64,000 nt of DNA from Chloroflexota bacterium. Lineage in GTDB: Bacteria > Chloroflexota > UBA11872 > UBA12225. The stretch covers positions 186,001 through 250,000 of the forward strand of contig JAUJOR010000005.1 of assembly GCA_030447525.1 (NCBI GenBank), in the 5' to 3' direction. A program made the position numbers and the translations under genes. The number at the start of each line of letters is the position of its first letter. The stretch's first letter is position 1. Of the stretch, positions 1 through 64,000 are shown one piece after another. The notes under the pieces were generated by a model, which ran no database searches, was not told the DNA's origin, and worked only from the letters and a program-made list of their open reading frames with translations.

Positions 1-2
1 CG

Positions 3-392
3 CTGCACGACCCCGTGCGCGCGATCAGAAACTGGCGGCGTCTGGTGCGGCCGGGCGGCCGGATCATCGCGATCGACGGCCTGTGGCGGCTAAGGACGCA
101 CCAACCAACTGTGCCTGTTCCGCTACCCGGCGCAGAGGCAACGGCGGACACCGTCAAGGCGCCCGCACCGTGGCGTGCGGCTTGGAACGAGCACTACGGC
201 GCGGTAGGGTCCGAGCTGCCCCTGTTCGCTACCGAGGAGATCGAACCGTCGATGGCCGCGTTCAGGGATGCCGGCTTCCCGGACGCACAGCTCTCTCGGC
301 TGGCGGAGATCGAGCGCATCGAACAGGAGAGTACGCCGGACCGCGCGCCCGCGACGCCGCGCTTCGTGATCTCGGCGCAGGTCCACGCGTAA
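3..392 (+). CDS. SAM-dependent methyltransferase, C-terminal part (cut by window edge)
   Basis: This is the end of a class I methyltransferase; the reading frame is open to the window edge and no true start is visible. The first residues read LHDPVRAIRNWRRLVRPGG, the usual region before strand 5 of Methyltransf_11-type enzymes, followed by RIIAIDGLW. The SAM-binding glycine motif would lie upstream. It ends about 88 bp before a binding-protein gene on the same strand and probably belongs to that operon, which holds a second methyltransferase at 2084. The substrate cannot be read from the sequence. Identification as a methyltransferase is fairly sure; membership of the transport operon is inferred from spacing. 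Confidence 0.75.
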   Translation: MHDPVRAIRNWRRLVRPGGRIIAIDGLWRLRTHQPTVPVPLPGAEATADTVKAPAPWRAAWNEHYGAVGSELPLFATEEIEPSMAAFRDAGFPDAQLSRLAEIERIEQESTPDRAPATPRFVISAQVHA

Positions 393-479
393 ATCGGGCC
401 GGCCATCGCCGCCGCCCGCCAGGCGAACGCGCCGGTCTGAAGTTGCAAGCTCACAAACTAACAAGCCAAGGAGAAGGAT

Positions 480-2087
480 GTGGAGAGAACTACTATGCGA
501 CCAGGAGCGTCTTCGCGCGTCGATGCCGGAATCGGACGGCGCGCTTTGGGTCGAGCGGGCGTAGGGGCGTTCGGGCTGCTCGCCGGGCTGGGCCCGCGGC
601 TCACCGCGGCGCAGGCCGAGGTCGTCGAAGAAGAGCTGAGGATGGTCACCCCGCGGACGTTCGACGGTCTGGATCCCACGCACGGATTCTCGGCCTCACG
701 GCTGCGGCAGGTGGGAGCCGCCGAGGGGCTGCTCCGCATTACCCGACAGGGCGGTATCGAGCCGGAGCTGGCGAGCTCCTACGAGATGCTTGACCCGACG
801 ATGTGGAGGGTAGAGCTGCGCCCCGACGTCACCTTCTGGAGCGGCCGGCCCGTGGACGCGTTGGCCGTGGTCGAGTCGCTGGAGCGTGCCCGGGCGCTCG
901 TGCCGTTCGCCGCCACGCTGCTGGCGGGCGTGCAGATCGAGCGAATCGATGACCGTACGCTGCACTTTTGGTCAGAGCAGCCCATTCCCAGTCTGCCGAC
1001 GACGCTCGCTGGAGAGTGGCTCGTGATTCACAACGCCGAGTCGTACGGGCCGGAGGTCAACTCGTTCGACCTCGCGGCGGCCGACCTGACGGGACCCTTC
1101 CGCATCACCGCCTTCGAGCCTGCCGTTCGGGTCTTCCTTGAGCGCAACCCCACCTACTGGGGGGTGCGGCCGCGCACCGCGCGGATCCACCTTGACGTGA
1201 TCCCCGATCCCGACGCGCGGACGCTCGCCGCGCTGAGCGGCGAGGCGCACCTTGTCCAGCTCGTCAACCCGGCAAGCGCCCGCCAGATCGAGCGCAGCCG
1301 CACGACGCGCCTGGTGCCCATTCCGGCCGACAGCATCGTCAGCGCCTACGTCAACCCAGAGCGACCGCAGTTCAGCGACGTCCGCGTGCGCCAGGCGCTG
1401 GCGTGGGCGGTGGATCGCGAGGAGCTTGTGGCGCTCGCCCACGACGGGTGGAGCGCTCCCGTGCCGTCCTGGCTGGGCAATGACCCGAACTACCCCGAAG
1501 CCAGGCGGGTCGGCTACACCAGGCAGGATCTCGCCAGGGCCGCGCAGCTGCTCGACGAGGCCGGCTGGCGACTCACTGCGGGCAGCAGCGTACGCGCCAA
1601 AGACGGCGTGCCGCTGAAATTCCGCCTGCTGTGGATGCTGACCTACCGGCCGCTCGCGGAGGTGCTCCAGGAGCAGTGGCGGAGGATCGGCGCCGACGTC
1701 GAAGTCCAGGGATCACCGGACGTAGCCTTTCTGCGCGCGCGTCGGGCCGAGGGCAACTGGGATGCCTTCCTCGAGGGCTGGGGCACGTTTGGCGATCCCG
1801 CCGCCGTCCTCAGCCGACACGTTGGCGCGACCGGCGACATCAACTACGGCAAGCTGGTCGATCCCGTCACAGAGGAACTGCTCGCAGGCTTCGTCGATCT
1901 GACCGATCCCGAGGACCGCCGGCAGCAGGCGCTGCGGATCAACGAGCGCCACGCCGAGCTGGTGCCGTTCATTCCGCTGACCCAGTTCCTGCAGCTGAAC
2001 GCCGTCAGCCGCAGGCTGCGCAACTACGACCCGCACTTCCTGCCGTGGGTGTATGAGGTGCATCCCGACCTGTGGGTGTCCGCATGA
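480..2087 (+). CDS. ABC transporter substrate-binding protein, family 5 (peptide/nickel type)
   Basis: Secreted binding protein of the SBP_bac_5 family (DppA/OppA/NikA type), 535 residues. The N-terminus has a twin-arginine at residues 20-21 (GRRALGRAG), a hydrophobic stretch and an AQA site near residue 47, so Tat export is likely. Family features include an early LRPDVTFWSG segment and DVRVRQALAWAVDREELV near residue 300. The GTG at 480 is chosen because AAGGAGAAGG lies just upstream; an ATG at 495 is a weaker alternative. It overlaps the next methyltransferase by ATGA. A paralogue follows at 2938. The ligand is unknown; the family takes peptides, nickel, metal-chelator complexes and other small molecules. 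Confidence 0.9.
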   Translation: MERTTMRPGASSRVDAGIGRRALGRAGVGAFGLLAGLGPRLTAAQAEVVEEELRMVTPRTFDGLDPTHGFSASRLRQVGAAEGLLRITRQGGIEPELASSYEMLDPTMWRVELRPDVTFWSGRPVDALAVVESLERARALVPFAATLLAGVQIERIDDRTLHFWSEQPIPSLPTTLAGEWLVIHNAESYGPEVNSFDLAAADLTGPFRITAFEPAVRVFLERNPTYWGVRPRTARIHLDVIPDPDARTLAALSGEAHLVQLVNPASARQIERSRTTRLVPIPADSIVSAYVNPERPQFSDVRVRQALAWAVDREELVALAHDGWSAPVPSWLGNDPNYPEARRVGYTRQDLARAAQLLDEAGWRLTAGSSVRAKDGVPLKFRLLWMLTYRPLAEVLQEQWRRIGADVEVQGSPDVAFLRARRAEGNWDAFLEGWGTFGDPAAVLSRHVGATGDINYGKLVDPVTEELLAGFVDLTDPEDRRQQALRINERHAELVPFIPLTQFLQLNAVSRRLRNYDPHFLPWVYEVHPDLWVSA

Positions 2088-2899
2088 CGGCGGCAGAGGC
2101 ACCTGCGATGGTTGCACCGGCCTCGGGCGGCGCAGCCGGCATCGATTGGACGACATGGCTGCGGCGCTGGGACGAGCAGCAGACCGGCTACCTCCCTGAC
2201 CGAGAGGTTCGCTTCGCGGTCATGTTCGACGTGCTCGAGGTACTGCTCCCGGCGGAGTTCGTCGCCCTCGATCTGTGTGCCGGACCGGGGTCGCTGAGTC
2301 AGCGGCTGCTCGCCCGGTTGCCGAACGCACAGTGCATCGCGGCGGACAAGGACCCGGTTCTGCTGGCGATGGGTCAGGGAGCGATCGGCGACGTTGGCGC
2401 CCGGCTCCGGTGGGTCGATGCGGATCTCCTGGCGGAAGATTGGGTGGCGAACCTCGGACTCACGCACGTAGATGCCGTGCTCTCGACGACGGCGCTGCAC
2501 TGGCTGTCGCCGGATCAGCTGGTGCGGGTGTACTGCCAGCTCGGTCAGCTCGTCCGTCCCGGTGGGGTGCTCATGAACGGCGACCACATGAGGTTTGCGC
2601 CGCACCTGGGCCACTTCCGGAAGGTGGCCGACGAGGTGAAGGCGGCCCGGCGTGCTGACGCGTTCGAGCGGCGTGGCGTCGAGGACTGGGAGGGCTGGTG
2701 GGCGGCGCTCGCGAGGGAGCCGGCCGCTGCCGAGTTGCTCGCTGAGCGCGAGCGGCGCTTTAGCGGGCGGGCGCGAGACTGGATCAATCCTAGCTACGAC
2801 TTCCAGGTCGGTGCGCTCAGGGAAGCCGGGTTCGCCGAGGTCGACACCATTTGGCAGAACGTGGACAACCGCGTCCTGCTGGCCGTGCGCGCCGCATAA
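2084..2899 (+). CDS. class I SAM-dependent methyltransferase
   Basis: A 271-residue methyltransferase. Motif I is VALDLCAGPGSLSQRL; an acidic residue after strand 2 (CIAADKDP), a VDADL segment and VRPGGVLMNGDH follow in the right order for a Rossmann-fold SAM enzyme. The ATG at 2084 overlaps the stop of the preceding binding-protein gene (ATGA), which implies translational coupling; ATG/GTG codons further upstream in this frame would overlap that gene more. Sitting between two binding-protein genes, it may modify the transported ligand or a chelator made elsewhere. That role is inference; nothing in the sequence names the substrate. Confidence 0.85.
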   Translation: MTAAEAPAMVAPASGGAAGIDWTTWLRRWDEQQTGYLPDREVRFAVMFDVLEVLLPAEFVALDLCAGPGSLSQRLLARLPNAQCIAADKDPVLLAMGQGAIGDVGARLRWVDADLLAEDWVANLGLTHVDAVLSTTALHWLSPDQLVRVYCQLGQLVRPGGVLMNGDHMRFAPHLGHFRKVADEVKAARRADAFERRGVEDWEGWWAALAREPAAAELLAERERRFSGRARDWINPSYDFQVGALREAGFAEVDTIWQNVDNRVLLAVRAA

Positions 2900-2937
2900 C
2901 TCCGCGATTCCATCCCTCAGCGAGAAAGGACGAGTAC

Positions 2938-4538
2938 ATGACACAGCGGCAACGGCAAGCAGGGATTGCCTCACCCGGTCGCGTGCGCCGACGGGCCGTG
3001 TTTGGTCGCGCCGTAGCCGGTGCGGCGGGACTGGCCGGCGCCACGAGCTCGCGGGCCAGCGCGCAAGCGGTGGTCGAGGATGAGCTGCGGGTGATCACCA
3101 ACCGCATCGCTCTCGGTCTCGACCCGGTCCACGAGAACACCGATGCCATCGGGGGTGCCCTGCGCAGCGTCGGGGCCGCCGAGGGTCTCCTCCGCGTGAC
3201 GCCCTATGCCGACGTGGATCTGGACCTGGCGAGCGGGTACGAGATGCTCGATCCGTTCACCTGGCACGTGACGCTCCGGCCCGGGGTGCGCTTTTGGAGC
3301 GGCCGAGCGGTCGACGCCGGAGCCGTGCTCGAGTCGCTCGAGCGCTCGCGCGCGCTGGCGCCGGCGGCCGCCGCGCTGCTGCGGGGCGTGCGCATCGAGG
3401 TGGTCGACGACCTGACGGTGCGGTTCCAGTCCGACAACCCGCTGCCCGGTCTGCCGATGAACCTGGCCAACGAGTGGCTGGTCATCCACAACGCGCAGTC
3501 CTACGGACCATCGGTCAACTCGTTCGACATCGGGGCGGCGGACCTGACCGGCTTCTACGCGGTCACCGCGTTCGAACCGGGCAGCCGCCTGACGCTTGTC
3601 CGCAACAAGCAGTACTGGGGAGTCGTGGCGCGCATGCGCCGCGTGCTGTTCGACGAGATCGCGGCCAACGAGGCGCGCGGGCTCGCCGCGCTGAGCGGCG
3701 AGGCGCACACGGTGCGCTCGATCGGGTCAACGTTTGCCGGGGCGCTCGAGCGCAGCCGCACAATGCGCCTGGTCTCCGTGACCAACGCGAGCACGGGCAT
3801 GGTGTACCTCAACACGCACAAGGCGCCGTTCGACGACGTCCGGGTGCGGCAGGCGCTGGCGTGGGCGCTCGACCGGGAGGAGATGGTGGCGCTGGCGCAC
3901 GATGGCCGGGGGACTCCGTACCCGTCGTGGTTCGCGGCGCACCCCGCGTACCCCGAGGCAAAGAAGGTGGGGTACACGCGGCAGGACACCGTCAGGGCGG
4001 CGCAGCTCCTGGACGAGGCGGGCTGGCGGCCGGCGGCCGGGTACGGGCGAACGACGGGGTGCCGCTGCGTTTTCGGCTGTACTGGTTTGGCCTCAACAAG
4101 GGCCAGGCGGAGGTGATGCAGGCGCAGTGGGGCAAGCTCGGCGTCGAGGTAGACGTGCAGGGGACCGCGGACTCGAGCTTCACCGTGCAGCGCCGCGCGG
4201 CGAACGACTGGGAGGCGTTCATCGAGCAGTGGAACACGGTGGGCGATCCGGCGGCGGTGATGAATCGCCAGATAGGGCCGGACGGGATCCTGAACTACGC
4301 GAAGTTCCGCGACGCCGAGCTGGAGCGACTGCTGGCGGACTTTGACGGCATCTTCGATCCGGAGGAGCGGCGGCAGCACGCGCTGCGCGTCAACGAGCGC
4401 CACGCCGAGCTGGTGCCGTTCATCCCGCTGTCGAGCCAGGACCGGTTGGGTGCGGTGAGCCGCCGGGTGCGGAACTACGTCCCGCACTTCACGCAGTGGC
4501 TCTACGAGGTGCATCCTGACCTGTGGGTCGCGGCGTAG
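2938..4538 (+). CDS. second family-5 substrate-binding protein (one frameshift)
   Basis: Paralogue of the protein at 480, with the same architecture: a Tat-type leader (RVRRRAVFGRAVAGAAG, arginines 17-19, AQA site near residue 44) and the same family blocks. The ATG at 2938 has GAAAGGA upstream. The reading frame breaks between about 4036 and 4044: the protein runs in one frame to DEAGWRPAAG and resumes as VRANDGVPLRFRLYW in another. The span is 1,601 bp, one base short of a whole number of codons, so a single deleted G or C in the run GGCCGGCGGCCGGG explains it. Everything downstream to LYEVHPDLWVAA is well conserved with the paralogue, which favours a sequencing error or very recent mutation over old decay. 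Confidence 0.85.
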
Positions 4539-4550
4539 CGGCGGCCGGTC

Positions 4551-5510
4551 ATGCTCCAGTACACCGCCCGCCGGCTGCTCATCACGGTCCCCGTGCTGTG
4601 GGCGGCCTTTACACTGAGCTTCCTCCTCATCCGCGCGGCGCCGGGCGATCCAGTGGACATCATGTTCGGCCCGCAGGAGAGCGGCGGTGGCGTGGAGGCG
4701 GTGACCAAAGAGCAGAAGGACCAGCGCCGACGGGAGCTGGGGATCAACCAGCCGCTGCCGGTGCAGTACGTCGCCTGGTTCGGGCGGGTGCTGCACGGGG
4801 ACATCGGCACGTCGTTCAAGTCGCGGCGCTCGGTGTTCGTCGAGCTCCAGCAGCGGCTGCCGGCGACGCTGACGCTCGCGGCGGCGTCGTTCACGATCAA
4901 GGTCGTGGTCGTCGTCGGGTTGGGCATCCTGGCGGCCGCGAAGGTGGGTAGCATCTGGGACCACCTGGTGCGGCTCTTCGCGCTGGTGCTGATCGCGATG
5001 CCCAGCTTCTGGCTCGGGCTGCTCCTGCTGTGGCTCTTCGCGGTGCATTTCCAGTGGGTGACCGTAGCGGGGCCGGCGACGCCGCAGCGGGTGGTCTTGC
5101 CCGCCGTCACCCTCGGCTTGGTCACCGCGCCGACGGTGATGCGCGTGCTGCGGGCCAGCCTGCTGGCCGAGCTCGGCCGGGCGCACGTGGTGTTCAGCCG
5201 GGCGAAGGGGCTGCCGGAGCACCTCATCCTATGGCGGCACACGCTGCGCCTGGCGATGCTGCCGGCGGTGACGCTCCTTGGGATCAGCCTTACCTACCTC
5301 ATGACGGGCTCGGTGATCATCGAGTCGGTCTTCTCGTGGCCGGGCGTCGGGAAATACGTCATGGACTCGATCCAGGCGCGCGACTACCCGGTGATCCAGG
5401 GCTTCGTATTGCTGGCCACGGCGATCACCGTCTTCGGCAACCTGCTGGTCGATCTGGCGTACGGGTTGCTCGACCCGCGCATCCGGCTGGGCACGGCCGG
5501 CCAGACGTGA
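4551..5510 (+). CDS. ABC transporter permease, DppB type
   Basis: Inner-membrane permease of the BPD_transp_1 family, 319 residues, six predicted membrane segments. It starts with the typical first helix (QYTARRLLITVPVLW) followed by a RAAPGDPVD periplasmic segment and LGINQPLPVQYVAWF. The cytoplasmic EAA-type loop is RAKGLPEHLILWRHTLRLAM near residues 218-237. The ending LLDPRIRLG is characteristic of DppB proteins. It begins 12 bp after the second binding-protein gene. It pairs with the DppC-type permease at 5561 to form the channel; the ATPases at 6535 and 7611 would power it. Confidence 0.93.
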   Translation: MLQYTARRLLITVPVLWAAFTLSFLLIRAAPGDPVDIMFGPQESGGGVEAVTKEQKDQRRRELGINQPLPVQYVAWFGRVLHGDIGTSFKSRRSVFVELQQRLPATLTLAAASFTIKVVVVVGLGILAAAKVGSIWDHLVRLFALVLIAMPSFWLGLLLLWLFAVHFQWVTVAGPATPQRVVLPAVTLGLVTAPTVMRVLRASLLAELGRAHVVFSRAKGLPEHLILWRHTLRLAMLPAVTLLGISLTYLMTGSVIIESVFSWPGVGKYVMDSIQARDYPVIQGFVLLATAITVFGNLLVDLAYGLLDPRIRLGTAGQT

Positions 5511-5560
5511 AGCGAGCTATGAGTGACGAGTGATGGGTGCTGATCTAGGAGGAATGGTTC

Positions 5561-6535
5561 ATGGCCGACGCTGAGGTTGCGGAGCGGCTCGTCGCGCCAC
5601 CGGCGGCGCCGGTCGCGGCGGCCGGACGGGCGGGAACGCTGGCCGGGGAGCTCCAGGCCGAGGCGACCCACGCGCTGGCGCAGGCGGGCCTGCAGCCGGC
5701 GGTCACGCGGCCGCGCCGGAAGATCAACTGGCTGATCGTGACCGGCGGCGTGATCCTGGCGCTGGTGCTTGGCCTGACCCTGGCGGCGCCCATGCTGGCG
5801 CCGTACCACCCGGCCGAGCAGCGCGCGCGCGAGCGGCTTCAGGGGCCGAGCCGGGCGCACCCCATGGGCACCGACCGGCTGGGGCGCGACATCTACTCGC
5901 GGGTGCTGTACGGCGGCCAGACGTCGCTCTCCGCCAGCTCGATCGCGCTGGGCGTCACGCTCACAATCGGCGTCGCGCTCGGGTTGCTGGCGGGGTACGC
6001 CGGTGGGTGGGTCGACGGTGCGATCATGCGGCTGGTCGACGTGCTGCTGGCGTTTCCCTCGTTCATCCTGGCGCTGATCGTGGCCGGCCTCTACGGGCCC
6101 GGCCTGCTGAAGGTGGTGCTCGCCGCGACCGCCGTGTGGTGGGTCAGCTACGCGCGCGTGACGCGGAGCCTCGTGCTGCAGGCGAAGCAGGAGGGTTACG
6201 TCCAGGCCGCGCGCGCGGCGGGGGCACGGCCGCTGTCGATCGCCGTCCGGGAGGTGCTGCCCCAGATTCTGGGGCCGATCGTGGTGCTGGCTACGCTGAA
6301 CCTGGGCCGGCTGATCCTGACGCTCTCGGGGCTGTCGTTCCTGGGGATGGGCGCGCAGCCGCCGACGGCGGAGTGGGGGCTGATGCTGTCCGAAGGTAAG
6401 GCGTACTTCATGGAGTTCCAGCACATGATGGTCTTCCCGGGATTGATGATCTTCGTCACGGTGCTCGGGCTGACGCTGCTCGGCGAGGGGCTGCGCGACG
6501 TGCTCGACCCGAACGGCGCGGCGGGGCGCGCCTGA
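5561..6535 (+). CDS. ABC transporter permease, DppC type
   Basis: Second channel subunit, 324 residues. A cytoplasmic N-terminal extension of about 50 residues rich in Ala and Pro comes before the first helix. The DppC hallmark HPMGTDRLGRDIYSRVLYGG lies near residues 99-118. The EAA loop reads RAAGARPLSIAVREVLPQIL, and the C-terminus ends GLRDVLDPNG, both typical of the subfamily. A strong AGGAGG sits upstream of the ATG at 5561. The stop overlaps the ATG of the next ATPase gene by one base (TGATG), so the transporter genes are translationally coupled. Confidence 0.93.
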   Translation: MADAEVAERLVAPPAAPVAAAGRAGTLAGELQAEATHALAQAGLQPAVTRPRRKINWLIVTGGVILALVLGLTLAAPMLAPYHPAEQRARERLQGPSRAHPMGTDRLGRDIYSRVLYGGQTSLSASSIALGVTLTIGVALGLLAGYAGGWVDGAIMRLVDVLLAFPSFILALIVAGLYGPGLLKVVLAATAVWWVSYARVTRSLVLQAKQEGYVQAARAAGARPLSIAVREVLPQILGPIVVLATLNLGRLILTLSGLSFLGMGAQPPTAEWGLMLSEGKAYFMEFQHMMVFPGLMIFVTVLGLTLLGEGLRDVLDPNGAAGRA

Positions 6536-7614
6536 TGAGTGCGCTGGCGCCGCCGGCGCTCGCGTCCGCACCCGGCGAACCGGCGTCAGGTCGGGATCCG
6601 CGCACCGCGCTGGAGGTGCGCGACCTGACCGTGGCGTACCCGACGCCCGCGGGGACGGTGGTGGCGCTCCAGGGCGCGAGCTTCAGCCTACGCCGGGGCG
6701 AGACGCTCGCGCTGATGGGCGAGAGCGGCTGCGGCAAGAGCACGCTGGGGCGCGCGCTGCTGGGCCTGCTCGCGCCGCCGGGACGCATCGAGCGGGGGAC
6801 CATCACCCTCGCGGGCCGGCGGGTGGAGCGCCTCTCGCAGCGCGAGTGGCAGCCGCTGCGCGGGCGCGAGATCTCCATGCTGATGCAGGACCCCATGCTG
6901 GCGCTCAATCCGGTGCTGCCGATCGGGCTGCAGCTGAGCGAGACGGTGCGGGACGCGCGGGGGCGGGTGCCGCCCAAGCGCGAGGTGCGCGCGCGCGGCA
7001 TGGCGCTGCTGCGGAGCGTCGGCTTCGAGGATCCTGACCGGGTGTGGCGCTCGTACCCGTTCCAGCTGAGCGGCGGGATGCAGCAGCGCGCCGCGCTGGC
7101 GATCTCGCTGGTGAACCGGCCGCGCGTGCTGGTCGCCGACGAGCCGACCACCGCGCTGGACGTGCGCGTGCAGGCGCAGGTGCTGGACGTGATCCGGAAG
7201 CTGCAGGCGGAGCTGGATCTGGCCGTGGTGCTGATCACCCACGACGTCGGCGTCGCCGCGGCGCTGGCCACCGACGTGGCCGTGCTCTACGCGGGCCGAT
7301 TGGTCGAGCTAGGCCCGGCGCAGCAGGTACTGGCCACGCCGACGCACCCCTACACGGCCGGCCTGCTGGCGTGTCTGCCCTCGCCCAGCGGCGGCCTGCC
7401 GCGGCCGCTGGGCGGCCACCCACCCAGCCTGATCGAGCCGCCCGACCGGTGTCCCTTCATCCCGCGCTGCGCGCGTGCCGACGCGACCTGCCAGACGAAT
7501 CGCTTTCCGGCGCTGGCCAAGCAGCGCCCGGGCAGCTGGCGGCGTGCTATCACCCCATCTCTGACGCGGTCGCGCCGCACCCGCGCGCGCCGCCAGCGGC
7601 GACGAGATCCGTGA
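6535..7614 (+). CDS. ABC transporter ATP-binding protein, DppD/OppD type
   Basis: Cytoplasmic ATPase of the peptide/nickel importer, 359 residues. Walker A is GESGCGKST (about 62-70), the signature is LSGGMQQR (about 178-185) and Walker B is VLVADEPT (about 197-204). The C-terminal Opp-type cysteine cluster is present (RCPFIPRCARADATC). After RPGSW the family normally ends with an ACHHP-like motif; here it is present only in a neighbouring frame (ACYHPI, near 7540), so the last 28 residues may be misframed by another indel. In the annotated frame the stop overlaps the GTG of the next gene (GTGA), which argues the other way. The catalytic part is intact. Confidence 0.9.
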   Translation: MSALAPPALASAPGEPASGRDPRTALEVRDLTVAYPTPAGTVVALQGASFSLRRGETLALMGESGCGKSTLGRALLGLLAPPGRIERGTITLAGRRVERLSQREWQPLRGREISMLMQDPMLALNPVLPIGLQLSETVRDARGRVPPKREVRARGMALLRSVGFEDPDRVWRSYPFQLSGGMQQRAALAISLVNRPRVLVADEPTTALDVRVQAQVLDVIRKLQAELDLAVVLITHDVGVAAALATDVAVLYAGRLVELGPAQQVLATPTHPYTAGLLACLPSPSGGLPRPLGGHPPSLIEPPDRCPFIPRCARADATCQTNRFPALAKQRPGSWRRAITPSLTRSRRTRARRQRRRDP

Positions 7615-8486
7615 GCGGGCGGACGGGCGATGGTGCCGCCGCTGATGGCGGCGTGCTGCTCTCGGTGGGCGACATCCAGAAGCGGTACCGGGTGGGCGCA
7701 TGCTGGGCGCATCCCGGTCCACGCGGTGCGGGGCGCGAGCCTCGAGATTCGGCGGGGAGAGGTGCTGGGCCTGGTGGGCGCGAGCGCTGCGGCAAGAGCA
7801 CGCTGGCGCGGTGCATCCTGCGGCTGGAGCGGGCGGACGGGGGCTGGATCACGCTCGACGGGCGCCGGCTCGACCGGCTGCGCGGCGAGGCGCTGCGCCG
7901 CGAGCGCGCCACGTGCAGACCATCTTCCAGGATGCGCGGGGCTCGCTCAACCCGCGCGCGCAGCGCGCTGCGCATCGTGCGCGAGCCGCTCGACTACTTT
8001 GGGATCGGCAGGCCGGCGGAGCGGGAAGCGCGCGCGAGGTCGCTGCTCGAGCGCGTGGGGTTGACGCCGGACATGTTCGGGGCGGCGTCCGGGCAACCTG
8101 AGCAGTGGCCAGTGCCAGCGGGTGGCGATCGCCCGCGCGCTGGCGCGCAGCCGGACCTGCTGGTGTGCGACGAGCCGGTCTCGGCGCTCGACCTGTCGGT
8201 GCAGGCGCAGATCCTCCAGTTGCTGCACTCGCTGCAGCGCGAGCTCGGCTTCGGGATGCTGTTCATCTCGCACAACCTGGCAGTGGTGGAGGCGCTGAGC
8301 CAGCGCGTGGTGGTCATGGACGCCGGGCTGGTCGTGGAGGTGCTCGAGCCGGCTCCCGGCAGCCGCCTGGCGGATGAAGCGCGGCATCCCGTGACGCGGG
8401 ACCTGCTGGCGGCGATCCCGCGGCTGCCGGGGCAGCCAGACCGTCCGCACCAGGGTGCCGGGAACGCCGTCGCCGGCGCGGTCTAA
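7611..8486 (+). pseudogene. ABC transporter ATP-binding protein, DppF type, multiply frameshifted
   Basis: All parts of a DppF/OppF ATPase are present in the right order but scattered over three frames. LLSVGDIQKRY opens in the GTG 7611 frame; HAVRGASLEIRRGEVLGLVG is in another; CGKSTLARCILRLERADGG returns to the first; QTIFQDARGSLNPR is in a third; the signature region GNLSSGQCQRVAIARALA is in yet another, followed by DLLVCDEPVSALDLSVQAQ and the rest back in the first frame. At least six shifts occur in 0.9 kb, while the protein-level motifs remain near consensus. This is either a patch of poor base calling in GC runs or a recently broken gene. If truly broken, the importer would have only one ATPase. 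Confidence 0.8.
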
Positions 8487-8507
8487 GGCGAAAAAGGAAA
8501 GAGTGCT

Positions 8508-9320
8508 ATGGATGGTTCACCGACCCCAGACGCCGTCATTCTCCTGGCCAAGGGCGGGTATGGCGAGTGGCCGCAGTGCGAGCTGGACGGCATGCTGGCG
8601 GCGGTTCGCGCGACCCGCCGCTACCCGCACGTGGAGGGCGCGTTTCTCGACTCGGGCGCCCCGCCGTTTCCCAGCGTGCTCCGGGAGCTGGCGGAGCGCG
8701 GCGCCACGCGCATTCTCATCGCGCCGGTGTTCGTGCCGTTGGATCGCTCGCTGCGCGAGTGGCTCCCCAAGGTCGTGCGCCGGTCGCTCAAGAAGCACCA
8801 TCTGGAGAAGGTGGAGGTGGTGCTGGCCGGACCGCTGGGTGAGCGGCCGGAGCTGGGTGAGGCGGTCGTGCGCGCGCTGCCCGCGGCCGACAGCGGTCCT
8901 GACGTGCGCGAAGGTGCACCGCGAGACGTCGCCAACCAGTGGCTGAAGCCGCCGCCGCACCGGCACCACGTCTTCATGTGCGAGGGGCCGCGCTGCGCGA
9001 CGCTCGGCTCGCACGAGTTGTTCGTGCGCCTGCGCGAGCGGCTGGCCGAGCGCGGGCTGGCGGCGTCGGAGAATGAGGCGGGCGAGGGCGTCCTGGCGGT
9101 GCGTTCGAGCTGCCTCTACCCGTGCAACCTCGGGCCAATGATGGTGGTGTACCCGGAGGGTGCCTGGTATGGGGCGCTGAACGAGCGCGGGATCGACCGC
9201 ATCGTGGACGAGCATTTCGGGAACGGCCGGCCGGTGGAGGCCCACCTACGCTTCCAGCCGCTGCCGTCGCAAGACGGGATGCGGAGCCGCGATAGGGCGC
9301 CGGGAGCGGCCTCGCCCTAA
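8508..9320 (+). CDS. CbiX-like domain fused to a thioredoxin-fold [2Fe-2S] ferredoxin domain
   Basis: A 270-residue protein with two parts. Residues 1-125 resemble CbiX/sirohydrochlorin chelatases (VEGAFLDSGAPPFPSVLREL, then RGATRILIAPVFVPLDRSLREWLPK). Residues about 150-255 resemble a thioredoxin-like [2Fe-2S] protein: cysteines in CEGPRC and, later, in SSCLYPCNLGP, with MMVVYPEGAWYG. The GHGS motif that carries the metal-binding histidine in CbiX is replaced by AKGGYG, and the second histidine region (normally like AGRHVKED) is LDRSLREW, so a classical chelatase activity is doubtful. A ribosome site AAAGGAAAG precedes the ATG at 8508. It closes the transport operon, which hints at metal or tetrapyrrole handling (inference). 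Confidence 0.8.
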   Translation: MDGSPTPDAVILLAKGGYGEWPQCELDGMLAAVRATRRYPHVEGAFLDSGAPPFPSVLRELAERGATRILIAPVFVPLDRSLREWLPKVVRRSLKKHHLEKVEVVLAGPLGERPELGEAVVRALPAADSGPDVREGAPRDVANQWLKPPPHRHHVFMCEGPRCATLGSHELFVRLRERLAERGLAASENEAGEGVLAVRSSCLYPCNLGPMMVVYPEGAWYGALNERGIDRIVDEHFGNGRPVEAHLRFQPLPSQDGMRSRDRAPGAASP

Positions 9321-9505
9321 CGTACCGCGCTGGCGGGTCGCGAGCGCAACGCCGGCAGAAATCGAAAGAATCGCTGGCGCTCGGGCTGTAGCCGGGCCGG
9401 ACGCCGATCGGCCGTACCTGGCTCCGCGGTGCGATACAGGTTGGGTAAGTACAGGTCCATGTGCGGCAGCCCGCGGCGATGGACGAACTTGACGACGAAG
9501 CGTCC
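9317..9505 (-). pseudogene. possible coding remnant, unrecognised
   Basis: An open stretch of 62 codons on the minus strand without a plausible start; a TGA lies directly before it. The predicted peptide (GRFVVKFVHRRGLPHMDLYL, then PNLYRT) has a natural amino-acid mix unlike most antisense frames here. Its stop overlaps the end of the CbiX-like gene on the other strand. It could be the last part of a gene whose front was lost when mobile elements entered this spot. I do not recognise the family. Confidence 0.25.
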
Positions 9506-9575
9506 TCACCGGTCGCCGCCCCTCGTCGGCGAGACGGCGCGCCGGCACCAGAGGCCGGTCGGTAAGAAGTGAAGA

Positions 9576-9764
9576 GTGGACGAGGCGTACAGCGACTTTA
9601 GCGGCAATCAGGTGTCCACCTACCGTGCCATCCACGAGGATGGGTGGGTGGTGGACGCCTACTTTTCAGAACGGCGCAATGCCGGCGACGCGCAGGCGAT
9701 GTTCGAGCGGGCACAGCGGTCGCCGGTGCAGTTGTGTCAACTTGCGCCAATTGCGCACGAGTAA
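9576..9764 (+). pseudogene. IS6-like transposase fragment (DDE domain piece)
   Basis: About 60 codons matching the middle of an IS6-type DDE transposase: DEAYSDFSG carries the first catalytic Asp region, YRAIHEDGWVVDAYFSERRN the following strand, and AQAMFERA the next helix. The corresponding part of the fuller transposase at 54.2-54.9 kb reads HIDEVQLKVKG, then WRAVDRDGLVLDILVQARRD. Both ends are missing and no terminal repeats were seen, so this is a dead remnant. It marks the left side of the accessory region as a site of past transposition. Confidence 0.6.
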
Positions 9765-9821
9765 GGTAGCCACTCATGCCGGGCTGCGCCTGCTTCTGCG
9801 TGCGCGGAGATTCGTACCGGG

Positions 9822-10643
9822 TTGCTCCGTACCGGCCGCCGGCGCTCGGCACACACGCGCCGCTACTACCATCGGGTGGCCGAGGCGTTCCTGGCCCACG
9901 TGGGGAAGCCGCTGCCGGCGGTCACGTTGGGTGACGTCGTGGCGTTTGCCGAGGGGCTGACCGGCCTCAAGGACAGCTCTCGCGCCGTGACCGTGGCGGC
10001 CGTCCGCTCCCTGCTGTCCTTCGGCCACCGCACCGGCTATCTGCTGGTGAACGTGGGGACGGCTGTAGAGCCGCCCCGGGTCAAGGATGATCTGGCCCGG
10101 CGCATCCTTGACGAGTCGTCTGTCTACCGCCTGCTCGATCGGGAGCCCGACCTGCGGAACCGGCTCCTACTGCGCTTGCTCTACGCCACCGGCCTGCGGG
10201 TGAGCGAGGCATGTAGCCTCACCTGGCATGACGTCAAGGCCCGCGACCGTGGCCGGGGGCAGGCGACCGTCTACGGCAAGGGCGGGAAAACGCGGGTGGT
10301 GGTGATCCCCGCTGCCGTGTGGCACGCGCTGCAGGCGCTCGTCCCTGAAGGGGCGTCGGGGGATCCGGCGGCGCCGGTGTTCGCCTGACGCCGGGGTAGG
10401 CCACTCAGCCCCCGCCAGGCGGAGCGGGTGGTCGATGCCGCTGCGCGCCGGGCGGGGCTCCCGTTCGGCAAGGGCGGGGTGTCCCCGCACTGGCTCCGGC
10501 ACGCCCATGCCACCCACAGCCTCAAGCGAGGCGCGTCCCTCCCGCTCGTGCAGGCGACACTGGGCCACGCCTCCGTGGCCACGACAGGGCGCTACCTCCA
10601 CGCCGAGCCGGACGAGAGCAGCGGCGAGTACCTGGCGGTGTAG
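9822..10643 (+). pseudogene. tyrosine recombinase (XerC/XerD-like) interrupted by an in-frame TGA
   Basis: The frame encodes an N-terminal SAM-like DNA-binding domain (HTRRYYHRVAEAFLAHVG) and a complete catalytic domain: Arg in YATGLRVSEA, Lys in VYGKGGKTRVV, HWLRHAHATH, and LGHASVATTGRYLH with the Tyr nucleophile. A TGA at 10386-10388 splits it, exactly in frame: PVFA, stop, RRGRPLSPRQAERVVDAA. Relatives usually have Ser or a similar residue here, so one base change (such as TCA to TGA) would explain it. All catalytic residues except the first Arg and the Lys lie after the stop. The start is uncertain; a TTG at 9822 is used. It is separate from the intact integrase at 31893. Confidence 0.8.
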
Positions 10644-10803
10644 GGTGCGCCTGTTCTGCGGGGTCGCCTCGACGCTATGCTGGGGCGCCGTGAGTAGACA
10701 CCGGCATCCAAAGGGGGTGACGCCAGCGTAGCACCGCCCCGGCGTCTCCGCGTGGAGCCCGCCGGCGAGCTCAGCGTCAGACCAGCCGCCGTCAGACCAG
10801 CCG

Positions 10804-11430
10804 TCACCACCCCGGTGGCTTGGTGATCGTGCGGCCCCTCGCATCGACCACGGCCAGCGGAAACTGACTCGCCGCGGCGACGCCACGGCGGATCGGGCGG
10901 TAGAAGGACGCCGCCTGCCAGAGGGCGTGGCTTGTGTTCCGGTGGGGATTGAGGACGCCCACCTGCAGCCCCAGCTCGGCGCGCAGGAGCTCGATGGGGG
11001 TCTTCAGGTCGGGGTCGTTGGAGACCACCACCGCCAGTTCGTAGTCACCCCGGAACCCGTCCATCAGTAGGTAGGTGGCCAGGTTCACGTCCGACCCCTT
11101 CTCCTGCGTGCGGATGACCTCCACGGTGCGCGGCGAACCCGGCGCCGGGGCCGCCACCGGCACGCGCTCGAGGTTGGAGAGGAAGTGGCCGTAGTGGACG
11201 GACAGGCCGGGGATGGTCTCCAGCGCGCGGATGTAGGTCTGCTGACGGAGCGGCTTCTTAGGGTCGCCGGGGCGTGGGCCGACCAGCGCGGTGAAGTAAC
11301 GAATTCGGGTGATCGTGTGGCCGCGCAGCAACAGCGAGCACAGCTTGCCGAGATCGAGCCAGCGGTGCGGCGTGCCCTTAGCGCATCCGTAGTACAGGTT
11401 GAACCCGTCGATATAGACGCTTGTTCTCAC
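10804..11430 (-). CDS. NYN domain (PIN-like) protein
   Basis: A 208-residue protein of the NYN family, predicted RNases with a PIN-like fold. The N-terminus TSVYIDGFNLYYG carries the first conserved Asp, the middle EKGSDVNLATYLLMDGF a second acidic patch, and ELAVVVSNDPDLKTPIELLR a third, which together form the usual metal site. The start fits the family motif, which normally lies at the very N-terminus. It is the last gene on the minus-strand arm of the integrative element. NYN proteins of this type are common passengers on such elements; the target RNA is unknown. Confidence 0.85.
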   Translation of the reverse strand: MRTSVYIDGFNLYYGCAKGTPHRWLDLGKLCSLLLRGHTITRIRYFTALVGPRPGDPKKPLRQQTYIRALETIPGLSVHYGHFLSNLERVPVAAPAPGSPRTVEVIRTQEKGSDVNLATYLLMDGFRGDYELAVVVSNDPDLKTPIELLRAELGLQVGVLNPHRNTSHALWQAASFYRPIRRGVAAASQFPLAVVDARGRTITKPPGW

Positions 11431-11457
11431 GCCAGCGAGGGCCTCAGAAATGCAGAA

Positions 11458-11475
11458 GCCGGCCTAGTGGCCGGC
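11458..11475 (-). terminator. GC hairpin between the HTH gene and the NYN gene
   Basis: Perfect 7-bp arms GCCGGCC and GGCCGGC around a TAGT loop. On the minus strand the hairpin is followed by a moderately T-rich stretch (CTTCTGCATTTCTG). It lies after the stop of the gene ending at 11602 and before the start of the NYN gene, so it may end the upstream transcript. No clean U-run, so only a modest call. Confidence 0.35.
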
Positions 11476-11601
11476 CTCGCGCCCAGGCGCCGAAGCAACC
11501 CGGTGAGGATACCCAAATGGTACCATGGAGTCTTCGAGGGGACAACCATCCACTGCTGTGGAAGGTGGCCGACATCCGCACTCTCTAGGCACCACCGCTG
11601 C

Positions 11602-12225
11602 CTAGTCGCCGGTGACCAGCCGCCAGGCGCGGCGCCACCACACTTCCCGCGTAGTCGTCGTTGCGGACGCGTAGTCGCGGGAGGCTGCCGTCTGTTTAGG
11701 CGTCGCCTGGTCAATCGTCTGGTCACCGGGTGTGGCTCCTGCGACGGCTGTCTGATCGTGGCTGGGTAACGCCGGAGGCGCTGGTGCCAGGCGGGCGATG
11801 ATCACGTGCAGCTCCTGCACCTCGCGTCGGCGCGCCTCCAGTTCGGTGCGGTACTCAGCGAGCTGCGTCTGCAGGTCGGCGTTGTGAGCTTCCAGGCGGA
11901 CCAGTTCTCTGGCCGCAGCGTCTTGACTAGGCGGCGCGCCAGGAGGGTGACTAGGCGCCGCGGGGTTTACTGCCTGGGCGCCTGCGAGCTCGCCGGCGTC
12001 AACGACCTCGGCGGGCAGGAGTACCCGCCACTCGAAGCCCTAGGGGGTCTTGTGCTTCTGCCTGACCAGTTGCTTGCTGCGGAGGCGCCGCCGGATCGTC
12101 TCGTCGCTGACACCGAGGTGTCGGGATACCTCTTGAATAGTCACCGCCTGCACGGTGGTGTGGGCGACGCCGTTCACCGCCTGGTCGTGTGCCTGGTCAG
12201 ACGCGTAGTCGAAGGAGCTGGCCAT
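11602..12225 (-). pseudogene. HTH and coiled-coil DNA-binding protein interrupted by an in-frame TAG
   Basis: One reading frame spans 11602-12225. Residues about 25-60 form a helix-turn-helix (VTIQEVSRHLGVSDETIRRR) followed by LRSKQLVRQKHKTP. A TAG at 12040-12042 then interrupts it, and the same frame continues GFEWRVLLPAEVVDAGELAG. The family pattern has a residue such as Gln before GF(R/E)W, so CAG to TAG is the simplest change. The rest includes a coiled coil (LVRLEAHNADLQTQLAEYRT, then ELEARRREVQEL) and a Thr-rich tail ending WWRRAWRLVTGD. This domain order resembles DNA-binding accessory proteins of mobile elements. Without suppression only a 61-residue HTH peptide would be made. Confidence 0.65.
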
Positions 12226-12288
12226 GACTCAGGTGACGAGTCGACGGCTAGGCGGTTGCGTACACAGGCTAGGCGTCGGTGATGTAGC

Positions 12289-12867
12289 TTACGCGGTAAC
12301 CTGGAGCGCGCCCCACCAGACACACGCCAGGACAGTCCCCAGCACAGTGAGGGCTTCGACTCGCCCGCCGGTCGGTGGGGCAAGCCCGTAGGGGAGACGC
12401 AGGCGCCGGCGCCACAGGGGCCACAGCAGAGGCACGCCACAGGCGGTCACCGCGTCGGCCAGGACATGGGTGGCCCAGCCGTAGCCCACGAGCAGCCCCA
12501 GTCCGGCCACTCCCAGCTGAGGGCCGAGCAACTCACTGAGGACGCCGGCGACGACCGCCGCTAGGGCGCTGTGCAGTGGTCCACGGTGGTGCAGGACGCG
12601 CTCAGCGACGCTGGCCACGGCGCGACTCAGGATGCCCAACGACCGGGCCACAGCGCTCCCACCATGGTCGACGTCGGGAGCCAGGGCGGCCAGCATCACG
12701 GTGGCCACGCTGAGGGCCAGGGCGAGCTCATCCGGTCCCAGGGGACCATCGCCGGCAGCGGGGCGCAAGAGTGGCGCCGCCAGGGCGCCCCAGGGCGTCG
12801 GCAGGGGGTGGACCAACAGGGAGAGGTAGGTCGCTCCGGCCAGGGTGACGTGGCTGCGCCCCAGCAT
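12289..12867 (-). CDS. YdjM-like membrane-bound metal-dependent hydrolase
   Basis: A 192-residue multi-pass membrane protein of the YdjM (DUF457) family. The family metal-binding motifs are clear: LAPDVDHGG, HHRGPLHSALAA and HVLADAVTACGVPLLWPL, ending with RLPYGLAPP. Strings of hydrophobic segments fit four or more membrane helices. These proteins are predicted hydrolases of unknown substrate; the E. coli relative is LexA-regulated. In this element it sits between a DNA-binding gene and the replication-relaxation gene, and is probably co-transcribed with them. Confidence 0.85.
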   Translation of the reverse strand: MLGRSHVTLAGATYLSLLVHPLPTPWGALAAPLLRPAAGDGPLGPDELALALSVATVMLAALAPDVDHGGSAVARSLGILSRAVASVAERVLHHRGPLHSALAAVVAGVLSELLGPQLGVAGLGLLVGYGWATHVLADAVTACGVPLLWPLWRRRLRLPYGLAPPTGGRVEALTVLGTVLACVWWGALQVTA

Positions 12868-12886
12868 CGTCCCTCCCGGCGCGGAC

Positions 12887-13648
12887 TCAGGCGGCGAGGG
12901 GCGTCAGCGCGGCCAGCAGAGGCGCCAGGGGGCGCGTCTCCATCTCCGGGAGGTTGGCAGCAGCAACGGCGATCTGGACGTGGCGCAGGGTCACGTCGTC
13001 GCCGCAGTACCACCGGACGCGCTCGAAGGCCCCGGCGGCGAGTTGCTGGCAGTACCAGCGCAGCTTCACGGCGTAGGCCCGGGCTGGCTTGGGGTGACGT
13101 TCCACCTCAACGGCAAGGCGCTGGATGGTGCCATCAGACGCCGTAAGGCGGAGCACCCCGTCCGGACGAGGACTGCCCGTCGCTGCCGACCCCTGTTGCT
13201 GACACCACTCTGCCTCGGTCTGCCACGACGCCGCCACTGAGAGACTCGCCGCTTTTGCCAGCAGGGCCGCCGCCACGTCAGCCACGACACAGTGATGGTG
13301 GTAGTACCCGCCAGGAAAGCCTTCGTAGAACCCTGTCCTCGCCCGTGGCGCTGGGAGGCCCGTCGCCGAGGCGGTTGCTCCCTTCGGCGTGAGCAGCCAC
13401 ACTGCGCCGTGTCCGTACCCCATGGTCGCCCGTGTGATGTAGCCCGCCGCCTTGAGCTTGTTCAGCCGGTTCAACGTCGTTGAGGAGGCCCCGCCGCGGA
13501 AGTGGCGCCGACGCAGCTGCTCCGCTGTCAGGACGCGGTACCGTGCCAGATCGCCCAGCATCGTCAGATCACGGGACGTAAGCGAGACCGCACCGGATGG
13601 AGACGAGAGAGGGGACAGATAGTCGCGTTGCACGATGTCACCCCGCAC
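12887..13648 (-). CDS. replication-relaxation family protein
   Basis: A 253-residue protein that fits the Replic_Relax family, found in plasmids and integrative elements of actinobacteria and Chloroflexota. The N-terminal winged helix reads LTSRDLTMLGDLARYRVLTA, then RLNKLKAAGYITRA. The middle holds HHHCVVADVAAALLAKA and a nuclease-like strand LAVEVERHPKPARAYAVKLR. The family is thought to act in relaxation or mobilisation of element DNA. It directly precedes no obvious classical relaxase, so it may supply the DNA-processing function for the T4SS genes upstream. Confidence in the family is good; the biochemical role is inference. Confidence 0.8.
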   Translation of the reverse strand: MRGDIVQRDYLSPLSSPSGAVSLTSRDLTMLGDLARYRVLTAEQLRRRHFRGGASSTTLNRLNKLKAAGYITRATMGYGHGAVWLLTPKGATASATGLPAPRARTGFYEGFPGGYYHHHCVVADVAAALLAKAASLSVAASWQTEAEWCQQQGSAATGSPRPDGVLRLTASDGTIQRLAVEVERHPKPARAYAVKLRWYCQQLAAGAFERVRWYCGDDVTLRHVQIAVAAANLPEMETRPLAPLLAALTPLAA

Positions 13649-13651
13649 GGC

Positions 13652-15394
13652 TCAGTCGACAAGGGAGATGAGGTCAGGAGTTGCCTTAGTAGCAGCCTCA
13701 GTAGTGTTCCTGTGGGGTCGTTCCTGGGATGGCTCCTGCCCCGCCTGGATAGGGGGAGTCACGGTACGGGCGTGCAGGTGGTGAGGGTCACCGTCCGTGG
13801 TGAGGGTCGGCGTGCCGTCGTCATCCTCCGCCTCGACGTCAGGCTCCTCGCCCTGGGCACCGGCCGTGTTGGGGAAGACCACGGCGAGGGGGCGCCCCCC
13901 GGCGATACGGAGGTAGCCCTGGCCGATGGGCAGGGCGGCGATCTGCCCTGGCGTGACGTAGGGCGCCTCGACTGTCTTCGCCCGGAAGTTGCCCGTGGGC
14001 TCCCCCGTCTTGCCGTCCAGGCTGCGGGTGAACTCCTGTGTGCGGTAGGTGCCTAGCAGCTCGCTCCAGGCGGCCTGGTCGCCCGGCTCCGACTGGCGCA
14101 GGACGATCTGCACATTCATGTTGCCCAGGATCTCGCTGTAGGCCACGTCGCCGAGCCGCTTCAGGCCGGAGAGCGTCTGCGTGAACAGCCAGATCGAGAC
14201 GCCGCCTTCCCTGACCATGGCCAGCGGTTGAGAGACGTGCGTTCCTTGCTCCTTGAGGCCGGCGAACTCGTCCACCAGCAGCAGGCAGCGGCGCCCCGTC
14301 TTCTTCCCCCAATCGGTCGCCGTCAGGCGGGAGGCCACGCGGTTGGCCTCCGCGAGTGCCCAGGCCCCCAGCTTCTCGCCCACGAGCCTGAGCCGGGGCA
14401 CGGGGATGGACAGCAGCACGGCCTGGCCATCACGCACCGCCCGCTCGAGGTGCAGCGCCTCCGGGCCCGGGCGCAGCCATGGCTCTGCACTGGAGCTGGT
14501 GACCGTGCGGAGGCGCGCCTCCAGGTCGATGAGGGCCTGCTGTGGCTTCGCCTCGGCCGTCACCTCCCGGTGCAGGAGGCCCTGCAGGGCAGTGAAGGTC
14601 CGGGGCTCCTTGGCATCGTCCAGCTCCTTGACCAACTCCGTCAGCCGTCCTTGGGCGATCTGGTTGAACTGCTGGCCGGTGACCGTCCCAGCCACCGTGA
14701 CGATCTTCGCGGCCACCTCGTCAGGATGCCCGCGCAGCAGGTCAAAGGCTACCGGGCCGCGCGGCGTCCACACCCGGCCGCCGTCCAGCTCGTAGAAGAG
14801 GCGCCGCAGCGACGGTGAGCCTTTCAGGTCGAGGCACACGACGGGCCAGCCCAACGCCCGCGCCGACCGGATCAGGGAGGCCATCAACGTCGTCTTCCCG
14901 GCCCCGGTGAGGCCGCAGACCAGGGCGTGGTAGGTCATCTGCGCCCCGGTGAGAGCCACCGGCTTGCTCTTGGTGCCATAGGCCAGTGGGAGGCAGCGCT
15001 CGGGGCGACGGAGCCAGCCGCTCGTCACCACCGGTGCGGCCCCCGACCGGGCCAGGGCCGCTGCCTTGTTGGGAAAGGTCGGCGGCGCGGGGTGGAGCTC
15101 CACCGGCGATGGCGTGGCTGTCGTGACGCCGCTGCCCAAGACCTGGCGCACCGTCCGCCACACCGTGGCTAGGGCCGCAAGCGAGGCGCCCAGGGCCAGG
15201 GAGCCGCGCCACACCAGTCCCAGCGCCGTCCGCCAGTCGCCGGCGTCGGCCGGGAGCGCGTCGCGCAGGGCGTGCAGCATCCGCGCCTGCACCGGGCGCG
15301 CGCCCCCCGCCATACCTTCCAGCGGCCCCCGCAGCGAGGCCAGGGGGAGCGCCAGACCATGGCCAAGGTCAGCGGCCACGCGCGCCGGCGTCAC
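13652..15394 (-). CDS. VirD4/TraG-like type IV coupling ATPase
   Basis: A 580-residue conjugative coupling protein. Walker A is GLTGAGKTT (about 161-169) after a short region (about 60-95) that could span the membrane. Walker B is RRCLLLVDEFAGL (about 355), followed by the typical VREGGVSIWLFTQTLSGLKR. The C-terminal 70 residues are acidic and Pro/Thr-rich, without a domain I recognise. The GTG start at 15394 lies 4 bp after the stop of a small upstream gene. It would bring element DNA to the T4SS channel at the inner membrane. Intact, in contrast to the frameshifted VirB4 gene next to it. Confidence 0.88.
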   Translation of the reverse strand: MTPARVAADLGHGLALPLASLRGPLEGMAGGARPVQARMLHALRDALPADAGDWRTALGLVWRGSLALGASLAALATVWRTVRQVLGSGVTTATPSPVELHPAPPTFPNKAAALARSGAAPVVTSGWLRRPERCLPLAYGTKSKPVALTGAQMTYHALVCGLTGAGKTTLMASLIRSARALGWPVVCLDLKGSPSLRRLFYELDGGRVWTPRGPVAFDLLRGHPDEVAAKIVTVAGTVTGQQFNQIAQGRLTELVKELDDAKEPRTFTALQGLLHREVTAEAKPQQALIDLEARLRTVTSSSAEPWLRPGPEALHLERAVRDGQAVLLSIPVPRLRLVGEKLGAWALAEANRVASRLTATDWGKKTGRRCLLLVDEFAGLKEQGTHVSQPLAMVREGGVSIWLFTQTLSGLKRLGDVAYSEILGNMNVQIVLRQSEPGDQAAWSELLGTYRTQEFTRSLDGKTGEPTGNFRAKTVEAPYVTPGQIAALPIGQGYLRIAGGRPLAVVFPNTAGAQGEEPDVEAEDDDGTPTLTTDGDPHHLHARTVTPPIQAGQEPSQERPHRNTTEAATKATPDLISLVD

Positions 15395-15397
15395 GCC

Positions 15398-15544
15398 TCA
15401 CAGGGCCACACCGGCCACCAGGACGACGGCCACAGGGAGCACCACCCACCAGGTAGCGCGGCGCCACGCTTCGGACAGGCCGAAGGTGACGGCAGGCAGG
15501 GGGAGCCAGGACGCCGCCAGGAGGGGCAGCAGCTCAGGCACCAC
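15398..15544 (-). CDS. small single-pass membrane protein
   Basis: A 48-residue ORF between the VirB4 and coupling-protein genes. Its GTG at 15544 overlaps the VirB4 stop, and its own stop lies 4 bp before the next gene, so it sits exactly in the operon rhythm. The sequence VPELLPLLAASWLPLPAVTF, then WWVVLPVAVVLVAGVAL suggests one or two membrane segments. No family recognised. Its reality is inferred mainly from the tight fit between neighbours. Confidence 0.5.
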   Translation of the reverse strand: MVPELLPLLAASWLPLPAVTFGLSEAWRRATWWVVLPVAVVLVAGVAL

Positions 15545-17515
15545 TGCGTGCCTCCTCAGGCACGGGCAGCGCCGGCGGGCCACCCATCAGCTCCAGCTCC
15601 AGGGGAGACGGCAGTATCTCCAACCGGACGTTGCCCCGCTGGGTGAGGAGCAGCCCTCTCCCTTGGCCACAGCCCTCCAAGTAGCGCGCCTCGGTGTCCG
15701 AGAGGTCGAAGTGCTCCCTGGCCTGCAGCGCCCCCTTGGTCTGGTGCAGGAGCAGCTTGGTATGGGCGTTGTCCAGCGCCCGGCGCCCCTGATGCGTGGC
15801 CGTGTAGTCCCCCGGCAGCTGCAACATGCTCCACACGGAGAGCCCGTAGGCCCGGCCCAGGGTGTAGAGCTCGGCGACCAGGGCGGCGCTCTCCTCGTAG
15901 GCCAGCAGGGAGGCTACCTCGTCCATGGAGAAGATGCGCTTGCGCCGGTCGCGCTTGGCCAGCTTCCAGACGTGGTTGCCGACCAGCCACACGGCGAGCC
16001 GGCGCAGCCTCCGAATCGATGCCCTCCAGATCGAAGGACGTCACGCGGGCCTCTAGCCGGACGTTGGTGGGCCGGTTGAACATCCCCGCCAGCGTGCCGA
16101 TGGTGTAGCGCCGCAGCCCCTGGCCAGGTGCGCCGCCTCCGGGTCGCCCTCCTCGGTGCCCATGCGCTCCAGGCTCGTCGCGCACGTCGGCCAGGATGGG
16201 CACGCCGGCGGGGTCGGTGTTCCAGGTCTGGGGTCGCCGGGGCAGGATACCCTTCTTGCTGTAGGCCCCCAGGATGGCCGTCTCAGCGGGCGGTGCGCTC
16301 GTCCTTGGTCATGCGCTCGCCGTCGTCCTTGACCATCAGGGCGATCAGGCCCACGGCGAGACGCGCCTGGTCGAGCACCGGATCGCGCTCCGAGGCGTGG
16401 CCCGTCCCGGACACGATCCGACTGGAACCGAGATCGAAGGGGTTGATCACCACCTCGGGGTCGGTGGACAGCGCACGATCTGCCCGCCCAGGGCCTCCAC
16501 CATGCTGCGGTAGTCGCCCTTCACCGGGTCGATCAGGACGATGTCCGGCGGGTCCTCGGTTGTGGCCCAGCGCATCTTCAGGGTGCCGGCCGTGACCGTC
16601 TTGCCCGATCCTGTAGGGGCGAGGAACACCAGGTGGCCGCCGGCGAGCCCGGCAGGCCGTCTCCCGGCTGGTCGCTCCAGGGGTCGAAGCGCACCGGAGC
16701 ATGGTCGTCGAGGGAGATCCCCCACACCGGCCCGGTGGGCGTGCTGATGGCGTTGGTCAGCCACGGGCAGCGCGGCCAGCGTCTGGGTGTCCAGCGGTGT
16801 GCGCATGCCCAGCGTGTCCGTGGCGTAGGGCACCCCGGCGCGCGGAAGCCGTCGAAGTGGCGCCAGCGCATCCCGTAGGGCCGGATCTTGAGCCGCCCAG
16901 GCTCGGCCCGTACCCGCCCCTCCAGGGCCTTCAGCTCGTCCCTGGAGCCGGCACGCAGGGTGAGGGCGGCCCCGACGGTGAACAGGCGTTCCCCCTCGTT
17001 GGTCATGGCCCGGGCGATACCCTCCGCGCTCCCCAGGGCGCCTCGTCCTCGGGGTCGGAGAGGTAGCCCTGCGCCGCCCGGTCGGCGGACTCGGCCGCCC
17101 GCAGCACCCGTTGATCCCGGACGAGCCTGGCGGCCTCCTTGTCGGTCAGGGGGGTGACGTGCAGGGCCAGGGAGACGTCCCCGTCCGTCTGGTAGAGGAT
17201 GGATGCCAGCCAGCCGGGGAAGGTCACCTGGTCGGGTGGGGGCGAGGGGCGAAAATGCAGCGTGCGCGTCCACACCTCGTCTACCACGAAGGCGTCGGCA
17301 TGCAGCTCGGCCCACTCGGGGGCCACGACATCCAGCAGGGAGCGCACGGAGCGCTCGGCCTGGGCGGTATGGCGGACGTGCTCCTTGAGCTGCCCCCACT
17401 CGTGGCGGACGCGCCAGGCGCCGCGGCGCACGGGCTGCAGCGTCGGCCTGGGGATCCTCGGCAGCGTGGGCAGGGTGGGCGTCTTGAAGCGCAGCACGCG
17501 CAGCACGGTGCTCAT
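15534..17515 (-). pseudogene. VirB4/TraC-like conjugation ATPase, multiply frameshifted
   Basis: Fragments of a VirB4-type ATPase follow in the right order through changing frames. They are MSTVLRVLRFKTPTLPTLPR at the start; ARAMTNEGERLFTVGAALTL; a Walker A segment FLAPTGSGKTVTAG; DIVLIDPVKGDYRSMVEALG; VINPFDLGSSRIVSGTG; GTLAGMFNRPTNVRLEARV; a Walker B-like RIFSMDEVASLLAYEE; and a C-terminus running to the stop at 15534. About eight or more shifts occur in 2 kb. The span (1,982 bp) fits a protein near 660 residues. The ATG at 17515 overlaps the upstream stop (ATGA). Motifs are well kept, so a local cluster of missing bases in GC runs is as likely as real decay. If real, the element cannot conjugate by itself. 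Confidence 0.8.
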
Positions 17516-18243
17516 CGCGGGAGGACCTTGCCGTTGGGGACCGCCTGCACCGTGGCCCTGGGGCGCCGATCCTCGAGGATGGCTCGGTGCCCGATCTGCC
17601 GAAACACCAGGTGCGGTCCGTAGGGTGTCCACGGCCCCATCTGCTCCACGTGCCCCGGCCGCCAGGACTCGGCGATGGCGCGTACCAGCGTTTCGCCGCG
17701 CAGTGGCCTGACGCGCAGCCCGGCGGCGAGGAAGTGCCCCGTGGCCCGGCGCGCCACGTCCACGAGCGTCTCGGCGTCGGTGCCGCGGACAGCGAGATAG
17801 TTGGCCGTCTCCCTGGACATACCCTCTGCCTCCAGGCGGCGGTAGTGCGCTCCCTGGTCGGCGGCGATCCGCGCCGGGCCCGGCTCCATCGTGGCCAGTG
17901 CCCGCGACCGGCCCTCGACGGCGGTGATGGCCGCCCCTAGGCCACCCGGCCGGGTGCGGGTGAGCAACGCCGCCTCACCCGGCAGCGCATTGATGCCCCC
18001 GGCGAAGGCCCCCAGGAACCGGCGGGCGCGGTCGCTCCCGGCGGCGTGCAGCGGGAAGCCGTCCACCTCGAACACCATGCGCAGCTCCCCGCCACTCATG
18101 GTGACGACGGCATCGTCCAGTCCCAGTTGCCGCACGCCCAGGTGACTGCGCAGGACGGACGCCGGCGCCAGCGCCCCGCTCTGCCCCTTCGGCGGCGCCT
18201 TCACCCGCCCCACGGCAAACAGCCTGCTCCAAAATCCCATCAC
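17512..18243 (-). CDS. VirB4 N-terminal-domain-like conjugation protein
   Basis: A 243-residue protein directly before virB4, with ATGA overlap. It lacks a P-loop. A segment near residues 48-85 (VVTMSGGELRMVFEVDGFPL, then FLGAFAGGINALPGEAALL) resembles the start of VirB4/TraC proteins, where a beta-strand pair is followed by a helix and a second strand pair. It may therefore be the separated N-terminal module of VirB4, as in some Gram-positive-type ICEs where this part is a separate protein. The match is by eye and weak; otherwise treat it as a T4SS operon protein of unknown function. Confidence 0.5.
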   Translation of the reverse strand: MMGFWSRLFAVGRVKAPPKGQSGALAPASVLRSHLGVRQLGLDDAVVTMSGGELRMVFEVDGFPLHAAGSDRARRFLGAFAGGINALPGEAALLTRTRPGGLGAAITAVEGRSRALATMEPGPARIAADQGAHYRRLEAEGMSRETANYLAVRGTDAETLVDVARRATGHFLAAGLRVRPLRGETLVRAIAESWRPGHVEQMGPWTPYGPHLVFRQIGHRAILEDRRPRATVQAVPNGKVLPR

Positions 18244-18270
18244 CCTGACTCCTGACCGTGACTCCGACCC

Positions 18271-18621
18271 TCACCACCAATGGGCGAGGGGACTGCGCGT
18301 GTCCGGCTTGTACACCGCACGCTTGGGCGTGGCCAGGTAGGCCAGCCAGACCCCGGCCCAGGCCTTGGCGTCCAGGCCCCCCGGTCGGAAGAGCGCCCCG
18401 ACGGCGCACAGGCCGACCGCGGGGAGCCACCACAGCCACGTTTGGGGCAGAAGCGCGGCCGTCGAGAGGCCGGTGCTGTTGGCGACGGCCACCACGACCA
18501 TGTTGGCCATGAGCGCCGCCACCGCCATGCCAGCCCACCACACGACCCGAGTCGGGACACCGTAGTAGCGTCCCCCCGTGCCCAGCCGGGGGGCCTTCCA
18601 GCCGAGGCCCTGGCCGTCCAC
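18271..18621 (-). CDS. PrgI-like T4SS membrane protein
   Basis: A 116-residue protein with two close membrane segments (VVWWAGMAVAALMANMVVVA and LLPQTWLWWLPAVGLCAVGA) and a C-terminal stretch FRPGGLDAKAWAGVWLAYLA. This layout and the position just upstream of VirB4 genes are typical of the PrgI family in Gram-positive and Chloroflexota conjugation modules. It starts 4 bp after the pilin-like gene. Likely part of the inner-membrane T4SS core. Confidence 0.65.
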   Translation of the reverse strand: MDGQGLGWKAPRLGTGGRYYGVPTRVVWWAGMAVAALMANMVVVAVANSTGLSTAALLPQTWLWWLPAVGLCAVGALFRPGGLDAKAWAGVWLAYLATPKRAVYKPDTRSPLAHWW

Positions 18622-18624
18622 CGG

Positions 18625-18882
18625 CTAGACTCCCATCACCCGGTTGAGGATGCCGCCGATGATGGCCAGGGCGATGGTGCCGCCCACGCCGAGGGCGGCG
18701 CAGGTGAAGACCGCGCTCTTCCCCCAGCTCGCCGCCTTGGGGTTATCCAGCATCCGCGCGCCCATCAGCACGATGAAGCCGATGATGATCCCCAGGACGC
18801 CCAGGATGGGGAGCAAGATGATGCCGTAGTCGATGCCGTTGTTGAGGATCTGGGCCACATCCTGGTTACCGAGCCGGTTCAT
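18625..18882 (-). CDS. pilin-like (VirB2/TrbC-type) small membrane protein
   Basis: An 85-residue protein with two membrane helices (IILLPILGVLGIIIGFIVLM and VFTCAALGVGGTIALAIIGG) joined by a short polar loop, the usual form of VirB2/TrbC-type pilins and their Gram-positive counterparts. The ATG at 18882 is preferred over an upstream frame-mate because AAGGAG lies 8 bases before it. No clear signal peptidase site was seen. First small gene after the VirB6-like gene. Confidence 0.65.
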   Translation of the reverse strand: MNRLGNQDVAQILNNGIDYGIILLPILGVLGIIIGFIVLMGARMLDNPKAASWGKSAVFTCAALGVGGTIALAIIGGILNRVMGV

Positions 18883-18931
18883 CCTTGTGTCTCCTTCTTG
18901 CGTGGCCCTGCACGGGCTGCGCCTCACGTCC

Positions 18932-20145
18932 CTACTTGGGCTTGGGCGGCGGCAGCATCGGGGGGACGTACTCGATGAGCCGTGGTGTGGGCCGTCCGGC
19001 GGTGAACGCCTCCGTGGTCGGCGGCGTCCGCGGCGGGGGGTAGATGCCTGCCGGCATGGGCGGGATGGGCATCCGAAACGCCGCCAGGGAGGCGAGCTGG
19101 ATCCCTACCGAGGCCGCCCGGTGCAGCGTGCCGGAGGGCACCAGGGAGCGGGTAAGCATCGCTCCCAGCAGCATCCCCGGCATCGTCCCGGCGGCCATGA
19201 TGGACGCCGTGCCGACGACCATGGCCGTGGCCTCAGACACGGCGGTCTCTTCCGGGCCAGCCGTGCCGTGGATCAGGATGTTGGCTCCCAGGCCCAGGAA
19301 CACGGCCTGCACGACCTGGACGAACGCCGAGGCCACCGCGTAGGTCAGCCACACGTCGTAGGCGTCCTGGGCCTTCTTGAAGGGCAGCGCGCCGAGCACG
19401 AACGCCACCGGCGACAGGATCAGGCACACCACCACCGTCAGCACGACCTTGATGCGGGCGAAGAAGAAGCACGCGGCGAAGCCCGCGTAGATCAAGGCCA
19501 GGATGGGGAACGTCACCGCCTGGCCGAACGCCGTCAGCCGGTCCAGGCCGGGGAGCCCGCCGGTGGGATCCAGAAAGCGGCCCACCAGGCTGTTGGACAC
19601 ATCAATCAGGGTCAGGTAGAGGCGGGTGCCGAGGAGCAGCCCGGCCGTGGCACGCATGAAGTGGCGCAGGCCGGAGAAGAGCACGTCCGGGGGCGCCCGC
19701 CCATGATCGAGAGCATCCCCATCCCCAGCGTCAGCACAGCGGCGAGCCCCAGGGCGACGGCGGCGATGGGGAACAGGACGCCCCAGGCCGTCTCGACGAA
19801 GGGCATCCCCACGACCCACGTGGGGATCTGGGTGAAGATATTGAACGGGGCGAATAACCCCGCCAGCGCATCCCAGAACGTCCGCAGGAGCCCCTGCACC
19901 CACCGTCCCAGCAGCGCGGGGAGTCCCTGCTCCGGGTCGGTGAACAGGCGCAGCATTCCCTGGAACAGGGCGTCCCGCTGCTGCTCGAACCACTGCCCGG
20001 GGCCGAGGCGATCGAGCCAGCTCCCCGAGCCTGTGCTCCCGGGCGGCGCTGAATCGGGCACCTCCTGGGCCAACGCCGTGCCCGCGGCCGCCGGGAGCAG
20101 ACGCCAGATCAGCGCCGACACTGGCGCCAGCATCGTCGCCCACAT
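18932..20145 (-). CDS. VirB6/TrbL-like polytopic membrane protein (one frameshift)
   Basis: A T4SS channel-type protein of about 404 residues. The N-terminus looks like a signal anchor (MWATMLAPVSALIWRLLP, then AAAGTALAQE), and five or more membrane helices follow, including FPILALIYAGFAACFFFARI and IKVVLTVVVCLILSPVAFVL. The C-terminal 50 residues are Pro-rich. The frame changes near 19693-19700: MGMLSIMGG in one frame, APPDVLFSGLRHFM in the next, within GGGCGCCCGCCC. The span of 1,214 bp is one base short of whole codons, so a single missing base restores it. It is the first gene of the minus-strand transfer operon; a start further upstream (20259) is possible. Confidence 0.7.
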
Positions 20146-20246
20146 TACGGCTTCGCGCCGCCCCGTCTCGTGCTCCGTCGCGCCCGCCGCTCCCAGTCGG
20201 CCGCCCTGCCGTAGTCTGCGCCTGCGTAAATCATACATGTGTTCAC

Positions 20247-20327
20247 TGAATGACTGCATCACGCTCTGAATGATGCACGCATGCAGGCTACGTGGGCAGC
20301 ACGGTGCATGACGGGATGACTGATGCA
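20247..20327. promoter_or_regulatory. repeat cluster in the divergent intergenic region (candidate operators)
   Basis: Between the transfer operon and the small RHH gene lie CTGAATGA at 20247-20254 and 20266-20273 (19 bp apart), and the heptamer TGCATCA at 20255-20261 with its complement TGATGCA at 20271-20277 and again at 20321-20327. The first two heptamers form an inverted pair separated by 9 bases. The DNA is clearly AT-richer than its surroundings. The arrangement fits operators bound by a ribbon-helix-helix protein such as the one at 20371, which would control both directions. Confidence 0.5.
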
Positions 20328-20370
20328 AGCGGCTACTATGGGGCGGAAGACTCGCCCGAAGGACCGCGGC

Positions 20371-20559
20371 ATGCCGAAGGCCCTGATCCAGCTCACCGTG
20401 CGCGTGGAGCCCGAGACCTACGACGCGGCGCAGCGCGCCGCCCGGGCCGCCGGGCTCTCCCTGAGCGCCTGGCTCGCCCGCACCATCCGAGCGCAGGCTG
20501 AGCAGGAGACGCAAGCGACGGTGGATAGGCGGAGCGCGAGCGACGACGCCCCTCGTTGA
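20371..20559 (+). CDS. ribbon-helix-helix DNA-binding protein
   Basis: A 62-residue protein. ALIQLTVRVEPETYDAAQRA followed by ARAAGLSLSAWLARTIRA is the beta-helix-helix pattern of Arc/MetJ-type regulators. The ATG at 20371 has AAGGA seven bases upstream; an earlier in-frame ATG at 20323 would lie inside the repeat cluster. It is transcribed away from the T4SS operon and is a good candidate for its repressor, or for a MobC-like accessory that binds the transfer origin. Both roles are inference from size and place. Confidence 0.6.
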   Translation: MPKALIQLTVRVEPETYDAAQRAARAAGLSLSAWLARTIRAQAEQETQATVDRRSASDDAPR

Positions 20560-20623
20560 ACCCGCGCCGCAAGCCGGCACGGCCGCACCGCAACCTGGCG
20601 ATGCGGCCGCCACCGCGAGGCGC

Positions 20624-20759
20624 TCTCCCGGGCCTTGATCGCCCCGCAGAGGAGGTTCCATATGCGCAGGTCGTCCCGCGGCTGGAGCGCCACTGCCCCG
20701 TCCCGGACGACCACCACGGCCGCGCCGAACAGCGGCATCGCTTCCTCTTGCTGTGTCAA
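20624..20759 (-). pseudogene. NUDIX hydrolase N-terminal remnant
   Basis: About 45 codons beginning MTQQEEAMPLFGAAVVVVRD, then GAVALQPRDDLRIWNLLCGA. This matches the first strand pair of NUDIX hydrolases, where the next residues would be the GG(x)VExGE box; here the sequence degrades right after ...GAIKARESA and no NUDIX box follows. It is a truncated leftover, probably cargo lost from the element. Confidence 0.45.
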
Positions 20760-20845
20760 GTGTCGAGCTGGGTCGCTGTCGCGCCCAGTGCAGGGCCTCG
20801 GTCACAGCCCGCCCGCTCGCGGCGGATGCCGGGCGGCCGCGCGGG

Positions 20846-22294
20846 CTAGATGCGCTCGGCAGCGGGGCGCCGCGGGTCGCGCGGCGGCATCGTCCGAGAT
20901 GAGTCCGCCGGCGGAGACGGCTCGGACTCCGCTGGCAGTGACCGCAGCGAGCGCGCCGGTGAGAGCGCCACCCAGAGGAAGGCGAGGAGCACCCCCAGCG
21001 CGCCCACCAGCACTGTCGCGCGCAGCCCCACCGCTTCGCCTAGCGCGCCGCCGACGAAGGCACCCACAGGCACGGCGCCGCTAGTGCAGACGCGGACCGT
21101 GGCGTTGACGCGTCCCTGCAGCCGGCCGGGCGTCACGGCTTGGCGCAGGCTGACGAAGTTCACCGCGAAGACCCAGTCGCTCGAGCGCACCAGCACCTCA
21201 CCGACGGCCAACAGGAGCAGTGCGACGACGACGGGGCCGCCGACGGCCACCCCGGCGGCCGGAATGCACAGTTCGCCGAGCGCGCCGACCAGGAGGGCAC
21301 CCGCCATCGTCCGCCCGAGGCCGAGGCGCCTAGTCACCGGCTCGACGAACAGCGCCCCCAGGACGCCACCCACGCTGCCGACGGCGTAGATGAGCCCGAG
21401 CGCCGCCGGGCTGACGCCGAGTTCCCGCGTGACGTACAGCGGGTACAGCCCCCAGAACAGCGCGTCGAAGAGGAAGTAGAGGCCAAATGCCCCGGTGAGC
21501 GTCCGCAAGACCGGGTGCGCCGCGACGAACCGCAGGCCCTCACCGATATCCCGCCAGACCGCCTGGCGCTGCGCCGGCGCCCCCGGGGTGGGCTCGCGTC
21601 CGCGAATCGTGCCCAGAAACACGGCGGAAGCCACGAAGGAGGCCACGTCAGCGAGGATCGCGAGCGGGGCGGAGACGAGCTGCACCAGCGCCCCCGCCAG
21701 CGTCGGGCCAGCCACGCTCGCGACCTGGCCCGTCACCGCCAACTTGCTGTTGCCCTCCACAAGCTGCTCGCGGCCGACCATCACCGGCAGGTACGCGGCG
21801 TGGGCCACCTCGGAAACGACGGCAAGAGCCCCGGCGAGCAGGGCAACGGCATAGAGCAGCTCCAGGCGCAGTTGGCCCAGGAGCGCCGCCGCCGGGATAC
21901 CGGCGAGCAGCGCGGCGCGGGCGAGATCGGTGGCGATGAGCAGCGGTCGCCGCTGGACGCGGTCGACCCAGGTCCCCGCGACCAAGCCCAGCAGCAGCAC
22001 CGGGAGGGACTGGGCGGCCGCCAGCCACCCCATCTCCCGCGGGCCGGCGCCCAGCGCCACCGCCGTGAGCGGCACGGCCAGCAGGGTGACCTGCGAGCCA
22101 AGCCGCGAGATCCCGTAGCTGGCGCACAATCGGACGAAATCCGGGTTACGCCACAGTCCGCCGAAGGAGAAGTGTGGGAGCCCCACGCGCCGCGGCGGCC
22201 TCGGGTACGGTCCGCCGGTGCCAAGGTCATCTCCTGCCTTCGGCGGGCGGAGAGGGTGTCCCATCCGGGAGCGCATGTGTCCGGCTCGCGTCAC
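20846..22294 (-). CDS. MFS efflux transporter
   Basis: A major facilitator of the MFS_3/EntS-like group, about 482 residues and 12 membrane helices. The front half reads FVRLCASYGISRLGSQVTLL and GTWVDRVQRRPLLIATDLAR (the loop 2-3 motif region); the second half has LYPLYVTRELGVSPAALGLI. Relatives export macrolides, siderophores or other drugs. The GTG at 22294 overlaps the stop of the STAND regulator (GTGA), so the two are coupled; an in-frame start at 22306 is possible. The hydrophilic Pro/Ser-rich C-terminus is not conserved in the family. Probably cargo regulated by its neighbour. Confidence 0.85.
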   Translation of the reverse strand: MTRAGHMRSRMGHPLRPPKAGDDLGTGGPYPRPPRRVGLPHFSFGGLWRNPDFVRLCASYGISRLGSQVTLLAVPLTAVALGAGPREMGWLAAAQSLPVLLLGLVAGTWVDRVQRRPLLIATDLARAALLAGIPAAALLGQLRLELLYAVALLAGALAVVSEVAHAAYLPVMVGREQLVEGNSKLAVTGQVASVAGPTLAGALVQLVSAPLAILADVASFVASAVFLGTIRGREPTPGAPAQRQAVWRDIGEGLRFVAAHPVLRTLTGAFGLYFLFDALFWGLYPLYVTRELGVSPAALGLIYAVGSVGGVLGALFVEPVTRRLGLGRTMAGALLVGALGELCIPAAGVAVGGPVVVALLLLAVGEVLVRSSDWVFAVNFVSLRQAVTPGRLQGRVNATVRVCTSGAVPVGAFVGGALGEAVGLRATVLVGALGVLLAFLWVALSPARSLRSLPAESEPSPPADSSRTMPPRDPRRPAAERI

Positions 22295-25290
22295 GCAGTC
22301 TGCCACGCGTCAGCATCCCAGCAACGCCGCGTCTCGCGGAAGACGTCTCGGTCGGTCGACCGGAGCGACTCAGCCTTCAGGTCGGTGACGCGGGAGACTA
22401 ATCGCTCCAGTTCCGCCGAGTCGATGCGAGGGCGGTGCGACCGTAGCGCGTCCACGAGCTGCAGCCCGAGGAGCTCCGACACCCCCCGCGCAGGGCGGTC
22501 GAGCGGGAAGGCCCGCACCAGCGATCTCAGCTCCGCCGCCACGACGGCGTCGGGCGCGGTCGCGGCGGCCGCGCGGTGCAGCAGATGCACCCAGGCGAGG
22601 TGCAGGCCGACCCCGTCAAGGCCGAGCCCGTGTGCCCGCCCCAATGCGTCTCTGATCTGCGGCCCACGCGCTGGATCGCCGGGCGTCTCGACCTCCTGCC
22701 GCCAGAGGCGGTAGAGCCCGGCGATCGCGAGCAAGTACTCGGCACCGAGGCTCCTTGCGAGATCGGAGGCCTGTCGGTTGACGCGGAGCGCGGTCTGCAG
22801 CTCGCCGCAAGCGGCGTGCACGTCACCCAGGTACGTCAGCCCGTACGCTTCGCCCCAGACGTCGCCCAGGTCGCGTGCGACCGCCAGGCCCCGCTGGAGC
22901 GCATCCTCGGCTGCTGCATACCGACCGATCGACCACAGGACGATCCCCCGCCCCAGGAAACAGAACTCGAGTCCCTCCGGGTAGCAGGCGTCCGTCGCGG
23001 CGTCCTCCGCTTCCTCGTAGGTCCGGAGCGCCTCGCCATAGTGCCAGCAGCCCCACTGCGCATCGGCCAGGTTGAGTAGGTTCAGCGCCACCTGCGGGCC
23101 GTCGCGCTGCTGCCGCGCCAGGTCGACCGCCGCCGCGTGGTACGTTGCGCCGGCCGCGTTGTCGTCCGCGTTGTGCGCGACGCACCCGCTCCCGTGCAGC
23201 CCGGCCAGCCGCTTGAGGCGGTACACCTCTTCGGGTAGCTCAGGGCGCAGCTGCTCGAGGAGCGCAAGGGCACGCCCGTACGCGTCCCTGCCCCGGTGGC
23301 AATCCCCCACCTGCGCGCACGCGAAGCCTTGGTCCTGCAGCGCGTCGAGCAGGAGCAGGTCATCGTGGTGACGCTCGGCCGTCGTCACCACGGCGTCGAG
23401 CAGGGCGGTCGCCTCCCGCACGTTCTGGCCGACGAGGAGCATCCGGGCGTACCGCAGCCGGGCCCGAGCCGACCGGTAGTCGTCCGGCTCGACCACCAAC
23501 CACCGCTGCAGGACGGCGATCTCTGCCGCCCAGTCACCGATCACGTGGTACAGCTCGGCGCCGGCGTCCAAGACGGCGGTATCGAGGTGCTGCAGGAGCA
23601 GGCGCTCGAGGTGCGCGTAGGCGGGCATCCCGAGGCGGCGCAGCTCGAAGAGCAACGGTATCACCGCCTGGCGGAGGCCGGGCGCCGCCAGGCGACCAAC
23701 GACACGCGCCAGCAAGGCACGGAGGCACGTGTCGCTCGCGGTGTCCGCGGTGTCACGAGCCCAGCGGAGGGCGGCCCACAGATTCTCGCGCTCGGCATCA
23801 GCGCCCCGCGGGCTCGGTGCCGGCACGGCCCCCGCCTCGCCAGCCTCCCGCTCCGCCCGCTTGAGATAGAAGGCCAGGTGCCGGCGGCGCACCCGATGGG
23901 CTGCGGGGGACAACGAGAGGCGCTCGCGGCCGTACGCCCGCAGCGTCTCCGGCACCCGGTACCGCTCGTCCCCGGTCCCGGCGCTCCGCCCGGGCGCGTC
24001 CGCGTCGTAATCGTCACCGCCTCGGACGACAAGCGACTTGTCGATCAGGCGCAGCAGCAGTTCGAGGACGTCGGACGTCGGCACGAGGTCGGCTGCGGCG
24101 GGTGGCACTGAGCCCGAGGCCGACGCGGCGCCGACGCGCCCCCCGGCTTCGTCTTCCACGGTGGCGTCATCAGAGACGGGCTCGGAGTCATCGCCGGCGA
24201 CGGCTTCGACCGCCTCCAGGGTGAAGCTCCCGACGAACACGGACAAGCGGGTGAAGAGAACCTGCTCGATCCGGCTCAGGAGGTCGTAGCTCCAGTCCAC
24301 CGCCGCGCGCAGTGTCTGGTGGCGGGGGACGGCGACGCGGCTGCCACCGGTCAGAAGTCGGAAGCGGTCGTCCAGCCGCAGCGCGAGCTGCTCCACGGAG
24401 AGGACGCGCACCCGCGCCGCGGCCAGCTCCAGGGCAAGGGGGATGCCGTCCAGGCGCCGGCACAGCTCGGCCACGGCCGCGGCGTTCTCCTCGGTCAGCC
24501 CGAATCCCGGCGACCCCGTGGCGGCCCGGTCGACGAAGAGCCGCACCGCGTCGTAGCGGAGCAGGTCGTGGACTACGCGTTCCACTGGCCTGGCCGGTGG
24601 GACGCGAAATGATGGGACCCGCCAGGCCACCTCCCCCACCAGCCCCAGCGGCTCCCGGCTCGTGGCCACGACACGCACGTGCGGGCACTCCCGGATCAGC
24701 GCATCAGACAGCCGGGCGCAGGCCTCCAGCAGGTGCTCACAGTTATCCAGCACCAGGAGCAGGCGCCGCCTTCGCAATGCCGTTTGTAGCGTAACAACGC
24801 GGTCTCGCTCTCGGATGTCGGGGACCCCGAGCGCCGCCGCCGCGGCGTGCCCCACTTGGTCGGGATCGGTGAGCGCCGCCAGCTCAGCGAGCCAGACGCC
24901 GTCGGGCATGGTAGGCAGGAGGTGGCGAGCCAACTCGACGGCCAGGCGGGTCTTCCCCACGCCACCGGTCCCCGTGAGCGTCACCAGCCGGTGCTCTCCG
25001 ATGAGGCGCCGCATAGCGTCGACCTCCGCCTCCCGCCCCACGAAGGCCGTCAACGCGTGCGGCAGGTTGTCCCGTCGGCGATCGGAGGTACTGCCCGCGG
25101 AGGCCGCGGCGTCCAGCGCGGCGCGCTCATCATCGGAGAGCCCGAGCGCGTCCGCCAGTAGGCCGAGCGTGTCTTGCCGGGGCACCTCCCGCCCCCGCTC
25201 CACGGCGCTGATGGTGTGCCAGCTCACGGCTGACCGCTCGCCCAGCTCCGCCTGTGTGAGCCGGCGCTCCTCTCGGTACTGCCGGAGCAA
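22291..25290 (-). CDS. STAND-type transcriptional regulator: XRE HTH, NB-ARC NTPase, TPR-like repeats
   Basis: A 999-residue signal-transduction ATPase. Residues 1-60 are an XRE-type HTH (RRLTQAELGERSAVSWHTIS). A P-loop GTGGVGKT lies at 107-114 and the Walker B-like LLLVLDNCEHL near 180, followed by VVATSREPLGLVGE and GIPLALELAAARVRVLS, all typical of the LuxR/AfsR-like STAND group. The last 400 residues form helical TPR-like repeats (such as NLLNLADAQWGCWHYGEALR). The start is a TTG at 25290; the frame remains open upstream, and a better N-terminus in another frame (GTG near 25351) suggests a possible indel. Likely senses a ligand through the repeats and controls the coupled MFS gene. Confidence 0.85.
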   Translation of the reverse strand: MLRQYREERRLTQAELGERSAVSWHTISAVERGREVPRQDTLGLLADALGLSDDERAALDAAASAGSTSDRRRDNLPHALTAFVGREAEVDAMRRLIGEHRLVTLTGTGGVGKTRLAVELARHLLPTMPDGVWLAELAALTDPDQVGHAAAAALGVPDIRERDRVVTLQTALRRRRLLLVLDNCEHLLEACARLSDALIRECPHVRVVATSREPLGLVGEVAWRVPSFRVPPARPVERVVHDLLRYDAVRLFVDRAATGSPGFGLTEENAAAVAELCRRLDGIPLALELAAARVRVLSVEQLALRLDDRFRLLTGGSRVAVPRHQTLRAAVDWSYDLLSRIEQVLFTRLSVFVGSFTLEAVEAVAGDDSEPVSDDATVEDEAGGRVGAASASGSVPPAAADLVPTSDVLELLLRLIDKSLVVRGGDDYDADAPGRSAGTGDERYRVPETLRAYGRERLSLSPAAHRVRRRHLAFYLKRAEREAGEAGAVPAPSPRGADAERENLWAALRWARDTADTASDTCLRALLARVVGRLAAPGLRQAVIPLLFELRRLGMPAYAHLERLLLQHLDTAVLDAGAELYHVIGDWAAEIAVLQRWLVVEPDDYRSARARLRYARMLLVGQNVREATALLDAVVTTAERHHDDLLLLDALQDQGFACAQVGDCHRGRDAYGRALALLEQLRPELPEEVYRLKRLAGLHGSGCVAHNADDNAAGATYHAAAVDLARQQRDGPQVALNLLNLADAQWGCWHYGEALRTYEEAEDAATDACYPEGLEFCFLGRGIVLWSIGRYAAAEDALQRGLAVARDLGDVWGEAYGLTYLGDVHAACGELQTALRVNRQASDLARSLGAEYLLAIAGLYRLWRQEVETPGDPARGPQIRDALGRAHGLGLDGVGLHLAWVHLLHRAAAATAPDAVVAAELRSLVRAFPLDRPARGVSELLGLQLVDALRSHRPRIDSAELERLVSRVTDLKAESLRSTDRDVFRETRRCWDADAWQTA

Positions 25291-25532
25291 GTCTCCCGCC
25301 CGCGACCAGCACAGCGCCCGCGCCGCTCGTGCTGTGGCCGCCGTCGGTCACGTCTCCCGCCTCCGTCGTCGTGTTCGACCACGCCTTGCCAGGCCTGCGT
25401 TCAGTGCCAGAGTGCCGAGACGCCGTCAGCCGCGACCCCGCTCCCGGCGTACCTCACTGGCACTGCCAGCATACCGGTGCTGCGCGCCTCCGAACCCCCT
25501 GCTGGACCTGTTGCGACCGACTCTGCGAGTGA

Positions 25533-25646
25533 TCTCCGAGTCCTCTCCGAGTCGCTCCGGGTGCTTCCGCGCCTCTGCGCACGACTCCGCTGTCTCCGGC
25601 TGATTTCCGGGCGATCCGCGAGTGCTCTCGGTGGTATCTCCGAGCC
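25533..25646. repeat. short TCTCCGAGTC repeats upstream of the replication genes
   Basis: The decamer TCTCCGAGTC occurs at 25533-25542 and 25544-25553 (11-bp step), and TCTCCGAGCC at 25637-25646. Looser relatives (CTCCGGGTGC, TTCCGGGCGATCCG) lie between. The 11-bp phase suggests protein binding on one face of the helix. The segment lies between the divergent STAND regulator and the small gene at 25723. Confidence 0.4.
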
Positions 25647-25722
25647 CATCGGGTCAGGCTGGACGACACGGGCACTGTGGCCCGGAGGCGAGTACGAAGC
25701 GACAGCACCGACGCAGAGGAGC

Positions 25723-26013
25723 ATGACGACCATGAGTGAGGTGACGAGCGAACAGGCCATCCGCGTGAACGTCACGGTGTGGCTCTCAGCTGGTGCGCGG
25801 TGTGATCCACAGGCGCCCGATGCGACGGGGCAGCTCGAGGCACCGGCCCAGGGCGCAGCCTGCCGCCGCCCCGTCCTCGAAGCCGCGGTCGTACCCATTG
25901 CGGCCGGCATCGTCCGCACCCCACGGCGGCTCGAGGCGCTCCGCTGGGCCGAAGAAGTGGAGCGGTGGCGCCAACTGGTGCGCTGGACCACGGCGCAATG
26001 CGACGCCGCCTGA
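25723..26013 (+). CDS. small protein, unknown function
   Basis: A 96-residue protein starting at the ATG 25723 with CAGAGGA upstream; the open frame extends further but its upstream part is low-complexity Arg/Ser. The middle is AIRVNVTVWLSAGARC and the C-terminus is a charged helix ending RRLEALRWAEEVERWRQLVR. It ends 18 bp before the Prim-Pol gene, so it opens the replication operon of the element. I do not recognise it. Confidence 0.55.
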   Translation: MTTMSEVTSEQAIRVNVTVWLSAGARCDPQAPDATGQLEAPAQGAACRRPVLEAAVVPIAAGIVRTPRRLEALRWAEEVERWRQLVRWTTAQCDAA

Positions 26014-26031
26014 ACGACGGGGCCTGGAGCG

Positions 26032-27258
26032 ATGAGCGATCCGATGCACGCCCCCATTCCTTCGGTGCTCGGCGCCGCCCGTGCCTACGCCGCCGCCGGG
26101 CTGGCTGTGGTGCCGGTGCCCCCCGACGGTTCGAAGCGCCCCCGCGTGCCCTGGCGCCGCTACCAGCGCCGCCCGCCGACAGACGCCCAGCTTGCCGCTT
26201 GGTTCGGCTGCGGCCGGAACGGGCCGGCCGCGCTCTGCGGGCGGGTGAGCGGCGGGCTGGAAATCGTGGACTTCGACGACGTCGCCTTCTTCGCGCCGTG
26301 GTGCGCCCTGGTCGAGGCGCACGCGCCGGGGCTGCTGGGCCGCCTGTCGGTCGTCCGCTCGCCCGGCCCCGGCTACCACGCTTACCTGCGCTGCCCGGAG
26401 CAGATCGCGGGGAACCAGAAGCTGGCGCAGGCGCCGGGGCCGGGCAGCCGCCCCATCGCCTTGATCGAGACGCGCGGGGAGGGCGGTCTCGTTCTCACCC
26501 CAGCGTGCCCGCCGGCGTGCCACCCCAGCGGCCGGCCTTACCTCCTGCTCTGGGGCGACCTGGTTGCCATCCCGGTCGTCTCGCCCGAAGAGCGGGGGGT
26601 GCTCCTGGACGCCGCCCGCTCCTTTAACCGCTACGTCCCGCCCCGCTGCGTCGTCGCCGGCCTGCCGGGCGCCTCCCGGCCGGCAAAAACGCGCACCGGT
26701 CCCGGCGCCCCGGCGGCCAGGATCGGACGACGCCCCGGCGACCGCTACAACGGGGCGACGGGCTGGCCGGCGATCCTGGGGCCGCACGGGTGGGAGTGCG
26801 TGCGGGTGGACTCGCAAGGGGTCGGCCACTGGCGCCGGCCGGGCAAGGCCGACCCCGGCTGGTCAGCGACCACAGACTACGCCGGCGCCGGCCTGCTGTA
26901 CGTCTTTAGCAGCAACGCTGCCCCGTTCGAGCCGGGCCGGGCCTACACCAAGTTCGCCGCCCACGCCCTGCTTGAGTTCGGCGGCGACTTCCGCGCCGCC
27001 GCCCGCGGCCTGACGGCCGGCTCGGGCTGGCCAGACCGCCCGCCGCCAGCGGCCCCGGCACTCGCGTGGCCGGGTGAGATCGTGCGGGGGAGAGACGGCT
27101 CACCAGTGCGCCGACTGCCTCCGCCGATGCCCCCGACGGGGGCGCCGCTTGCGGCGCCGGTCCGACCCGCCGGCGCCACCCCGGTGCTGATCGACCCGAA
27201 CGCGCCGCCGTCCGCCGGCCCCGCGTCCTCCGGCGGGGACGCCGGAGGGCCGCGGTGA
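26032..27258 (+). CDS. Prim-Pol (bifunctional primase/polymerase) domain protein
   Basis: A 408-residue replication protein of the element. The N-terminal 200 residues match the bifunctional primase/polymerase domain: AARAYAAAGLAVVPVPPDGS at the start, then GLEIVDFDDVAFF with the metal-binding acidic pair, VVRSPGPGYHAYLRC, and RPIALIETRGEGGLVLTPAC. The C-terminal half is Pro/Ala-rich, with a segment PAILGPHGWECVRVDSQGVG seen in relatives that pair with a helicase. A GGAGCG site precedes the ATG. Its stop overlaps the GTG of the helicase gene (GTGA). Confidence 0.85.
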   Translation: MSDPMHAPIPSVLGAARAYAAAGLAVVPVPPDGSKRPRVPWRRYQRRPPTDAQLAAWFGCGRNGPAALCGRVSGGLEIVDFDDVAFFAPWCALVEAHAPGLLGRLSVVRSPGPGYHAYLRCPEQIAGNQKLAQAPGPGSRPIALIETRGEGGLVLTPACPPACHPSGRPYLLLWGDLVAIPVVSPEERGVLLDAARSFNRYVPPRCVVAGLPGASRPAKTRTGPGAPAARIGRRPGDRYNGATGWPAILGPHGWECVRVDSQGVGHWRRPGKADPGWSATTDYAGAGLLYVFSSNAAPFEPGRAYTKFAAHALLEFGGDFRAAARGLTAGSGWPDRPPPAAPALAWPGEIVRGRDGSPVRRLPPPMPPTGAPLAAPVRPAGATPVLIDPNAPPSAGPASSGGDAGGPR

Positions 27259-29483
27259 GTCCCCTGCGCCTCGTCGAGCTGCCCCAGAAGATCGAGCAGC
27301 CCGTGGAGGGCGCGCCCGGCGTGTGCGTCTTCGTCACCCACGTCGCCCGCGCCCCCAGTGGCCTGCCCCGCGTGCGGGCCAGCCTGTGGCACGGCGCCTT
27401 CGTCGCCAACGGCGTGCTGGAGCCGGACGTGGAGACCGACCGCTGGCGCTTCGCCCGCGCAGCAGCCGCCCAAGCCCCCGAGGCGGTGCCTGAGCCCAAG
27501 GCGCTGGTGGCGGCGCTGATGCGCTGCGCCGAGTCCCTCCACCAGCAGCGCGTGCTGGAGACGGTCGACGCCCTGGTCGCCGCCGAAGGGGCGGACGACG
27601 CCCCCGGCCGGCCGTCCCAGGCGACCCGCCTGGTGGCGATGGCGGAGGAGGGCGGCGCCGTGCTCTTCCATTCCCCGGATGGCGAGCCCTACGCCAGCGT
27701 GCCCGTGGCCGACCCCGGCACCGGCGCTGACGCTATCCAGAATGGAGCGGACGGCGCCTGCGCTGGTCAACACGGCACGCACGTGGAGACGTGGGCGCTG
27801 CGCTCCCGTGGCTTCAGGCGCTGGCTGGCCCGCCGGCACTACCAGGAGACGCGGGGCGCCGCCGGCGGCCAGGCGCTCCAGGACGCGCTGGGCGTGCTCG
27901 AGGGGCGGGCCCTCTACGACGGCGAGGAGTGCCCCGTCGCCGTCCGCCTCGCCGAGGCCGGCGGGGCGGTGTACCTCGACCTGGCCGACCCGACCTGGCG
28001 CGTGGTGCGCGTCGCCCCGGACGAGCCCGGCGGCTGGCGCGTCCTCGCCCCGGACGAGGCGACCGCGGCGCCCGTGCGCTTCCGCCGCCCGCGGGGCGTG
28101 CTGGCCCTGCCCCAGCCCGCGCCCGGCGGGGCGGTGGACGAGTTGCGCGCCTTCGTCAACGCGCCCGACGACGACCGCTGGCGGCTCCTGGTGGCGTGGC
28201 TGGCGGCGGCCCTGCGCCCGCGGGGGCCGTACCCGGCGCTGGCCCTCTCCGGCGAGCAGGGGGCGGCCAAGAGCACCGCCGCCCGCGTCCTGCGCGCGCT
28301 CGTCGATCCCAACGCCGCGCCCCTGCGCGCCCAGCCGCGCGAGCCCCGCGACCTGATGATCGCCGCCGCCAACGGCTGGGTGGTGGCCTTCGACAACCTC
28401 AGCGCGGTGCCGGTGTGGCTCTCCGACGCCCTGTGCCGCCTGGCCACCGGCAGGGGCCTGGCCGTGCGCGAGCTGTTCAGCGACGCCGAGGAGACCCTGT
28501 TCGACGCCCAGCGCCCCGTGCTGTTCACCGGCATCGAGGAACTGGCCACCCGCGGCGACCTGCTCGACCGCTCCCTAGTGGTGACCCTGCCGGCGATCCC
28601 CGAGGAGGCGCGGCGGACGGAGGGGGAGCTGTGGCCGGCGTTCGATAAGGCCCGCCCCCGCATCCTGGGGGCGCTGCTCGCGGCGGTGGCCGCGGGCCTG
28701 TCCCGACTCCCCGACACCCGGCTCGACCGCCTGCCCCGCATGGCGGACTTCGCCCTGTGGGTCAGCGCCGCCGAGCCGTCCTTGTGGCCGGCGCCCGGCG
28801 CCTTCCTGCGGGCCTACGCCGGCAACCGCGCCGACGCCCGCGAGACGGCGCTCGACGCCTCGCCGCTGGTGCCGGCTCTGCGGACCGTGGTGGCGGAGGC
28901 GCCCGGCGGCCGCTGGGAGGGTACGGCCACCGAACTGCACCGGCGGCTGAGCGAGGGGGTGGACGAGCGCACGCTCAAGGCGGAGGGCTGGCCGAAGACG
29001 GGGCAGGCCCTCGGCGGGGCGCTGCGGCGCCTGGCGCCCGACCTGCGCGCCACCGGACTGGACGTCGAGGTCGGCAAGAAGGGCCGACACGGGGCGGGGC
29101 GCAAGCGCCTCGTCGTCCTGCGCGCGCTCGCGCCCGAGCCGGCGGCGACGTCCGACCCCGGCGCACCCGGGGCGTCCACGGGGCTGCCTGCGAGCCGCGA
29201 GGGCTCATTTAGAACGGAAGGGATACAAAGCGTCCCAGCCGTCCCAGCCGTCCCACCTTCGCAGCCTCCAGGAGTGGACGGCCCCGAAGAGCGGGACGGC
29301 TGCGGGACGGCTGCCGTGGCGCGGGAGAGTACAGCCGTCCCACCCCCACCAGGAGAGCGGGACGGCTGGGACGGCTGGGACGGCTCCGTACCCCACCATT
29401 CTTATTCCCCACTCACCGATCCCGCAGGCCCCGCGAACGACTCGGACGCGGCTGACGACGCGGCCGACGCGGAGGACTTCTGA
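27255..29483 (+). CDS. replicative helicase/ATPase of the integrative element
   Basis: A 742-residue ATPase. An N-terminal region of about 300 residues has no domain I can name. It is followed by a helicase core with Walker A GEQGAAKSTAA (about 333-343), a strand WVVAFDNLSAVPVWLSDALC as Walker B region, and PVLFTGIEELATRGDLLDRS as a sensor/arginine-finger segment. These are the features of SF3-like or DnaC-like ATPases next to primases of phages and ICEs. The tail (about 640-742) is low-complexity, with VPAVPAVPP and DGWDGWDGS, and is encoded by a repeat array described separately. With the Prim-Pol protein it would let the excised element replicate. Confidence 0.78.
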   Translation: MSPLRLVELPQKIEQPVEGAPGVCVFVTHVARAPSGLPRVRASLWHGAFVANGVLEPDVETDRWRFARAAAAQAPEAVPEPKALVAALMRCAESLHQQRVLETVDALVAAEGADDAPGRPSQATRLVAMAEEGGAVLFHSPDGEPYASVPVADPGTGADAIQNGADGACAGQHGTHVETWALRSRGFRRWLARRHYQETRGAAGGQALQDALGVLEGRALYDGEECPVAVRLAEAGGAVYLDLADPTWRVVRVAPDEPGGWRVLAPDEATAAPVRFRRPRGVLALPQPAPGGAVDELRAFVNAPDDDRWRLLVAWLAAALRPRGPYPALALSGEQGAAKSTAARVLRALVDPNAAPLRAQPREPRDLMIAAANGWVVAFDNLSAVPVWLSDALCRLATGRGLAVRELFSDAEETLFDAQRPVLFTGIEELATRGDLLDRSLVVTLPAIPEEARRTEGELWPAFDKARPRILGALLAAVAAGLSRLPDTRLDRLPRMADFALWVSAAEPSLWPAPGAFLRAYAGNRADARETALDASPLVPALRTVVAEAPGGRWEGTATELHRRLSEGVDERTLKAEGWPKTGQALGGALRRLAPDLRATGLDVEVGKKGRHGAGRKRLVVLRALAPEPAATSDPGAPGASTGLPASREGSFRTEGIQSVPAVPAVPPSQPPGVDGPEERDGCGTAAVARESTAVPPPPGERDGWDGWDGSVPHHSYSPLTDPAGPANDSDAADDAADAEDF
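29231..29385. repeat. iteron-like GGGACGGCT repeats in both orientations
   Basis: Units of the nonamer AGCCGTCCC (reverse GGGACGGCT) are arrayed inside the 3' end of the helicase gene. There are three in one orientation at 29231-29256; two inverted near 29302-29321; one forward near 29333; and three inverted at 29359-29385. The outer triplets form a large inverted repeat. Such arrays at the end of a rep/helicase gene can act as replication origins; they also encode the VPAV/DGW repeats of the protein tail. Confidence 0.6.
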
Positions 29484-30196
29484 TGGACGTCTCCGGCCCC
29501 GAGGAGATAGTGGCGGCCCTCCGCGCGCAGGGCTTCGTGCTCTCTGAGGCTGGTGGTGGTGACCGGCTGCGGGTCTCGCCCGCGGCCCGGCTGACACCCC
29601 CGCAGCGGGCGCTGCTGCGCGCGCACAAGGGGGCGATCCTGGAGCGGCTCCGCCGGGACCCCGAGCGCGAGGGGCACGAGGCGGGCGTCCGCCGGCGTGC
29701 CCCGCACGACCCTCGGCCGGACCTGGATGCCGCGCAACGCGACGCCGTGTGGTGGTCGGTGCTCCTCGAGCTTGCGGCTGAGGTCTACCGGCCCGCCGGG
29801 TCCCACGGGGTGTACGGCGCCCTCCACGCCAGTCGGTGCCTCGGCGCCGGTCTCGCCCGCACCCCCGGCGGCGGGCTGCGGCTCACGCCGGGGGCGATCC
29901 CGCCCGCTGAGTGGCCGGCCGTCCGCTCGGAGTGTCTGGCCCCCCACCGCACGGCCGTCGCAACGCTGCTGCGGGCGGTGGCCGTAGCGGCGCAGGCGCT
30001 GGCCGAGGAACTCGCCGCCGACCAGGATGCTCTGGCCGCCGTGCGCCTGGTGTGGCCGAGTGCCCGACCCCTCGACCCGCGTGAGCTGGCCGAGATAACT
30101 GCCCTGCCGGTGGTGGATTGGCGGACGCTGCCCCGCACCGTCCCCGCAGCCGCAGCTAGAGAGGCGCGCGACATGAATAAAGGAGCACGGGCATGA
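29483..30196 (+). CDS. TubC N-terminal docking domain-like protein
   Basis: A 237-residue protein. Its first 50 residues (LRAQGFVLSEAGGGDRLRVS, then LLRAHKGAILERLRR) fit the small TubC-type N-terminal docking fold, often found in proteins beside primases on mobile elements. The rest is helical and Ala-rich (TAVATLLRAVAVAAQALAEE) without a recognised domain. The ATG at 29483 overlaps the helicase stop, and its own stop overlaps the next ATG (ATGA at 30193), so it is part of one translationally coupled replication operon. Confidence 0.6.
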   Translation: MDVSGPEEIVAALRAQGFVLSEAGGGDRLRVSPAARLTPPQRALLRAHKGAILERLRRDPEREGHEAGVRRRAPHDPRPDLDAAQRDAVWWSVLLELAAEVYRPAGSHGVYGALHASRCLGAGLARTPGGGLRLTPGAIPPAEWPAVRSECLAPHRTAVATLLRAVAVAAQALAEELAADQDALAAVRLVWPSARPLDPRELAEITALPVVDWRTLPRTVPAAAAREARDMNKGARA

Positions 30197-31100
30197 CGCC
30201 GGCGATCCCGCGTGAACTTGCACCAGCTGAGGCGCCCCGAGCGGCGCGGCGACGGCTAGGCCGGGCCGCGCCGCCCTGCGCTACTACGGCGCCAAGTGGC
30301 GGCTGGCGCCGTGGGTAATCTCCCACCTGCCGCCACACACCTGTTACGTGGAGCCGTTCGGGGGCGCCGCCGGCGTGCTCCTGCGCAAGCCCCCCGCCAG
30401 GTACGAGGTCTACAACGACCTGGACGGGGAGGTCGTCGGCTTCTTCCGCGTCCTGCGCGAACGGCCGGACGAGCTCGTCCGGGCGATCGAGCGCACCCCT
30501 TTCGCCCGCGCCGAGATCGAGTTGGCCTGCGCGCCGGTACCGCTCGGTCTGGACGCGGTGGAGCGCGCCCGGCGGGTGTACGTGCGCGCCTGGCAGGGGC
30601 ACCACGGGCTGCCGGCCAGGGGGCGGATGGGCTGGCGCTTCGAGCGCGCCGCCACCCGCAGCCGCACCGCCGTGGACGACTGGCGGAACGCCGCCGACCT
30701 CTGGGCCGTCGCCGACCGGCTGCGGCGCGTGCAGCTCGAGTGCGACGACGCCCTGCAGGTGATCGCCCGCTTCGACGGCCCGGAGACCCTGATCTACGCC
30801 GACCCGCCGTACCCCGCCGCGACGCGCAGCGAGCGCTGGCGGACGTGCGCCTACGCCCACGAGCTGACCGACGACGGACACGCCCGGCTGGCCGAGACCC
30901 TCCGGCGGGTGCGGGGCATGGTGGTGCTGAGCAGCGCGCCGTCCGCCCTGTACCGGGAGCTGTACGCCGGCTGGACGGCCGTGGCGCGCCTGGCCCAGAC
31001 GCAGGCCCGCCGGAAGGCCACGGAGACGCTGTGGCTCTCGCCCCGCGCCGCCGCCCGACTCGCCGTCCGGCAGCTCACGCTGCTGGAGGACGCCCGATGA
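30193..31100 (+). CDS. D12-class DNA adenine N6-methyltransferase (N-terminal frameshift)
   Basis: Dam-like enzyme of about 302 residues. The SAM-binding motif is VEPFGGAAGVLL and the catalytic motif is IYADPPYP; YEVYNDLDGEVVGFFRVLRE is also typical. The coupled ATG at 30193 (ATGA) starts in one frame (MTPAIPRELAP), while the conserved start LRYYGAKWRLAPWVISHLPP is in another; the change lies near 30260-30275 in a GC run. The span of 908 bp lacks one base, as in two other broken genes here. Without correction the next usable start is a GTG at 30348, which would remove the first motif strand. It may protect or mark element DNA. Confidence 0.85.
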
Positions 31101-31576
31101 GCTTCGTCGATGACTCCGACGCGCTCACCATCGCCTTGCCGGGCGTGCTGTCGTGGAGCCGGCCACGCCGGGAACGAGGCCGCGTCCGGTACCCGGCGGC
31201 CTACGCCCGGAGCCGCGACGGATGGGCCGCGGTGGTCGCCCACGCCGTCGCGCGCCGGAACTGGCGTCCGCCGCCAGCGGCCCGGTACCGGGTGACGGTG
31301 ACGGTCTGCGGCGGCGGCCGGCGGGACCTCGACCGGGTCTGCACCGCCGTCCTCGACGCCCTGCAGGCAGGCGGGGCCGTGCGCGACGACTGCCTGGTGG
31401 ACGCGCTCACCGCCACCCGCGCCCACCCGCCACGGGGCACGCCCCCCAACACCGTAGCGGAAGTCGTGATGCGCTCCGACGACAGGGCGCCGAGGCCATC
31501 TTTGCAGCGACAGCCGTCCGACGTGGAACCCCCATCGAAGTCTGAGGAGCAGGAGGAGCGCGATGCCCACAGGTAA
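31097..31576 (+). CDS. RusA-like Holliday-junction endonuclease
   Basis: A 159-residue protein. RYRVTVTVCGGGRRDLDRVC followed by AVLDALQAGGAVRDDCLVDA matches the RusA core, where the aspartates of DLDR and VRDD form the metal site. RusA resolvases cut four-way junctions during recombination or replication of phages and integrative elements. The ATG at 31097 overlaps the methylase stop (ATGA). The last 35 residues are a charged tail that is probably dispensable. Confidence 0.78.
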   Translation: MSFVDDSDALTIALPGVLSWSRPRRERGRVRYPAAYARSRDGWAAVVAHAVARRNWRPPPAARYRVTVTVCGGGRRDLDRVCTAVLDALQAGGAVRDDCLVDALTATRAHPPRGTPPNTVAEVVMRSDDRAPRPSLQRQPSDVEPPSKSEEQEERDAHR

Positions 31577-31811
31577 ATCCGTGCCGAAGCAGCGGCCCCT
31601 CGTCTCCGTGGGCGAGGCCGGTGACCTGCTCGGGATCAGCGAGTCCGCCGCCTACCGCCTAGCGGCCGCGGACGCGCTGCCGGGCCTCGTCCGGCTGCCT
31701 GGCGCTCGGATGCGGGTGCGCGCTCGCGTCCTCGAGGCGTGGCTGAACGGGCAGGAGCCGTCCGCAGCACCGTTCGCGCCGGGCGAGATAGGCAAATCCG
31801 AGTGGCCCTGA
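31563..31811 (+). CDS. excisionase-like HTH protein (AlpA/HTH_17 type)
   Basis: An 82-residue protein with a winged-helix excisionase core: LVSVGEAGDLLGISESAAYR followed by LPGLVRLPGARMRVRARVLE. A strong GGAGGAG lies before the ATG at 31563, and the gene overlaps the RusA-like gene by 14 bp. It precedes the integrase by about 80 bp, the classic place of a recombination directionality factor. It probably steers excision of the element. Confidence 0.75.
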   Translation: MPTGKSVPKQRPLVSVGEAGDLLGISESAAYRLAAADALPGLVRLPGARMRVRARVLEAWLNGQEPSAAPFAPGEIGKSEWP

Positions 31812-31892
31812 GCCGTCCGTGGCGCGCCTGCTGACCGGCGGCGGTGGGCCGCGACCACCGGCGGCGGCGTTGAACGGGCGAGGAGGGCGGCC

Positions 31893-33155
31893 ATGACATG
31901 GAAGGCGGTGGCAGCCGAGGGCACAGCAGTGCAGCGTAGGGTTGAGGATGGAACGTCCCGTGCCGGCTCCAGGGTCGAGGGGGTGCCTCAGCGGCGCGCC
32001 CGGAAACGCGCGGACGGCGAGGGCACGATCAGCCAGCACCCCACCAGCGGCATGTGGCGCGGGCGCCTGATGGTGGGACGCAAGCCCGATGGGCGACCCG
32101 ACGTCCGGGAGGTCTACGCCAAGTCACAGGCGGGGTGCCGGCGGAAGCTCGACGAAATGAAGCGCCGGGTCGCGGGCGGCATTCTCGGAGAAGGGAAGGT
32201 GGAGCGGGACAGCGTCGGCGTGTTCCTCTCCGGTTGGTTGAAAGGCAAGCGCGCCACCGTGGAGGAGACCACGTGGGCCCGCTATGAGCAGAGCATCCGG
32301 TTGCATCTTGTGCCGGCGCTCGGCGCGATGAAGCTGGCGGCGCTGCGCCCCGATGACCTCCGCAGGCTGTACGCGGCCAAGCTCCAAGCCGGCCTCTCTC
32401 CGCGCAGCGTGCGCTACGTGCACTTGACGATCAGCCAGGCGCTCAAGCAGGCGTTGCTCGACGGTGATCTGCCCCGCAATGTCGCCGCCAGCGTGAAGCC
32501 ACCGAAGGAAGAACGTCGTGAGATGCGCGTGCTCGCCCCAGAAGAAACCATGCGGCTGCTCCGGGCAGCGGCCGGGGACCGCCTGGCCGGCCTGTGGACG
32601 CTGGCCGTGTACACCGGCTGCCGGGAGGGGGAGCTGCTGGGACTGAAGTGGCAGGACGTGAACTGGGTCGCGGCCACCGTCACCGTGCAGCGGAACCTCA
32701 CCCGCGTGAAAGGAAAGGCGCCGACGCTGCGTGACCCGAAGACGCACGCGGGCTTGCGGACCCTGCCGCTGTCGGCGACGGCGCTGGCGGCGTTACGGGC
32801 GCACCGGGCGGAGCAGAACGTCGACCGCCTAGCGCTGGGCGAGGACTACGCCGACCACGGGCTCATCTTCGCCACGCACACGGGGACGCCGCTGCTGGCG
32901 CGCAACGTCATCCGCGCTTTCAAGGCGCTGCTGGCGCGCGTCGGGCTGCCCCGCTCCGTCCGCGTCCATGACCTTCGCCACACGACCGCCACGATGCTGA
33001 TCGCCAGCGGGACGGACATCGCCACCACGGCGCGCATCCTGGGGCACGCCACTCCCCAGGTGACGGCGACAGTGTACGCCCACGTCCTGCCACGGGCCAC
33101 GGCCCAGGCCACAGAGCGGCTCGAGGAGGCATTCCGCAGTGTCGCTCGGGGCTGA
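31893..33155 (+). CDS. int: site-specific tyrosine integrase
   Basis: An intact 420-residue phage-type integrase. An N-terminal arm-binding region (ADGEGTISQHPTSGMWRGRL) is followed by a core-binding domain (WARYEQSIRLHLVPALGAMK) and a catalytic domain. The catalytic domain has Arg in YTGCREGELLG, HDLRHTTATML, GHATPQVTATVYAHVLP with the nucleophile Tyr. GAGGAGGG lies before the ATG at 31893. It points at tRNA-Lys, 84 bp downstream, which is the probable integration site. It would catalyse insertion and, with the HTH protein at 31563, excision of the element. Confidence 0.92.
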   Translation: MTWKAVAAEGTAVQRRVEDGTSRAGSRVEGVPQRRARKRADGEGTISQHPTSGMWRGRLMVGRKPDGRPDVREVYAKSQAGCRRKLDEMKRRVAGGILGEGKVERDSVGVFLSGWLKGKRATVEETTWARYEQSIRLHLVPALGAMKLAALRPDDLRRLYAAKLQAGLSPRSVRYVHLTISQALKQALLDGDLPRNVAASVKPPKEERREMRVLAPEETMRLLRAAAGDRLAGLWTLAVYTGCREGELLGLKWQDVNWVAATVTVQRNLTRVKGKAPTLRDPKTHAGLRTLPLSATALAALRAHRAEQNVDRLALGEDYADHGLIFATHTGTPLLARNVIRAFKALLARVGLPRSVRVHDLRHTTATMLIASGTDIATTARILGHATPQVTATVYAHVLPRATAQATERLEEAFRSVARG

Positions 33156-33177
33156 TTAGGGGAGTCGTTAGGGGAGT
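33156..33177. repeat. two direct copies of TTAGGGGAGT after the integrase
   Basis: TTAGGGGAGT occurs at 33156-33165 and 33168-33177, a 12-bp step, between the integrase stop and the tRNA. The position fits arm-type integrase sites beside the attachment core, though they could also be chance or a transcription signal. Confidence 0.45.
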
Positions 33178-33239
33178 AACGTGTCCAGCGCGGGATCAGA
33201 TCGTCCTCGGCGGGCTCTTCCTGATCTGGAAAGTGGGGT

Positions 33240-33310
33240 GGGCCGGGTGGGGCTCGAACCCACAACCAACGGATTAAAAGTCCGTTGCTCTACCGTTGAG
33301 CTACCGGCCC
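33240..33310 (-). tRNA. tRNA-Lys (anticodon TTT)
   Basis: A complete cloverleaf on the minus strand, 71 nt without CCA. Acceptor GGGCCGG pairs with CCGGCCC, D arm GCTC/GAGC, anticodon stem ACGGA/TCCGT around CTTTTAA (anticodon TTT), and T arm GTGGG/CCCAC around TTCGAGC. Its 3' end faces the integrase, so the T arm and acceptor would be the attachment core. The gene is whole on this side, as usual after integration into a tRNA 3' end. Confidence 0.95.
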
Positions 33311-33651
33311 GTGCCTACAATCTGTCTACGGATTGTAGCCTGGGGGCAGCACTTGCGGCGTGTGCACCTTGCGCCGTGATGCGCCCGGTCGCCCTCCTGG
33401 CGGCGCGCGCCGCTCCTGCGGCGCCGGGCGTCGGGTGTTCCAGGCGTCAAGCGGTGCGGAAGGCGCGCGTGGGGGGAGAGGCTATCGCCCTGAGCGAAGA
33501 CCGATGCCCTACCATGGCCGGGGCGCCGTGCGCCGGGCCGAGAACGGACAGATGGCGCTGGACCGCCGCAGGGTAGCATCCGGGAGGGAGCCGTGGGGCG
33601 CTCGAGGGAAGGCCCAGCGGGGTACCCGCCGGGCAGAGATGGGAGGTGGAC
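33311..33651. other. intergenic region between tRNA-Lys and the aldolase gene
   Basis: About 340 bp without a convincing gene. Next to the tRNA is an inverted repeat CTACAATC...GATTGTAG (33315-33339); on the minus strand it offers a TACAAT -10-like hexamer for the tRNA. On the + strand GGGAGG at 33641-33646 is the ribosome site of the aldolase. No riboswitch fold was recognised. Confidence 0.4.
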
Positions 33652-34437
33652 GTGACGGCAGAAAGGGCGGTGGGGGTGCGGCCAAGGGTGTGGATCAAGG
33701 AGAAGCTGCGGGAAGGCAAGGCCGTCGCCGTGGCCAGCTGCAACCCGGCTGGATTGACCGCCGACTTGATTGACTACCTGGGGCAGTTCGGGCTCGATGG
33801 GGTGTGGATCGAGTGCGAGCATGGAGCCCCGGACTGGCTGGAGCTGGGAGACTACTCGCGGGCGTGCGATCTCTGGGGGATGGCATCCATCGTGCGAGTG
33901 TACGTCAACGATCCGGGGGTGATCGCTCGGACGTTGGATCGGGGCGTCACCGGGATCGTCGTGCCTCATGTCTCCACCCGGGCGGAAGCGGAGCGGGCGG
34001 TGCAGGCCGCCAAGTTCGCCCCGCTGGGGATGCGGGGGATGTACGGGGGGCGGCGGGCGTACGGGGCGCAAGACTACTACCACACGGCCAACGAGGAGAC
34101 GCTCCTTGCCGTCCTGATCGAGGAGGCGGAGGCCCTGGAGAACCTGGATCAGATCCTGGCCGTAGAAGGGATCGACGTCTTTCAGGTGGCGCCCTCGGAC
34201 CTGGCGCAGACGATGGGGCATATCGGCAACGTCGGGCACCCGGAGGTGCAGGGGGCCATCGAAGATGCCATCCGGCGCATTGTGGGGGCCGGCCGGGTGG
34301 CCGGGATGGTCACCGCAGATGACAATCGAGAGAAGTACCTGGATCTGGGCGTCCGGTTCGTCTACGGGAGCATCCTGCGCTGGCTGGGGAAGGGGGCGAC
34401 GGCGCTTCGTGCCGGCGTGGAAGCGCGTAACGGGTAA
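33652..34437 (+). CDS. HpaI/HpcH-family aldolase
   Basis: A 261-residue class II aldolase of the HpcH/HpaI family (2-keto-3-deoxy sugar acid or 4-hydroxy-2-oxoacid aldolases, metal-dependent retro-aldol cleavage to pyruvate and an aldehyde). Conserved blocks are FGLDGVWIECEHGAPDW, GVTGIVVPHVSTRAEAERAV, AKFAPLGMRGMYGGRRAYGA, and IDVFQVAPSDLAQTMGHIGN. The GTG at 33652 is preferred because GGGAGG lies five bases upstream; a GTG at 33646 overlaps that site. With the SDR, the KDPG-type aldolase and a sugar-binding lipoprotein nearby, a role in sugar-acid breakdown is likely, but the exact substrate is not shown. Confidence 0.85.
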   Translation: MTAERAVGVRPRVWIKEKLREGKAVAVASCNPAGLTADLIDYLGQFGLDGVWIECEHGAPDWLELGDYSRACDLWGMASIVRVYVNDPGVIARTLDRGVTGIVVPHVSTRAEAERAVQAAKFAPLGMRGMYGGRRAYGAQDYYHTANEETLLAVLIEEAEALENLDQILAVEGIDVFQVAPSDLAQTMGHIGNVGHPEVQGAIEDAIRRIVGAGRVAGMVTADDNREKYLDLGVRFVYGSILRWLGKGATALRAGVEARNG

Positions 34438-34537
34438 GGATCGGGCCGGAGGGAAGTGCGGCGTGGCGCCCCCGGGTCCGCTGTAGGGTGGCCGGGGTGT
34501 GCTGTATACGTCCGCAAGGGACGGCCGGTAGTGGGGT

Positions 34538-34552
34538 GCTATCATCGCCGGC
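34538..34552 (+). promoter_or_regulatory. extended -10 promoter for a nearly leaderless SDR transcript
   Basis: TGCTATCAT at 34537-34545 is an extended -10 box ending seven bases before the GTG start of the SDR gene. A transcript started there would have no ribosome site, and none is visible, so leaderless translation is likely. No clear -35 was seen. Confidence 0.45.
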
Positions 34553-35335
34553 GTGAGACTGACAGACCGGGTTGCCTTCGTCACCGGGGGTGGCTCCGGC
34601 ATCGGGGCGGCTGCCTGCCGCGCCTTTGCCCGTGAGGGGGCCGCTGTGGCCGTAGTGGACGTGCGGCGGGAGCCGGCGGAGGCTGTGGCCGAGGAGATTA
34701 CGGCCGCCGGGGGGCGGGCGGTGGCCTTCGCCGCCGACGTGGCCGACGAGAGCGCCGTGGGCGCCGCCGTCTCGGGGATGGTGGCGCGCTTCGGGGGCTT
34801 GCACGCTGTGTTCGCCAATGCCGGGATCAACGGCATGCAGTGCCCGATCGAAGAGATGACGCTGGAGGAATGGCGGGCCACGCTGGACACCAACCTCACG
34901 GGGACGTTTCTGACGGTCAAGCATGCCATCCCCCACCTGCGCGCCGCGGGGGGAGGGGCGGTGGTGATCACGTCCTCCGTGAACGGGACGCACCTCTTCT
35001 CTGCCCCTGGCTACGCCGCCTACTCTACCTCGAAAGGGGGCCAGCTGGTCTTCGGGAAGATGGCCGCCGTGGAGCTGGCCCGCTGGGATATCCGCGTCAA
35101 CGTGATCATCCCCGGCGCGGTGAAGACGAACATCCAGGAGCGGACCTACCAGCGCAAGCTACAGCACGTGCGCTGGGAGATGAAGATGCCCGACCGCTGG
35201 CCACCCCTCCACGGCCGCCCGGCCACGGCCGAGGAAGTGGCCGACCTGGTGCTCTTCCTCGTCTCCGACGAGAGCCGCTACATCACCGGGACCGAGGTGG
35301 TCATCGACGCCGCCCTCAGCCTGCTGCGCGGCTGA
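34553..35335 (+). CDS. short-chain dehydrogenase/reductase (SDR)
   Basis: A 260-residue classical SDR. The nucleotide motif is TGGGSGIGAAA; NAGI follows near residue 90; the catalytic Ser is in ITSSVNGT and the Tyr-x3-Lys in YAAYSTSKGG; the C-terminal VSDESRYITGTEVVIDAA is typical of sugar or polyol dehydrogenases with NAD(P). VVDV after strand 2 favours NAD (Asp at the end of strand 2). The GTG start has no ribosome site but a promoter box close upstream. It follows the HpaI-type aldolase on the same strand and probably oxidises a sugar, sugar acid or polyol in the same pathway (inference). Confidence 0.88.
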   Translation: MRLTDRVAFVTGGGSGIGAAACRAFAREGAAVAVVDVRREPAEAVAEEITAAGGRAVAFAADVADESAVGAAVSGMVARFGGLHAVFANAGINGMQCPIEEMTLEEWRATLDTNLTGTFLTVKHAIPHLRAAGGGAVVITSSVNGTHLFSAPGYAAYSTSKGGQLVFGKMAAVELARWDIRVNVIIPGAVKTNIQERTYQRKLQHVRWEMKMPDRWPPLHGRPATAEEVADLVLFLVSDESRYITGTEVVIDAALSLLRG

Positions 35336-35363
35336 GGGAGCCCCCTCCCTCCGTCTCGTGGGT

Positions 35364-35430
35364 CACGCTGTATGCAACTGGCCATAATCTGACCTGGTGA
35401 GGACACCAGTTCTCTGCGGATTGTCCCACC
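35364..35430. repeat. 67-bp dispersed repeat, copy A
   Basis: Starts CACGCT and ends TTGTCCCACC. It aligns without gaps to 39285-39351 at about 52 of 67 positions, same orientation. Blocks shared exactly include CACGCT, GAGGACACCA and TGCGG. It lies between the SDR gene and the converging lipoprotein gene. The multi-block form resembles the long ends of IS21-type elements, but no transposase is near. Confidence 0.6.
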
Positions 35431-35486
35431 AGTCGAAGTCCGGCCGAGTCGAAGTCCGACCTTGGCCGGGGCGGGTCTACGGCGCG

Positions 35487-36869
35487 CTACGTCCCCAGCA
35501 AGCCGTTTACCTCGCGCTCGATGCCGTCCACGGCCATCTTGGCCGGGATCTTCTGCTCCCATAAGTCGGCCATGTGCTTGCTGACAATGGCGTTCATCTC
35601 GTCCCACTTCACCACCAGGGGCTGGGCCTTGCCGTCCCTGGCCGCGTCCAGCCAGCGCTGGCGATCGACGTTGTTGGTCTGCTTCTTGACCCACAAGGTA
35701 TCGGCGATCGGGCGGTAGCCGGGGATGTTGTAGCCCCCGGCGTCCTCGGTGTACTTCATTCCTTCCGTGCCGGCCCAGGAAAGGTAGTCCCAGGTCGCGT
35801 CCTTGGCCTTGCTGTCCCGCCAGACGTAGTAGGCGTTGGAGTAGAAGCGGTGCGGGCGTCCCTTGGGGCCAATCGGCCGCAGGGCCACGTCCCAGGCAAA
35901 GTCAAAGCTGTCCCACTGCACCAGGACGTTGGGCCCGGCGTTGCCGTTCACCGCCTGGCGCCCCGCGTTCCACATGTTCAGCCCCTGAGGCCGGTCCGGC
36001 CCGCTACGCCGGGGATGCACGCGATGGACGTGCGTTAGGTCGGCCCACCACTGCAGGGCCTGGATACCCGCCGTTGACTGGCCGATCACAGACCGCTTCT
36101 TGTCCTTGTCGAGCAGGTCGGCGCCGAAGGCCCACAGCAGGGGCATCAGCGAAGTCAGGCCGGGACCCCACTCGATCCCCCAGGTGCCCAGGTTGCCGGA
36201 GGCGTCGCTCCGGGCCACGCGCTTGAGGATGTCCACCATCTGCTCGGTGGTCCATGTCTTGTCGAAGTCCGGCTTGAGGTCGACGCCGGCTCCCTGGAAG
36301 AGGGCCTTGTTGATCCCCAGCAAGCCAATGCCCCATCCCTGGGGCACGCCCCAGGTCTTGCCGTCGATGGTCAGCTCCTCAATGGAGTTGCCATAGAACT
36401 TGTCCGCCGTCAGCTTGGTCTTGGCGTAATATGGCGTCAGGTCGGCAACACCCCCGGCGGCGTGCCAGGGGCGCAGCCAGCGCGTCGCGTTCCAAAAGGC
36501 GTCCGGCGCCGCCCCGCTGGCAAAGGCGGCCAGGAGCTTGGGGCTGAACTCGGCGTCCGAGAGCTGTGTGTTCTGGTCCTCGATCTTGATCTCCGGGTGC
36601 CGCTTGCGGTACTCGATGATCGGCGCCTCCAGCTTCTGCCAGTCCAGCGGGTCGAGGCGGCACCAGAAGACGATCGTCGCCGGGGCCTTGGCCCCCGGCT
36701 GCCCGCCACTGGCTTGTGGCGCCCCCCCCGTCCCGCAGGCGGCCATGGCGGCCCCCGCAAGAGCGCCCCCACCCGCCCCAAGAAGGGCCCGCCGCGTCCT
36801 CCCCGCCCCGCGGCTCACTCCGAGCCGGCCGACCCGGCCCATCATCTCCGTCGTGCCCATCGTCCCCAT
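35487..36869 (-). CDS. sugar ABC transporter substrate-binding lipoprotein (family 1)
   Basis: A 460-residue extracellular binding protein. The leader has twin arginines and a lipobox (GRTRRALLGAGGGALAGAAM followed by AACG), so Tat export and lipidation at the Cys are likely. Family-1 features: FASGAAPDAFWNATRWLRPW, a hinge region YSNAYYVWRDSKAKDATWDY and LSWAGTEGM. The ATG at 36869 has GGAGGG upstream; the frame is open further but without a better site. No permease or ATPase gene is adjacent. It is transcribed divergently from the KDPG-type aldolase gene, so a shared regulator may control uptake and breakdown of one sugar acid. Confidence 0.87.
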   Translation of the reverse strand: MGTMGTTEMMGRVGRLGVSRGAGRTRRALLGAGGGALAGAAMAACGTGGAPQASGGQPGAKAPATIVFWCRLDPLDWQKLEAPIIEYRKRHPEIKIEDQNTQLSDAEFSPKLLAAFASGAAPDAFWNATRWLRPWHAAGGVADLTPYYAKTKLTADKFYGNSIEELTIDGKTWGVPQGWGIGLLGINKALFQGAGVDLKPDFDKTWTTEQMVDILKRVARSDASGNLGTWGIEWGPGLTSLMPLLWAFGADLLDKDKKRSVIGQSTAGIQALQWWADLTHVHRVHPRRSGPDRPQGLNMWNAGRQAVNGNAGPNVLVQWDSFDFAWDVALRPIGPKGRPHRFYSNAYYVWRDSKAKDATWDYLSWAGTEGMKYTEDAGGYNIPGYRPIADTLWVKKQTNNVDRQRWLDAARDGKAQPLVVKWDEMNAIVSKHMADLWEQKIPAKMAVDGIEREVNGLLGT

Positions 36870-37220
36870 CAGATCCCTCCTGCCCCTGTCTTGCCAGCGC
36901 CCGGCGCCGGCCTGCATATCCATGCAGTAGTGGTAGAACACTCAAGCTGCCGATTTATCATACCGTAGTCCCCCACCGCCACTGCAGGGCGTTTGACAGG
37001 GAGCGGCGCCCTCCCGCATCCTCGTGGGAGCCATTCGCCGCCCGCAGGCCAGGGCCTGGTGTACCGAGAGAGAAGTCCTTTGTAGATGGAGCTGCTGCCA
37101 GCTGCACAAACTGTCAGATGTACCAGGTGAGCGATGGTCGAGGGGGCTCCCCGGAGCTGCGTATGGAACCCGGGGGTACGTGCCCAGCGCCGGGGGCTAC
37201 GGTAGAGAGGAGCTGGAGAA
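36870..37220. other. divergent promoter region, lipoprotein gene and KDPG-type aldolase gene
   Basis: About 350 bp without a gene, between two divergent catabolic genes. Related half-sites are visible: CCTGGTGTACC near 37057 and TGTACCAGGTGA near 37119, in opposite orientation about 60 bp apart, which could bind a GntR- or LacI-type regulator. An AT-richer stretch (36940-36970) offers promoter sequence for the minus-strand gene. No regulator gene is next to it. Confidence 0.3.
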
Positions 37221-37922
37221 ATGTCCACGACGGTTGAACGCCAGGTCGGGGGAATCGCTGCGACGCCGGGGGGCGGCGCCGGGAAAGGGGCGGCCCTGGA
37301 GCGGATAGTGGCCACGGGGGTGGTGGCGATCATGCGCCACACCGAGGCCGCGCTGGCCATCGAGGCGGCTGAGGCCCTGCTGCGCGGGGGCGTCGACGTG
37401 GTGGAGGTAACCCTGAATACCCAGGGGGCGACGGGGATGATCCAGCGGCTGACCGCCCACTTCGGCGACCGCATGCTCGTCGGGGCCGGCACCGTCCTGA
37501 CGCCGGAGGCGGTGGGCGAGGCCCTGGGGGCCGGGGCGCGCTTTATCGTCGCCCCCAACACCGATCCCAAAGTCATTGGCCTGTGCAACCAGCACGGCAT
37601 CCCCGTGGCGCCGGGGGCCTTTACACCCACGGAGGTCGTCGCCGCCTCGGAGATGGGGGCCGACTTGATCAAGGTGTTTCCGGTATCGTCCGTCGGCCCG
37701 CGCTACATCCGTGACCTGCGGGGACCCCTGCCGCACCTCCCGTTCGTCCCCACCGGGGGGGTGAATCTCCAGAACGCCGTCGACTACATCGCCGCCGGGG
37801 CAGTCGCCCTCGGCGCCGGGAGCGACCTGGTGGACAAGGGTGTGGTCGACCGGCGCGACTTTGCCGAGCTGGAGCGTCGCGCCCGTGCCTTTCACGACGC
37901 CGTCATTCAGGGTCGCGCCTAA
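37221..37922 (+). CDS. KHG/KDPG-type aldolase
   Basis: A 233-residue aldolase of the Eda family, cleaving 2-keto-3-deoxy-6-phosphogluconate or related keto-acids to pyruvate and an aldehyde by a Schiff base. The conserved Glu is in VDVVEVTLNT, the Arg region in GTGVVAIMRH, and the Schiff-base Lys in ADLIKVFPVSSVG; LPFVPTGGVNLQNAVDYIAA binds phosphate. The first 25 residues are a non-conserved extension. GAGAGGAG precedes the ATG. It faces away from a sugar-binding lipoprotein gene and belongs to the sugar-acid gene neighbourhood. Confidence 0.9.
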   Translation: MSTTVERQVGGIAATPGGGAGKGAALERIVATGVVAIMRHTEAALAIEAAEALLRGGVDVVEVTLNTQGATGMIQRLTAHFGDRMLVGAGTVLTPEAVGEALGAGARFIVAPNTDPKVIGLCNQHGIPVAPGAFTPTEVVAASEMGADLIKVFPVSSVGPRYIRDLRGPLPHLPFVPTGGVNLQNAVDYIAAGAVALGAGSDLVDKGVVDRRDFAELERRARAFHDAVIQGRA

Positions 37923-38050
37923 TCAACGCTGTGAGCGTCGCGAGCGCTCGGCGGACTTTCTTCCGCCTGGCAGGAGAGCTGTCCAAGGCCGCATCCGGAC
38001 GACTCTATGCCCAGCCAGGGCGGCGGTCGCCCCTTTCTCCGGCCGGCACC

Positions 38051-39202
38051 TCAGCGACGCAGCCGGGCCAGACCTTTCTCCATCCGGGCAATCCCCTCGC
38101 CTAGCTCGTCCAGGGAGTTGGCGAAGGACAGGCGTAGGAACCCTTCACCCTGCGCCCCAAAGGCCGTGCCGGCGAGGACGGCGACTCCGTCCTCGTCCAG
38201 CAGGGCGTCCGCCACAGCCTTGCTGGTCATTCCCGGGACGTCCACGTGCGGGAAGGCGTAGAAGGCCCCGCCCGGGGGGCGGCAGCGCACGCCCTCGATC
38301 CCGTTCAGGGCCCGTACAACCATCCCCCGGCGCCGGCGGAACTCCGCCAACATGGCCTCCACGCCATCCTGCGGCCCCTCCAGGGCCGCCACCCCTGCCA
38401 TCTGGACGAAGCCGGCGGTGCAGGACGTGACGTTGGTCTGCAGGCGGGCCAGGGCCGGGACGAGGGTCGCCGGGGCCACCCCGTAACCCAGGCGCCAGCC
38501 GGTCATGGCGTAGGTCTTGGAGAAGCCGTCCAGGATCACCGTCCGCTCGCCCATCCCCGGCAGGGCGGCGATACTGTGATGCTCCCCGCTGTACAGCAGG
38601 CGGGAGTAGATCTCGTCTGAGAGCACCCAGAGGTCACGCTCGAGGGCCACACCGGCCACTGCCGCCAGGTCCTCCGGTGTCAAAACGCCCCCTGTAGGGT
38701 TGTGCGGGGAGTTGAGGATGACCAGGCGGGTGCGGGGCGTAACCCGGCGCCGGAGCTCGTCCGGATCGAAGCGGAAATCCCGTGCCTCGGACAGCGGGAC
38801 GGGGACGGGCTGCGCCCCGATGTAGCGCACCACCGACTCGTAGATGGGGAAGCCGGGGTCCGGGAGGAGCACCTCGTCCCCCTCGTCCACCACGGCCAGG
38901 ATGGTGAAGGCCAGGATCGGCTTTGCCCCCGGCGTAATCACCACCTGTTCCGCGTCCACGGCCACTCCCCGCCGGCGGGCGACGTCGCGGGCGATGGCCT
39001 CTCGCGCCGGGAGGAGCCCGGCGGACGGACCGTAGTGGGTCATGCCCTGGGCCAGGGCCGCGGCGGCGGCGTCCTTGATGTGCCGGGCCGTCTGGAAGTC
39101 CGGCTCCCCGATCTCCAGGTGGACGATGCGCCGCCCCTGCCCCTCGAGAGCCCTGGCCCGTGCCAGCACCTCAAAGGCACCCTCGGTGCCGAGGCGCGCC
39201 AT
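38051..39202 (-). CDS. PLP-dependent class I/II aminotransferase
   Basis: A 383-residue fold-type I aminotransferase. It starts GAFEVLARARALEGQGRRIV then HLEIGEPDF; ILNSPHNPTGG, LWVLSDEIYSRLLY (PLP-binding Asp and Tyr) and the Schiff-base Lys in DGFSKTYAMTGWRLGY follow in order, and the C-terminal FLRLSFANS holds the carboxylate-binding Arg. Subfamily is AspC/PatA-like with broad amino-acid donors; the exact substrate cannot be read. It converges on the KDPG-type aldolase gene. No operon partner on its strand within 150 bp. Confidence 0.92.
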   Translation of the reverse strand: MARLGTEGAFEVLARARALEGQGRRIVHLEIGEPDFQTARHIKDAAAAALAQGMTHYGPSAGLLPAREAIARDVARRRGVAVDAEQVVITPGAKPILAFTILAVVDEGDEVLLPDPGFPIYESVVRYIGAQPVPVPLSEARDFRFDPDELRRRVTPRTRLVILNSPHNPTGGVLTPEDLAAVAGVALERDLWVLSDEIYSRLLYSGEHHSIAALPGMGERTVILDGFSKTYAMTGWRLGYGVAPATLVPALARLQTNVTSCTAGFVQMAGVAALEGPQDGVEAMLAEFRRRRGMVVRALNGIEGVRCRPPGGAFYAFPHVDVPGMTSKAVADALLDEDGVAVLAGTAFGAQGEGFLRLSFANSLDELGEGIARMEKGLARLRR

Positions 39203-39284
39203 GCATGCGCCGCGCCAGCTCAGGCATCGGCCGGCGCCCCCGGCGTACGCAGCTGTGGGCTCATCGTAGAGACCGCTAGCGCGC

Positions 39285-39351
39285 CACGCTGCATTTGACT
39301 GGCGATGATCTGAGCTGGCGAGGACACCATGTATGTGCGGTTTGACCCACT
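39285..39351. repeat. 67-bp dispersed repeat, copy B
   Basis: Second copy of the repeat at 35364-35430, in the same orientation, with about 78% identity by eye. It lies between the aminotransferase start and the end of the CvpA-CAP gene. The two copies frame a 3.9-kb block holding the binding protein, KDPG-type aldolase and aminotransferase genes. Confidence 0.6.
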
Positions 39352-39359
39352 ACGCAGGC

Positions 39360-40385
39360 CTAGCTGGCGAAGCTCTGGGTGAACATGCGGCTCTGCGCGC
39401 CCCCACGCATCACCCCGATGCCCAGGCGCGTGAACTCGGGGGTAAGGATGTTGCGCCGGTGGCCGGGGGAGGCCATCAGACCGGAATGGGCCACTTCCAC
39501 GGTAGGGGCGAAGGCCAGGTTCTCTCCGGCCGCGGCAAAGGAGATCCCCGCCCGCTGCAGGCGCTCCATGGGCGTCCCCTCTGTGGGGGAGATGTGGGCG
39601 AAATACCCCAGCCGGAACATCTCCTGGCTGTGCCGGCGGGCCACGGCTCGCAGGCCCTCGTCCGGCGCGAGGGGGCGCAGGCCGGCCTTGACGCGCTCGC
39701 CGTTGACCAGGTCGAGCATGCGGGCCTCCGCCTCAGCGTCCGGCTGTACCTCTGCCGTCCTGGGCACGGTGACGTTCTCGCCGGGCTGGATGACGCGAGA
39801 GGGGAAGCCCTGGGCGTCTCCCACCAGCTGTTGGAGCAGGCCCTCAAACCGGGGGCTCCAGTCTGCCACGTGTTGGGCAATCTCCTGGGCGATCAGGGAG
39901 TCATCGAGCGCCCGTGTCAAGGGCTGGATGACGGGGAAGAGTCGCAGCGGGGTCAAGATCAGGGCAGCCACAATCAGCCCCTGAATCACTCCAGGGAGAA
40001 AGCCGAGCATGCGTTCCAGGACGCCCACCGGGCCGAGCAAGCGCCGCAGGGGCTCCAGCAGGCCCAGCATGACGCGAGACAGGATCGAGAACACGACCTG
40101 CGCCAGCGCCAGGACGATCAAGAAAGCGACGACACGCAGGAGAGTGTCCGGTAGGGGGAGGGCGGGGAACGTGGCGCGGAGCTGCTGCGCCAGCGGCAGG
40201 GTCGCCGCCAGGGCGACGGCCAGGGTGACGAACAAGCCGGCCAGCCCCAGGGCCCCGGCGAGAAAGCCCCGGCGCACACCGTCCAGCCCGTAGAGGAACA
40301 GCCCGACGAGGATGATCAGGTCGACTGGCCGCAGGCCGCTCAGCCAGGACATCAGCGCAGGGACGCCGGAGGGATCCGCGGGCAT
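39360..40385 (-). CDS. CvpA membrane domain fused to a CAP/SCP (PR-1-like) domain
   Basis: A 341-residue fusion. Residues about 15-170 are a four-helix CvpA/colicin V production-like domain (PVDLIILVGLFLYGLDGVRR, with GFLAGALGLAGLFVTLAVAL). Residues about 215-340 are a CAP domain: MLDLVNGERVKAGLRPLAPD, then RRHSQEMFRLGYFAHISP with the two conserved His, GENLAFAP and MASPGHRRNILTPEFTRLGI. The CAP part would face outside, anchored by the CvpA helices. CAP proteins of bacteria bind lipids or cell-wall material; CvpA domains are linked to envelope integrity. The fusion suggests an envelope-associated function (inference). Confidence 0.88.
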   Translation of the reverse strand: MPADPSGVPALMSWLSGLRPVDLIILVGLFLYGLDGVRRGFLAGALGLAGLFVTLAVALAATLPLAQQLRATFPALPLPDTLLRVVAFLIVLALAQVVFSILSRVMLGLLEPLRRLLGPVGVLERMLGFLPGVIQGLIVAALILTPLRLFPVIQPLTRALDDSLIAQEIAQHVADWSPRFEGLLQQLVGDAQGFPSRVIQPGENVTVPRTAEVQPDAEAEARMLDLVNGERVKAGLRPLAPDEGLRAVARRHSQEMFRLGYFAHISPTEGTPMERLQRAGISFAAAGENLAFAPTVEVAHSGLMASPGHRRNILTPEFTRLGIGVMRGGAQSRMFTQSFAS

Positions 40386-40420
40386 AGAGGTCTTGACCGC
40401 ATTCTACCCCACCGCCTGGG

Positions 40421-40480
40421 ACTGCCCGATGAGCCGCGGGACTGCCCGATGAGCCGCGGGGCTGCCCGGTGTGCACCCGG
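40421..40480. repeat. 20-bp tandem repeat
   Basis: The 20-mer ACTGCCCGATGAGCCGCGGG occurs twice in tandem at 40421-40460 and a degenerate third unit follows to 40480. It sits between the CvpA-CAP gene and the GNAT gene, upstream of both. It may be a slipped-strand duplication. Confidence 0.7.
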
Positions 40481-40560
40481 GCAGGGCCGGGGGCGAGGCC
40501 GTGCCGGCGGTTGCCCTCGGCGCTTGCGCGCCGGGTGGCCCCGGCGCGAAACTGGCCCTC

Positions 40561-41580
40561 ATGGCCCCGGCCGTCACCGTCCGTCCGCTGCGCCCCTCTG
40601 ACCTGGAGCCGGCCCGCTGGGTGATCTACCGCGCCTACGTCGAAGCCATCGTCCAGCTGTACGGGAGGGACTCGGCTACAGGCTACGAGGTACGCTCGAC
40701 GTCCTTTATGGACCTGTACCTTCGCCGTGACCCGGCCGGCTGCTTTGTCGCCGAGGCCCCCGGCGGCGCCGTGGCCGGCGCCGTGTTCTGCTTCGTCTGG
40801 GGGGAGGTGGGCTGGTTCGGCTCCCTGGCGGTGGCCCCGGAGTGGCAGGGGCGGGGCGCCGGCCAGGCCCTCACTCAGCAGGCCGTGACCTACCTGGGCG
40901 GGCGCGGCTGCCGGCGCGTTGGCCTGGAGACCTGGCCCCACTCCCCCCTGGTACGTCACCTCTACGGCAAGTACGGCTTCTTGCCTGTGCGTCCCACGGT
41001 GAAGTTCTCCCGCCCGGTGGCGGGCAGGGCGGGCGTGGAGGGGGATGGCACCGCCGGCGTTACGTGGATCACGTGCCAGGACGTCCCGGGGCAGGGTGGT
41101 GCCGGGGCGGCGCTAGAAGCGGTGCATGCCGTGACGGCGGCGCAGGCCCGCACCTGTCCCGGCGAGCCCGTCGTGGACTACCGGGCTGAGGTGGCCGCCC
41201 CCTTGGAGACGGGTTGGGCTGACCTGGCCATCGCCGGCGACCGGGCCGGCGATCCCGTGGGCTACGCCCTGTGCTACCGCAAGCGCCCCGGGGGTGGCCC
41301 GGCGGCGGCGCTGGACGTCCGCCTGCTGGGCGTCGCACCCGGCAGGGCCGTGGCCTCCACCCTGGACCGCCTCCTGGAGGGGTGCGACGCGCGGGCAAGA
41401 CAGGCCGGCGTCGCCAGCCTCACCGTAGACGTCAACTTGCGGCACGCCTACGCCGCCGGCTTGCTGCGTGCGCGCGACTTCCGGCCGGTGTACGAGCTCC
41501 TGCGCATGGAGCGCCACCTGCCCGGCTTCGATGCCCGTGCCCGTTCCGCCGTCGTCGACTGCGCCCGCTGGGCCGGATAG
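40561..41580 (+). CDS. GNAT acetyltransferase with two GNAT-like domains
   Basis: A 339-residue protein. The N-terminal GNAT domain is clear: VTVRPLRPSDLEPARWVIYR, then WFGSLAVAPEWQGRGAGQAL with the acetyl-CoA loop (QGRGAG), and VGLETWPHSPLVRHLYGKYGF. The second half has a weaker GNAT-like pattern (LDVRLLGVAPGRAVASTLDR, then SLTVDVNLRHAYAAGLLRAR) lacking a good acetyl-CoA loop, so it may be a substrate or structural domain. The ATG at 40561 begins right at the domain; an upstream frame-mate start at 40471 would add a repeat-encoded tail. Substrate unknown. Confidence 0.8.
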   Translation: MAPAVTVRPLRPSDLEPARWVIYRAYVEAIVQLYGRDSATGYEVRSTSFMDLYLRRDPAGCFVAEAPGGAVAGAVFCFVWGEVGWFGSLAVAPEWQGRGAGQALTQQAVTYLGGRGCRRVGLETWPHSPLVRHLYGKYGFLPVRPTVKFSRPVAGRAGVEGDGTAGVTWITCQDVPGQGGAGAALEAVHAVTAAQARTCPGEPVVDYRAEVAAPLETGWADLAIAGDRAGDPVGYALCYRKRPGGGPAAALDVRLLGVAPGRAVASTLDRLLEGCDARARQAGVASLTVDVNLRHAYAAGLLRARDFRPVYELLRMERHLPGFDARARSAVVDCARWAG

Positions 41581-41591
41581 GCCCCCGGCCG

Positions 41592-42287
41592 TCAGGAGTT
41601 GGTCAACAGATAGGAGAGGTACTCGATCTCGATGGAGAGATCGACCTTCTCCAGGAACACCCCGGGGGGCACCTGGAGCTTTACCGGGGCAAAGTTGAGG
41701 ATCCCCTTGATGCCCGCCGCCACGATGGTGTCGATCACCGCCTGTGCCTCGCTGGCCGGCACGGCCACGATGGCCATGGAGATGTTGTGCTCGCGGGCCG
41801 TTTCGGCCAGGTCTTCCAGCGGGCGGACGACGAGGTTGCCGAAGCGCCGGCCGTGCTTTGTGGCGTCGCTGTCGAAGGCGGCCACGATGTGGAAGCCTTG
41901 GGCACGGTAGCCGGGATAGCTGAGCAAGGCGGTGCCGAGATTGCCGACGCCCACCAGGGCCAGGCTCCAGGGGTGGTCGATCCCCAGGATACTGCGCAGG
42001 CTCTGTTGCAGATCGCCAATATCATATCCGACACCCCGTTTGCCGAAGGAGCCGAAATAGGCCAGGTCGCGGCGCACCTGGGCCGCCGTAAAGCCGGTCA
42101 GGCGGGACATCTTCTCCGACGACAAGGGCTCGGTGTCCCCCTGCGACTCCAGCGTGCGGAGGATGCGGTAGTAGTCGGAGAGGCGCCGCACCGTCATCTT
42201 GGGGATTTTCGGCACCTTCAGCATGTGCCCCGTGGCCGGCGGCATGTTCGGCATCGGTGGCTTGGCCACTTTGAGAGTCTGTTCCAT
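41592..42287 (-). CDS. rex: redox-sensing transcriptional repressor Rex
   Basis: A 231-residue Rex protein. The winged helix spans about residues 30-85 (TVRRLSDYYRILRTLESQGD, then MSRLTGFTAAQVRRDLAYFG, with SFGKRGVGYDI), and the Rossmann NAD(H) site follows with LVGVGNLGTALLSYPGY and IVAAFDSD. ILNFAPVKLQVP is also characteristic. Rex represses respiratory and fermentative genes until NADH rises. The ATG at 42287 is chosen with AAGGA about ten bases upstream; an ATG at 42299 would overlap that site. No TTGTGAA-type Rex operator was seen nearby. Confidence 0.95.
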   Translation of the reverse strand: MEQTLKVAKPPMPNMPPATGHMLKVPKIPKMTVRRLSDYYRILRTLESQGDTEPLSSEKMSRLTGFTAAQVRRDLAYFGSFGKRGVGYDIGDLQQSLRSILGIDHPWSLALVGVGNLGTALLSYPGYRAQGFHIVAAFDSDATKHGRRFGNLVVRPLEDLAETAREHNISMAIVAVPASEAQAVIDTIVAAGIKGILNFAPVKLQVPPGVFLEKVDLSIEIEYLSYLLTNS

Positions 42288-42512
42288 ACCTACTACCATC
42301 CTTAGAGTAGCGCTTCACCACCATACCGCGCTCGTTTCGCGCGCATCATGGGTGAGAATGCGCTCCATCGTTGCCCTGGCAGGGCGGCACGGTGCTTCGA
42401 TGTTCTTCTGTGCCGGTGCCCCGCCGGTCATAAGCGACTCACCTGCTGCCTTCACTCACCGGACGTAATCATTCGCTTCAGGCACCGGCTTCAGGCAGTC
42501 CGGCCGGGTCAG

Positions 42513-44021
42513 TCAGCGCGCCGGTCGGAACTGCCAGGCGGCGTCCAGGCGCGCCTGCGCCTCCCGCTCCGCCCGCTTCAGGGCGTCCGCCGGCGCTGCA
42601 GCCCCCCGAAGGCCCTCGCGGAGGGCCTCGCCGAGGAGCGGCCAGACGGCATCGGGGGCGGGGCAGGGGGCATGGAAGCGGGCGTGACGGAGCTGCTCCA
42701 GGCCATGGTCGTGGGCCTCATCGAGGAGCTTGCTCCCGGTGCGGTAGCGCTGGGCCAGGCGCCGGTCGAGGTCGAGCTGGCCGGTGTATGGTGGGTACCA
42801 TAGGGGGCGACCCGGGGGGGGCAAAGGCCGGCGTGGGACGGGCGCCAGGGGGTCAAGTGGGGGTGCCACCGGGGCGCCGGCGGCGCCGGCGGCGGCCGCG
42901 GCCATAGCGGCCCCCTCGCTGACCAGAAAGCGGAGGGCGTTCCAGGCCGCATCCGGGGCATCGCGTCGCAGGGCGTAGCCCCAGGCCCGGCTCAGGGACA
43001 CCATGGGCCGAGAATCAGACCGCCGAGGGGGCTCGACGTAGCCGAGCGGGAAGCCGGCGTGCCAGCCGGCTAGGGTGGAGACGAATCGCGTGCTCTCGAA
43101 GCAGACGCTGACCGCCGTCTGCAGAAAGGGGTGCCGAGGGGGGTCGTCCGACCCGTCGCCGTGCCGGGCAACCGGCGGGAACTCCCCGGCCAGGGCGTGG
43201 TCGGCGTTCCCCAGCTCGCGGGTATGGGAGACCAGCCATGCCAGGGCCTCTATCCCCTCCGGCCGGCTGAAGCTAGCCCGTCGGCCGCCGTCCTGAAGCC
43301 ACTGGGCCCCGTTCTGCCAGCCCCACAACTCCAGCGGCGCCCCGGCGTGGCCGGCGAGGAAGGGAGTGCGCTCCCGCGTGCGGGGCGCTGCCAGGAGATC
43401 CAGGTTGACGCGCCGAAGGGCCTCCCACGTCATCGCCGGGCGCTCGAAGTCGAAGCCGGCGGCCCGCAGGTCCACGCCGGCGGCCTCGAAATGATCGCGG
43501 TTGAAGTACACCTGGCGGGCGTCCACCTCCTCCGGCAGGGCCGTCAGGCGGCCATCGGTTCCAAAGGCAGGCTGCAGGGCGGGTGGCATAAACTTCTTGA
43601 GATCCAGGCGGTCGGCGCGCACCCGAGTGGCCAGGGGGGACAGCGCCCCCTGCAGCGCCAGGGCCGGCATGGAATCTAATGCCCCCCAGAGGATGTCCGC
43701 GCCGCTGCTGCTGGCCAGGATGGCCTCGCGCGTGGTGGCGTTCCCGATGCCGTCCGGGACACCGAGGAGCTCCAGGGTTGCGCCGAGCTGCGGGGCGTGC
43801 TCGCGGTTCCAGGCCTGGACGCGGGCCCCCCGGCCGGGAGCTCCCTCAGCCAGCAGGCGCAGGGGCCGGCCTGGCGTCTGGCCCCGGCCGGCCGGAGGCC
43901 AGGCGCAGGCCGCGGTGACCGGCAAGAGCCCGGCCACGAGGCGACGGGCCCCCCCGGCGAGCAGCGCCCGGCGCAGCAGACGGGGCGCGCCGGACATCCC
44001 ATTCCGGTGCAGCTCGGCCAT
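42513..44021 (-). CDS. extracellular solute-binding protein (family 1)
   Basis: A roughly 500-residue binding protein of the sugar type. The leader LLRRALLAGGARRLVAGLLP, then VTAACAWPP, combines twin arginines with a possible lipobox Cys. Family features include ILASSSGADILWGALDSMPA, EEVDARQVYFNRDHFEAAGV and TWEALRRVNLDLLA. The long open frame upstream of 44021 is non-coding overlap with the divergent pcm gene. No transporter membrane genes are near, so it is an orphan receptor. It diverges from pcm with 54 bp between starts. Confidence 0.75.
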   Translation of the reverse strand: MAELHRNGMSGAPRLLRRALLAGGARRLVAGLLPVTAACAWPPAGRGQTPGRPLRLLAEGAPGRGARVQAWNREHAPQLGATLELLGVPDGIGNATTREAILASSSGADILWGALDSMPALALQGALSPLATRVRADRLDLKKFMPPALQPAFGTDGRLTALPEEVDARQVYFNRDHFEAAGVDLRAAGFDFERPAMTWEALRRVNLDLLAAPRTRERTPFLAGHAGAPLELWGWQNGAQWLQDGGRRASFSRPEGIEALAWLVSHTRELGNADHALAGEFPPVARHGDGSDDPPRHPFLQTAVSVCFESTRFVSTLAGWHAGFPLGYVEPPRRSDSRPMVSLSRAWGYALRRDAPDAAWNALRFLVSEGAAMAAAAAGAAGAPVAPPLDPLAPVPRRPLPPPGRPLWYPPYTGQLDLDRRLAQRYRTGSKLLDEAHDHGLEQLRHARFHAPCPAPDAVWPLLGEALREGLRGAAAPADALKRAEREAQARLDAAWQFRPAR

Positions 44022-44075
44022 AATAACGGGTGTAACGAGTGGGCCGGGGCATGGCCCCACGTCTGGAGCGTTCCT

Positions 44076-44717
44076 GTGGGTTGGGAGACCGAGCAAAGCA
44101 AGCTGGTGCAGCGCCTGCGGCGCGAGGGGGCCGCCGGGGAGGGCGTGTTGGCCGTGCTGGCCAGGGTCCCGCGTGACGTGTTCGTCGACGAGGCGCAACG
44201 CCACCTGGCCTTTCACGATACCGCCCTGCCCATCGGCCAGAGCCAGACCATCTCCCAGCCCACCGTTGTGGCCGTGATGACCGATGCCCTGGAGGTGTCG
44301 CCCCAGCACCGGGTGCTAGAGATTGGGACGGGGTCGGGGTACCAGACGGCCGTCCTGGCCGAGCTGGGCGGTGAGGTGTTCACCGTCGAGCGCTCCCCTG
44401 AGCTGGCCGACCTGGCGCGGCGTCGTCTGCAGTACCTGGGATATGCCAACGTCCACGTCGCCTTGGGGGACGGAACGATGGGGCTCCCGTCCCACGCCCC
44501 CTTCGACCGCATCCTGGTCACGGCCGCTGCCCCGACCGTGCCGCCGGCGCTGATTGATCAGCTGGCCCCCGGGGGCCGCCTCGTTCTCCCCGTTGGGGGC
44601 CGCGCCGATCAGCAGCTCGTCGTCGTCAGCCGCGATGACGAGGGCGCCCTCCAGGAGCGATCGCTGGGCCAGGTGCGCTTCGTGCCCCTGGTGGGCGTAC
44701 AAGGCTGGCCAGAATGA
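44076..44717 (+). CDS. pcm: protein-L-isoaspartate O-methyltransferase
   Basis: A 213-residue PCMT, which repairs isoaspartyl residues with SAM. VPRDVFVDEAQRHLAFHDTA, then LPIGQSQTISQPTVVAVMTD is the diagnostic N-terminal block; motif I is VLEIGTGSGYQTAVLAEL; FDRILVTAAAPTVPPALIDQ and GGRLVLPVGG follow. The GTG at 44076 is used: GGAG lies eight bases upstream and longer N-termini overlap the divergent gene's promoter. Length is normal for the family. Confidence 0.93.
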   Translation: MGWETEQSKLVQRLRREGAAGEGVLAVLARVPRDVFVDEAQRHLAFHDTALPIGQSQTISQPTVVAVMTDALEVSPQHRVLEIGTGSGYQTAVLAELGGEVFTVERSPELADLARRRLQYLGYANVHVALGDGTMGLPSHAPFDRILVTAAAPTVPPALIDQLAPGGRLVLPVGGRADQQLVVVSRDDEGALQERSLGQVRFVPLVGVQGWPE

Positions 44718-44765
44718 GCTGAGTCGCCCGGGGGCTATGGGGGCTAGCCGGGCACAGCACGGGAT

Positions 44766-45644
44766 TCAGCCCCCGAGGGCATCCAGCAGCGTGGCCGCCT
44801 GCTCCGTGGTGATCGTCCCGGCGGCCAGCATGTCTAAGATGACCCGGCGCTCCTCCGGCGAGGCCTTGGGCGGGGCCGGCCGCCGGCCTGGCCCACTGGC
44901 CGTCTGCCAGGTGCCGGCTCGGGGGTCTCCCTGGCCGGCACCGCTCGTGGCGAGCTCATCCAGCTTTTCGGTGAACCACCACCGGCCGCGCCCACCGCGG
45001 CGGGCGGCACGTTCGGCGGCGCGACGGGCCTTCTCGGCGATGTGCCCCGCGCGCCGCTCATCTGGCGCCGCCTCGTGGTGGGCAGCCCCCCCCGGCCGCT
45101 GAGTGGCTCGCTCGACGAAGTCGAAGGCTCGCTCCACCTCCCGCTCGACGCGTTCGGCGACGCGCTGCACCTGCACGTCAATCCGGCCAGCCGCCTCGTC
45201 CAGGCGCCGGGCAACGTCCTCAGACGCCTCCGAGCCCCCCTGACGCACCTTCTCGGTCATCTCGGTGAAGATGCGCCGCCCTTGCTCGGACATCTGGCGG
45301 GCGAACTCGCTCAGCTCGGCTGCCGAGGGCGGGGACGCCGCGCCCCCGGCAGCCGTGTTCCCCTCCCTAGGAGTGACGTTGGTTTCGCCGCTCCGCTGCA
45401 GACGCAAGTGCACGGCCGGGGGAACGAAGACCTCCACCATCACCGCCTGCGGTACGCGGATCGTCCCTCCGAAAGGCAAGCGGATGCGGAAGGTGTCCCC
45501 GTCACGCAGCACGAACGGCGACTGGCCGTCGCCCGTGGCCACGGTGATGGTCTGCCCGTCGGCGTCTTGCAGGCGAACGTCGCCCCGGCTGTCACGCAAG
45601 TCTAACGTCGCCCGCTCTCCGGCGGAGAAACTCAGCTCAGTCAT
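44766..45644 (-). CDS. SHOCT-like domain protein with coiled-coil middle
   Basis: A 292-residue protein. The first 90 residues are beta-rich (LDLRDSRGDVRLQDADGQTI, then RVPQAVMVEVFVPPAVHLRL), like adhesin-type DUF4097 sheets. The middle is a long charged helix (MSEQGRRIFTEMTEKVRQGG and RVAERVEREVERAFDFVERA). The last 30 residues form a SHOCT-like helical hairpin (SPEERRVILDMLAAGTITTE). The DUF2089 gene upstream on the same strand ends with a very similar hairpin (SPERRREVLDQLASGKINAE), so the two may interact through it. Probably an envelope- or stress-response partner; function not known. Confidence 0.7.
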   Translation of the reverse strand: MTELSFSAGERATLDLRDSRGDVRLQDADGQTITVATGDGQSPFVLRDGDTFRIRLPFGGTIRVPQAVMVEVFVPPAVHLRLQRSGETNVTPREGNTAAGGAASPPSAAELSEFARQMSEQGRRIFTEMTEKVRQGGSEASEDVARRLDEAAGRIDVQVQRVAERVEREVERAFDFVERATQRPGGAAHHEAAPDERRAGHIAEKARRAAERAARRGGRGRWWFTEKLDELATSGAGQGDPRAGTWQTASGPGRRPAPPKASPEERRVILDMLAAGTITTEQAATLLDALGG

Positions 45645-45769
45645 CTCATCCTCTCCCGTATCCGACGCTCCCGTATCCGAAAGACCTATGCCTGCCTCCC
45701 CCTCAAGGGAGGGCCGCCGCGTGCGTGCCGGGTCTTGCGGTACCGCCGAGCCGGCCGGGCAGCGCCGGC

Positions 45770-46246
45770 TCAGCCGGCCCCGCCCTCGGCCCCCCCCCGA
45801 AGGAGCTGTACCGCCTGCTCGGCGTTGATCTTTCCGGAGGCGAGCTGGTCGAGCACCTCTCGCCGGCGCTCCGGCGACACCGCTCCCGACGCCGCCACCC
45901 CTCCCGCCGGCGGACCCTCGCCCGAGGCCTCGCCACCCCCTGTGACCGTCACGTTGGGCGCAACCGCCACGGCGTCCGGCTGCCCTTCGTGACCCAGGGC
46001 GCGGATGACTTCATCCAGCCGGCTGCGAACCGTGGGATACGAGATTCCCAGCTCCCGCTCCACGTCGCGGATCACCCCTCGGTTCTTCATGAACACGTCC
46101 ACGAACCGCAACTGCTCGCGGCTCAAGCGGTCGAACTTGGTGAGATGAAACGTCCCGTCCAGCCCGGTGCCACAGCGCTGGCAGCGCAGATGGGTGACGG
46201 TCAGCTCCGCTTCGCAGATGGGGCAGCGTCCAGTCAGCTCAGGCAT
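45770..46246 (-). CDS. DUF2089 family zinc-ribbon/HTH regulator
   Basis: A 158-residue protein. A four-cysteine zinc ribbon (RCPICEAELTVTHLRCQRCG) is followed by an HTH (FHLTKFDRLSREQLRFVDVF, then RDVERELGISYPTVRSRLDE), a linker and a C-terminal SHOCT-like hairpin. DUF2089 proteins are putative transcription factors next to membrane-stress genes in several phyla. Its promoter region holds two 23-bp repeats (46273-46338) and an 18-bp palindrome (46390-46407) that may be its own operators. It is followed on the same strand by the SHOCT-like protein. Confidence 0.85.
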   Translation of the reverse strand: MPELTGRCPICEAELTVTHLRCQRCGTGLDGTFHLTKFDRLSREQLRFVDVFMKNRGVIRDVERELGISYPTVRSRLDEVIRALGHEGQPDAVAVAPNVTVTGGGEASGEGPPAGGVAASGAVSPERRREVLDQLASGKINAEQAVQLLRGGAEGGAG

Positions 46247-46272
46247 CCTCGTCTCCCATCCTCGTCCCCGTC

Positions 46273-46338
46273 GATCTAGCGCCGCGGATCTCTCGTTTGA
46301 TGCTCGGTGACCGCTGATCTAGCGCCAGCGATCTCTCG
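46273..46338. promoter_or_regulatory. two 23-bp direct repeats upstream of the DUF2089 gene
   Basis: GATCTAGCGCCGCGGATCTCTCG (split here by meaning: GATCTAGCGCC, then a variable pair, then GATCTCTCG) at 46273-46295 recurs at 46316-46338 with two or three differences. The repeats start 43 bp apart, about four helical turns, so bound proteins would sit on the same DNA face. They lie 27-92 bp before the DUF2089 start. Confidence 0.55.
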
Positions 46339-46389
46339 CGGGCTGTATGGTCATCGAGCACCACCCGAGCATGCAAATTATGCAGGTCT

Positions 46390-46407
46390 AATTAAGATAT
46401 CTTAATT
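46390..46407. promoter_or_regulatory. 18-bp perfect AT-rich palindrome
   Basis: AATTAAGATATCTTAATT is a perfect palindrome in otherwise GC-rich DNA, between the divergent DUF2089 and tatA genes. Just before it stands TGCAAATTATGCA. This could be an operator for a dimeric regulator or an AT-rich promoter core for the DUF2089 gene, which begins about 145 bp away. Confidence 0.55.
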
Positions 46408-46523
46408 GCAGTGGCCGAGGTCGTCAACGGAGAGGCATTCCGGCTTGAGCGCCTGATGCGCTTGATGTCCCGGTCGAAGTCGCTGGCCAGGGAGCCGGTG
46501 GCCGGCCGGCGCAGCCGGATGCG

Positions 46524-46552
46524 GTATGATTGCCGGGTAGGGTTCAGGAGGC
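46524..46552 (+). promoter_or_regulatory. tatA promoter -10 and ribosome binding site
   Basis: TATGAT at 46524-46529 is a good -10 hexamer and CAGGAGG at 46545-46551 is a strong ribosome site ahead of the ATG at 46560. No convincing -35 was seen at the right distance. Confidence 0.5.
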
Positions 46553-46559
46553 CAGAGCG

Positions 46560-46835
46560 ATGCCGTTTAACCTTGGCGGACCGGAGCTGATAATCGTCCT
46601 GGTGATCGTGCTCATCGTGTTCGGTGCCGGTAAGCTGCCCAACGTGATGCGCGACGTCGGGAAGGGTGTGAAAGAGTTCAAGAAGGCCCAGGATCCAGAG
46701 GAGGGGGCCATGCCGGTCACCACCGTTCAGACCACGGCCTCGACTCCCCCGCCCGCCACCACTGAGACGAAGGTCAGCAACGGTAGCACCACGGTGACTA
46801 CGGCTCGCCCTTCCGAGCCGGCCCCGCGGGCCTGA
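46560..46835 (+). CDS. tatA: Sec-independent translocase subunit TatA
   Basis: A 91-residue TatA/E protein. The single N-terminal helix (PELIIVLVIVLIVFGAGKLP) ends in the FGxGKLP hinge, followed by an amphipathic helix (MRDVGKGVKEFKKAQ) and a long Thr/Pro-rich tail. TatA forms the pore for folded proteins carrying twin-arginine leaders, of which this window has several (480, 2938, 35487, 55095, 56942). No tatC is in the window. Followed by a strong hairpin terminator. Confidence 0.95.
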   Translation: MPFNLGGPELIIVLVIVLIVFGAGKLPNVMRDVGKGVKEFKKAQDPEEGAMPVTTVQTTASTPPPATTETKVSNGSTTVTTARPSEPAPRA

Positions 46836-46867
46836 GCGATTTTGTAGATCCCTGTACGATGCACCAC

Positions 46868-46898
46868 AGCCGCCGGCGCTGAGCAAGCGCCGGCGGCT
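46868..46898 (+). terminator. strong GC hairpin after tatA
   Basis: Perfect 13-bp stem: AGCCGCCGGCGCT and its complement AGCGCCGGCGGCT around a GAGCA loop, followed by ATTACG. It lies 33 bp after the tatA stop. The U-run is poor, but the stem is the strongest in this stretch; it might also serve ndk on the other strand. Confidence 0.65.
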
Positions 46899-47098
46899 AT
46901 TACGCTGCAACCGAGTGTGGCCTGCCCTGCTGTACGGTACTTCAGCCGTATTTCAGCAAGTCATCCACTCACCGGTAGGCAGTACGCCGTGCCGGATGGG
47001 GGGCCTTCGTGCGCCGCCACGTTGGAGGGCGGCAGGTCGCGTTCGTGAGGCGGGGCCTTGCTCCGGGAGCGGTAGGGCCAGGGCTACTGAAAGAGCCC

Positions 47099-47560
47099 TC
47101 AAGCCAGCACCCAGCGGTCGACGTCCCGCTCGTAGCTGAGCAGTTCCTGGGGCTTGAAATACAGGGCTATCTCGCTCGTCGCCGTCTCCGGGGCGTCTGA
47201 AGCGTGAACCAGGTTTCGCAGTCCCTCCAGGGCGTAGTCCCCGCGGATGGTACCGCTGGAAGCCTCATGGGGGCGCGTCTTGCCAATCATCGCCCGCACG
47301 ACCTCGATGGCATTCGGTCCTTCCAACACGGCCACGACGACAGGGCTGAGGGTGATGTAGCTCACCAGATCCTGGTAGAAGAACTTGTCCCGGTGGACGG
47401 CGTAGTGCGTTTCCGCCAGGGCGCGGTCGATGTGAATCAGCTTGAGCCCCACCAGCTTGAAGCCCCGGCGCTCGAAGCGCCCCAGGATCTCGGCCGTCAA
47501 CCCGCGTTGCACGCCATCCGGCTTGACGATGATAAGCGTTCTTTCCACGGCGGTGGGCAT
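47099..47560 (-). CDS. ndk: nucleoside diphosphate kinase
   Basis: A 153-residue Ndk, transferring the gamma phosphate from ATP to NDPs through a phosphohistidine. The start ERTLIIVKPDGVQRGLTAEI, the middle VVVAVLEGPNAIEVVRAMIG and the active-site region NLVHASDAPETATSEIALYF with its His are all standard; length is normal. It is the last gene in a minus-strand run with the roadblock, TPR and SIS genes. Confidence 0.96.
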   Translation of the reverse strand: MPTAVERTLIIVKPDGVQRGLTAEILGRFERRGFKLVGLKLIHIDRALAETHYAVHRDKFFYQDLVSYITLSPVVVAVLEGPNAIEVVRAMIGKTRPHEASSGTIRGDYALEGLRNLVHASDAPETATSEIALYFKPQELLSYERDVDRWVLA

Positions 47561-47674
47561 CGTATCCCTTCTCTCCTTCTCGCGTTCTCGGCGACCGACC
47601 GGGTGTTCCGCTCCTGGGACCGCTGTGCGCCACGGGCGCCCCCAGGGTCGACCTGACCTGCTGGCCCGCCGGGC

Positions 47675-48004
47675 TCACCCACCTCGCCGCAGCCGGCGCA
47701 GCTCCACGCGGATCATGCCCAGGCTCGACCGATCTCCGGCCAGGACGACGGCGGCGCGCTCCCCGGGCAGCGTCCCGGCGACCACGGCCCCGTCTTCCGC
47801 CTCCAACATGGTCTCGCCGAGCTGTCCAACTCCCAGGTCATCACTCGCCTGCCGCAGGGCCCCGACGACGGCTGCCAGCAGGGCGCCCTGCACCTGCGAA
47901 AGGCGGTCGTCGCCGGCTCCGGCGACCACGCCCTGGGCATCGACGATATAGGCGGCGCGAACGCCGGCGATGCGCCGCAGGGCGGCGAGCGCCTGCTCTT
48001 CCAT
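47675..48004 (-). CDS. roadblock/LC7 domain protein
   Basis: A 109-residue protein of the Roadblock/LC7 fold: LRRIAGVRAAYIVDAQGVVA, then LAAVVGALRQASDDLGVGQL and VVLAGDRSSLGMIRVELRRL. In bacteria these proteins regulate small GTPases of the MglA type or act as scaffolds. No GTPase gene is in the window. The ATG at 48004 begins the domain; an earlier start overlaps the TPR gene. Lies 20 bp after the TPR gene's stop, so co-transcribed. Confidence 0.8.
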   Translation of the reverse strand: MEEQALAALRRIAGVRAAYIVDAQGVVAGAGDDRLSQVQGALLAAVVGALRQASDDLGVGQLGETMLEAEDGAVVAGTLPGERAAVVLAGDRSSLGMIRVELRRLRRGG

Positions 48005-48023
48005 CGGTCTCTCCCGTCCCCGC

Positions 48024-49544
48024 TCAGCGCTGGTCTGCCCCGGCGCTCCCGGCGCCCTCGCCGCGCGCCATCCGCAGGCGACGCAGGGCGGCTCCGTAGT
48101 ATCGGATGGCCGCAACGTAGTTTCCCGTCTGCATCGACTCGTCTCCCGCCCGTTGGAGATCTCCTGCCCCCGGAAGGTGTGTCATGCCCGACGTCACGGC
48201 GGCCGAGGGTGGTCTCGACTGGTGCTCCGGCACGGGCGGAACGCCCGCTGCAAGAGGCGTCCCTGTCCCAGGCAACGTCCCCGTCCCCAGTGTCCCGAGT
48301 GAGGGCGAAACGTCGGCCACAGCTTCCAGGGGCTGCAAAGACCGTCCCCTATCTGCCGGGATGACCGGCGATGGGGCGGGGACAGGGAACGGGGACACGG
48401 CGGGCTGCGCCTCGACGTCTGGGGACGTAGCCGCCCGCGCCGGGACTTCCGGCGGGCTTGCCGGCGCCTCCGGGACGTCCAAAGGCTCGAGTGTACCTTC
48501 CTCGGGCGAGACCACCAAGGGCTGGCCCGTATCGACGCTCGAGGGCGATGGCTCCGGGGTGGCGGCCACGGCAGGCATGGGGGCGGTCGCGGCCACCGGG
48601 AGGGGCTCGGATTGCGCAGCGGAGCGTGGCTCAGGTGGAACGGCCGGGCCGGGGCCCGACACTGGGGCGCTGAGCAAGGCTTCTGCGTGGGTTGGGGCGG
48701 TGATTGCGCCGGCCGGCGCCGCGGTGGGTAGCACGCCGGGCTCATCCCCCTCCAGCAGCGACCCGCCGTCGCGATCGCCGAAGAGGCGGCGCGCCACCCG
48801 CCCCTCCGGGTCGGCGGCGCGTACCCGGGCCAGCAGCGGGGAGGTGTCACGGCCGACCGCCTGCCAGTGCGATGCCAGGAGCAAGTTCGCCGCGACGCAG
48901 TCCGGGAGGCGCTCCAACAGGTCTTCGGCAACGGCAGCGGCCGTGAGGACGTCCCCCGAGCGCCAAAACGCCTCCGCCAGGGTCAGGTGCAGGTCGCGCC
49001 GATCCGGCTGGCGGGAAAGGGCGGTGCGAGCCTCGGTCACGGCATGCTCGTAGAGGCCACCGCGCAGGTAGACGCGGGACAAGGCGGCCGGCGTCAGGGG
49101 GTACGGCTGGAGTGTGACCGGAGGTGCCCCGGCCGCCTCGCGCGCCGACTGCAGGCGGCTCTCCACCACTGGATGGCCGGGCAGCAACTCCCAGGCACGT
49201 AGCCACTCTGTCTCTGCCGCCGCTGCCCCACCGAGGCGCTCTTGGGCCTCGGCGACTCCCGCCTGCGCCACGACGTCTACCGGCTCCCCGGCCAGGGCCG
49301 CCTGGAAGGCGCCCAGCGCCGGCCGCGCCTCCCCCAGCTCCAGCAGGGCAACGCCGAGCAGTCGTTGCGCATCCAGCCCGCGGGGCGCCAGCTCCGCCGC
49401 CCGCCGGGCGGCGGCCGCACCGGCCCGGGCGTCCCCTTGCTTCAGTCGCTCACGCGCCGCCTGGCAGTGGGCGCCGTAATCTTCCAGAGGCGTCCCGTTC
49501 GCCATGCCCCGTGGGGCAAAGCGGGGCGCGGGATTGGCCGTCAT
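48024..49544 (-). CDS. TPR-repeat protein with long Pro/Ala-rich linker
   Basis: A 506-residue protein. The first 240 residues are TPR-like helical repeats (AAARRAAELAPRGLDAQRLL, ALLELGEARPALGAFQAALA, EARTALSRQPDRRDLHLTLA). Then follow about 200 residues of low-complexity Pro/Ala/Ser/Glu sequence, and a last TPR-like hairpin (DESMQTGNYVAAIRYYGAAL). There is no signal peptide, so it is probably a cytosolic scaffold. The start overlaps the SIS stop (ATGA). Its neighbour, the roadblock protein, also has a scaffold-type fold; they may work together. Confidence 0.75.
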   Translation of the reverse strand: MTANPAPRFAPRGMANGTPLEDYGAHCQAARERLKQGDARAGAAAARRAAELAPRGLDAQRLLGVALLELGEARPALGAFQAALAGEPVDVVAQAGVAEAQERLGGAAAAETEWLRAWELLPGHPVVESRLQSAREAAGAPPVTLQPYPLTPAALSRVYLRGGLYEHAVTEARTALSRQPDRRDLHLTLAEAFWRSGDVLTAAAVAEDLLERLPDCVAANLLLASHWQAVGRDTSPLLARVRAADPEGRVARRLFGDRDGGSLLEGDEPGVLPTAAPAGAITAPTHAEALLSAPVSGPGPAVPPEPRSAAQSEPLPVAATAPMPAVAATPEPSPSSVDTGQPLVVSPEEGTLEPLDVPEAPASPPEVPARAATSPDVEAQPAVSPFPVPAPSPVIPADRGRSLQPLEAVADVSPSLGTLGTGTLPGTGTPLAAGVPPVPEHQSRPPSAAVTSGMTHLPGAGDLQRAGDESMQTGNYVAAIRYYGAALRRLRMARGEGAGSAGADQR

Positions 49545-50125
49545 CCGGCCGCGTCCTGGGCGCGGATGGCCGTGCAGATGGCATGGTTCAAGATCAGGTG
49601 GCCGTCCTCGGCTTGCTCGATAGTCCTTCCCGGCACAACCAGGGCCACGTCGGCGCGCTCCCGCAGCGCCCCGCCGGAGAAGCCCACCAGGCCGATGACC
49701 GGGCAGCCCAATGAGCGGGCGTAATCACAGGCGCGCAGGACGTTCGGCGAGTTGCCGCTCCCGCTGATGGCGACGAGGACGTCTCCCGATCGCATCATCG
49801 TCCGCGCCTGCTCGACGAACACCTGCTCATAGCCATCGTCATTCGACCAGGCCGTCACCAGGGCCAGGTTATCCGCGAAGCACAGCGTGCGGAAGCGCCC
49901 TTTGTGGGGGTGGATGGTGTTCTTGGCCAGGTCGCAGGCGAAGTGCGAGGCGGTGGATGCGCTGCCGCCGTTGCCACAGAAGTAGATCGTCGCCTCTCGG
50001 CGACGGGCCTGTTGGAGGACCGCCACGGCCTCGTCCAGGGCCGGGGACATTACCGCCTGCATCGCCTGATGCAGCTCCGCGAGGTACGCGCTGATCGTCG
50101 CCGCTGCCGACACGTGCTCTACCAC
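49541..50125 (-). CDS. SIS-domain isomerase, GmhA-like
   Basis: A 194-residue sugar isomerase-like protein of the phosphoheptose isomerase group: TIYFCGNGGSASTASHFACD with the phosphate-binding GNGGSA loop, then LALVTAWSNDDGYEQVFVEQ and LVAISGSGNSPNVLRACDYA, and the C-terminal EDGHLILNHAICTAI. GmhA makes D-glycero-D-manno-heptose 7-phosphate from sedoheptulose 7-phosphate; the residues near the loop agree, but other SIS roles are possible. The GTG near 50125 starts the domain; the open frame continues upstream without a good start. No other heptose genes are near. Confidence 0.82.
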   Translation of the reverse strand: MVEHVSAAATISAYLAELHQAMQAVMSPALDEAVAVLQQARRREATIYFCGNGGSASTASHFACDLAKNTIHPHKGRFRTLCFADNLALVTAWSNDDGYEQVFVEQARTMMRSGDVLVAISGSGNSPNVLRACDYARSLGCPVIGLVGFSGGALRERADVALVVPGRTIEQAEDGHLILNHAICTAIRAQDAAG

Positions 50126-50296
50126 GGCGTGGATGGTAGCCCTCGTCCCCGGCCTACGGCCACCCCCGCGCCATGGGGCTGAGTGTTGCCGGTCTTGTTC
50201 TTGATCTGAACGTAGCCAACTGTCCACCACCGCGGAGGGTGAGGTACACGGGAACGCCGCAACCGTGGTGGCGCCGGTCTGCTGCGCAGCGAGCGC

Positions 50297-51748
50297 TCAG
50301 CCCTCCGGGCTATCGATGCCGGCCAGCCCCTTGGCGTAGGCTTTTGCGGCCGCGGTGTTGTAGTTGCGTAGCACAGTCAGCTTTTCCGCCTCGATGGAGC
50401 CCTCGGCGTGGATGGCCAGGACTTCCTGGTAGCCCCCAAAATCCGAGGCCGTCAGGTCGGCCGCCAGGTTCAGGGCCCGCAGGCGGTCCTCGGCGTCCAC
50501 TCCCAGCTTGCCCCCCAGGTACTTGCGGACGAGCGGACCCAGCTCGGCCGAGCCCAGGTCCTCCGCCGCCGGGTAGGTCACGAGCAGACCCCCGGCGATG
50601 TCCTGCACGCGGGCGACGGCCTGGTGGTAGTTCGTGGCGAAGTGCAGCTTGGCCATGTTGACCGTGAGGGGGTCGGGCACGGCGATGCCGGGGGCCTGCA
50701 CCCGGCAGCGACGGGCGGCCGTCTCGGTCAGGGCGCGGAGGTTCTCGGCGTAGGCGATCAGCCAGGCCAGCTTGTCCCGCACGTGGCCGGCCCGTTCGAT
50801 CCCGTTGTACTCCGCCAGGAGCAGGGCCGCCCCGGCCAGGGCGTCCACTAGGGGGAGCTTGTACGAGATGGCCGTGAAGCGGTGGAACTCGACGAACGTC
50901 AACGCCAGGGGCCCGGCAAACTGCCACTCCCCGGCCAGGAAGACGCGCTCCTGGGGGACGAACACGTCGTCAAACACGGTGAGCGTCTCCATCATCTTGT
51001 GCCGCGCCGAGATGGGATGCTCGAAGGGGTTCTTTTCGGCGCAGCTCCCGCCGTGCGGACTGGCTATCAGAGTCACCCCCGGGGCGTCTACCGGTATGGC
51101 AAAGGCCACCGCGTAGTCGGCGTCGGCCGCGCCCATCGCCCGCGTTGGCAGGACGATGATCTCGTTGGCGTTGGGGGAGACGGAGGTGTGTGACTTGGCC
51201 CCGCGCACCACGATGCCGTCCGACCGGCGCTCGACGATGCGCAGGTAGGCGTCGGGGTAGCCCTGCGCCGCCTGCTCCGCCGGGCCCAGGGCGCGGTCCC
51301 CCTTGACGTCAGTCTGCGCCACCGCCAGGGCCAGGTCACCCTCGGCGCAGCGCCGGTGGAAGCGCTGCACCCGCTGGTGGTAGGACGTCCCCAGGCGCCC
51401 GTCCATCTCCGTGGCCAGGATGGACAGGGCGAAGAGGGCGTCGGTGCCGATCTCCTTGATCAGCACCACCAGGGTGCCTCCCAGGCGCGTCTGCGTCTCG
51501 ATCAGGCGGCTGCGGGCCAGGAGATCCTCGGCCGTGCGGGGCGGGGCGTAGTAGCGGCTCAGTCCGTCCACCACCGCCAGGTCGCCGTAGGCGGCGTCCT
51601 CCGCCATCTGGTAGTCGATGGCGGCGTGACGCGCGGCCACCCCCATCACCGGGTGCCCGGTGACGTCCTCGATGCGCCGGCCACGGTAGAACACGCGCCG
51701 GCCATCATGCAGGCTGTCCAGGTACTGCTGCGGGGTGCGTCGTGGCAT
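50297..51748 (-). CDS. HpaB-family flavin-dependent monooxygenase (4-hydroxyphenylacetate 3-hydroxylase type)
   Basis: A 483-residue acyl-CoA-dehydrogenase-fold protein of the HpaB/AbfD family. Key blocks: ALAVAQTDVKGDRALGPAEQ, VVRGAKSHTSVSPNANEIIV, PVDAPGVTLIASPHGG, HKMMETLTVFDDVFVPQERV, and the C-terminal GGLLVTYPAAEDLGSAELGP. The iron-sulfur cysteines of 4-hydroxybutyryl-CoA dehydratase (AbfD) are absent at the matching site (LVVLIKEIGTDALFALSI), so a FADH2-dependent hydroxylase of an aromatic substrate is likelier. No HpaC-type flavin reductase is visible. It precedes no other gene closely; the E1 genes lie just upstream on the same strand. Confidence 0.85.
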   Translation of the reverse strand: MPRRTPQQYLDSLHDGRRVFYRGRRIEDVTGHPVMGVAARHAAIDYQMAEDAAYGDLAVVDGLSRYYAPPRTAEDLLARSRLIETQTRLGGTLVVLIKEIGTDALFALSILATEMDGRLGTSYHQRVQRFHRRCAEGDLALAVAQTDVKGDRALGPAEQAAQGYPDAYLRIVERRSDGIVVRGAKSHTSVSPNANEIIVLPTRAMGAADADYAVAFAIPVDAPGVTLIASPHGGSCAEKNPFEHPISARHKMMETLTVFDDVFVPQERVFLAGEWQFAGPLALTFVEFHRFTAISYKLPLVDALAGAALLLAEYNGIERAGHVRDKLAWLIAYAENLRALTETAARRCRVQAPGIAVPDPLTVNMAKLHFATNYHQAVARVQDIAGGLLVTYPAAEDLGSAELGPLVRKYLGGKLGVDAEDRLRALNLAADLTASDFGGYQEVLAIHAEGSIEAEKLTVLRNYNTAAAKAYAKGLAGIDSPEG

Positions 51749-51797
51749 GATCCCTCCGTCAGGTCGGCCCGCTGTCTACTGCAGTGGGAGGGGCGAT

Positions 51798-52772
51798 TCA
51801 GGCGGCCAGGACGCGGCGCACGGCGGCCAGGACATCGCCCTCATTGGGCAAGAACAGGTCGCGCAAGGGCTTGCTCACCGGCACCGGGGCCTGCGGCGCC
51901 CCTACCCGCACGATGGGCGCGTCCAGGTCATAGAAGCACGTCTCCGCCACCTCGGAGGCCACCTCAGCGCCGAAGCCCCCCACTTTCCAGGCCTCGTGGG
52001 CCACCACCAGCCGGGCGGTCTTCTTCACCGACTCCGTCAGCGTCGCCCTGTCCAGCGGGGCGAGGGCTGCCAGATCGACCACTTCTACCTCGATCCCTTC
52101 CCCCGCCAGCCCCTCCGCCACGCTCAGCGCCCGGTGCACCATCCACCCCGTGGCGGCGACCGTCACGTCACGCCCTTCACGGCGCACGAAGGCCCGGTCC
52201 AGCGGGGTGGTGTAGTCTCCCTCCGGGACGTCGTCTCGCACGGCGTGGTAGAGGAACATGTGCTCGAAGAACAGCACCGGGTTGGGATCGCGGATGGCCG
52301 CCACCATCATCCCCTTGGCGTCCTGTGGAGTAGACGGCATCACCACCCGCAGGCCCGGGACGTGGGCAAACCAGGCTTCGTAGCACTGCGGATGTCCCCG
52401 GTATGGCCCGTCGCCGATGCGCGTGCGCAGCACCAAGGGCACGCTCGCCACCCCGGCGGTCATGTAGTGGAGGTTAGCCGCCTGCAGGACGATCTGGTTC
52501 ATGCACGTAGGGAGGAACTCCCCAAAGGAGATCTCCACGATGGGGCGCTTGCCCACCAGGGCAGCGCCGACGGCCGCCCCCACCATGGCCGACTCCGAGA
52601 TCGGGGTGTCCCGCACGCGGCGGGGCCCGAACTCCTGGTACAGGCCCATGGCCCCGCCCATGGCCCCGCCCATGGGCCCCACGTCCTGGCCCATGAAGAA
52701 GACGTCCGGATCGCGGCGCATCTCGTCGCGGATGCCCGCCACCAGGGCCTCGACGTACGTCAGGCGGCTCAT
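51798..52772 (-). CDS. 2-oxoacid dehydrogenase E1 component, beta subunit
   Basis: A 324-residue transketolase-type subunit of the pyruvate, acetoin or branched-chain 2-oxoacid dehydrogenase group. Features: DPDVFFMGQDVGPMGGAMGG, DTPISESAMVGAAVGAALVG, FGEFLPTCMNQIVLQAANLH, VVMPSTPQDAKGMMVAAIRD, and the C-terminal AHEAWKVGGFGAEVASEVAE. The ATG overlaps the alpha-subunit stop by one base (TGATG). With alpha it forms the thiamine-diphosphate heterotetramer; no E2 or E3 gene is in the window, so either they are elsewhere or this is a stand-alone decarboxylase. Confidence 0.92.
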   Translation of the reverse strand: MSRLTYVEALVAGIRDEMRRDPDVFFMGQDVGPMGGAMGGAMGLYQEFGPRRVRDTPISESAMVGAAVGAALVGKRPIVEISFGEFLPTCMNQIVLQAANLHYMTAGVASVPLVLRTRIGDGPYRGHPQCYEAWFAHVPGLRVVMPSTPQDAKGMMVAAIRDPNPVLFFEHMFLYHAVRDDVPEGDYTTPLDRAFVRREGRDVTVAATGWMVHRALSVAEGLAGEGIEVEVVDLAALAPLDRATLTESVKKTARLVVAHEAWKVGGFGAEVASEVAETCFYDLDAPIVRVGAPQAPVPVSKPLRDLFLPNEGDVLAAVRRVLAA

Positions 52773-53761
52773 CAGCGGGCCAGCGCCTCATCCAGCCCCA
52801 GCGCGGCAACGTCGGGCTCGGGGGCCGCCTGGGCCGCGCTCACGGCCGCCGCCACCTCGGCGCGAGCCCCCTCCCACAGCCGTTCCACCGCCCCCTGGTC
52901 CACCTCCCCGGCGGCGCGCAACGCCCCCTCCAGCCGGGGAATGGGGTCCCGTGCGCGCCACTCCTGCAGCTCCGCTTCCCTGCGGTACCCCCCCGGGTCG
53001 GCGGCCCAATGCCCCCCCAGACGGTAGGTCAGGGCCTCGATCAAGCTGGGCCCCTCGCCCCCCCGCGCCCGCCCCACAGCGGCCCCCACCGCCCCCTGCA
53101 CCGCCAGCACGTCGTTCCCATCCACCGCCAACCCCGGAATGCCATACCCCGCCGCCCTTGCAGCCACGCTCCCCCCGGCCAGGACCTGGGAGGCGTGCAG
53201 CGAGATAGAGTACTGATTGTGCTGGCAGACGAACACCACCGGCAGCTTCCACACCGCCGCCAGGTTCACCGCCTCGTGGAAGTCCCCTCTATTGGACGTG
53301 CCGTCCCCGAAGGTGACCACCGCCACCCGCTCCGACCCCTCGTATTGCAGCCCCAGTGCCGCCCCGACGGCCACCCCCAGGCTCGTCCCCAGGTCCCCCG
53401 CCACCCAGGGCAAGATGTGCCGCTCCACCGGCCCGGTAAAGCCCAGGGCCCTCCCCTGGGCGTACCCGGTGGCCTTTCCCAGGGCCTGCCCCACCAGCCG
53501 GGAAAGATCCGCCCCCCGCATGTAGTAGGCGATGAACGGGCCCCGGTAGTGCGCCGCGATCACGTCGTCCTCACGCAGGCCGTAGAACGACCCCACAATG
53601 GCCGCCTCCTCCCCTTCGGCGGGGAACCATCGCGGGTTCAGAGCACAGCACGACCGCTCCAGCTCCCGGCTCAGGATCATGTACCGCAGCAGGGCAACAC
53701 GGTCCTCGCGAGACAGTCCAAGGGTAACCGGGTGCCTCGTCGCGGTCGAAGCAAGGCTCAT
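52772..53761 (-). CDS. 2-oxoacid dehydrogenase E1 component, alpha subunit
   Basis: A 329-residue E1 alpha subunit. The thiamine-diphosphate motif is VVTFGDGTSNRGDFHEAVNL followed by PVVFVCQHNQYSIS; AEGEEAAIVGSFYGLREDDV is the usual N-terminal block, and LTYRLGGHWAADPGGYR the loop that in relatives reads GHS(x)D(x)P. Here GHWAADPGGYR lacks the phosphorylation-loop Ser, as is common in bacteria. The first gene of the two-gene operon. Substrate could be pyruvate, acetoin or a branched-chain ketoacid. Confidence 0.92.
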   Translation of the reverse strand: MSLASTATRHPVTLGLSREDRVALLRYMILSRELERSCCALNPRWFPAEGEEAAIVGSFYGLREDDVIAAHYRGPFIAYYMRGADLSRLVGQALGKATGYAQGRALGFTGPVERHILPWVAGDLGTSLGVAVGAALGLQYEGSERVAVVTFGDGTSNRGDFHEAVNLAAVWKLPVVFVCQHNQYSISLHASQVLAGGSVAARAAGYGIPGLAVDGNDVLAVQGAVGAAVGRARGGEGPSLIEALTYRLGGHWAADPGGYRREAELQEWRARDPIPRLEGALRAAGEVDQGAVERLWEGARAEVAAAVSAAQAAPEPDVAALGLDEALAR

Positions 53762-53911
53762 ACCGTAGGGGGTATAGCATTGGCGCTACGCCCCGTCCAG
53801 TGCCCTCCCCACGACCCTGCTCGGGCTCTGCACCGGCCACGCCGGTCGCCGTCCGCTGCACCCCCCGATGCCCGCTCCCCGGCAGGCCGTGGTAAACTAT
53901 GGCGGCGCCGC

Positions 53912-53986
53912 GCCGATGTAGCTCAGTGGTAGAGCAGCTGTTTCGTAAACAGCAGGTCAGGGGTTCAAGTCCCCTCGTCGGCTCCA
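53912..53986 (+). tRNA. tRNA-Thr (anticodon CGT)
   Basis: Full cloverleaf with CCA encoded. Acceptor GCCGATG/CGTCGGC (one G-T pair), D arm GCTC/GAGC, anticodon stem GCTGT/ACAGC around TTCGTAA (CGT at 53944-53946), T arm AGGGG/CCCCT around TTCAAGT. A -10-like TAAACTAT lies about 15 bases before it and a terminator follows. Confidence 0.95.
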
Positions 53987-53997
53987 GATAGCAAAGT

Positions 53998-54026
53998 CCC
54001 CTCAGTCCCCCATGAGGGGCCTTTTT
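53998..54026 (+). terminator. rho-independent terminator of tRNA-Thr
   Basis: Stem CCCCTCA (53998-54004) pairs with TGAGGGG (54013-54019), followed by CCTTTTTCG. Stem and T-run are both good. It lies 11 bases after the tRNA. Confidence 0.8.
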
Positions 54027-54037
54027 CGTGGCCGTGT

Positions 54038-54103
54038 GACTCATGCAGCTCCGGACGCCTCGGCGGACGCCGGGTGACTCATCCGGCGGCGAGGCGATGA
54101 GTC
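54038..54103. repeat. GACTCATC repeats beside tRNA-Thr
   Basis: GACTCATG at 54038-54045, GACTCATC at 54076-54083, and its exact complement GATGAGTC at 54096-54103; the last two form an inverted pair separated by 12 bases. They lie between the tRNA terminator and the transposase. They may be parts of the outer end of the insertion or a relic of an integration site. Confidence 0.4.
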
Positions 54104-54212
54104 GCCCGGACCGACGCCGGTGGGGCGTGCGCATACGTCTCCGCGCCGGACCCTGACGTGTCGGTGCGGTATGGTTGCGCTGGCGCGGGAACTCCGGCTT
54201 CCTGGGGCCGCG

Positions 54213-54878
54213 GCGGTACTGCGGGGCGGAGAGGAGATGGCGGCGGGGGCGGAAGTGGTTACAGACGGCGCTGAAGGGCTCCCGGAACTGCTGCGCGTGC
54301 TCCGGTGATTTGAAGCGCTGCTGCGCGCGCGCTCGTTTCCGCACTGGGCGGTGGGAGTTCTCTGCCGGGTTGTTCAGCCCTTTGTGGTGCCGGTGCTCGG
54401 TGCTCGGCAGCACCCGCCACACCGTCGGCGGGTAGCTGGCGAGCTTATCCGTGATCACCACCCGCGGCGCACGCTCCTCGCCGCCAAGCACCCGGCGCAA
54501 GAAGCGCTCAGCCGCCGCCTGGTCGCGTCGCGCCTGCACCAGGATGTCCAGCACCAGACCGTCACGATCCACCGCCCGCCACAACCAGTGCTTCTTCCCC
54601 TTGACCTTGAGTTGCACCTCGTCGATATGCCATTTGTGGGCTGATCGGGATCGCCGGCGTCGGAGCGTCCCGGCGAGGATGGGCCCAAACCGCTGGCACC
54701 ACAGCCGGATGGCCTCGTAGCTCACCTGCACCCCGCGCTCCGCCAGGACCTCCTCTATGTCGCGATGGCTGAGCGCGAAGCGGAAGTACAGCCACATGGC
54801 ATAGCTGATGATCTCCGCAGGAAAGCGATAGCCTCGATACAGCGGATCACGCGACGGCGCAGTAGTGCAGGCGGACAT
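54213..54878 (-). pseudogene. IS6-like DDE transposase without its own stop
   Basis: About 222 residues of an IS6-type transposase. An HTH-like N-terminus (YAMWLYFRFALSHRDIEEVL, then VSYEAIRLWCQRFGP) is followed by a complete DDE triad: Asp86 in WHIDEVQLKV, Asp144 in VITDKLASYP, Glu174 in NNPAENSHRP. RRFKSPEH-type and NHFRPRRHLLSAPQYR blocks end the recognisable part. Beyond that the frame does not stop; it runs through the adjacent tRNA-Thr on its antisense strand and on for over 200 codons, so the native 3' end is lost. Terminal inverted repeats were not found. Probably inactive or only recently truncated. Confidence 0.8.
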
Positions 54879-55094
54879 GCCTTGATCCTACGGGTGACGC
54901 CACTCAACTTGTCAATGCCTGTTGCCGCGAGGTGGGCAAGTGCAGCGGACACGTCCGCCATCGGGGGTGGAGGGCAGCGCCGGGCGGCGGTTGGCGTCAG
55001 ATGGACTATTCTTAAAGGGCGCGTGCGGTGCATCGGCCCAGTGACCGGGTAGTGGCGCCCCGCACAGCGACATCCTTCCGGAGTCTCGCAGCAG

Positions 55095-56519
55095 ATGCAG
55101 CAAATGGAGAGCACCAGAGCAGCGGTCCTGGGCGGAGCTGTGACAGGGGGCAGCGGGGATAGGGACGCGGGTGCGCGGCAGGCGCAGCCCGCGCGCCGGA
55201 CACGGCGGTGGGCGCTGGGGGGCGCCGCGTTGGCCGGGGGCGTGGTGCTGGCCGCGTGCGGGGAGGCGCCGGCGCAGGGCGGCCCGAAGGCGGTCGCCGG
55301 CCCCAAGCAGCTGAGCCTGGCGGCGTTCTTCGACTTCACTTCGCCTGCGGCGGTCAAGACGCGGGAGGCCTTCGCGGAGCAGTTCCCCGGCGTGGAGTTC
55401 CAGACGGAGACGACGCCCTGGGGTGAGTACATCAACAAGCAGATCGTGCTGATGGCGTCTGGCTCCGCGCCCGACGTGGTGGCCTCGGAGAACGAGCAGT
55501 TCCCCGCCTTCGCCAAGGGGAACCTCTACAAGCCGCTCGCGCCCTTCTTCAACAAGGACAAGTCGGTCGCCACGAAGGACTTCTACCCGCAGCTGGTGGC
55601 GGGCTACAGCCACAGGGGCGAGCAGTACTGCATCCCGGGGGACCTCGCGCCGATCCCGGCGATCTTCGCCAACAGGCGCCTGTTCGAGGCGGCGGGGCTG
55701 GAGATTCCCTCGGAGAAGGACAGCTTCAACTACACCTGGGACCGGGTGGCGGAGCTGGCCAAGAAGCTGACGCGCCCCGACGGCAGCCAGTACGGGCTGC
55801 ACGTCGAATACTTCCAGTCGGTCCCGTACTCGGGCGGCGCGTACTACGTCGACGACCGCAACAACCCCAGGAAGGGCACCCTGGATGACCCGCGGTGGGC
55901 CCGCAGCATCGAGATGCTGGTCGACTGGACCAACCGCCAGAAGATCATGCCCACCGCCGCCGACCGGGACCGGCTGGGCCAGAAGGACTGGTGGGGGCTG
56001 TTCGCCCAGGGCAAGGTGGCCATGTACCTGACCGGCCCGTGGCAGATCCGCCGATTCCTCGAGGCCGAGCCGGGGCTGCAGTGGGACATGTTCTGGGTGC
56101 CCAAGCTGGCCAACAACCTGCCGCGCAAGTTCCGCACCGGCGGCACCGGCTGGGGCATGTCCCAGAACGTGCGCAACCCCGACCTCGCCTGGGAGTGGCT
56201 CAAGTTCAGCAACGGCAGGCCGGGCTACGAGATCGGGCAGAAGTACGTGCCCGAGACCGTGGTGCGCCTGTTCGCCCACGTGCCCTCAAGCGAGCTCGAG
56301 GTCGCGCGGTTGAAGAAGCTGGGCATGGCCAACGTGGACATCTTCCTCAAGGGCGCCCCCGACGTGCTGTGGTGGCCCTTCCACCCCGAATGGCCGCGCA
56401 TCAACAGCCAGGTCCTCGGCCCCGACATGGGCAAGCTGCTGCGCGGCGAGGAGGCGCCTGGCGCCCTCCTCAAGGACATGAACGAGCGCCTCACGAGGGA
56501 GCTGCAGGCCGACCCGTAG
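55095..56519 (+). CDS. sugar ABC transporter substrate-binding lipoprotein (family 1)
   Basis: A 474-residue binding protein. Its leader RRTRRWALGGAALAGGVVLA followed by ACG has twin arginines and a lipobox. Family-1 features: EQFPGVEFQTETTPWGEYIN, VLMASGSAPDVVASENEQFP, FAQGKVAMYLTGPWQIRRFL, and GGTGWGMSQNVRNPDLAWEW. No permease or ATPase genes are adjacent; a second binding protein of the same type follows at 56942. These two might be alternative receptors for one transporter encoded elsewhere. The ATG at 55095 is used; a Met four codons in (QQMEST) is possible. Confidence 0.88.
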   Translation: MQQMESTRAAVLGGAVTGGSGDRDAGARQAQPARRTRRWALGGAALAGGVVLAACGEAPAQGGPKAVAGPKQLSLAAFFDFTSPAAVKTREAFAEQFPGVEFQTETTPWGEYINKQIVLMASGSAPDVVASENEQFPAFAKGNLYKPLAPFFNKDKSVATKDFYPQLVAGYSHRGEQYCIPGDLAPIPAIFANRRLFEAAGLEIPSEKDSFNYTWDRVAELAKKLTRPDGSQYGLHVEYFQSVPYSGGAYYVDDRNNPRKGTLDDPRWARSIEMLVDWTNRQKIMPTAADRDRLGQKDWWGLFAQGKVAMYLTGPWQIRRFLEAEPGLQWDMFWVPKLANNLPRKFRTGGTGWGMSQNVRNPDLAWEWLKFSNGRPGYEIGQKYVPETVVRLFAHVPSSELEVARLKKLGMANVDIFLKGAPDVLWWPFHPEWPRINSQVLGPDMGKLLRGEEAPGALLKDMNERLTRELQADP

Positions 56520-56941
56520 CGGCGCGGAGCACGATAGGTCGCCGGGCGGCGGCGCGGCGGCGGGATTGCGCGGCGGCCCCTTCCGCGCCGGAGTGTTCAG
56601 CGGAAGAGGTCGAGGTGGGCCGTCCGCACTGCTCGCCCAGTCACCTCACCACGGCGGCGGTGGAGCTCCCTGGGCAGGCGGCCCCGCTGGTGCGGGGCGG
56701 ATGGATTGCTCGATCTCCGCGATGGGGCGTGGCGGGCGAACAGGGCGGCCACACCCCACCCGCAAGTCGACCCGGCCCGACAATCCTGGCTATGCGCCAC
56801 CGGCTCGTGTGCATTGAGGCTCGCGTTGAGGGATCTGCGATACATTATTGCGGTGTCACATGACGGCAGCTGCCGGGCGCTGCCCACACGCGCCGCTAGC
56901 TGAGCACATCACCGATACCGGAGAGGACTAAAGGCGCGCTG
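56520..56941. other. intergenic region between two binding-protein genes
   Basis: About 420 bp with no gene I can support. The end (56820-56940) is AT-richer (GATACATTATTGCGG), which could hold a promoter for the downstream lipoprotein gene. Open frames here lack starts with ribosome sites and have unnatural composition. Confidence 0.35.
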
Positions 56942-58375
56942 ATGAGTGGACTGACGAGGAGATCGGCTATGAGCGCCGCTGGCGCGGCGGCGGGAGCCGC
57001 CGCCCTGGCGGCCTGCGGGGCAACTGGGGGGACGTCCGGCGGCGGGGGACAGCAAGCCGGCGGCGCGAAGCTGACCGGCACGTTCGAGTTCTGGCAGCCG
57101 TGGCCGATCGAGCAGCCAACCCACGGCGGCCCCATCGGCTGGAAGCAGCTCTCCGAGAACTACAACAAGAAGGAGGGCCCCAGGGTCAACATCTCCACAC
57201 CCGGAGGTAATCTCAACGAGAAGGTGCAGGCCGCGTTCGCCGCGGGCGACCCGCCGGACGGCTGGCAGGTGGACCAGCTGTGGGTTCCCGTCTACGCGGC
57301 GAAGGGATTCTCCGCCCCATTGGATGACCTGATCAAGCGGGACAAGTGGGACAAGAACCAGATCTTCAACTCGGCCTACGAGTCCATGACCTGGTCTGGC
57401 AAGGTCTGGGCGATGATGCAGCACCCGGACATCGTCTTCAACTGGGTCTCGCTCTCCCTGATGGAGGAGAATGGCCTCAACACCAAGAGTCTGCCCACGA
57501 ACTGGACCCAGCTCGACGAGCTCATGCTGAAGCTCACGAAGAAGACCGGCCCGGACCAGTTCGAGTTCGTCGGCGGCATTCCCAACCAGTGGACCGGCTG
57601 GCAGTACGTCCTGGCCCAGGCGAACGGCGCGAAGCTGATCTCGGAAGACGGCCGCAAGGCCCAGTTGGACACTCCCGAGGTGGTGGAGGCGATGGAGTGG
57701 GTCAAGGGGCACGTCAGGCGCCTCGGCGGTATCGACGTTATCGACACTTGGCGCAAGACGGGCGTCCAGGGCGGCGACAACCACACGCCCGGCAACCCGG
57801 TCGGCCCCAATGACATCTTCGGTCAGAAGAAGCTCGCCGTGAACGTGGGTGGCAACTGGACGGCCGACAACATCCGGCGCTGGAACCGCAAGATGTCGTC
57901 GCCGCTCAAGTTCGCCACCACGGCGGTGCCGAGCGGCCCGCGCGGGCCAAAGGACATCAAGACCAACGTTTTTGCCGGCGGCATCCTGGAGGCGGCGCGC
58001 AAGGGCGGCCCCAAGCTGGACTTGATGTGGGACTTCATGAAGTACACCGCGTCCAAGGAGGGCGGCTACTGGGTCCAACTCAACACCTCGGACGTCTGCG
58101 CCAGCCGCGAGGGCGCCAGTGATCCACGGATCGTGGACAACCCCGATACCGGCGTGGGGCGCAAGGACTTCCTGCCGCTGTTCGACACGGGCGTCGGCTC
58201 GCGCACCATCAAGCACCCAGCCGCGACTGAGATCCAGAGCGAGTACAACAAGCCGCTCACCGCCTTTCTGAAGGACGAGGTGGGCAACATCCGGGACGCC
58301 CTGCGCGAGGCCAACCGCCTGGCCCAGCAGCGCATCGACGAGTTCTGGCAGCAGAACCCGAACGCCGGCAAGTAG
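56942..58375 (+). CDS. sugar ABC transporter substrate-binding lipoprotein (family 1)
   Basis: A 477-residue binding protein. Leader TRRSAMSAAGAAAGAAALAA then CG is a Tat leader with lipobox. EKVQAAFAAGDPPDGWQVDQ, then GKVWAMMQHPDIVFNWVSLS and VNVGGNWTADNIRRWNRKMS match family 1; NVFAGGILEAARKGGPKLDL is the conserved domain-II segment. It is the last gene before an IS110 remnant, which begins right after its stop, so any downstream permease genes of an original operon may have been replaced by the insertion. Only 20-25% of its sequence looks shared with the neighbour at 55095 by eye. Confidence 0.88.
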   Translation: MSGLTRRSAMSAAGAAAGAAALAACGATGGTSGGGGQQAGGAKLTGTFEFWQPWPIEQPTHGGPIGWKQLSENYNKKEGPRVNISTPGGNLNEKVQAAFAAGDPPDGWQVDQLWVPVYAAKGFSAPLDDLIKRDKWDKNQIFNSAYESMTWSGKVWAMMQHPDIVFNWVSLSLMEENGLNTKSLPTNWTQLDELMLKLTKKTGPDQFEFVGGIPNQWTGWQYVLAQANGAKLISEDGRKAQLDTPEVVEAMEWVKGHVRRLGGIDVIDTWRKTGVQGGDNHTPGNPVGPNDIFGQKKLAVNVGGNWTADNIRRWNRKMSSPLKFATTAVPSGPRGPKDIKTNVFAGGILEAARKGGPKLDLMWDFMKYTASKEGGYWVQLNTSDVCASREGASDPRIVDNPDTGVGRKDFLPLFDTGVGSRTIKHPAATEIQSEYNKPLTAFLKDEVGNIRDALREANRLAQQRIDEFWQQNPNAGK

Positions 58376-59054
58376 GGCGCGCGAGCACGTCGTAGACGGG
58401 GCCGCCGCGCGGACGGTGCAGGCCGGGACGGTCATCGGACAGCTGAAGGGCGGCGACGGCCCGGTAGAGATGCTCCGGTCGCTGCACCTCGTCCGGCGCT
58501 CGGCGGTGCGGGCGGGCACCCAGGCCGCCAATCAGCTGCACGCCCTGGTCGTCACCGCCCCCGACGCCCTGTGCGTCCGCCTCCGCCCCCTCTCACTGGC
58601 GGCGCGGATCGCCGCCGGGGCGGCCTTCCGGCTCGGACAGCACCTCGGTACGCCCACGGCGGCCAAACTGGCGCTCAAGTCGGTGGCCCGACGTTACCGG
58701 CAGCTGCACGCCGAGATCGAGGCGCTCGACGCGTAGCTGGCCCGCCTCACCGCACGGGTGGCCCCGGCGCTCCTCGCAGTCAAGGGCGTCGGCATGGACA
58801 CCGCGGCCGCCCTCTTGGCCGCCGTGGGCGACAACCTGGGGCGCCTCCGGAGCGAGGCCGCCTTCGCCCAGCTGTGCGGCGTCGCTCCGATCCCGGCCTC
58901 GTCCGGCAAGACCACCCGGCACCGGCTCAACCGGGGCGGGAACCGGGACGCCAACCGGGCGCTCCACCTCCTCGCCGTCCCCCGGCTGGCCTGGGATCCG
59001 CGCACCGCACCTACGCCGTCCGCTGCCCCTGAAGCATTCCCACTGGTCGCCTGA
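58376..59054 (+). pseudogene. IS110-family transposase remnant with an in-frame TAG
   Basis: The frame encodes the middle and C-terminal part of an IS110 transposase: GGDGPVEMLRSLHLVRRSAV, then GTQAANQLHALVVTAPDALC, and the Transposase_20 helix-hairpin-helix part LLAVKGVGMDTAAALLAAVG with GVAPIPASSGKTTRHRLNRG. The N-terminal DEDD catalytic part is missing (no start; the preceding gene's stop abuts). A TAG at 58734-58736 interrupts the frame between EIEALDA and LARLTARVAPAL, where relatives often have Gln or Glu. The end is frameshifted after WDPRT. So it is triply damaged and dead. Confidence 0.75.
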
Positions 59055-59178
59055 CCCTCCTTGACAGTTATAGGAGCATCCCCACAGGATCATGGACGCG
59101 GCCCCGTGACGACGCCACTCGACCCTCGGCTGCCCCGGCCCGGTCGAGTAGGAGCACGCCCACGCCGTCGGCAGCACT

Positions 59179-59213
59179 GTTGTGGCTCTCGCGTGCAGTT
59201 GTGGCTCTCGCGT
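59179..59213. promoter_or_regulatory. 16-bp direct repeat upstream of the histidine kinase gene
   Basis: GTTGTGGCTCTCGCGT at 59179-59194 and again at 59198-59213, exact, with a 19-bp step. It lies 46 to 80 bp before the kinase start at 59259. It could be a binding site for the cognate OmpR-type response regulator (which usually binds direct repeats), though such sites are more often 10-11 bp apart. Confidence 0.55.
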
Positions 59214-59258
59214 AATGAAGCAAGAGTTTTCGCGCGAGCAGGGGAACGCCACATACTT

Positions 59259-61184
59259 ATGAACGAGCGACATATGAGAGCCCCGACTTCCGTTCCCGCG
59301 CTGGGCCAGGACAGGCATCTGCGGCACCTGGGCACGCTCGGCCTCCGTGGCCGGCTGACCTTGTTTGCCGCCCTTCTCGTGCTGGTCGCGGTGTGTGCCA
59401 CCGGCTCCGCCGCTGGCTGGCTCATCGAGCGGCAGGCAGCGCTGGCCGCACGCGCGCGGCTGGACCACGCTACCGAGGTCGTGGCCAGTGAGTACGAGAA
59501 TATCCTGGAGAACGCGCGCATCGCGGCTGAGCTCCTAGCGGTTGGGCCCGTGCTGGGGCCCCTGGGGCTCGCCGGCCCCGAGGGGCTCACGGCCGTCCTG
59601 CGCTCCGTCTTGCGAGCACGGTCGGGCGACTACGTCGCCGTTGTGGGCCCCGACGGGGTGACGCTGGCCGAAGTGGAGCGGGGGAGCACACCTGCCCGCG
59701 CGACCCCGCTGCGCACGGACGAGGCGGTGACCCGGGCACTGGCCGGAAGCGCCGCCGAAGGCATCGAGCTGACCCCCAGCGGCGTGCGTGCGGTGGTGGC
59801 GCTGCCCGTCCGCTCCGGAGCAGACACCGTGGGCGCCGTGATAGTGGCCTCCAACCTCGATGAGGCACTGGCGAACCGGCTGCAGCGCGCCACCCAGTTC
59901 AACGTGACGTTCTACGCCGGCGAGCGTGCCACGGCCACCTCCCTCAAGCTGCCCGTTGGAGAACGCGCCGGCGAGCCTCGGGCGGGCGCGGTGGCGGGCG
60001 CCAGCGTGTGGACGCGGGTGATTGACGAGCAGCAAGAGGTGGAGGAGGTCACGCACAATGGCGAAGGGCGCGCGCTCGTCCGGTACGTCCCACTGCGGGG
60101 GGTTGGGGGGCAGGTCGTCGGCATGTTCAGCATCAGTGCGTCATTGTCCGAGCTGCTCGGGACGCGGACGCAGCTGCTGGCCAGCCTCGCCGTCGCAGCC
60201 GCGCTCGTGCTCGGCCTTGCCGTCACCGCGGGGGCCGTGATCGCCGGGGCGCTGAGTCGCCCTATCCGCCGCCTGGCCGTCGCGGTGCGGCGGATCGGCG
60301 AGGGCGACCTGGCCAGCCCGGTGCCGGTCATCGCGCGCGATGACGAGGTTGGACGCCTGACGCGCGCCGTCGAAGACATGCGCGAGCGCCTGCGGCGCCA
60401 CGCCGCCGAGCAAGAGCAGCTCAAGCAGCTCAAGGACCAGTACCTCTTCAACGTTGCCCACGAGCTCAAGACTCCCCTGGCAACGCTCATCGCCAGCGTG
60501 GAAGAGCTGGCCGAGGCGGAGGCGAGTGATGCCGCCAACGATGCCGACGGCTCGCCCGCGCAGCTGCTGGGGATGGTCCAGCGGAGCACCGCTCGGCTGC
60601 GCGCCCTGGTGGACAATCTGCTGGACCTGGGCAGCCTCCGCGCGGGCCGGTTTGCGGTTGCGCCCCGGCCGGCGGACCTACGAGAGATCGTCACCGACGC
60701 GGTCGCCGCCGTGCGGCCGCTGCTGGAGGCGAAGGGCCAGCGCGTGACGTGTGTCTCGTCCCCGCCGCTGCCGCCGGTGCTCGCCGATGCCCGCCGCGCC
60801 CAGCAGGCGCTCGTCAACCTGCTCTCCAATGCCTCCAAGTACGGGCCCGTGGGCGACGTGATCCAGCTGCGCACGGAGGTATCGGATGGACAGGCCCGCG
60901 TCGCGGTCGCCGACCACGGCCCGGGCATCCCGCCGGCGGAGCAGCCTCGCCTCTTCGAGGCGTACTTCCGCAGCGTCACGGCCAGCCGAGTGGCCCCCGG
61001 CGTGGGCCTCGGACTGGCCATCGTGAAGGCCATCGTGGAGGCGCACGGCGGGCGTGTGGGCGTGGAGAGTGTCCCGCCAGACGGCGCCACATTCTGGTTC
61101 AGTCTGCCCCTCGCAGAGCAGTGCGGAGCCGGAAGTGCCGCGCTTGTGTCGCTCAGTTCCCTTGAGGCGTGTGATGGGGGTTGA
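59259..61184 (+). CDS. sensor histidine kinase
   Basis: A membrane kinase of about 641 residues. A first helix (LTLFAALLVLVAVCATGSAA) is followed by an extracytoplasmic sensor domain of about 230 residues (double-CACHE-like: LDHATEVVASEYENILENAR, VVGPDGVTLAEVERG), a second helix (LLASLAVAAALVLGLAVTAG), a HAMP domain (LSRPIRRLAVAVRRIGEGDL), the HisKA box (FNVAHELKTPLATLIASVEE, phospho-His near residue 402), and the ATPase domain (LVNLLSNASKYGPVG, VADHGPGIPPAEQPRLFEAY, GVGLGLAIVKAIVEAHGG). The open frame begins at 59061, but the ATG at 59259 is closer to the first domain. The response regulator follows after 244 bp. Confidence 0.9.
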   Translation: MNERHMRAPTSVPALGQDRHLRHLGTLGLRGRLTLFAALLVLVAVCATGSAAGWLIERQAALAARARLDHATEVVASEYENILENARIAAELLAVGPVLGPLGLAGPEGLTAVLRSVLRARSGDYVAVVGPDGVTLAEVERGSTPARATPLRTDEAVTRALAGSAAEGIELTPSGVRAVVALPVRSGADTVGAVIVASNLDEALANRLQRATQFNVTFYAGERATATSLKLPVGERAGEPRAGAVAGASVWTRVIDEQQEVEEVTHNGEGRALVRYVPLRGVGGQVVGMFSISASLSELLGTRTQLLASLAVAAALVLGLAVTAGAVIAGALSRPIRRLAVAVRRIGEGDLASPVPVIARDDEVGRLTRAVEDMRERLRRHAAEQEQLKQLKDQYLFNVAHELKTPLATLIASVEELAEAEASDAANDADGSPAQLLGMVQRSTARLRALVDNLLDLGSLRAGRFAVAPRPADLREIVTDAVAAVRPLLEAKGQRVTCVSSPPLPPVLADARRAQQALVNLLSNASKYGPVGDVIQLRTEVSDGQARVAVADHGPGIPPAEQPRLFEAYFRSVTASRVAPGVGLGLAIVKAIVEAHGGRVGVESVPPDGATFWFSLPLAEQCGAGSAALVSLSSLEACDGG

Positions 61185-61428
61185 CCAAGAGGGGATGAGA
61201 TCGAGCGGCTAGGCGGATTAGCCAGTCCACAGTTGGTACCCTGGCGTCGATGTCGGCCGGCATGGGCATGGCGCCTGGTCCAAGCACACCCTGCCATCGA
61301 AACCCTCCTTATCGTCCACTCATCACACATCATGGGCCTGAACCCCCCGCTGCCCTCAGCGGTACGGCTACGGGGCAGCGTAGGGCGGCACCAGCAACCA
61401 CGCACTCCCGTCCATAGGAAACACGCTG

Positions 61429-62169
61429 ATGTCTGAGAGGATCCTGCTCGCCGACGACGACCCTGATCTCTTGGACGTCCTGTCCTACGTTCTGCGCCGG
61501 CGGGGATTTGAGGTGGTCACGGCCGCCGACGGTGTGCGGGCGCTGGAGGCGTTCGAACGGGAACGGCCCCACCTCGTCATCCTGGACGTGAACATGCCGG
61601 GGCTGGACGGGTTCGAGGTGTGCCAGCGCATCCGCGCCCGCTCCGCCGTGCCGATCATCATGCTGACGGTGCGCAATGAGGACATCGACGTGGTCGGCGC
61701 ACTGCGGCTGGGAGCGGATGACTACGTGACGAAGCCCTTCAGCACGACCCAGCTGGCGGCGCGGGTAGAAGCGGCACTGCGGCGCGCGGCGCGAGCAGGC
61801 GCATCCGTGGGCTCGCCCGCAACCCCCCACGGCGGCCCCGAGGCATCAGCCGTTCCGGCGGTGCCTGCTGAACTTGGCGGCCTGCGTCTCGACCTCGCAT
61901 CCCACGCCGCCATCTGGCGCGGCCGCGCGATTCCGCTTGATACCGTGGAGTACAAGCTCCTGGACTACCTCGTCGCGCACGTCCGCGCACCTGTGCCGTC
62001 TTCGAAGCTGATCGAGCATGTCTGGGGCGACACCGGCGGGAGCGAGGAGCTCCTGAGAGTGTATGTGCGGCGGCTGCGTGAGCACCTGGAGGAGGACCCG
62101 GACCACCCGCGCGTGCTTCGCACGGTGTCCGCTGAGCCGGGTTTTGCGTACGTGCTTGAGCCCGGATGA
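61429..62169 (+). CDS. OmpR/PhoB-type response regulator
   Basis: A 246-residue regulator. The receiver has the acidic pair in LLADDDPD, phospho-Asp in LVILDVNMPGLDGFE, the Thr/Ser in IIMLTVRNED and Lys in DYVTKPFS. After a Pro/Ala-rich linker comes the winged helix (YKLLDYLVAHVRAPVPSSKL, then HVWGDTGGSEELLRVYVRRL). It pairs with the kinase upstream. Its stop overlaps the ATG of the lipid kinase gene (ATGA), so all three may form one operon, although 244 bp separate kinase and regulator. Confidence 0.94.
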   Translation: MSERILLADDDPDLLDVLSYVLRRRGFEVVTAADGVRALEAFERERPHLVILDVNMPGLDGFEVCQRIRARSAVPIIMLTVRNEDIDVVGALRLGADDYVTKPFSTTQLAARVEAALRRAARAGASVGSPATPHGGPEASAVPAVPAELGGLRLDLASHAAIWRGRAIPLDTVEYKLLDYLVAHVRAPVPSSKLIEHVWGDTGGSEELLRVYVRRLREHLEEDPDHPRVLRTVSAEPGFAYVLEPG

Positions 62170-63098
62170 GGCGCGCGCGGCTGGTGCTCAATCCGGTTCA
62201 CCTCCGGCGTTATCCGGCCGGACTGCGCGACCGGCTCGAGGCGCTGCTTCGGGGGCTGGGGATCGAGGCGGACCCCGTCTTCACGTCCCCGGGGGCATCG
62301 CTGGCACCGCGCATGGCGGCGGAGGCGGCCGGGTACGACCTGTTCCTCGTGTGGGGGGGCGACGGCACCGTCGGGGAAGTGGCCACCGGACTGATTGGTA
62401 CGGGCACGCCGCTGGGAATCCTGCCCGCCGGCACGTTCAACAACCTCGCGCGCGCCCTCGGGCTGCCACGGGACCCGCTGGCCGCCGCGCGCGCAGTCGC
62501 CGCCGCGCGCCCCCGGCCGATGGACGCCGGCTTCGCGAACGGGCGAGTCTTCCTTGAAGCTGCCGGGGTCGGGCTGGACGCGGCGGTGTTCCCGTTCGGC
62601 GAGCGGCTGAAGGCGCGCCAACTCAACGCGCTCGTGCCGGCGCTCGCCCGGCTGGCTCGGTTCCGGGCGGTGGAGATCATCCTGGATCTGGATCATGCGC
62701 AGGGCGTGCGGGTCCGCGCGCCCCTGGTGGCGGTGGCGAACGGCCCGTTCTACGGTGCCGGCTTCAGCGTCGCGCGCGACGCCCGCTGGGACGACGGCCG
62801 CCTGACGGTGCGCGTGTTCGAGGAGGCGAGCCTCGCCGGTCTGGTGTGGCACTTCCTCAACATCGCCCGGCACCGACTCCCCCGCAGCACGCCCGGGTTG
62901 ACCTTCCACGCCCGGCGGGTGCGCGTCACTGCGGACGAGCCGCTGGCGGCGCACGCGGACGGCCGGCCAGTCGGGACAACGCCCATCTGGTTCGAGGCCG
63001 AGGCCGGCGCCCTGCACGTCCTCGCGCCGGAGCCCGGCACGGCCGCCGGGGCCAGCACGCGGAGCAGCGCGCCCCAGCCGAGCAGGGCTCGTCAGTGA
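62166..63098 (+). CDS. diacylglycerol kinase-family lipid kinase (YegS/DgkB-like)
   Basis: A 310-residue lipid kinase: LVLNPVHLRRYPAGLRDRLE, the nucleotide motif LFLVWGGDGTVGEVATGLIG, LGILPAGTFNNLARALGLPR, and the C-terminal VEIILDLDHAQGVRVRAPLV, with DEPLAAHADGRPVGTTPIWF giving the usual D-G-(E/R) substrate end. It would phosphorylate diacylglycerol or a related lipid. The last 25 residues are low-complexity. Coupling to the response regulator suggests the two-component system controls membrane lipid balance (inference). Confidence 0.9.
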   Translation: MRRARLVLNPVHLRRYPAGLRDRLEALLRGLGIEADPVFTSPGASLAPRMAAEAAGYDLFLVWGGDGTVGEVATGLIGTGTPLGILPAGTFNNLARALGLPRDPLAAARAVAAARPRPMDAGFANGRVFLEAAGVGLDAAVFPFGERLKARQLNALVPALARLARFRAVEIILDLDHAQGVRVRAPLVAVANGPFYGAGFSVARDARWDDGRLTVRVFEEASLAGLVWHFLNIARHRLPRSTPGLTFHARRVRVTADEPLAAHADGRPVGTTPIWFEAEAGALHVLAPEPGTAAGASTRSSAPQPSRARQ

Positions 63099-63158
63099 GC
63101 GCAGGCGGCTCGTGTACGCCGGCGGCCGCGGTGGGGGTGTGATGTGGCCGGCGCGGCT

Positions 63159-64000
63159 TCAGGGGCTCTGGCCCACGTCCGCCGTCCCGGTCCGCTCGGC
63201 AGTGGGGGCGGTCAGGCGCAGCAGGAGGAGGGCGAGGAGTCCGAGGCCGACCCCGACGCCGAGCGTGGCCGTGCGGAACACGACGATGGCCGCCAGGGCC
63301 TCCGCGGGCTCCACGCCCAGGTAGCTGAGGAGCAGCGTCCCGGTTCCCTCGGCCACGCCCAGCCCCTGCGGCAGCGGCGAGAGGCCCCCCAGGAGCTGCG
63401 TCATGGCGTACACGCCGGTGGCACGGAAGGGGCTGACTCCGGGAACGCCGATGGCCTGGCCGGCGAGGTACAGTGTGCTGGCCCCGACCAGGACGGTGGG
63501 CACGCCCATCAGCAACCCAACGGCGGCCGGACGTGGGCCGAACAGCTGGGCGGTCTGCCGCAGGGCAGCCGCGTGCCGACCGGACAGCAGCCACCGCACG
63601 ATGGGCCAGGCGGTGGCGAAGCGCCGCAGGGGCGGACAGGCCAGCATCGCCGCCGTCAACAGCACGGGCACGGTCAGCGGCAGGACGGCCGGCGCCAGCG
63701 CGGGGTAGAACGGCACGACGGCGGTCGCTACCAGCGCGAGGGAGACGAAGTCCACCGCCGCTTGCACAACCACCGTTGGCGCCACACGGGCGAACTCCGC
63801 GTCGGCGCCGAGCAGGTACACGCGCATGAGCTCGCCCGCCGGCGTGAAGGTGAACCACTGCCCCGCCAGGTAAGCGGCCAGCGTGCGCCGCACGGGCACC
63901 GCCACCGCGGCGGCACGGAGGTAGTACTGCCAGCGCAGCCCCTTGAGCACGAAGTACGCCGCCGCCAGCAGGGCGATCGGCGCCAGGTACCCGGGCTCCA
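63159..64000 (-). CDS. flippase-like membrane protein (LPG-synthase TM/UPF0104 family), cut by window edge
   Basis: The C-terminal 280 residues of a polytopic protein that continues beyond the right edge. LKGLRWQYYLRAAAVAVPVR, then AAYLAGQWFTFTPAGELMRV (the conserved F-x-P-x-(K/R)-(A/E)-G-(E/D) region) and the C-terminal GLSPLPQGLGVAEGTGTLLL (PxPG(G/L)xGxxE pattern) place it in the lysylphosphatidylglycerol synthase TM/AglD-like family. Members transport or make lipids in the envelope. It converges on the lipid kinase gene, which again concerns membrane lipids. Confidence 0.82.
   Translation of the reverse strand, partial: EPGYLAPIALLAAAYFVLKGLRWQYYLRAAAVAVPVRRTLAAYLAGQWFTFTPAGELMRVYLLGADAEFARVAPTVVVQAAVDFVSLALVATAVVPFYPALAPAVLPLTVPVLLTAAMLACPPLRRFATAWPIVRWLLSGRHAAALRQTAQLFGPRPAAVGLLMGVPTVLVGASTLYLAGQAIGVPGVSPFRATGVYAMTQLLGGLSPLPQGLGVAEGTGTLLLSYLGVEPAEALAAIVVFRTATLGVGVGLGLLALLLLRLTAPTAERTGTADVGQSP

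Follow-up and report, generated by a model that had tools for sequence, protein, structure and literature searches.

A candidate metal-scavenging operon of a Chloroflexota bacterium with a gene for a degenerate chelatase fused to a predicted [2Fe-2S] domain

The gene unit at the start of the analysed stretch of 64,000 nucleotides (the window) is very probably a metal-scavenging operon, and it encodes a candidate helper protein of an undescribed type, a degenerate chelatase domain joined to an iron-sulphur domain. Our overall reading, to which we assign a probability of roughly 0.55, is a transition-metal scavenging operon that would be repressed by a Fur-family protein and whose fusion protein would act on the imported metal complex. 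No account of a CbiX-ferredoxin fusion, or of a connection between it and the uptake of zinc or nickel, was recognised among the open-licence papers listed.

Organization of the operon

All operon genes are oriented on the + strand, as determined by ORF and profile analysis of the window and the upstream contig (Table 1). Two methyltransferase genes are interleaved with two paralogous family-5 binding-protein genes on this strand, an arrangement described in the initial annotation and confirmed by gene calls and Pfam matches. The genes listed there were recovered; the extent of the operon had to be corrected. It begins with MT1, 403 bases 5' of the window (L010:8598), a third paralogous binding protein (SBP0, C30:182481-184067, 59% identical to SBP1) is encoded further upstream, and two genes are frame-shifted. 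According to tblastn, the frame of SBP2 shifts near 4041, and several frame changes occur within the NikE-like gene from ~7690 to 8145, the signature motif of this gene, LSSGQCQRVAIARALA (8083-8145), lying in a different frame from the rest. These changes in the NikE-like gene represent either consensus errors or a recent pseudogene. Both genes read as broken, so either the assembly contains errors or this genome may lack a working importer.

Table 1. Genes of the operon, with positions counted in the window.
Feature	Position	Strand	Evidence
MT1, class I SAM methyltransferase, 3' part	1..392	+	full gene L010:8598-9392; Pfam Methyltransf_11 92.8 bits
SBP1, family-5 solute-binding protein, twin-arginine-like N-terminus	480..2087	+	SBP_bac_5 211 bits
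MT2, class I SAM methyltransferase, overlapping SBP1	2072..2899	+	Methyltransf_25 44 bits
SBP2, SBP1 paralogue (~60% identical)	2938..4538	+	tblastn pieces 3058-4041 and 4041-4535, different frames
NikB/Opp2B-like permease	4551..5510	+	NCBIfam Opp2B 342 bits (cut-off 350); NikB 299 bits
NikC/Opp2C-like permease	5561..6535	+	NCBIfam Opp2C 304 bits (cut-off 300)
NikD/OppD-like ATPase	6535..7614	+	Pfam ABC_tran and oligo_HPY above cut-offs
NikE/OppF-like ATPase, several frame shifts	~7656..8486	+	tblastn with G024 homologue, 40% identity over 7656-8459
CbiX-like/[2Fe-2S] ferredoxin fusion	8508..9320	+	Pfam CbiX 44 bits; fold matches

Upstream of the window, a MATE gene is found in the opposite orientation and, still further upstream, a divergent COG0523/NicO-like gene pair. 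The COG0523 protein is closest to ZigA; the NicO-like identity of its partner is our own reading of the sequence. A recombinase-like ORF lies 3' of the operon and an IS-like remnant upstream of it.

The permeases and ATPases, initially assigned as DppBCDF-type, are present, but the permeases fit the nickel-type Opp2B/Opp2C models of NCBIfam best, rather than the Dpp models; the NikC-like protein exceeds its cut-off, whereas the NikB-like one falls slightly short. Among solved structures, the nearest to SBP1 are NikA-type nickel/metallophore binders (phmmer), and its best NCBIfam model, Opp5A_nikA, scores 163 bits, below the cut-off. In comparison with NikABCDE/CntABCDF-type importers, the window shares the family-5 binding protein, the Opp2B/Opp2C-like permeases and the two ATPases. 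It differs in its three paralogous binding proteins, the interposed methyltransferases and the fusion, and its binding proteins are far below the nickel equivalog cut-offs (for SBP1, 163 vs 600 for NF045468 and 149 vs 393 for TIGR02294). In a weak phmmer alignment, SBP1 has no histidine at the putative position of NikA His416, which we take to be a Ni-chelate-binding residue of E. coli NikA.

The SBP and NikBC(DE) genes are conserved as a group in relatives, where, on the available contigs, neither a methyltransferase nor the fusion directly adjoins the orthologous units. Joint conservation, whose absence had been named initially as grounds for refutation, thus fails for the gene set as a whole; it holds for two parts, the SBP genes together with NikBC(DE), and the fusion beside metal importers. 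The methyltransferases, which had been proposed as linked to the importer, are rejected as a conserved component of it. MT1 gives its best NCBIfam matches with CpaM-like/DVU_1556-like models, far under their cut-offs. An MT2-like gene (30% identical) adjoins the fusion in one relative only (L041), and this genome carries an additional N-terminal MT2 fragment (56% identical, C30:175619-175780). A methyltransferase-like fragment lies ~2.8 kb from the SBP gene of G037, and the weak MT2 relatives of G002, G003, G006 and G042 are surrounded by unrelated genes. The probable substrate of both enzymes, we would guess, is the chelator or some small molecule related to it.

The CbiX-like/[2Fe-2S] fusion

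The fusion gene noted initially is a true fusion, as indicated by the Pfam CbiX match, the fold and a PDB profile match. Residues ~9-127 have the class II chelatase fold in degenerate form and are followed by a thioredoxin-like [2Fe-2S] ferredoxin domain (~150-245). In the AF2 model, the first domain matches CfbA (Foldseek, 1.7e-5) and SirB (2.8e-5), and the second Aquifex Fd4 (1m2a, E 3.5e-7). The Pfam [2Fe-2S] match, 24.6 bits, is just below the cut-off of 24.8, and the domain is backed by the fold and the PDB profile match. The predicted cluster cysteines (C158, C163, C202 and C206) are kept in all 22 family members. Fold and cysteines are those of Aquifex Fd4 and Azotobacter FeSI, which supports a thioredoxin-like ferredoxin with a predicted [2Fe-2S] cluster. 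Unlike these proteins, the domain is joined to a degenerate chelatase, and its gene lies beside metal importers.

In A. fulgidus CbiX-S, the catalytic histidines are His10 and His74 (PMC7689651). Both are missing in the 22 members of the fusion family, and neither position keeps a histidine in any of them; the residues found there are K/R (or other) and S/T/N/A (or other). The family thus shares the fold of the class II chelatases CbiX-S, CfbA, SirB and CbiX-L but not their histidines. B. megaterium CbiX-L likewise has an Fe-S centre, whose role is not known (PMC7689651); the cluster domain of the fusion, however, is a thioredoxin-like [2Fe-2S] ferredoxin and not a 4Fe-4S/His-rich tail. The fusion genes further differ from those of chelatases in adjoining importers, mostly without corrin genes. 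Judged from these residues, the fusion is not a tetrapyrrole chelatase.

Fusion genes recur beside metal importers in unrelated lineages. At 17 of 22 loci (in Chloroflexota, Thauera, Enterovirga and Aeromicrobium; about eight lineages), a FecBCD-type importer adjoins the fusion; it is absent from the window's own operon, and few genomes place the fusion next to a Nik-type importer. Several loci also carry AztC/AztD-like, COG0523, WD40 or Fur genes: a ZnuA/AztC-like neighbour in L042, AztC/AztD-like neighbours in L060, and COG0523 with WD40 and Fur in L054, L061 and L063. The loci of Thauera and Enterovirga include TonB receptors. In Aeromicrobium and Micromonospora, the fusion lies directly 5' of CobN and CobF. 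The FecBCD-type family at the 17 loci is annotated as "putative F420-0 transporter" (TIGR03868/69/73), with scores below the cut-offs where scored. The metal genes around it (Fur, COG0523, AztC/AztD-like, TonB, CobN) cast doubt on this label at the fusion loci. A parallel for these loci is the Zur-regulated PA2911-PA2914 of P. aeruginosa, a TonB receptor and a siderophore/B12-type ABC importer induced by zinc limitation and proposed to take up Co-pyochelin (PMC11481552). That report mentions no CbiX or ferredoxin, and the importer in the window is of the Nik type.

Candidate operators and the nature of the metal

Palindromes of the Fur-family type are found at two promoters of the region: ACTGCAAATAAGTTGCAGT precedes SBP0, and the candidate operator ACTGCGAATTGTAGGCAGT lies upstream of MT1 (L010:8488-8506). 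The form ACTGC-N9-GCAGT, present before MT1, occurs twice in L010 vs 0.04 expected. The form TGCRA-N5-TYGCA precedes the SBP gene of the orthologous importer at all four family promoters tested (this genome and three relatives), whereas shuffling gave it in 4-13 of 5000 shuffles for each of the four genomes; it was not seen in G024. Further copies of this form overlap the start of the ZigA-like COG0523 gene nearby and lie 5' of an exporter-fold ABC gene in G000 and of the homologous gene in G004. In G000, which has five Fur-family matches, one of these adjoins the ABC gene with the palindrome. Across the whole genome, the palindrome count does not exceed that of a control (8 vs 9), so support is drawn from position and conservation and the count itself is not used. 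We infer that a Fur-family protein binds these predicted operators. Of the upstream controls suggested initially, a B12 riboswitch was not found: near the operon, neither it nor another Rfam element was detected at gathering thresholds, and a hand-made DNA pattern for a B12 riboswitch/RNA element gave no match.

The initial proposal of an imported metal complex or tetrapyrrole-like ligand holds for the metal, given the NikA-type relatives, the palindromes, the ZigA-like COG0523 neighbour and the metal importers beside the fusion. Sirohydrochlorin/tetrapyrrole or corrin metallation by the fusion is rejected, as no member keeps the catalytic histidines and CbiC is absent from the 11 fusion-bearing Chloroflexota genomes (control genomes were positive). 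[NiFe]-hydrogenase was found in none of 14 genomes tested. Corrin synthesis and nickel are thus poor general explanations. We regard zinc, or cobalt standing in for it, as a likelier metal than nickel.

Nickel is weakened as a general metal by the enzymes missing in relatives and is kept as the first alternative, an unlikely one: an ordinary importer of a Ni-chelate for urease, with a Nur-like nickel sensor and the fusion as a nickel chaperone. The binding-protein and permease models are of the nickel type, and the operator is similar in form to tTGCaa-N5-ttGCAA, the box (PMC3919588) of Nur, the repressor of nikABCDE (PMC7055735), a likeness that points to nickel. The NicO-like gene, as we read it, and the urease of this genome agree with this. 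However, full urease matches are limited to two genomes, most relatives carrying the importer or the fusion lack the enzyme, the COG0523 neighbour is closest to ZigA and not to a nickel chaperone, and zinc-type AztC/AztD-like genes adjoin the fusion elsewhere.

Somewhat less probable is a cobalt/corrinoid system, in which the fusion would handle the cobalt needed to metallate or salvage corrinoids, and cobalt or a corrinoid would enter through the importer. The cobalamin-gene neighbours in Actinobacteria point to cobalt, and this genome encodes CobN as well as a cobinamide-salvage-like locus on a different contig. Against it stand the lost histidines, the lack of CbiC and of a riboswitch, and the occurrence of CobN in only two of the fusion-bearing genomes; proteins of the family-5 binding type are not known to bind corrinoids. 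Least probable is an ordinary peptide/opine importer with the methyltransferases and the fusion as chance neighbours: peptides are the usual cargo of family-5 importers, the full gene set is not conserved, and the recombinase-like ORF and IS-like remnant flank the operon, but the closest solved binders are nickel/metallophore types, the palindromes recur at orthologous promoters, and the fusion recurs next to metal importers.

A possible role in metal removal

In the metal-scavenging reading, a Fur-family regulator probably represses the operon when metal is sufficient. Outside the membrane, the family-5 binding proteins would bind a metal-chelate complex, which the NikBCDE/Opp2-type ABC importer would carry inward. 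The CbiX-like/[2Fe-2S] protein would then work on this complex in the cytosol, its chelatase-fold domain docking or holding it, while the [2Fe-2S] domain may supply an electron or hold the metal. Docking or holding is the more likely role as the catalytic histidines are gone.

More tentatively, the fusion could be a new cytosolic partner of metal importers, one that serves both the FecBCD type and the Nik type and occurs in three or more phyla. It would use a chelatase fold without metal insertion for cluster-assisted metal removal from the imported complex, for instance through reduction of Co(III) or of some other firmly bound ion. How bacteria strip the metal from complexes that they have taken up is understood for a few ferric siderophores, and to our knowledge hardly anything is known for zinc or cobalt complexes. 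As a small conserved protein that accompanies metal importers of various types and has plainly lost the chelatase chemistry, the fusion is a concrete candidate for this step, and through its family the name "F420-0 transporter" given to the accompanying FecBCD family can be put to the test.

Operon extent and importer type

The best-supported reading of the window's operon is that it serves metal scavenging. All genes listed in the initial annotation were found on one strand with short gaps or overlaps: a class I SAM methyltransferase (MT1), a family-5 binding protein (SBP1), a second pair of the same kinds (MT2, SBP2), NikB-, NikC-, NikD- and NikE-like genes and a CbiX/[2Fe-2S] fusion. The window spans C30:186001-250000 of its genome, G000. 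The block begins outside it, however, with MT1 starting at L010:8598 on the same contig, 403 bases upstream of window base 1 and divergent from a MATE gene, and a third paralogous binding protein (SBP0) lies upstream. One frame shift interrupts SBP2 near 4041, and several lie between about 7690 and 8145 in the NikE-like gene, whose motifs can still be made out in differing frames. These breaks are either indel errors in the assembly (5.1 Mb, 36 contigs) or the mark of recently broken genes.

The top models of the binding proteins are nickel-type, with scores far under cut-off, and their nearest solved relatives are the NikA nickel/metallophore binders. The permeases are nickel-type (Opp2B/Opp2C). 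Six relatives have an SBP1 orthologue (46-59% identity); NikB and NikC come next to it in four genomes of the same family (G002, G005, G006, G007), and NikB, C, D and E in G024. Neither a methyltransferase nor the fusion directly adjoins any of these SBP1 orthologues on the contigs examined.

Upstream of SBP0, beyond an IS-like remnant, lie a ZigA-like COG0523 gene (minus strand) and a divergent gene, which we take from its sequence to be NicO-like (no library match). Downstream of the COG0523 gene, a 444-aa protein carries a further thioredoxin-like [2Fe-2S] domain at its C-terminus. Its N-terminal half looks, from the sequence, like a metallo-beta-lactamase-type fold, with no support from any library. 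It is directly followed by an MT2-paralogue fragment.

Coordinates of features in and around the compared loci
Feature	Position	Remarks
SBP0	C30:182481-184067	upstream of MATE gene/MT1; 59% identity to SBP1
Degenerate transposase-like stretch	L009:14640-16250 (C30:180640-182250)	frame breaks; between NicO-like gene and SBP0
444-aa protein gene	L009:9836-11167 (C30:175836-177167)	minus strand
N-terminal MT2-paralogue fragment	L009:9619-9780 (C30:175619-175780)	minus strand; 56% identity over 54 residues, remainder unreadable
Fused exporter-fold ABC protein	G000:C27:243239-247201	window's genome; ~1300 aa, CydDC/MsbA-like halves; candidate operator upstream
Fur-family gene	G000:C27:247341-247901	adjoins fused ABC gene
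Fused ABC counterpart in G004	L041:4833-8912	adjoins MT2-like gene and fusion
Conserved ~395-aa protein	L054:5266-6441, L055:56-1231, L061:5234-6418, L063:6561-7727	adjoins Fur-family gene
Palindrome TATTGATACnnnGTATCAATA (approximate)	L054:7045-7070, L055:1727-1748, L061:6924-6953	between Fur-family gene and FecB
CobN, ChlI/D-like, CobO/BtuR, CobS, CbiB, FecCD-type genes	G000:C2:165000-184900 (L151)	named by sequence reading; CobN by Pfam

The chelatase-like/[2Fe-2S] protein and its neighbours

What is new here is the chelatase-like/[2Fe-2S] protein. Its AlphaFold model (mean pLDDT 76) has two domains: one resembles CfbA and SirB and shows their class II chelatase fold, the other is a thioredoxin-like [2Fe-2S] ferredoxin resembling Aquifex Fd4. 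Aligned to solved chelatases, it carries K or R at the first catalytic histidine and S or T at the second. None of the 22 fusion proteins (Chloroflexota, Pseudomonadota, Actinomycetota; L064 is truncated N-terminally) has either histidine, while four cysteines, W85 and H236 are kept throughout. On this evidence the name chelatase does not fit the protein.

The closest fusion-bearing relatives of the window's genome are Chloroflexota metagenome genomes. In tblastn searches, FecC and/or FecD adjoined the fusion in 17 of 22 loci (seven of families f4 and f5, G009, the L054/L055/L061/L063 group, L059/L060, Thauera, Enterovirga and Aeromicrobium), many closely related and representing about eight independent lineages. 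Neither was found beside the fusion in the window, G004 or Micromonospora (L066), nor in L050 and L064, which are cut by contig ends. This FecBCD family matches the NCBIfam 'putative F420-0 transporter' with scores below cut-offs. Further neighbours include TonB receptors in both Pseudomonadota (Thauera, Enterovirga); a Fur-family gene, COG0523 genes and WD40 in L054, L061 and L063; AztC/AztD-like and COG0523/WD40 genes in L060; a ZnuA/AztC-like gene and a Nik-type importer in G009; and CobN and CobF in Aeromicrobium. The conserved ~395-aa protein at the FecBCD-fusion loci has no NCBIfam match.

Candidate operators

Upstream of SBP0, 50 bases from the start codon, begins a perfect 7-5-7 palindrome, ACTGCAAATAAGTTGCAGT; because it was first spotted by eye, its significance should be discounted somewhat for the look-elsewhere effect. 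Its relaxed form, TGCRA-N5-TYGCA, resembles the Nur box (PMC3919588) and occurs within 300 bases upstream of the orthologous SBP gene in G000 (the window's genome), G002, G005 and G006, each occurrence being matched by 4-13 of 5000 shuffles; G002 and G006 share a genus and are not independent. It was not found upstream of the more distant G024 SBP gene. The relaxed form also overlaps the COG0523 gene start and precedes the fused exporter-fold ABC gene, possibly a member of the same regulon. In G004 it lies upstream of the homologous ABC gene and just 3' of the fusion gene. A looser site, ACTGC-N9-GCAGT, lies upstream of MT1 (2 in L010 versus 0.04 expected). Genome-wide, the palindrome is not enriched in G000 (8 sites versus 9 in the control), so what supports an operator is its position and conservation. 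The distinct palindrome TATTGATACnnnGTATCAATA is probably the operator of its adjoining Fur-family protein.

The metal involved

CbiC is missing in all 11 fusion-bearing Chloroflexota genomes tested, which makes corrin synthesis unlikely there. The locus L151, in the window's genome, which lacks CbiC, reads as one for corrinoid salvage that keeps a cobaltochelatase. No [NiFe]-hydrogenase was found in 14 genomes; a full urease match occurred in two. Neighbours of the fusion are predominantly zinc-type in Chloroflexota and cobalamin-type in Actinobacteria. COG0523 genes that neighbour WD40 and znuABC have been tied to zinc (PMC2770081). P. aeruginosa offers a precedent for joining the zinc and cobalt neighbourhoods: when zinc is limiting, one of its siderophore-type importers, controlled by Zur, is proposed to import cobalt-pyochelin (PMC11481552). 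Zinc or cobalt is tentatively favoured over nickel. The fusion recurs in the company of metal importers, and its product may handle the imported complex.
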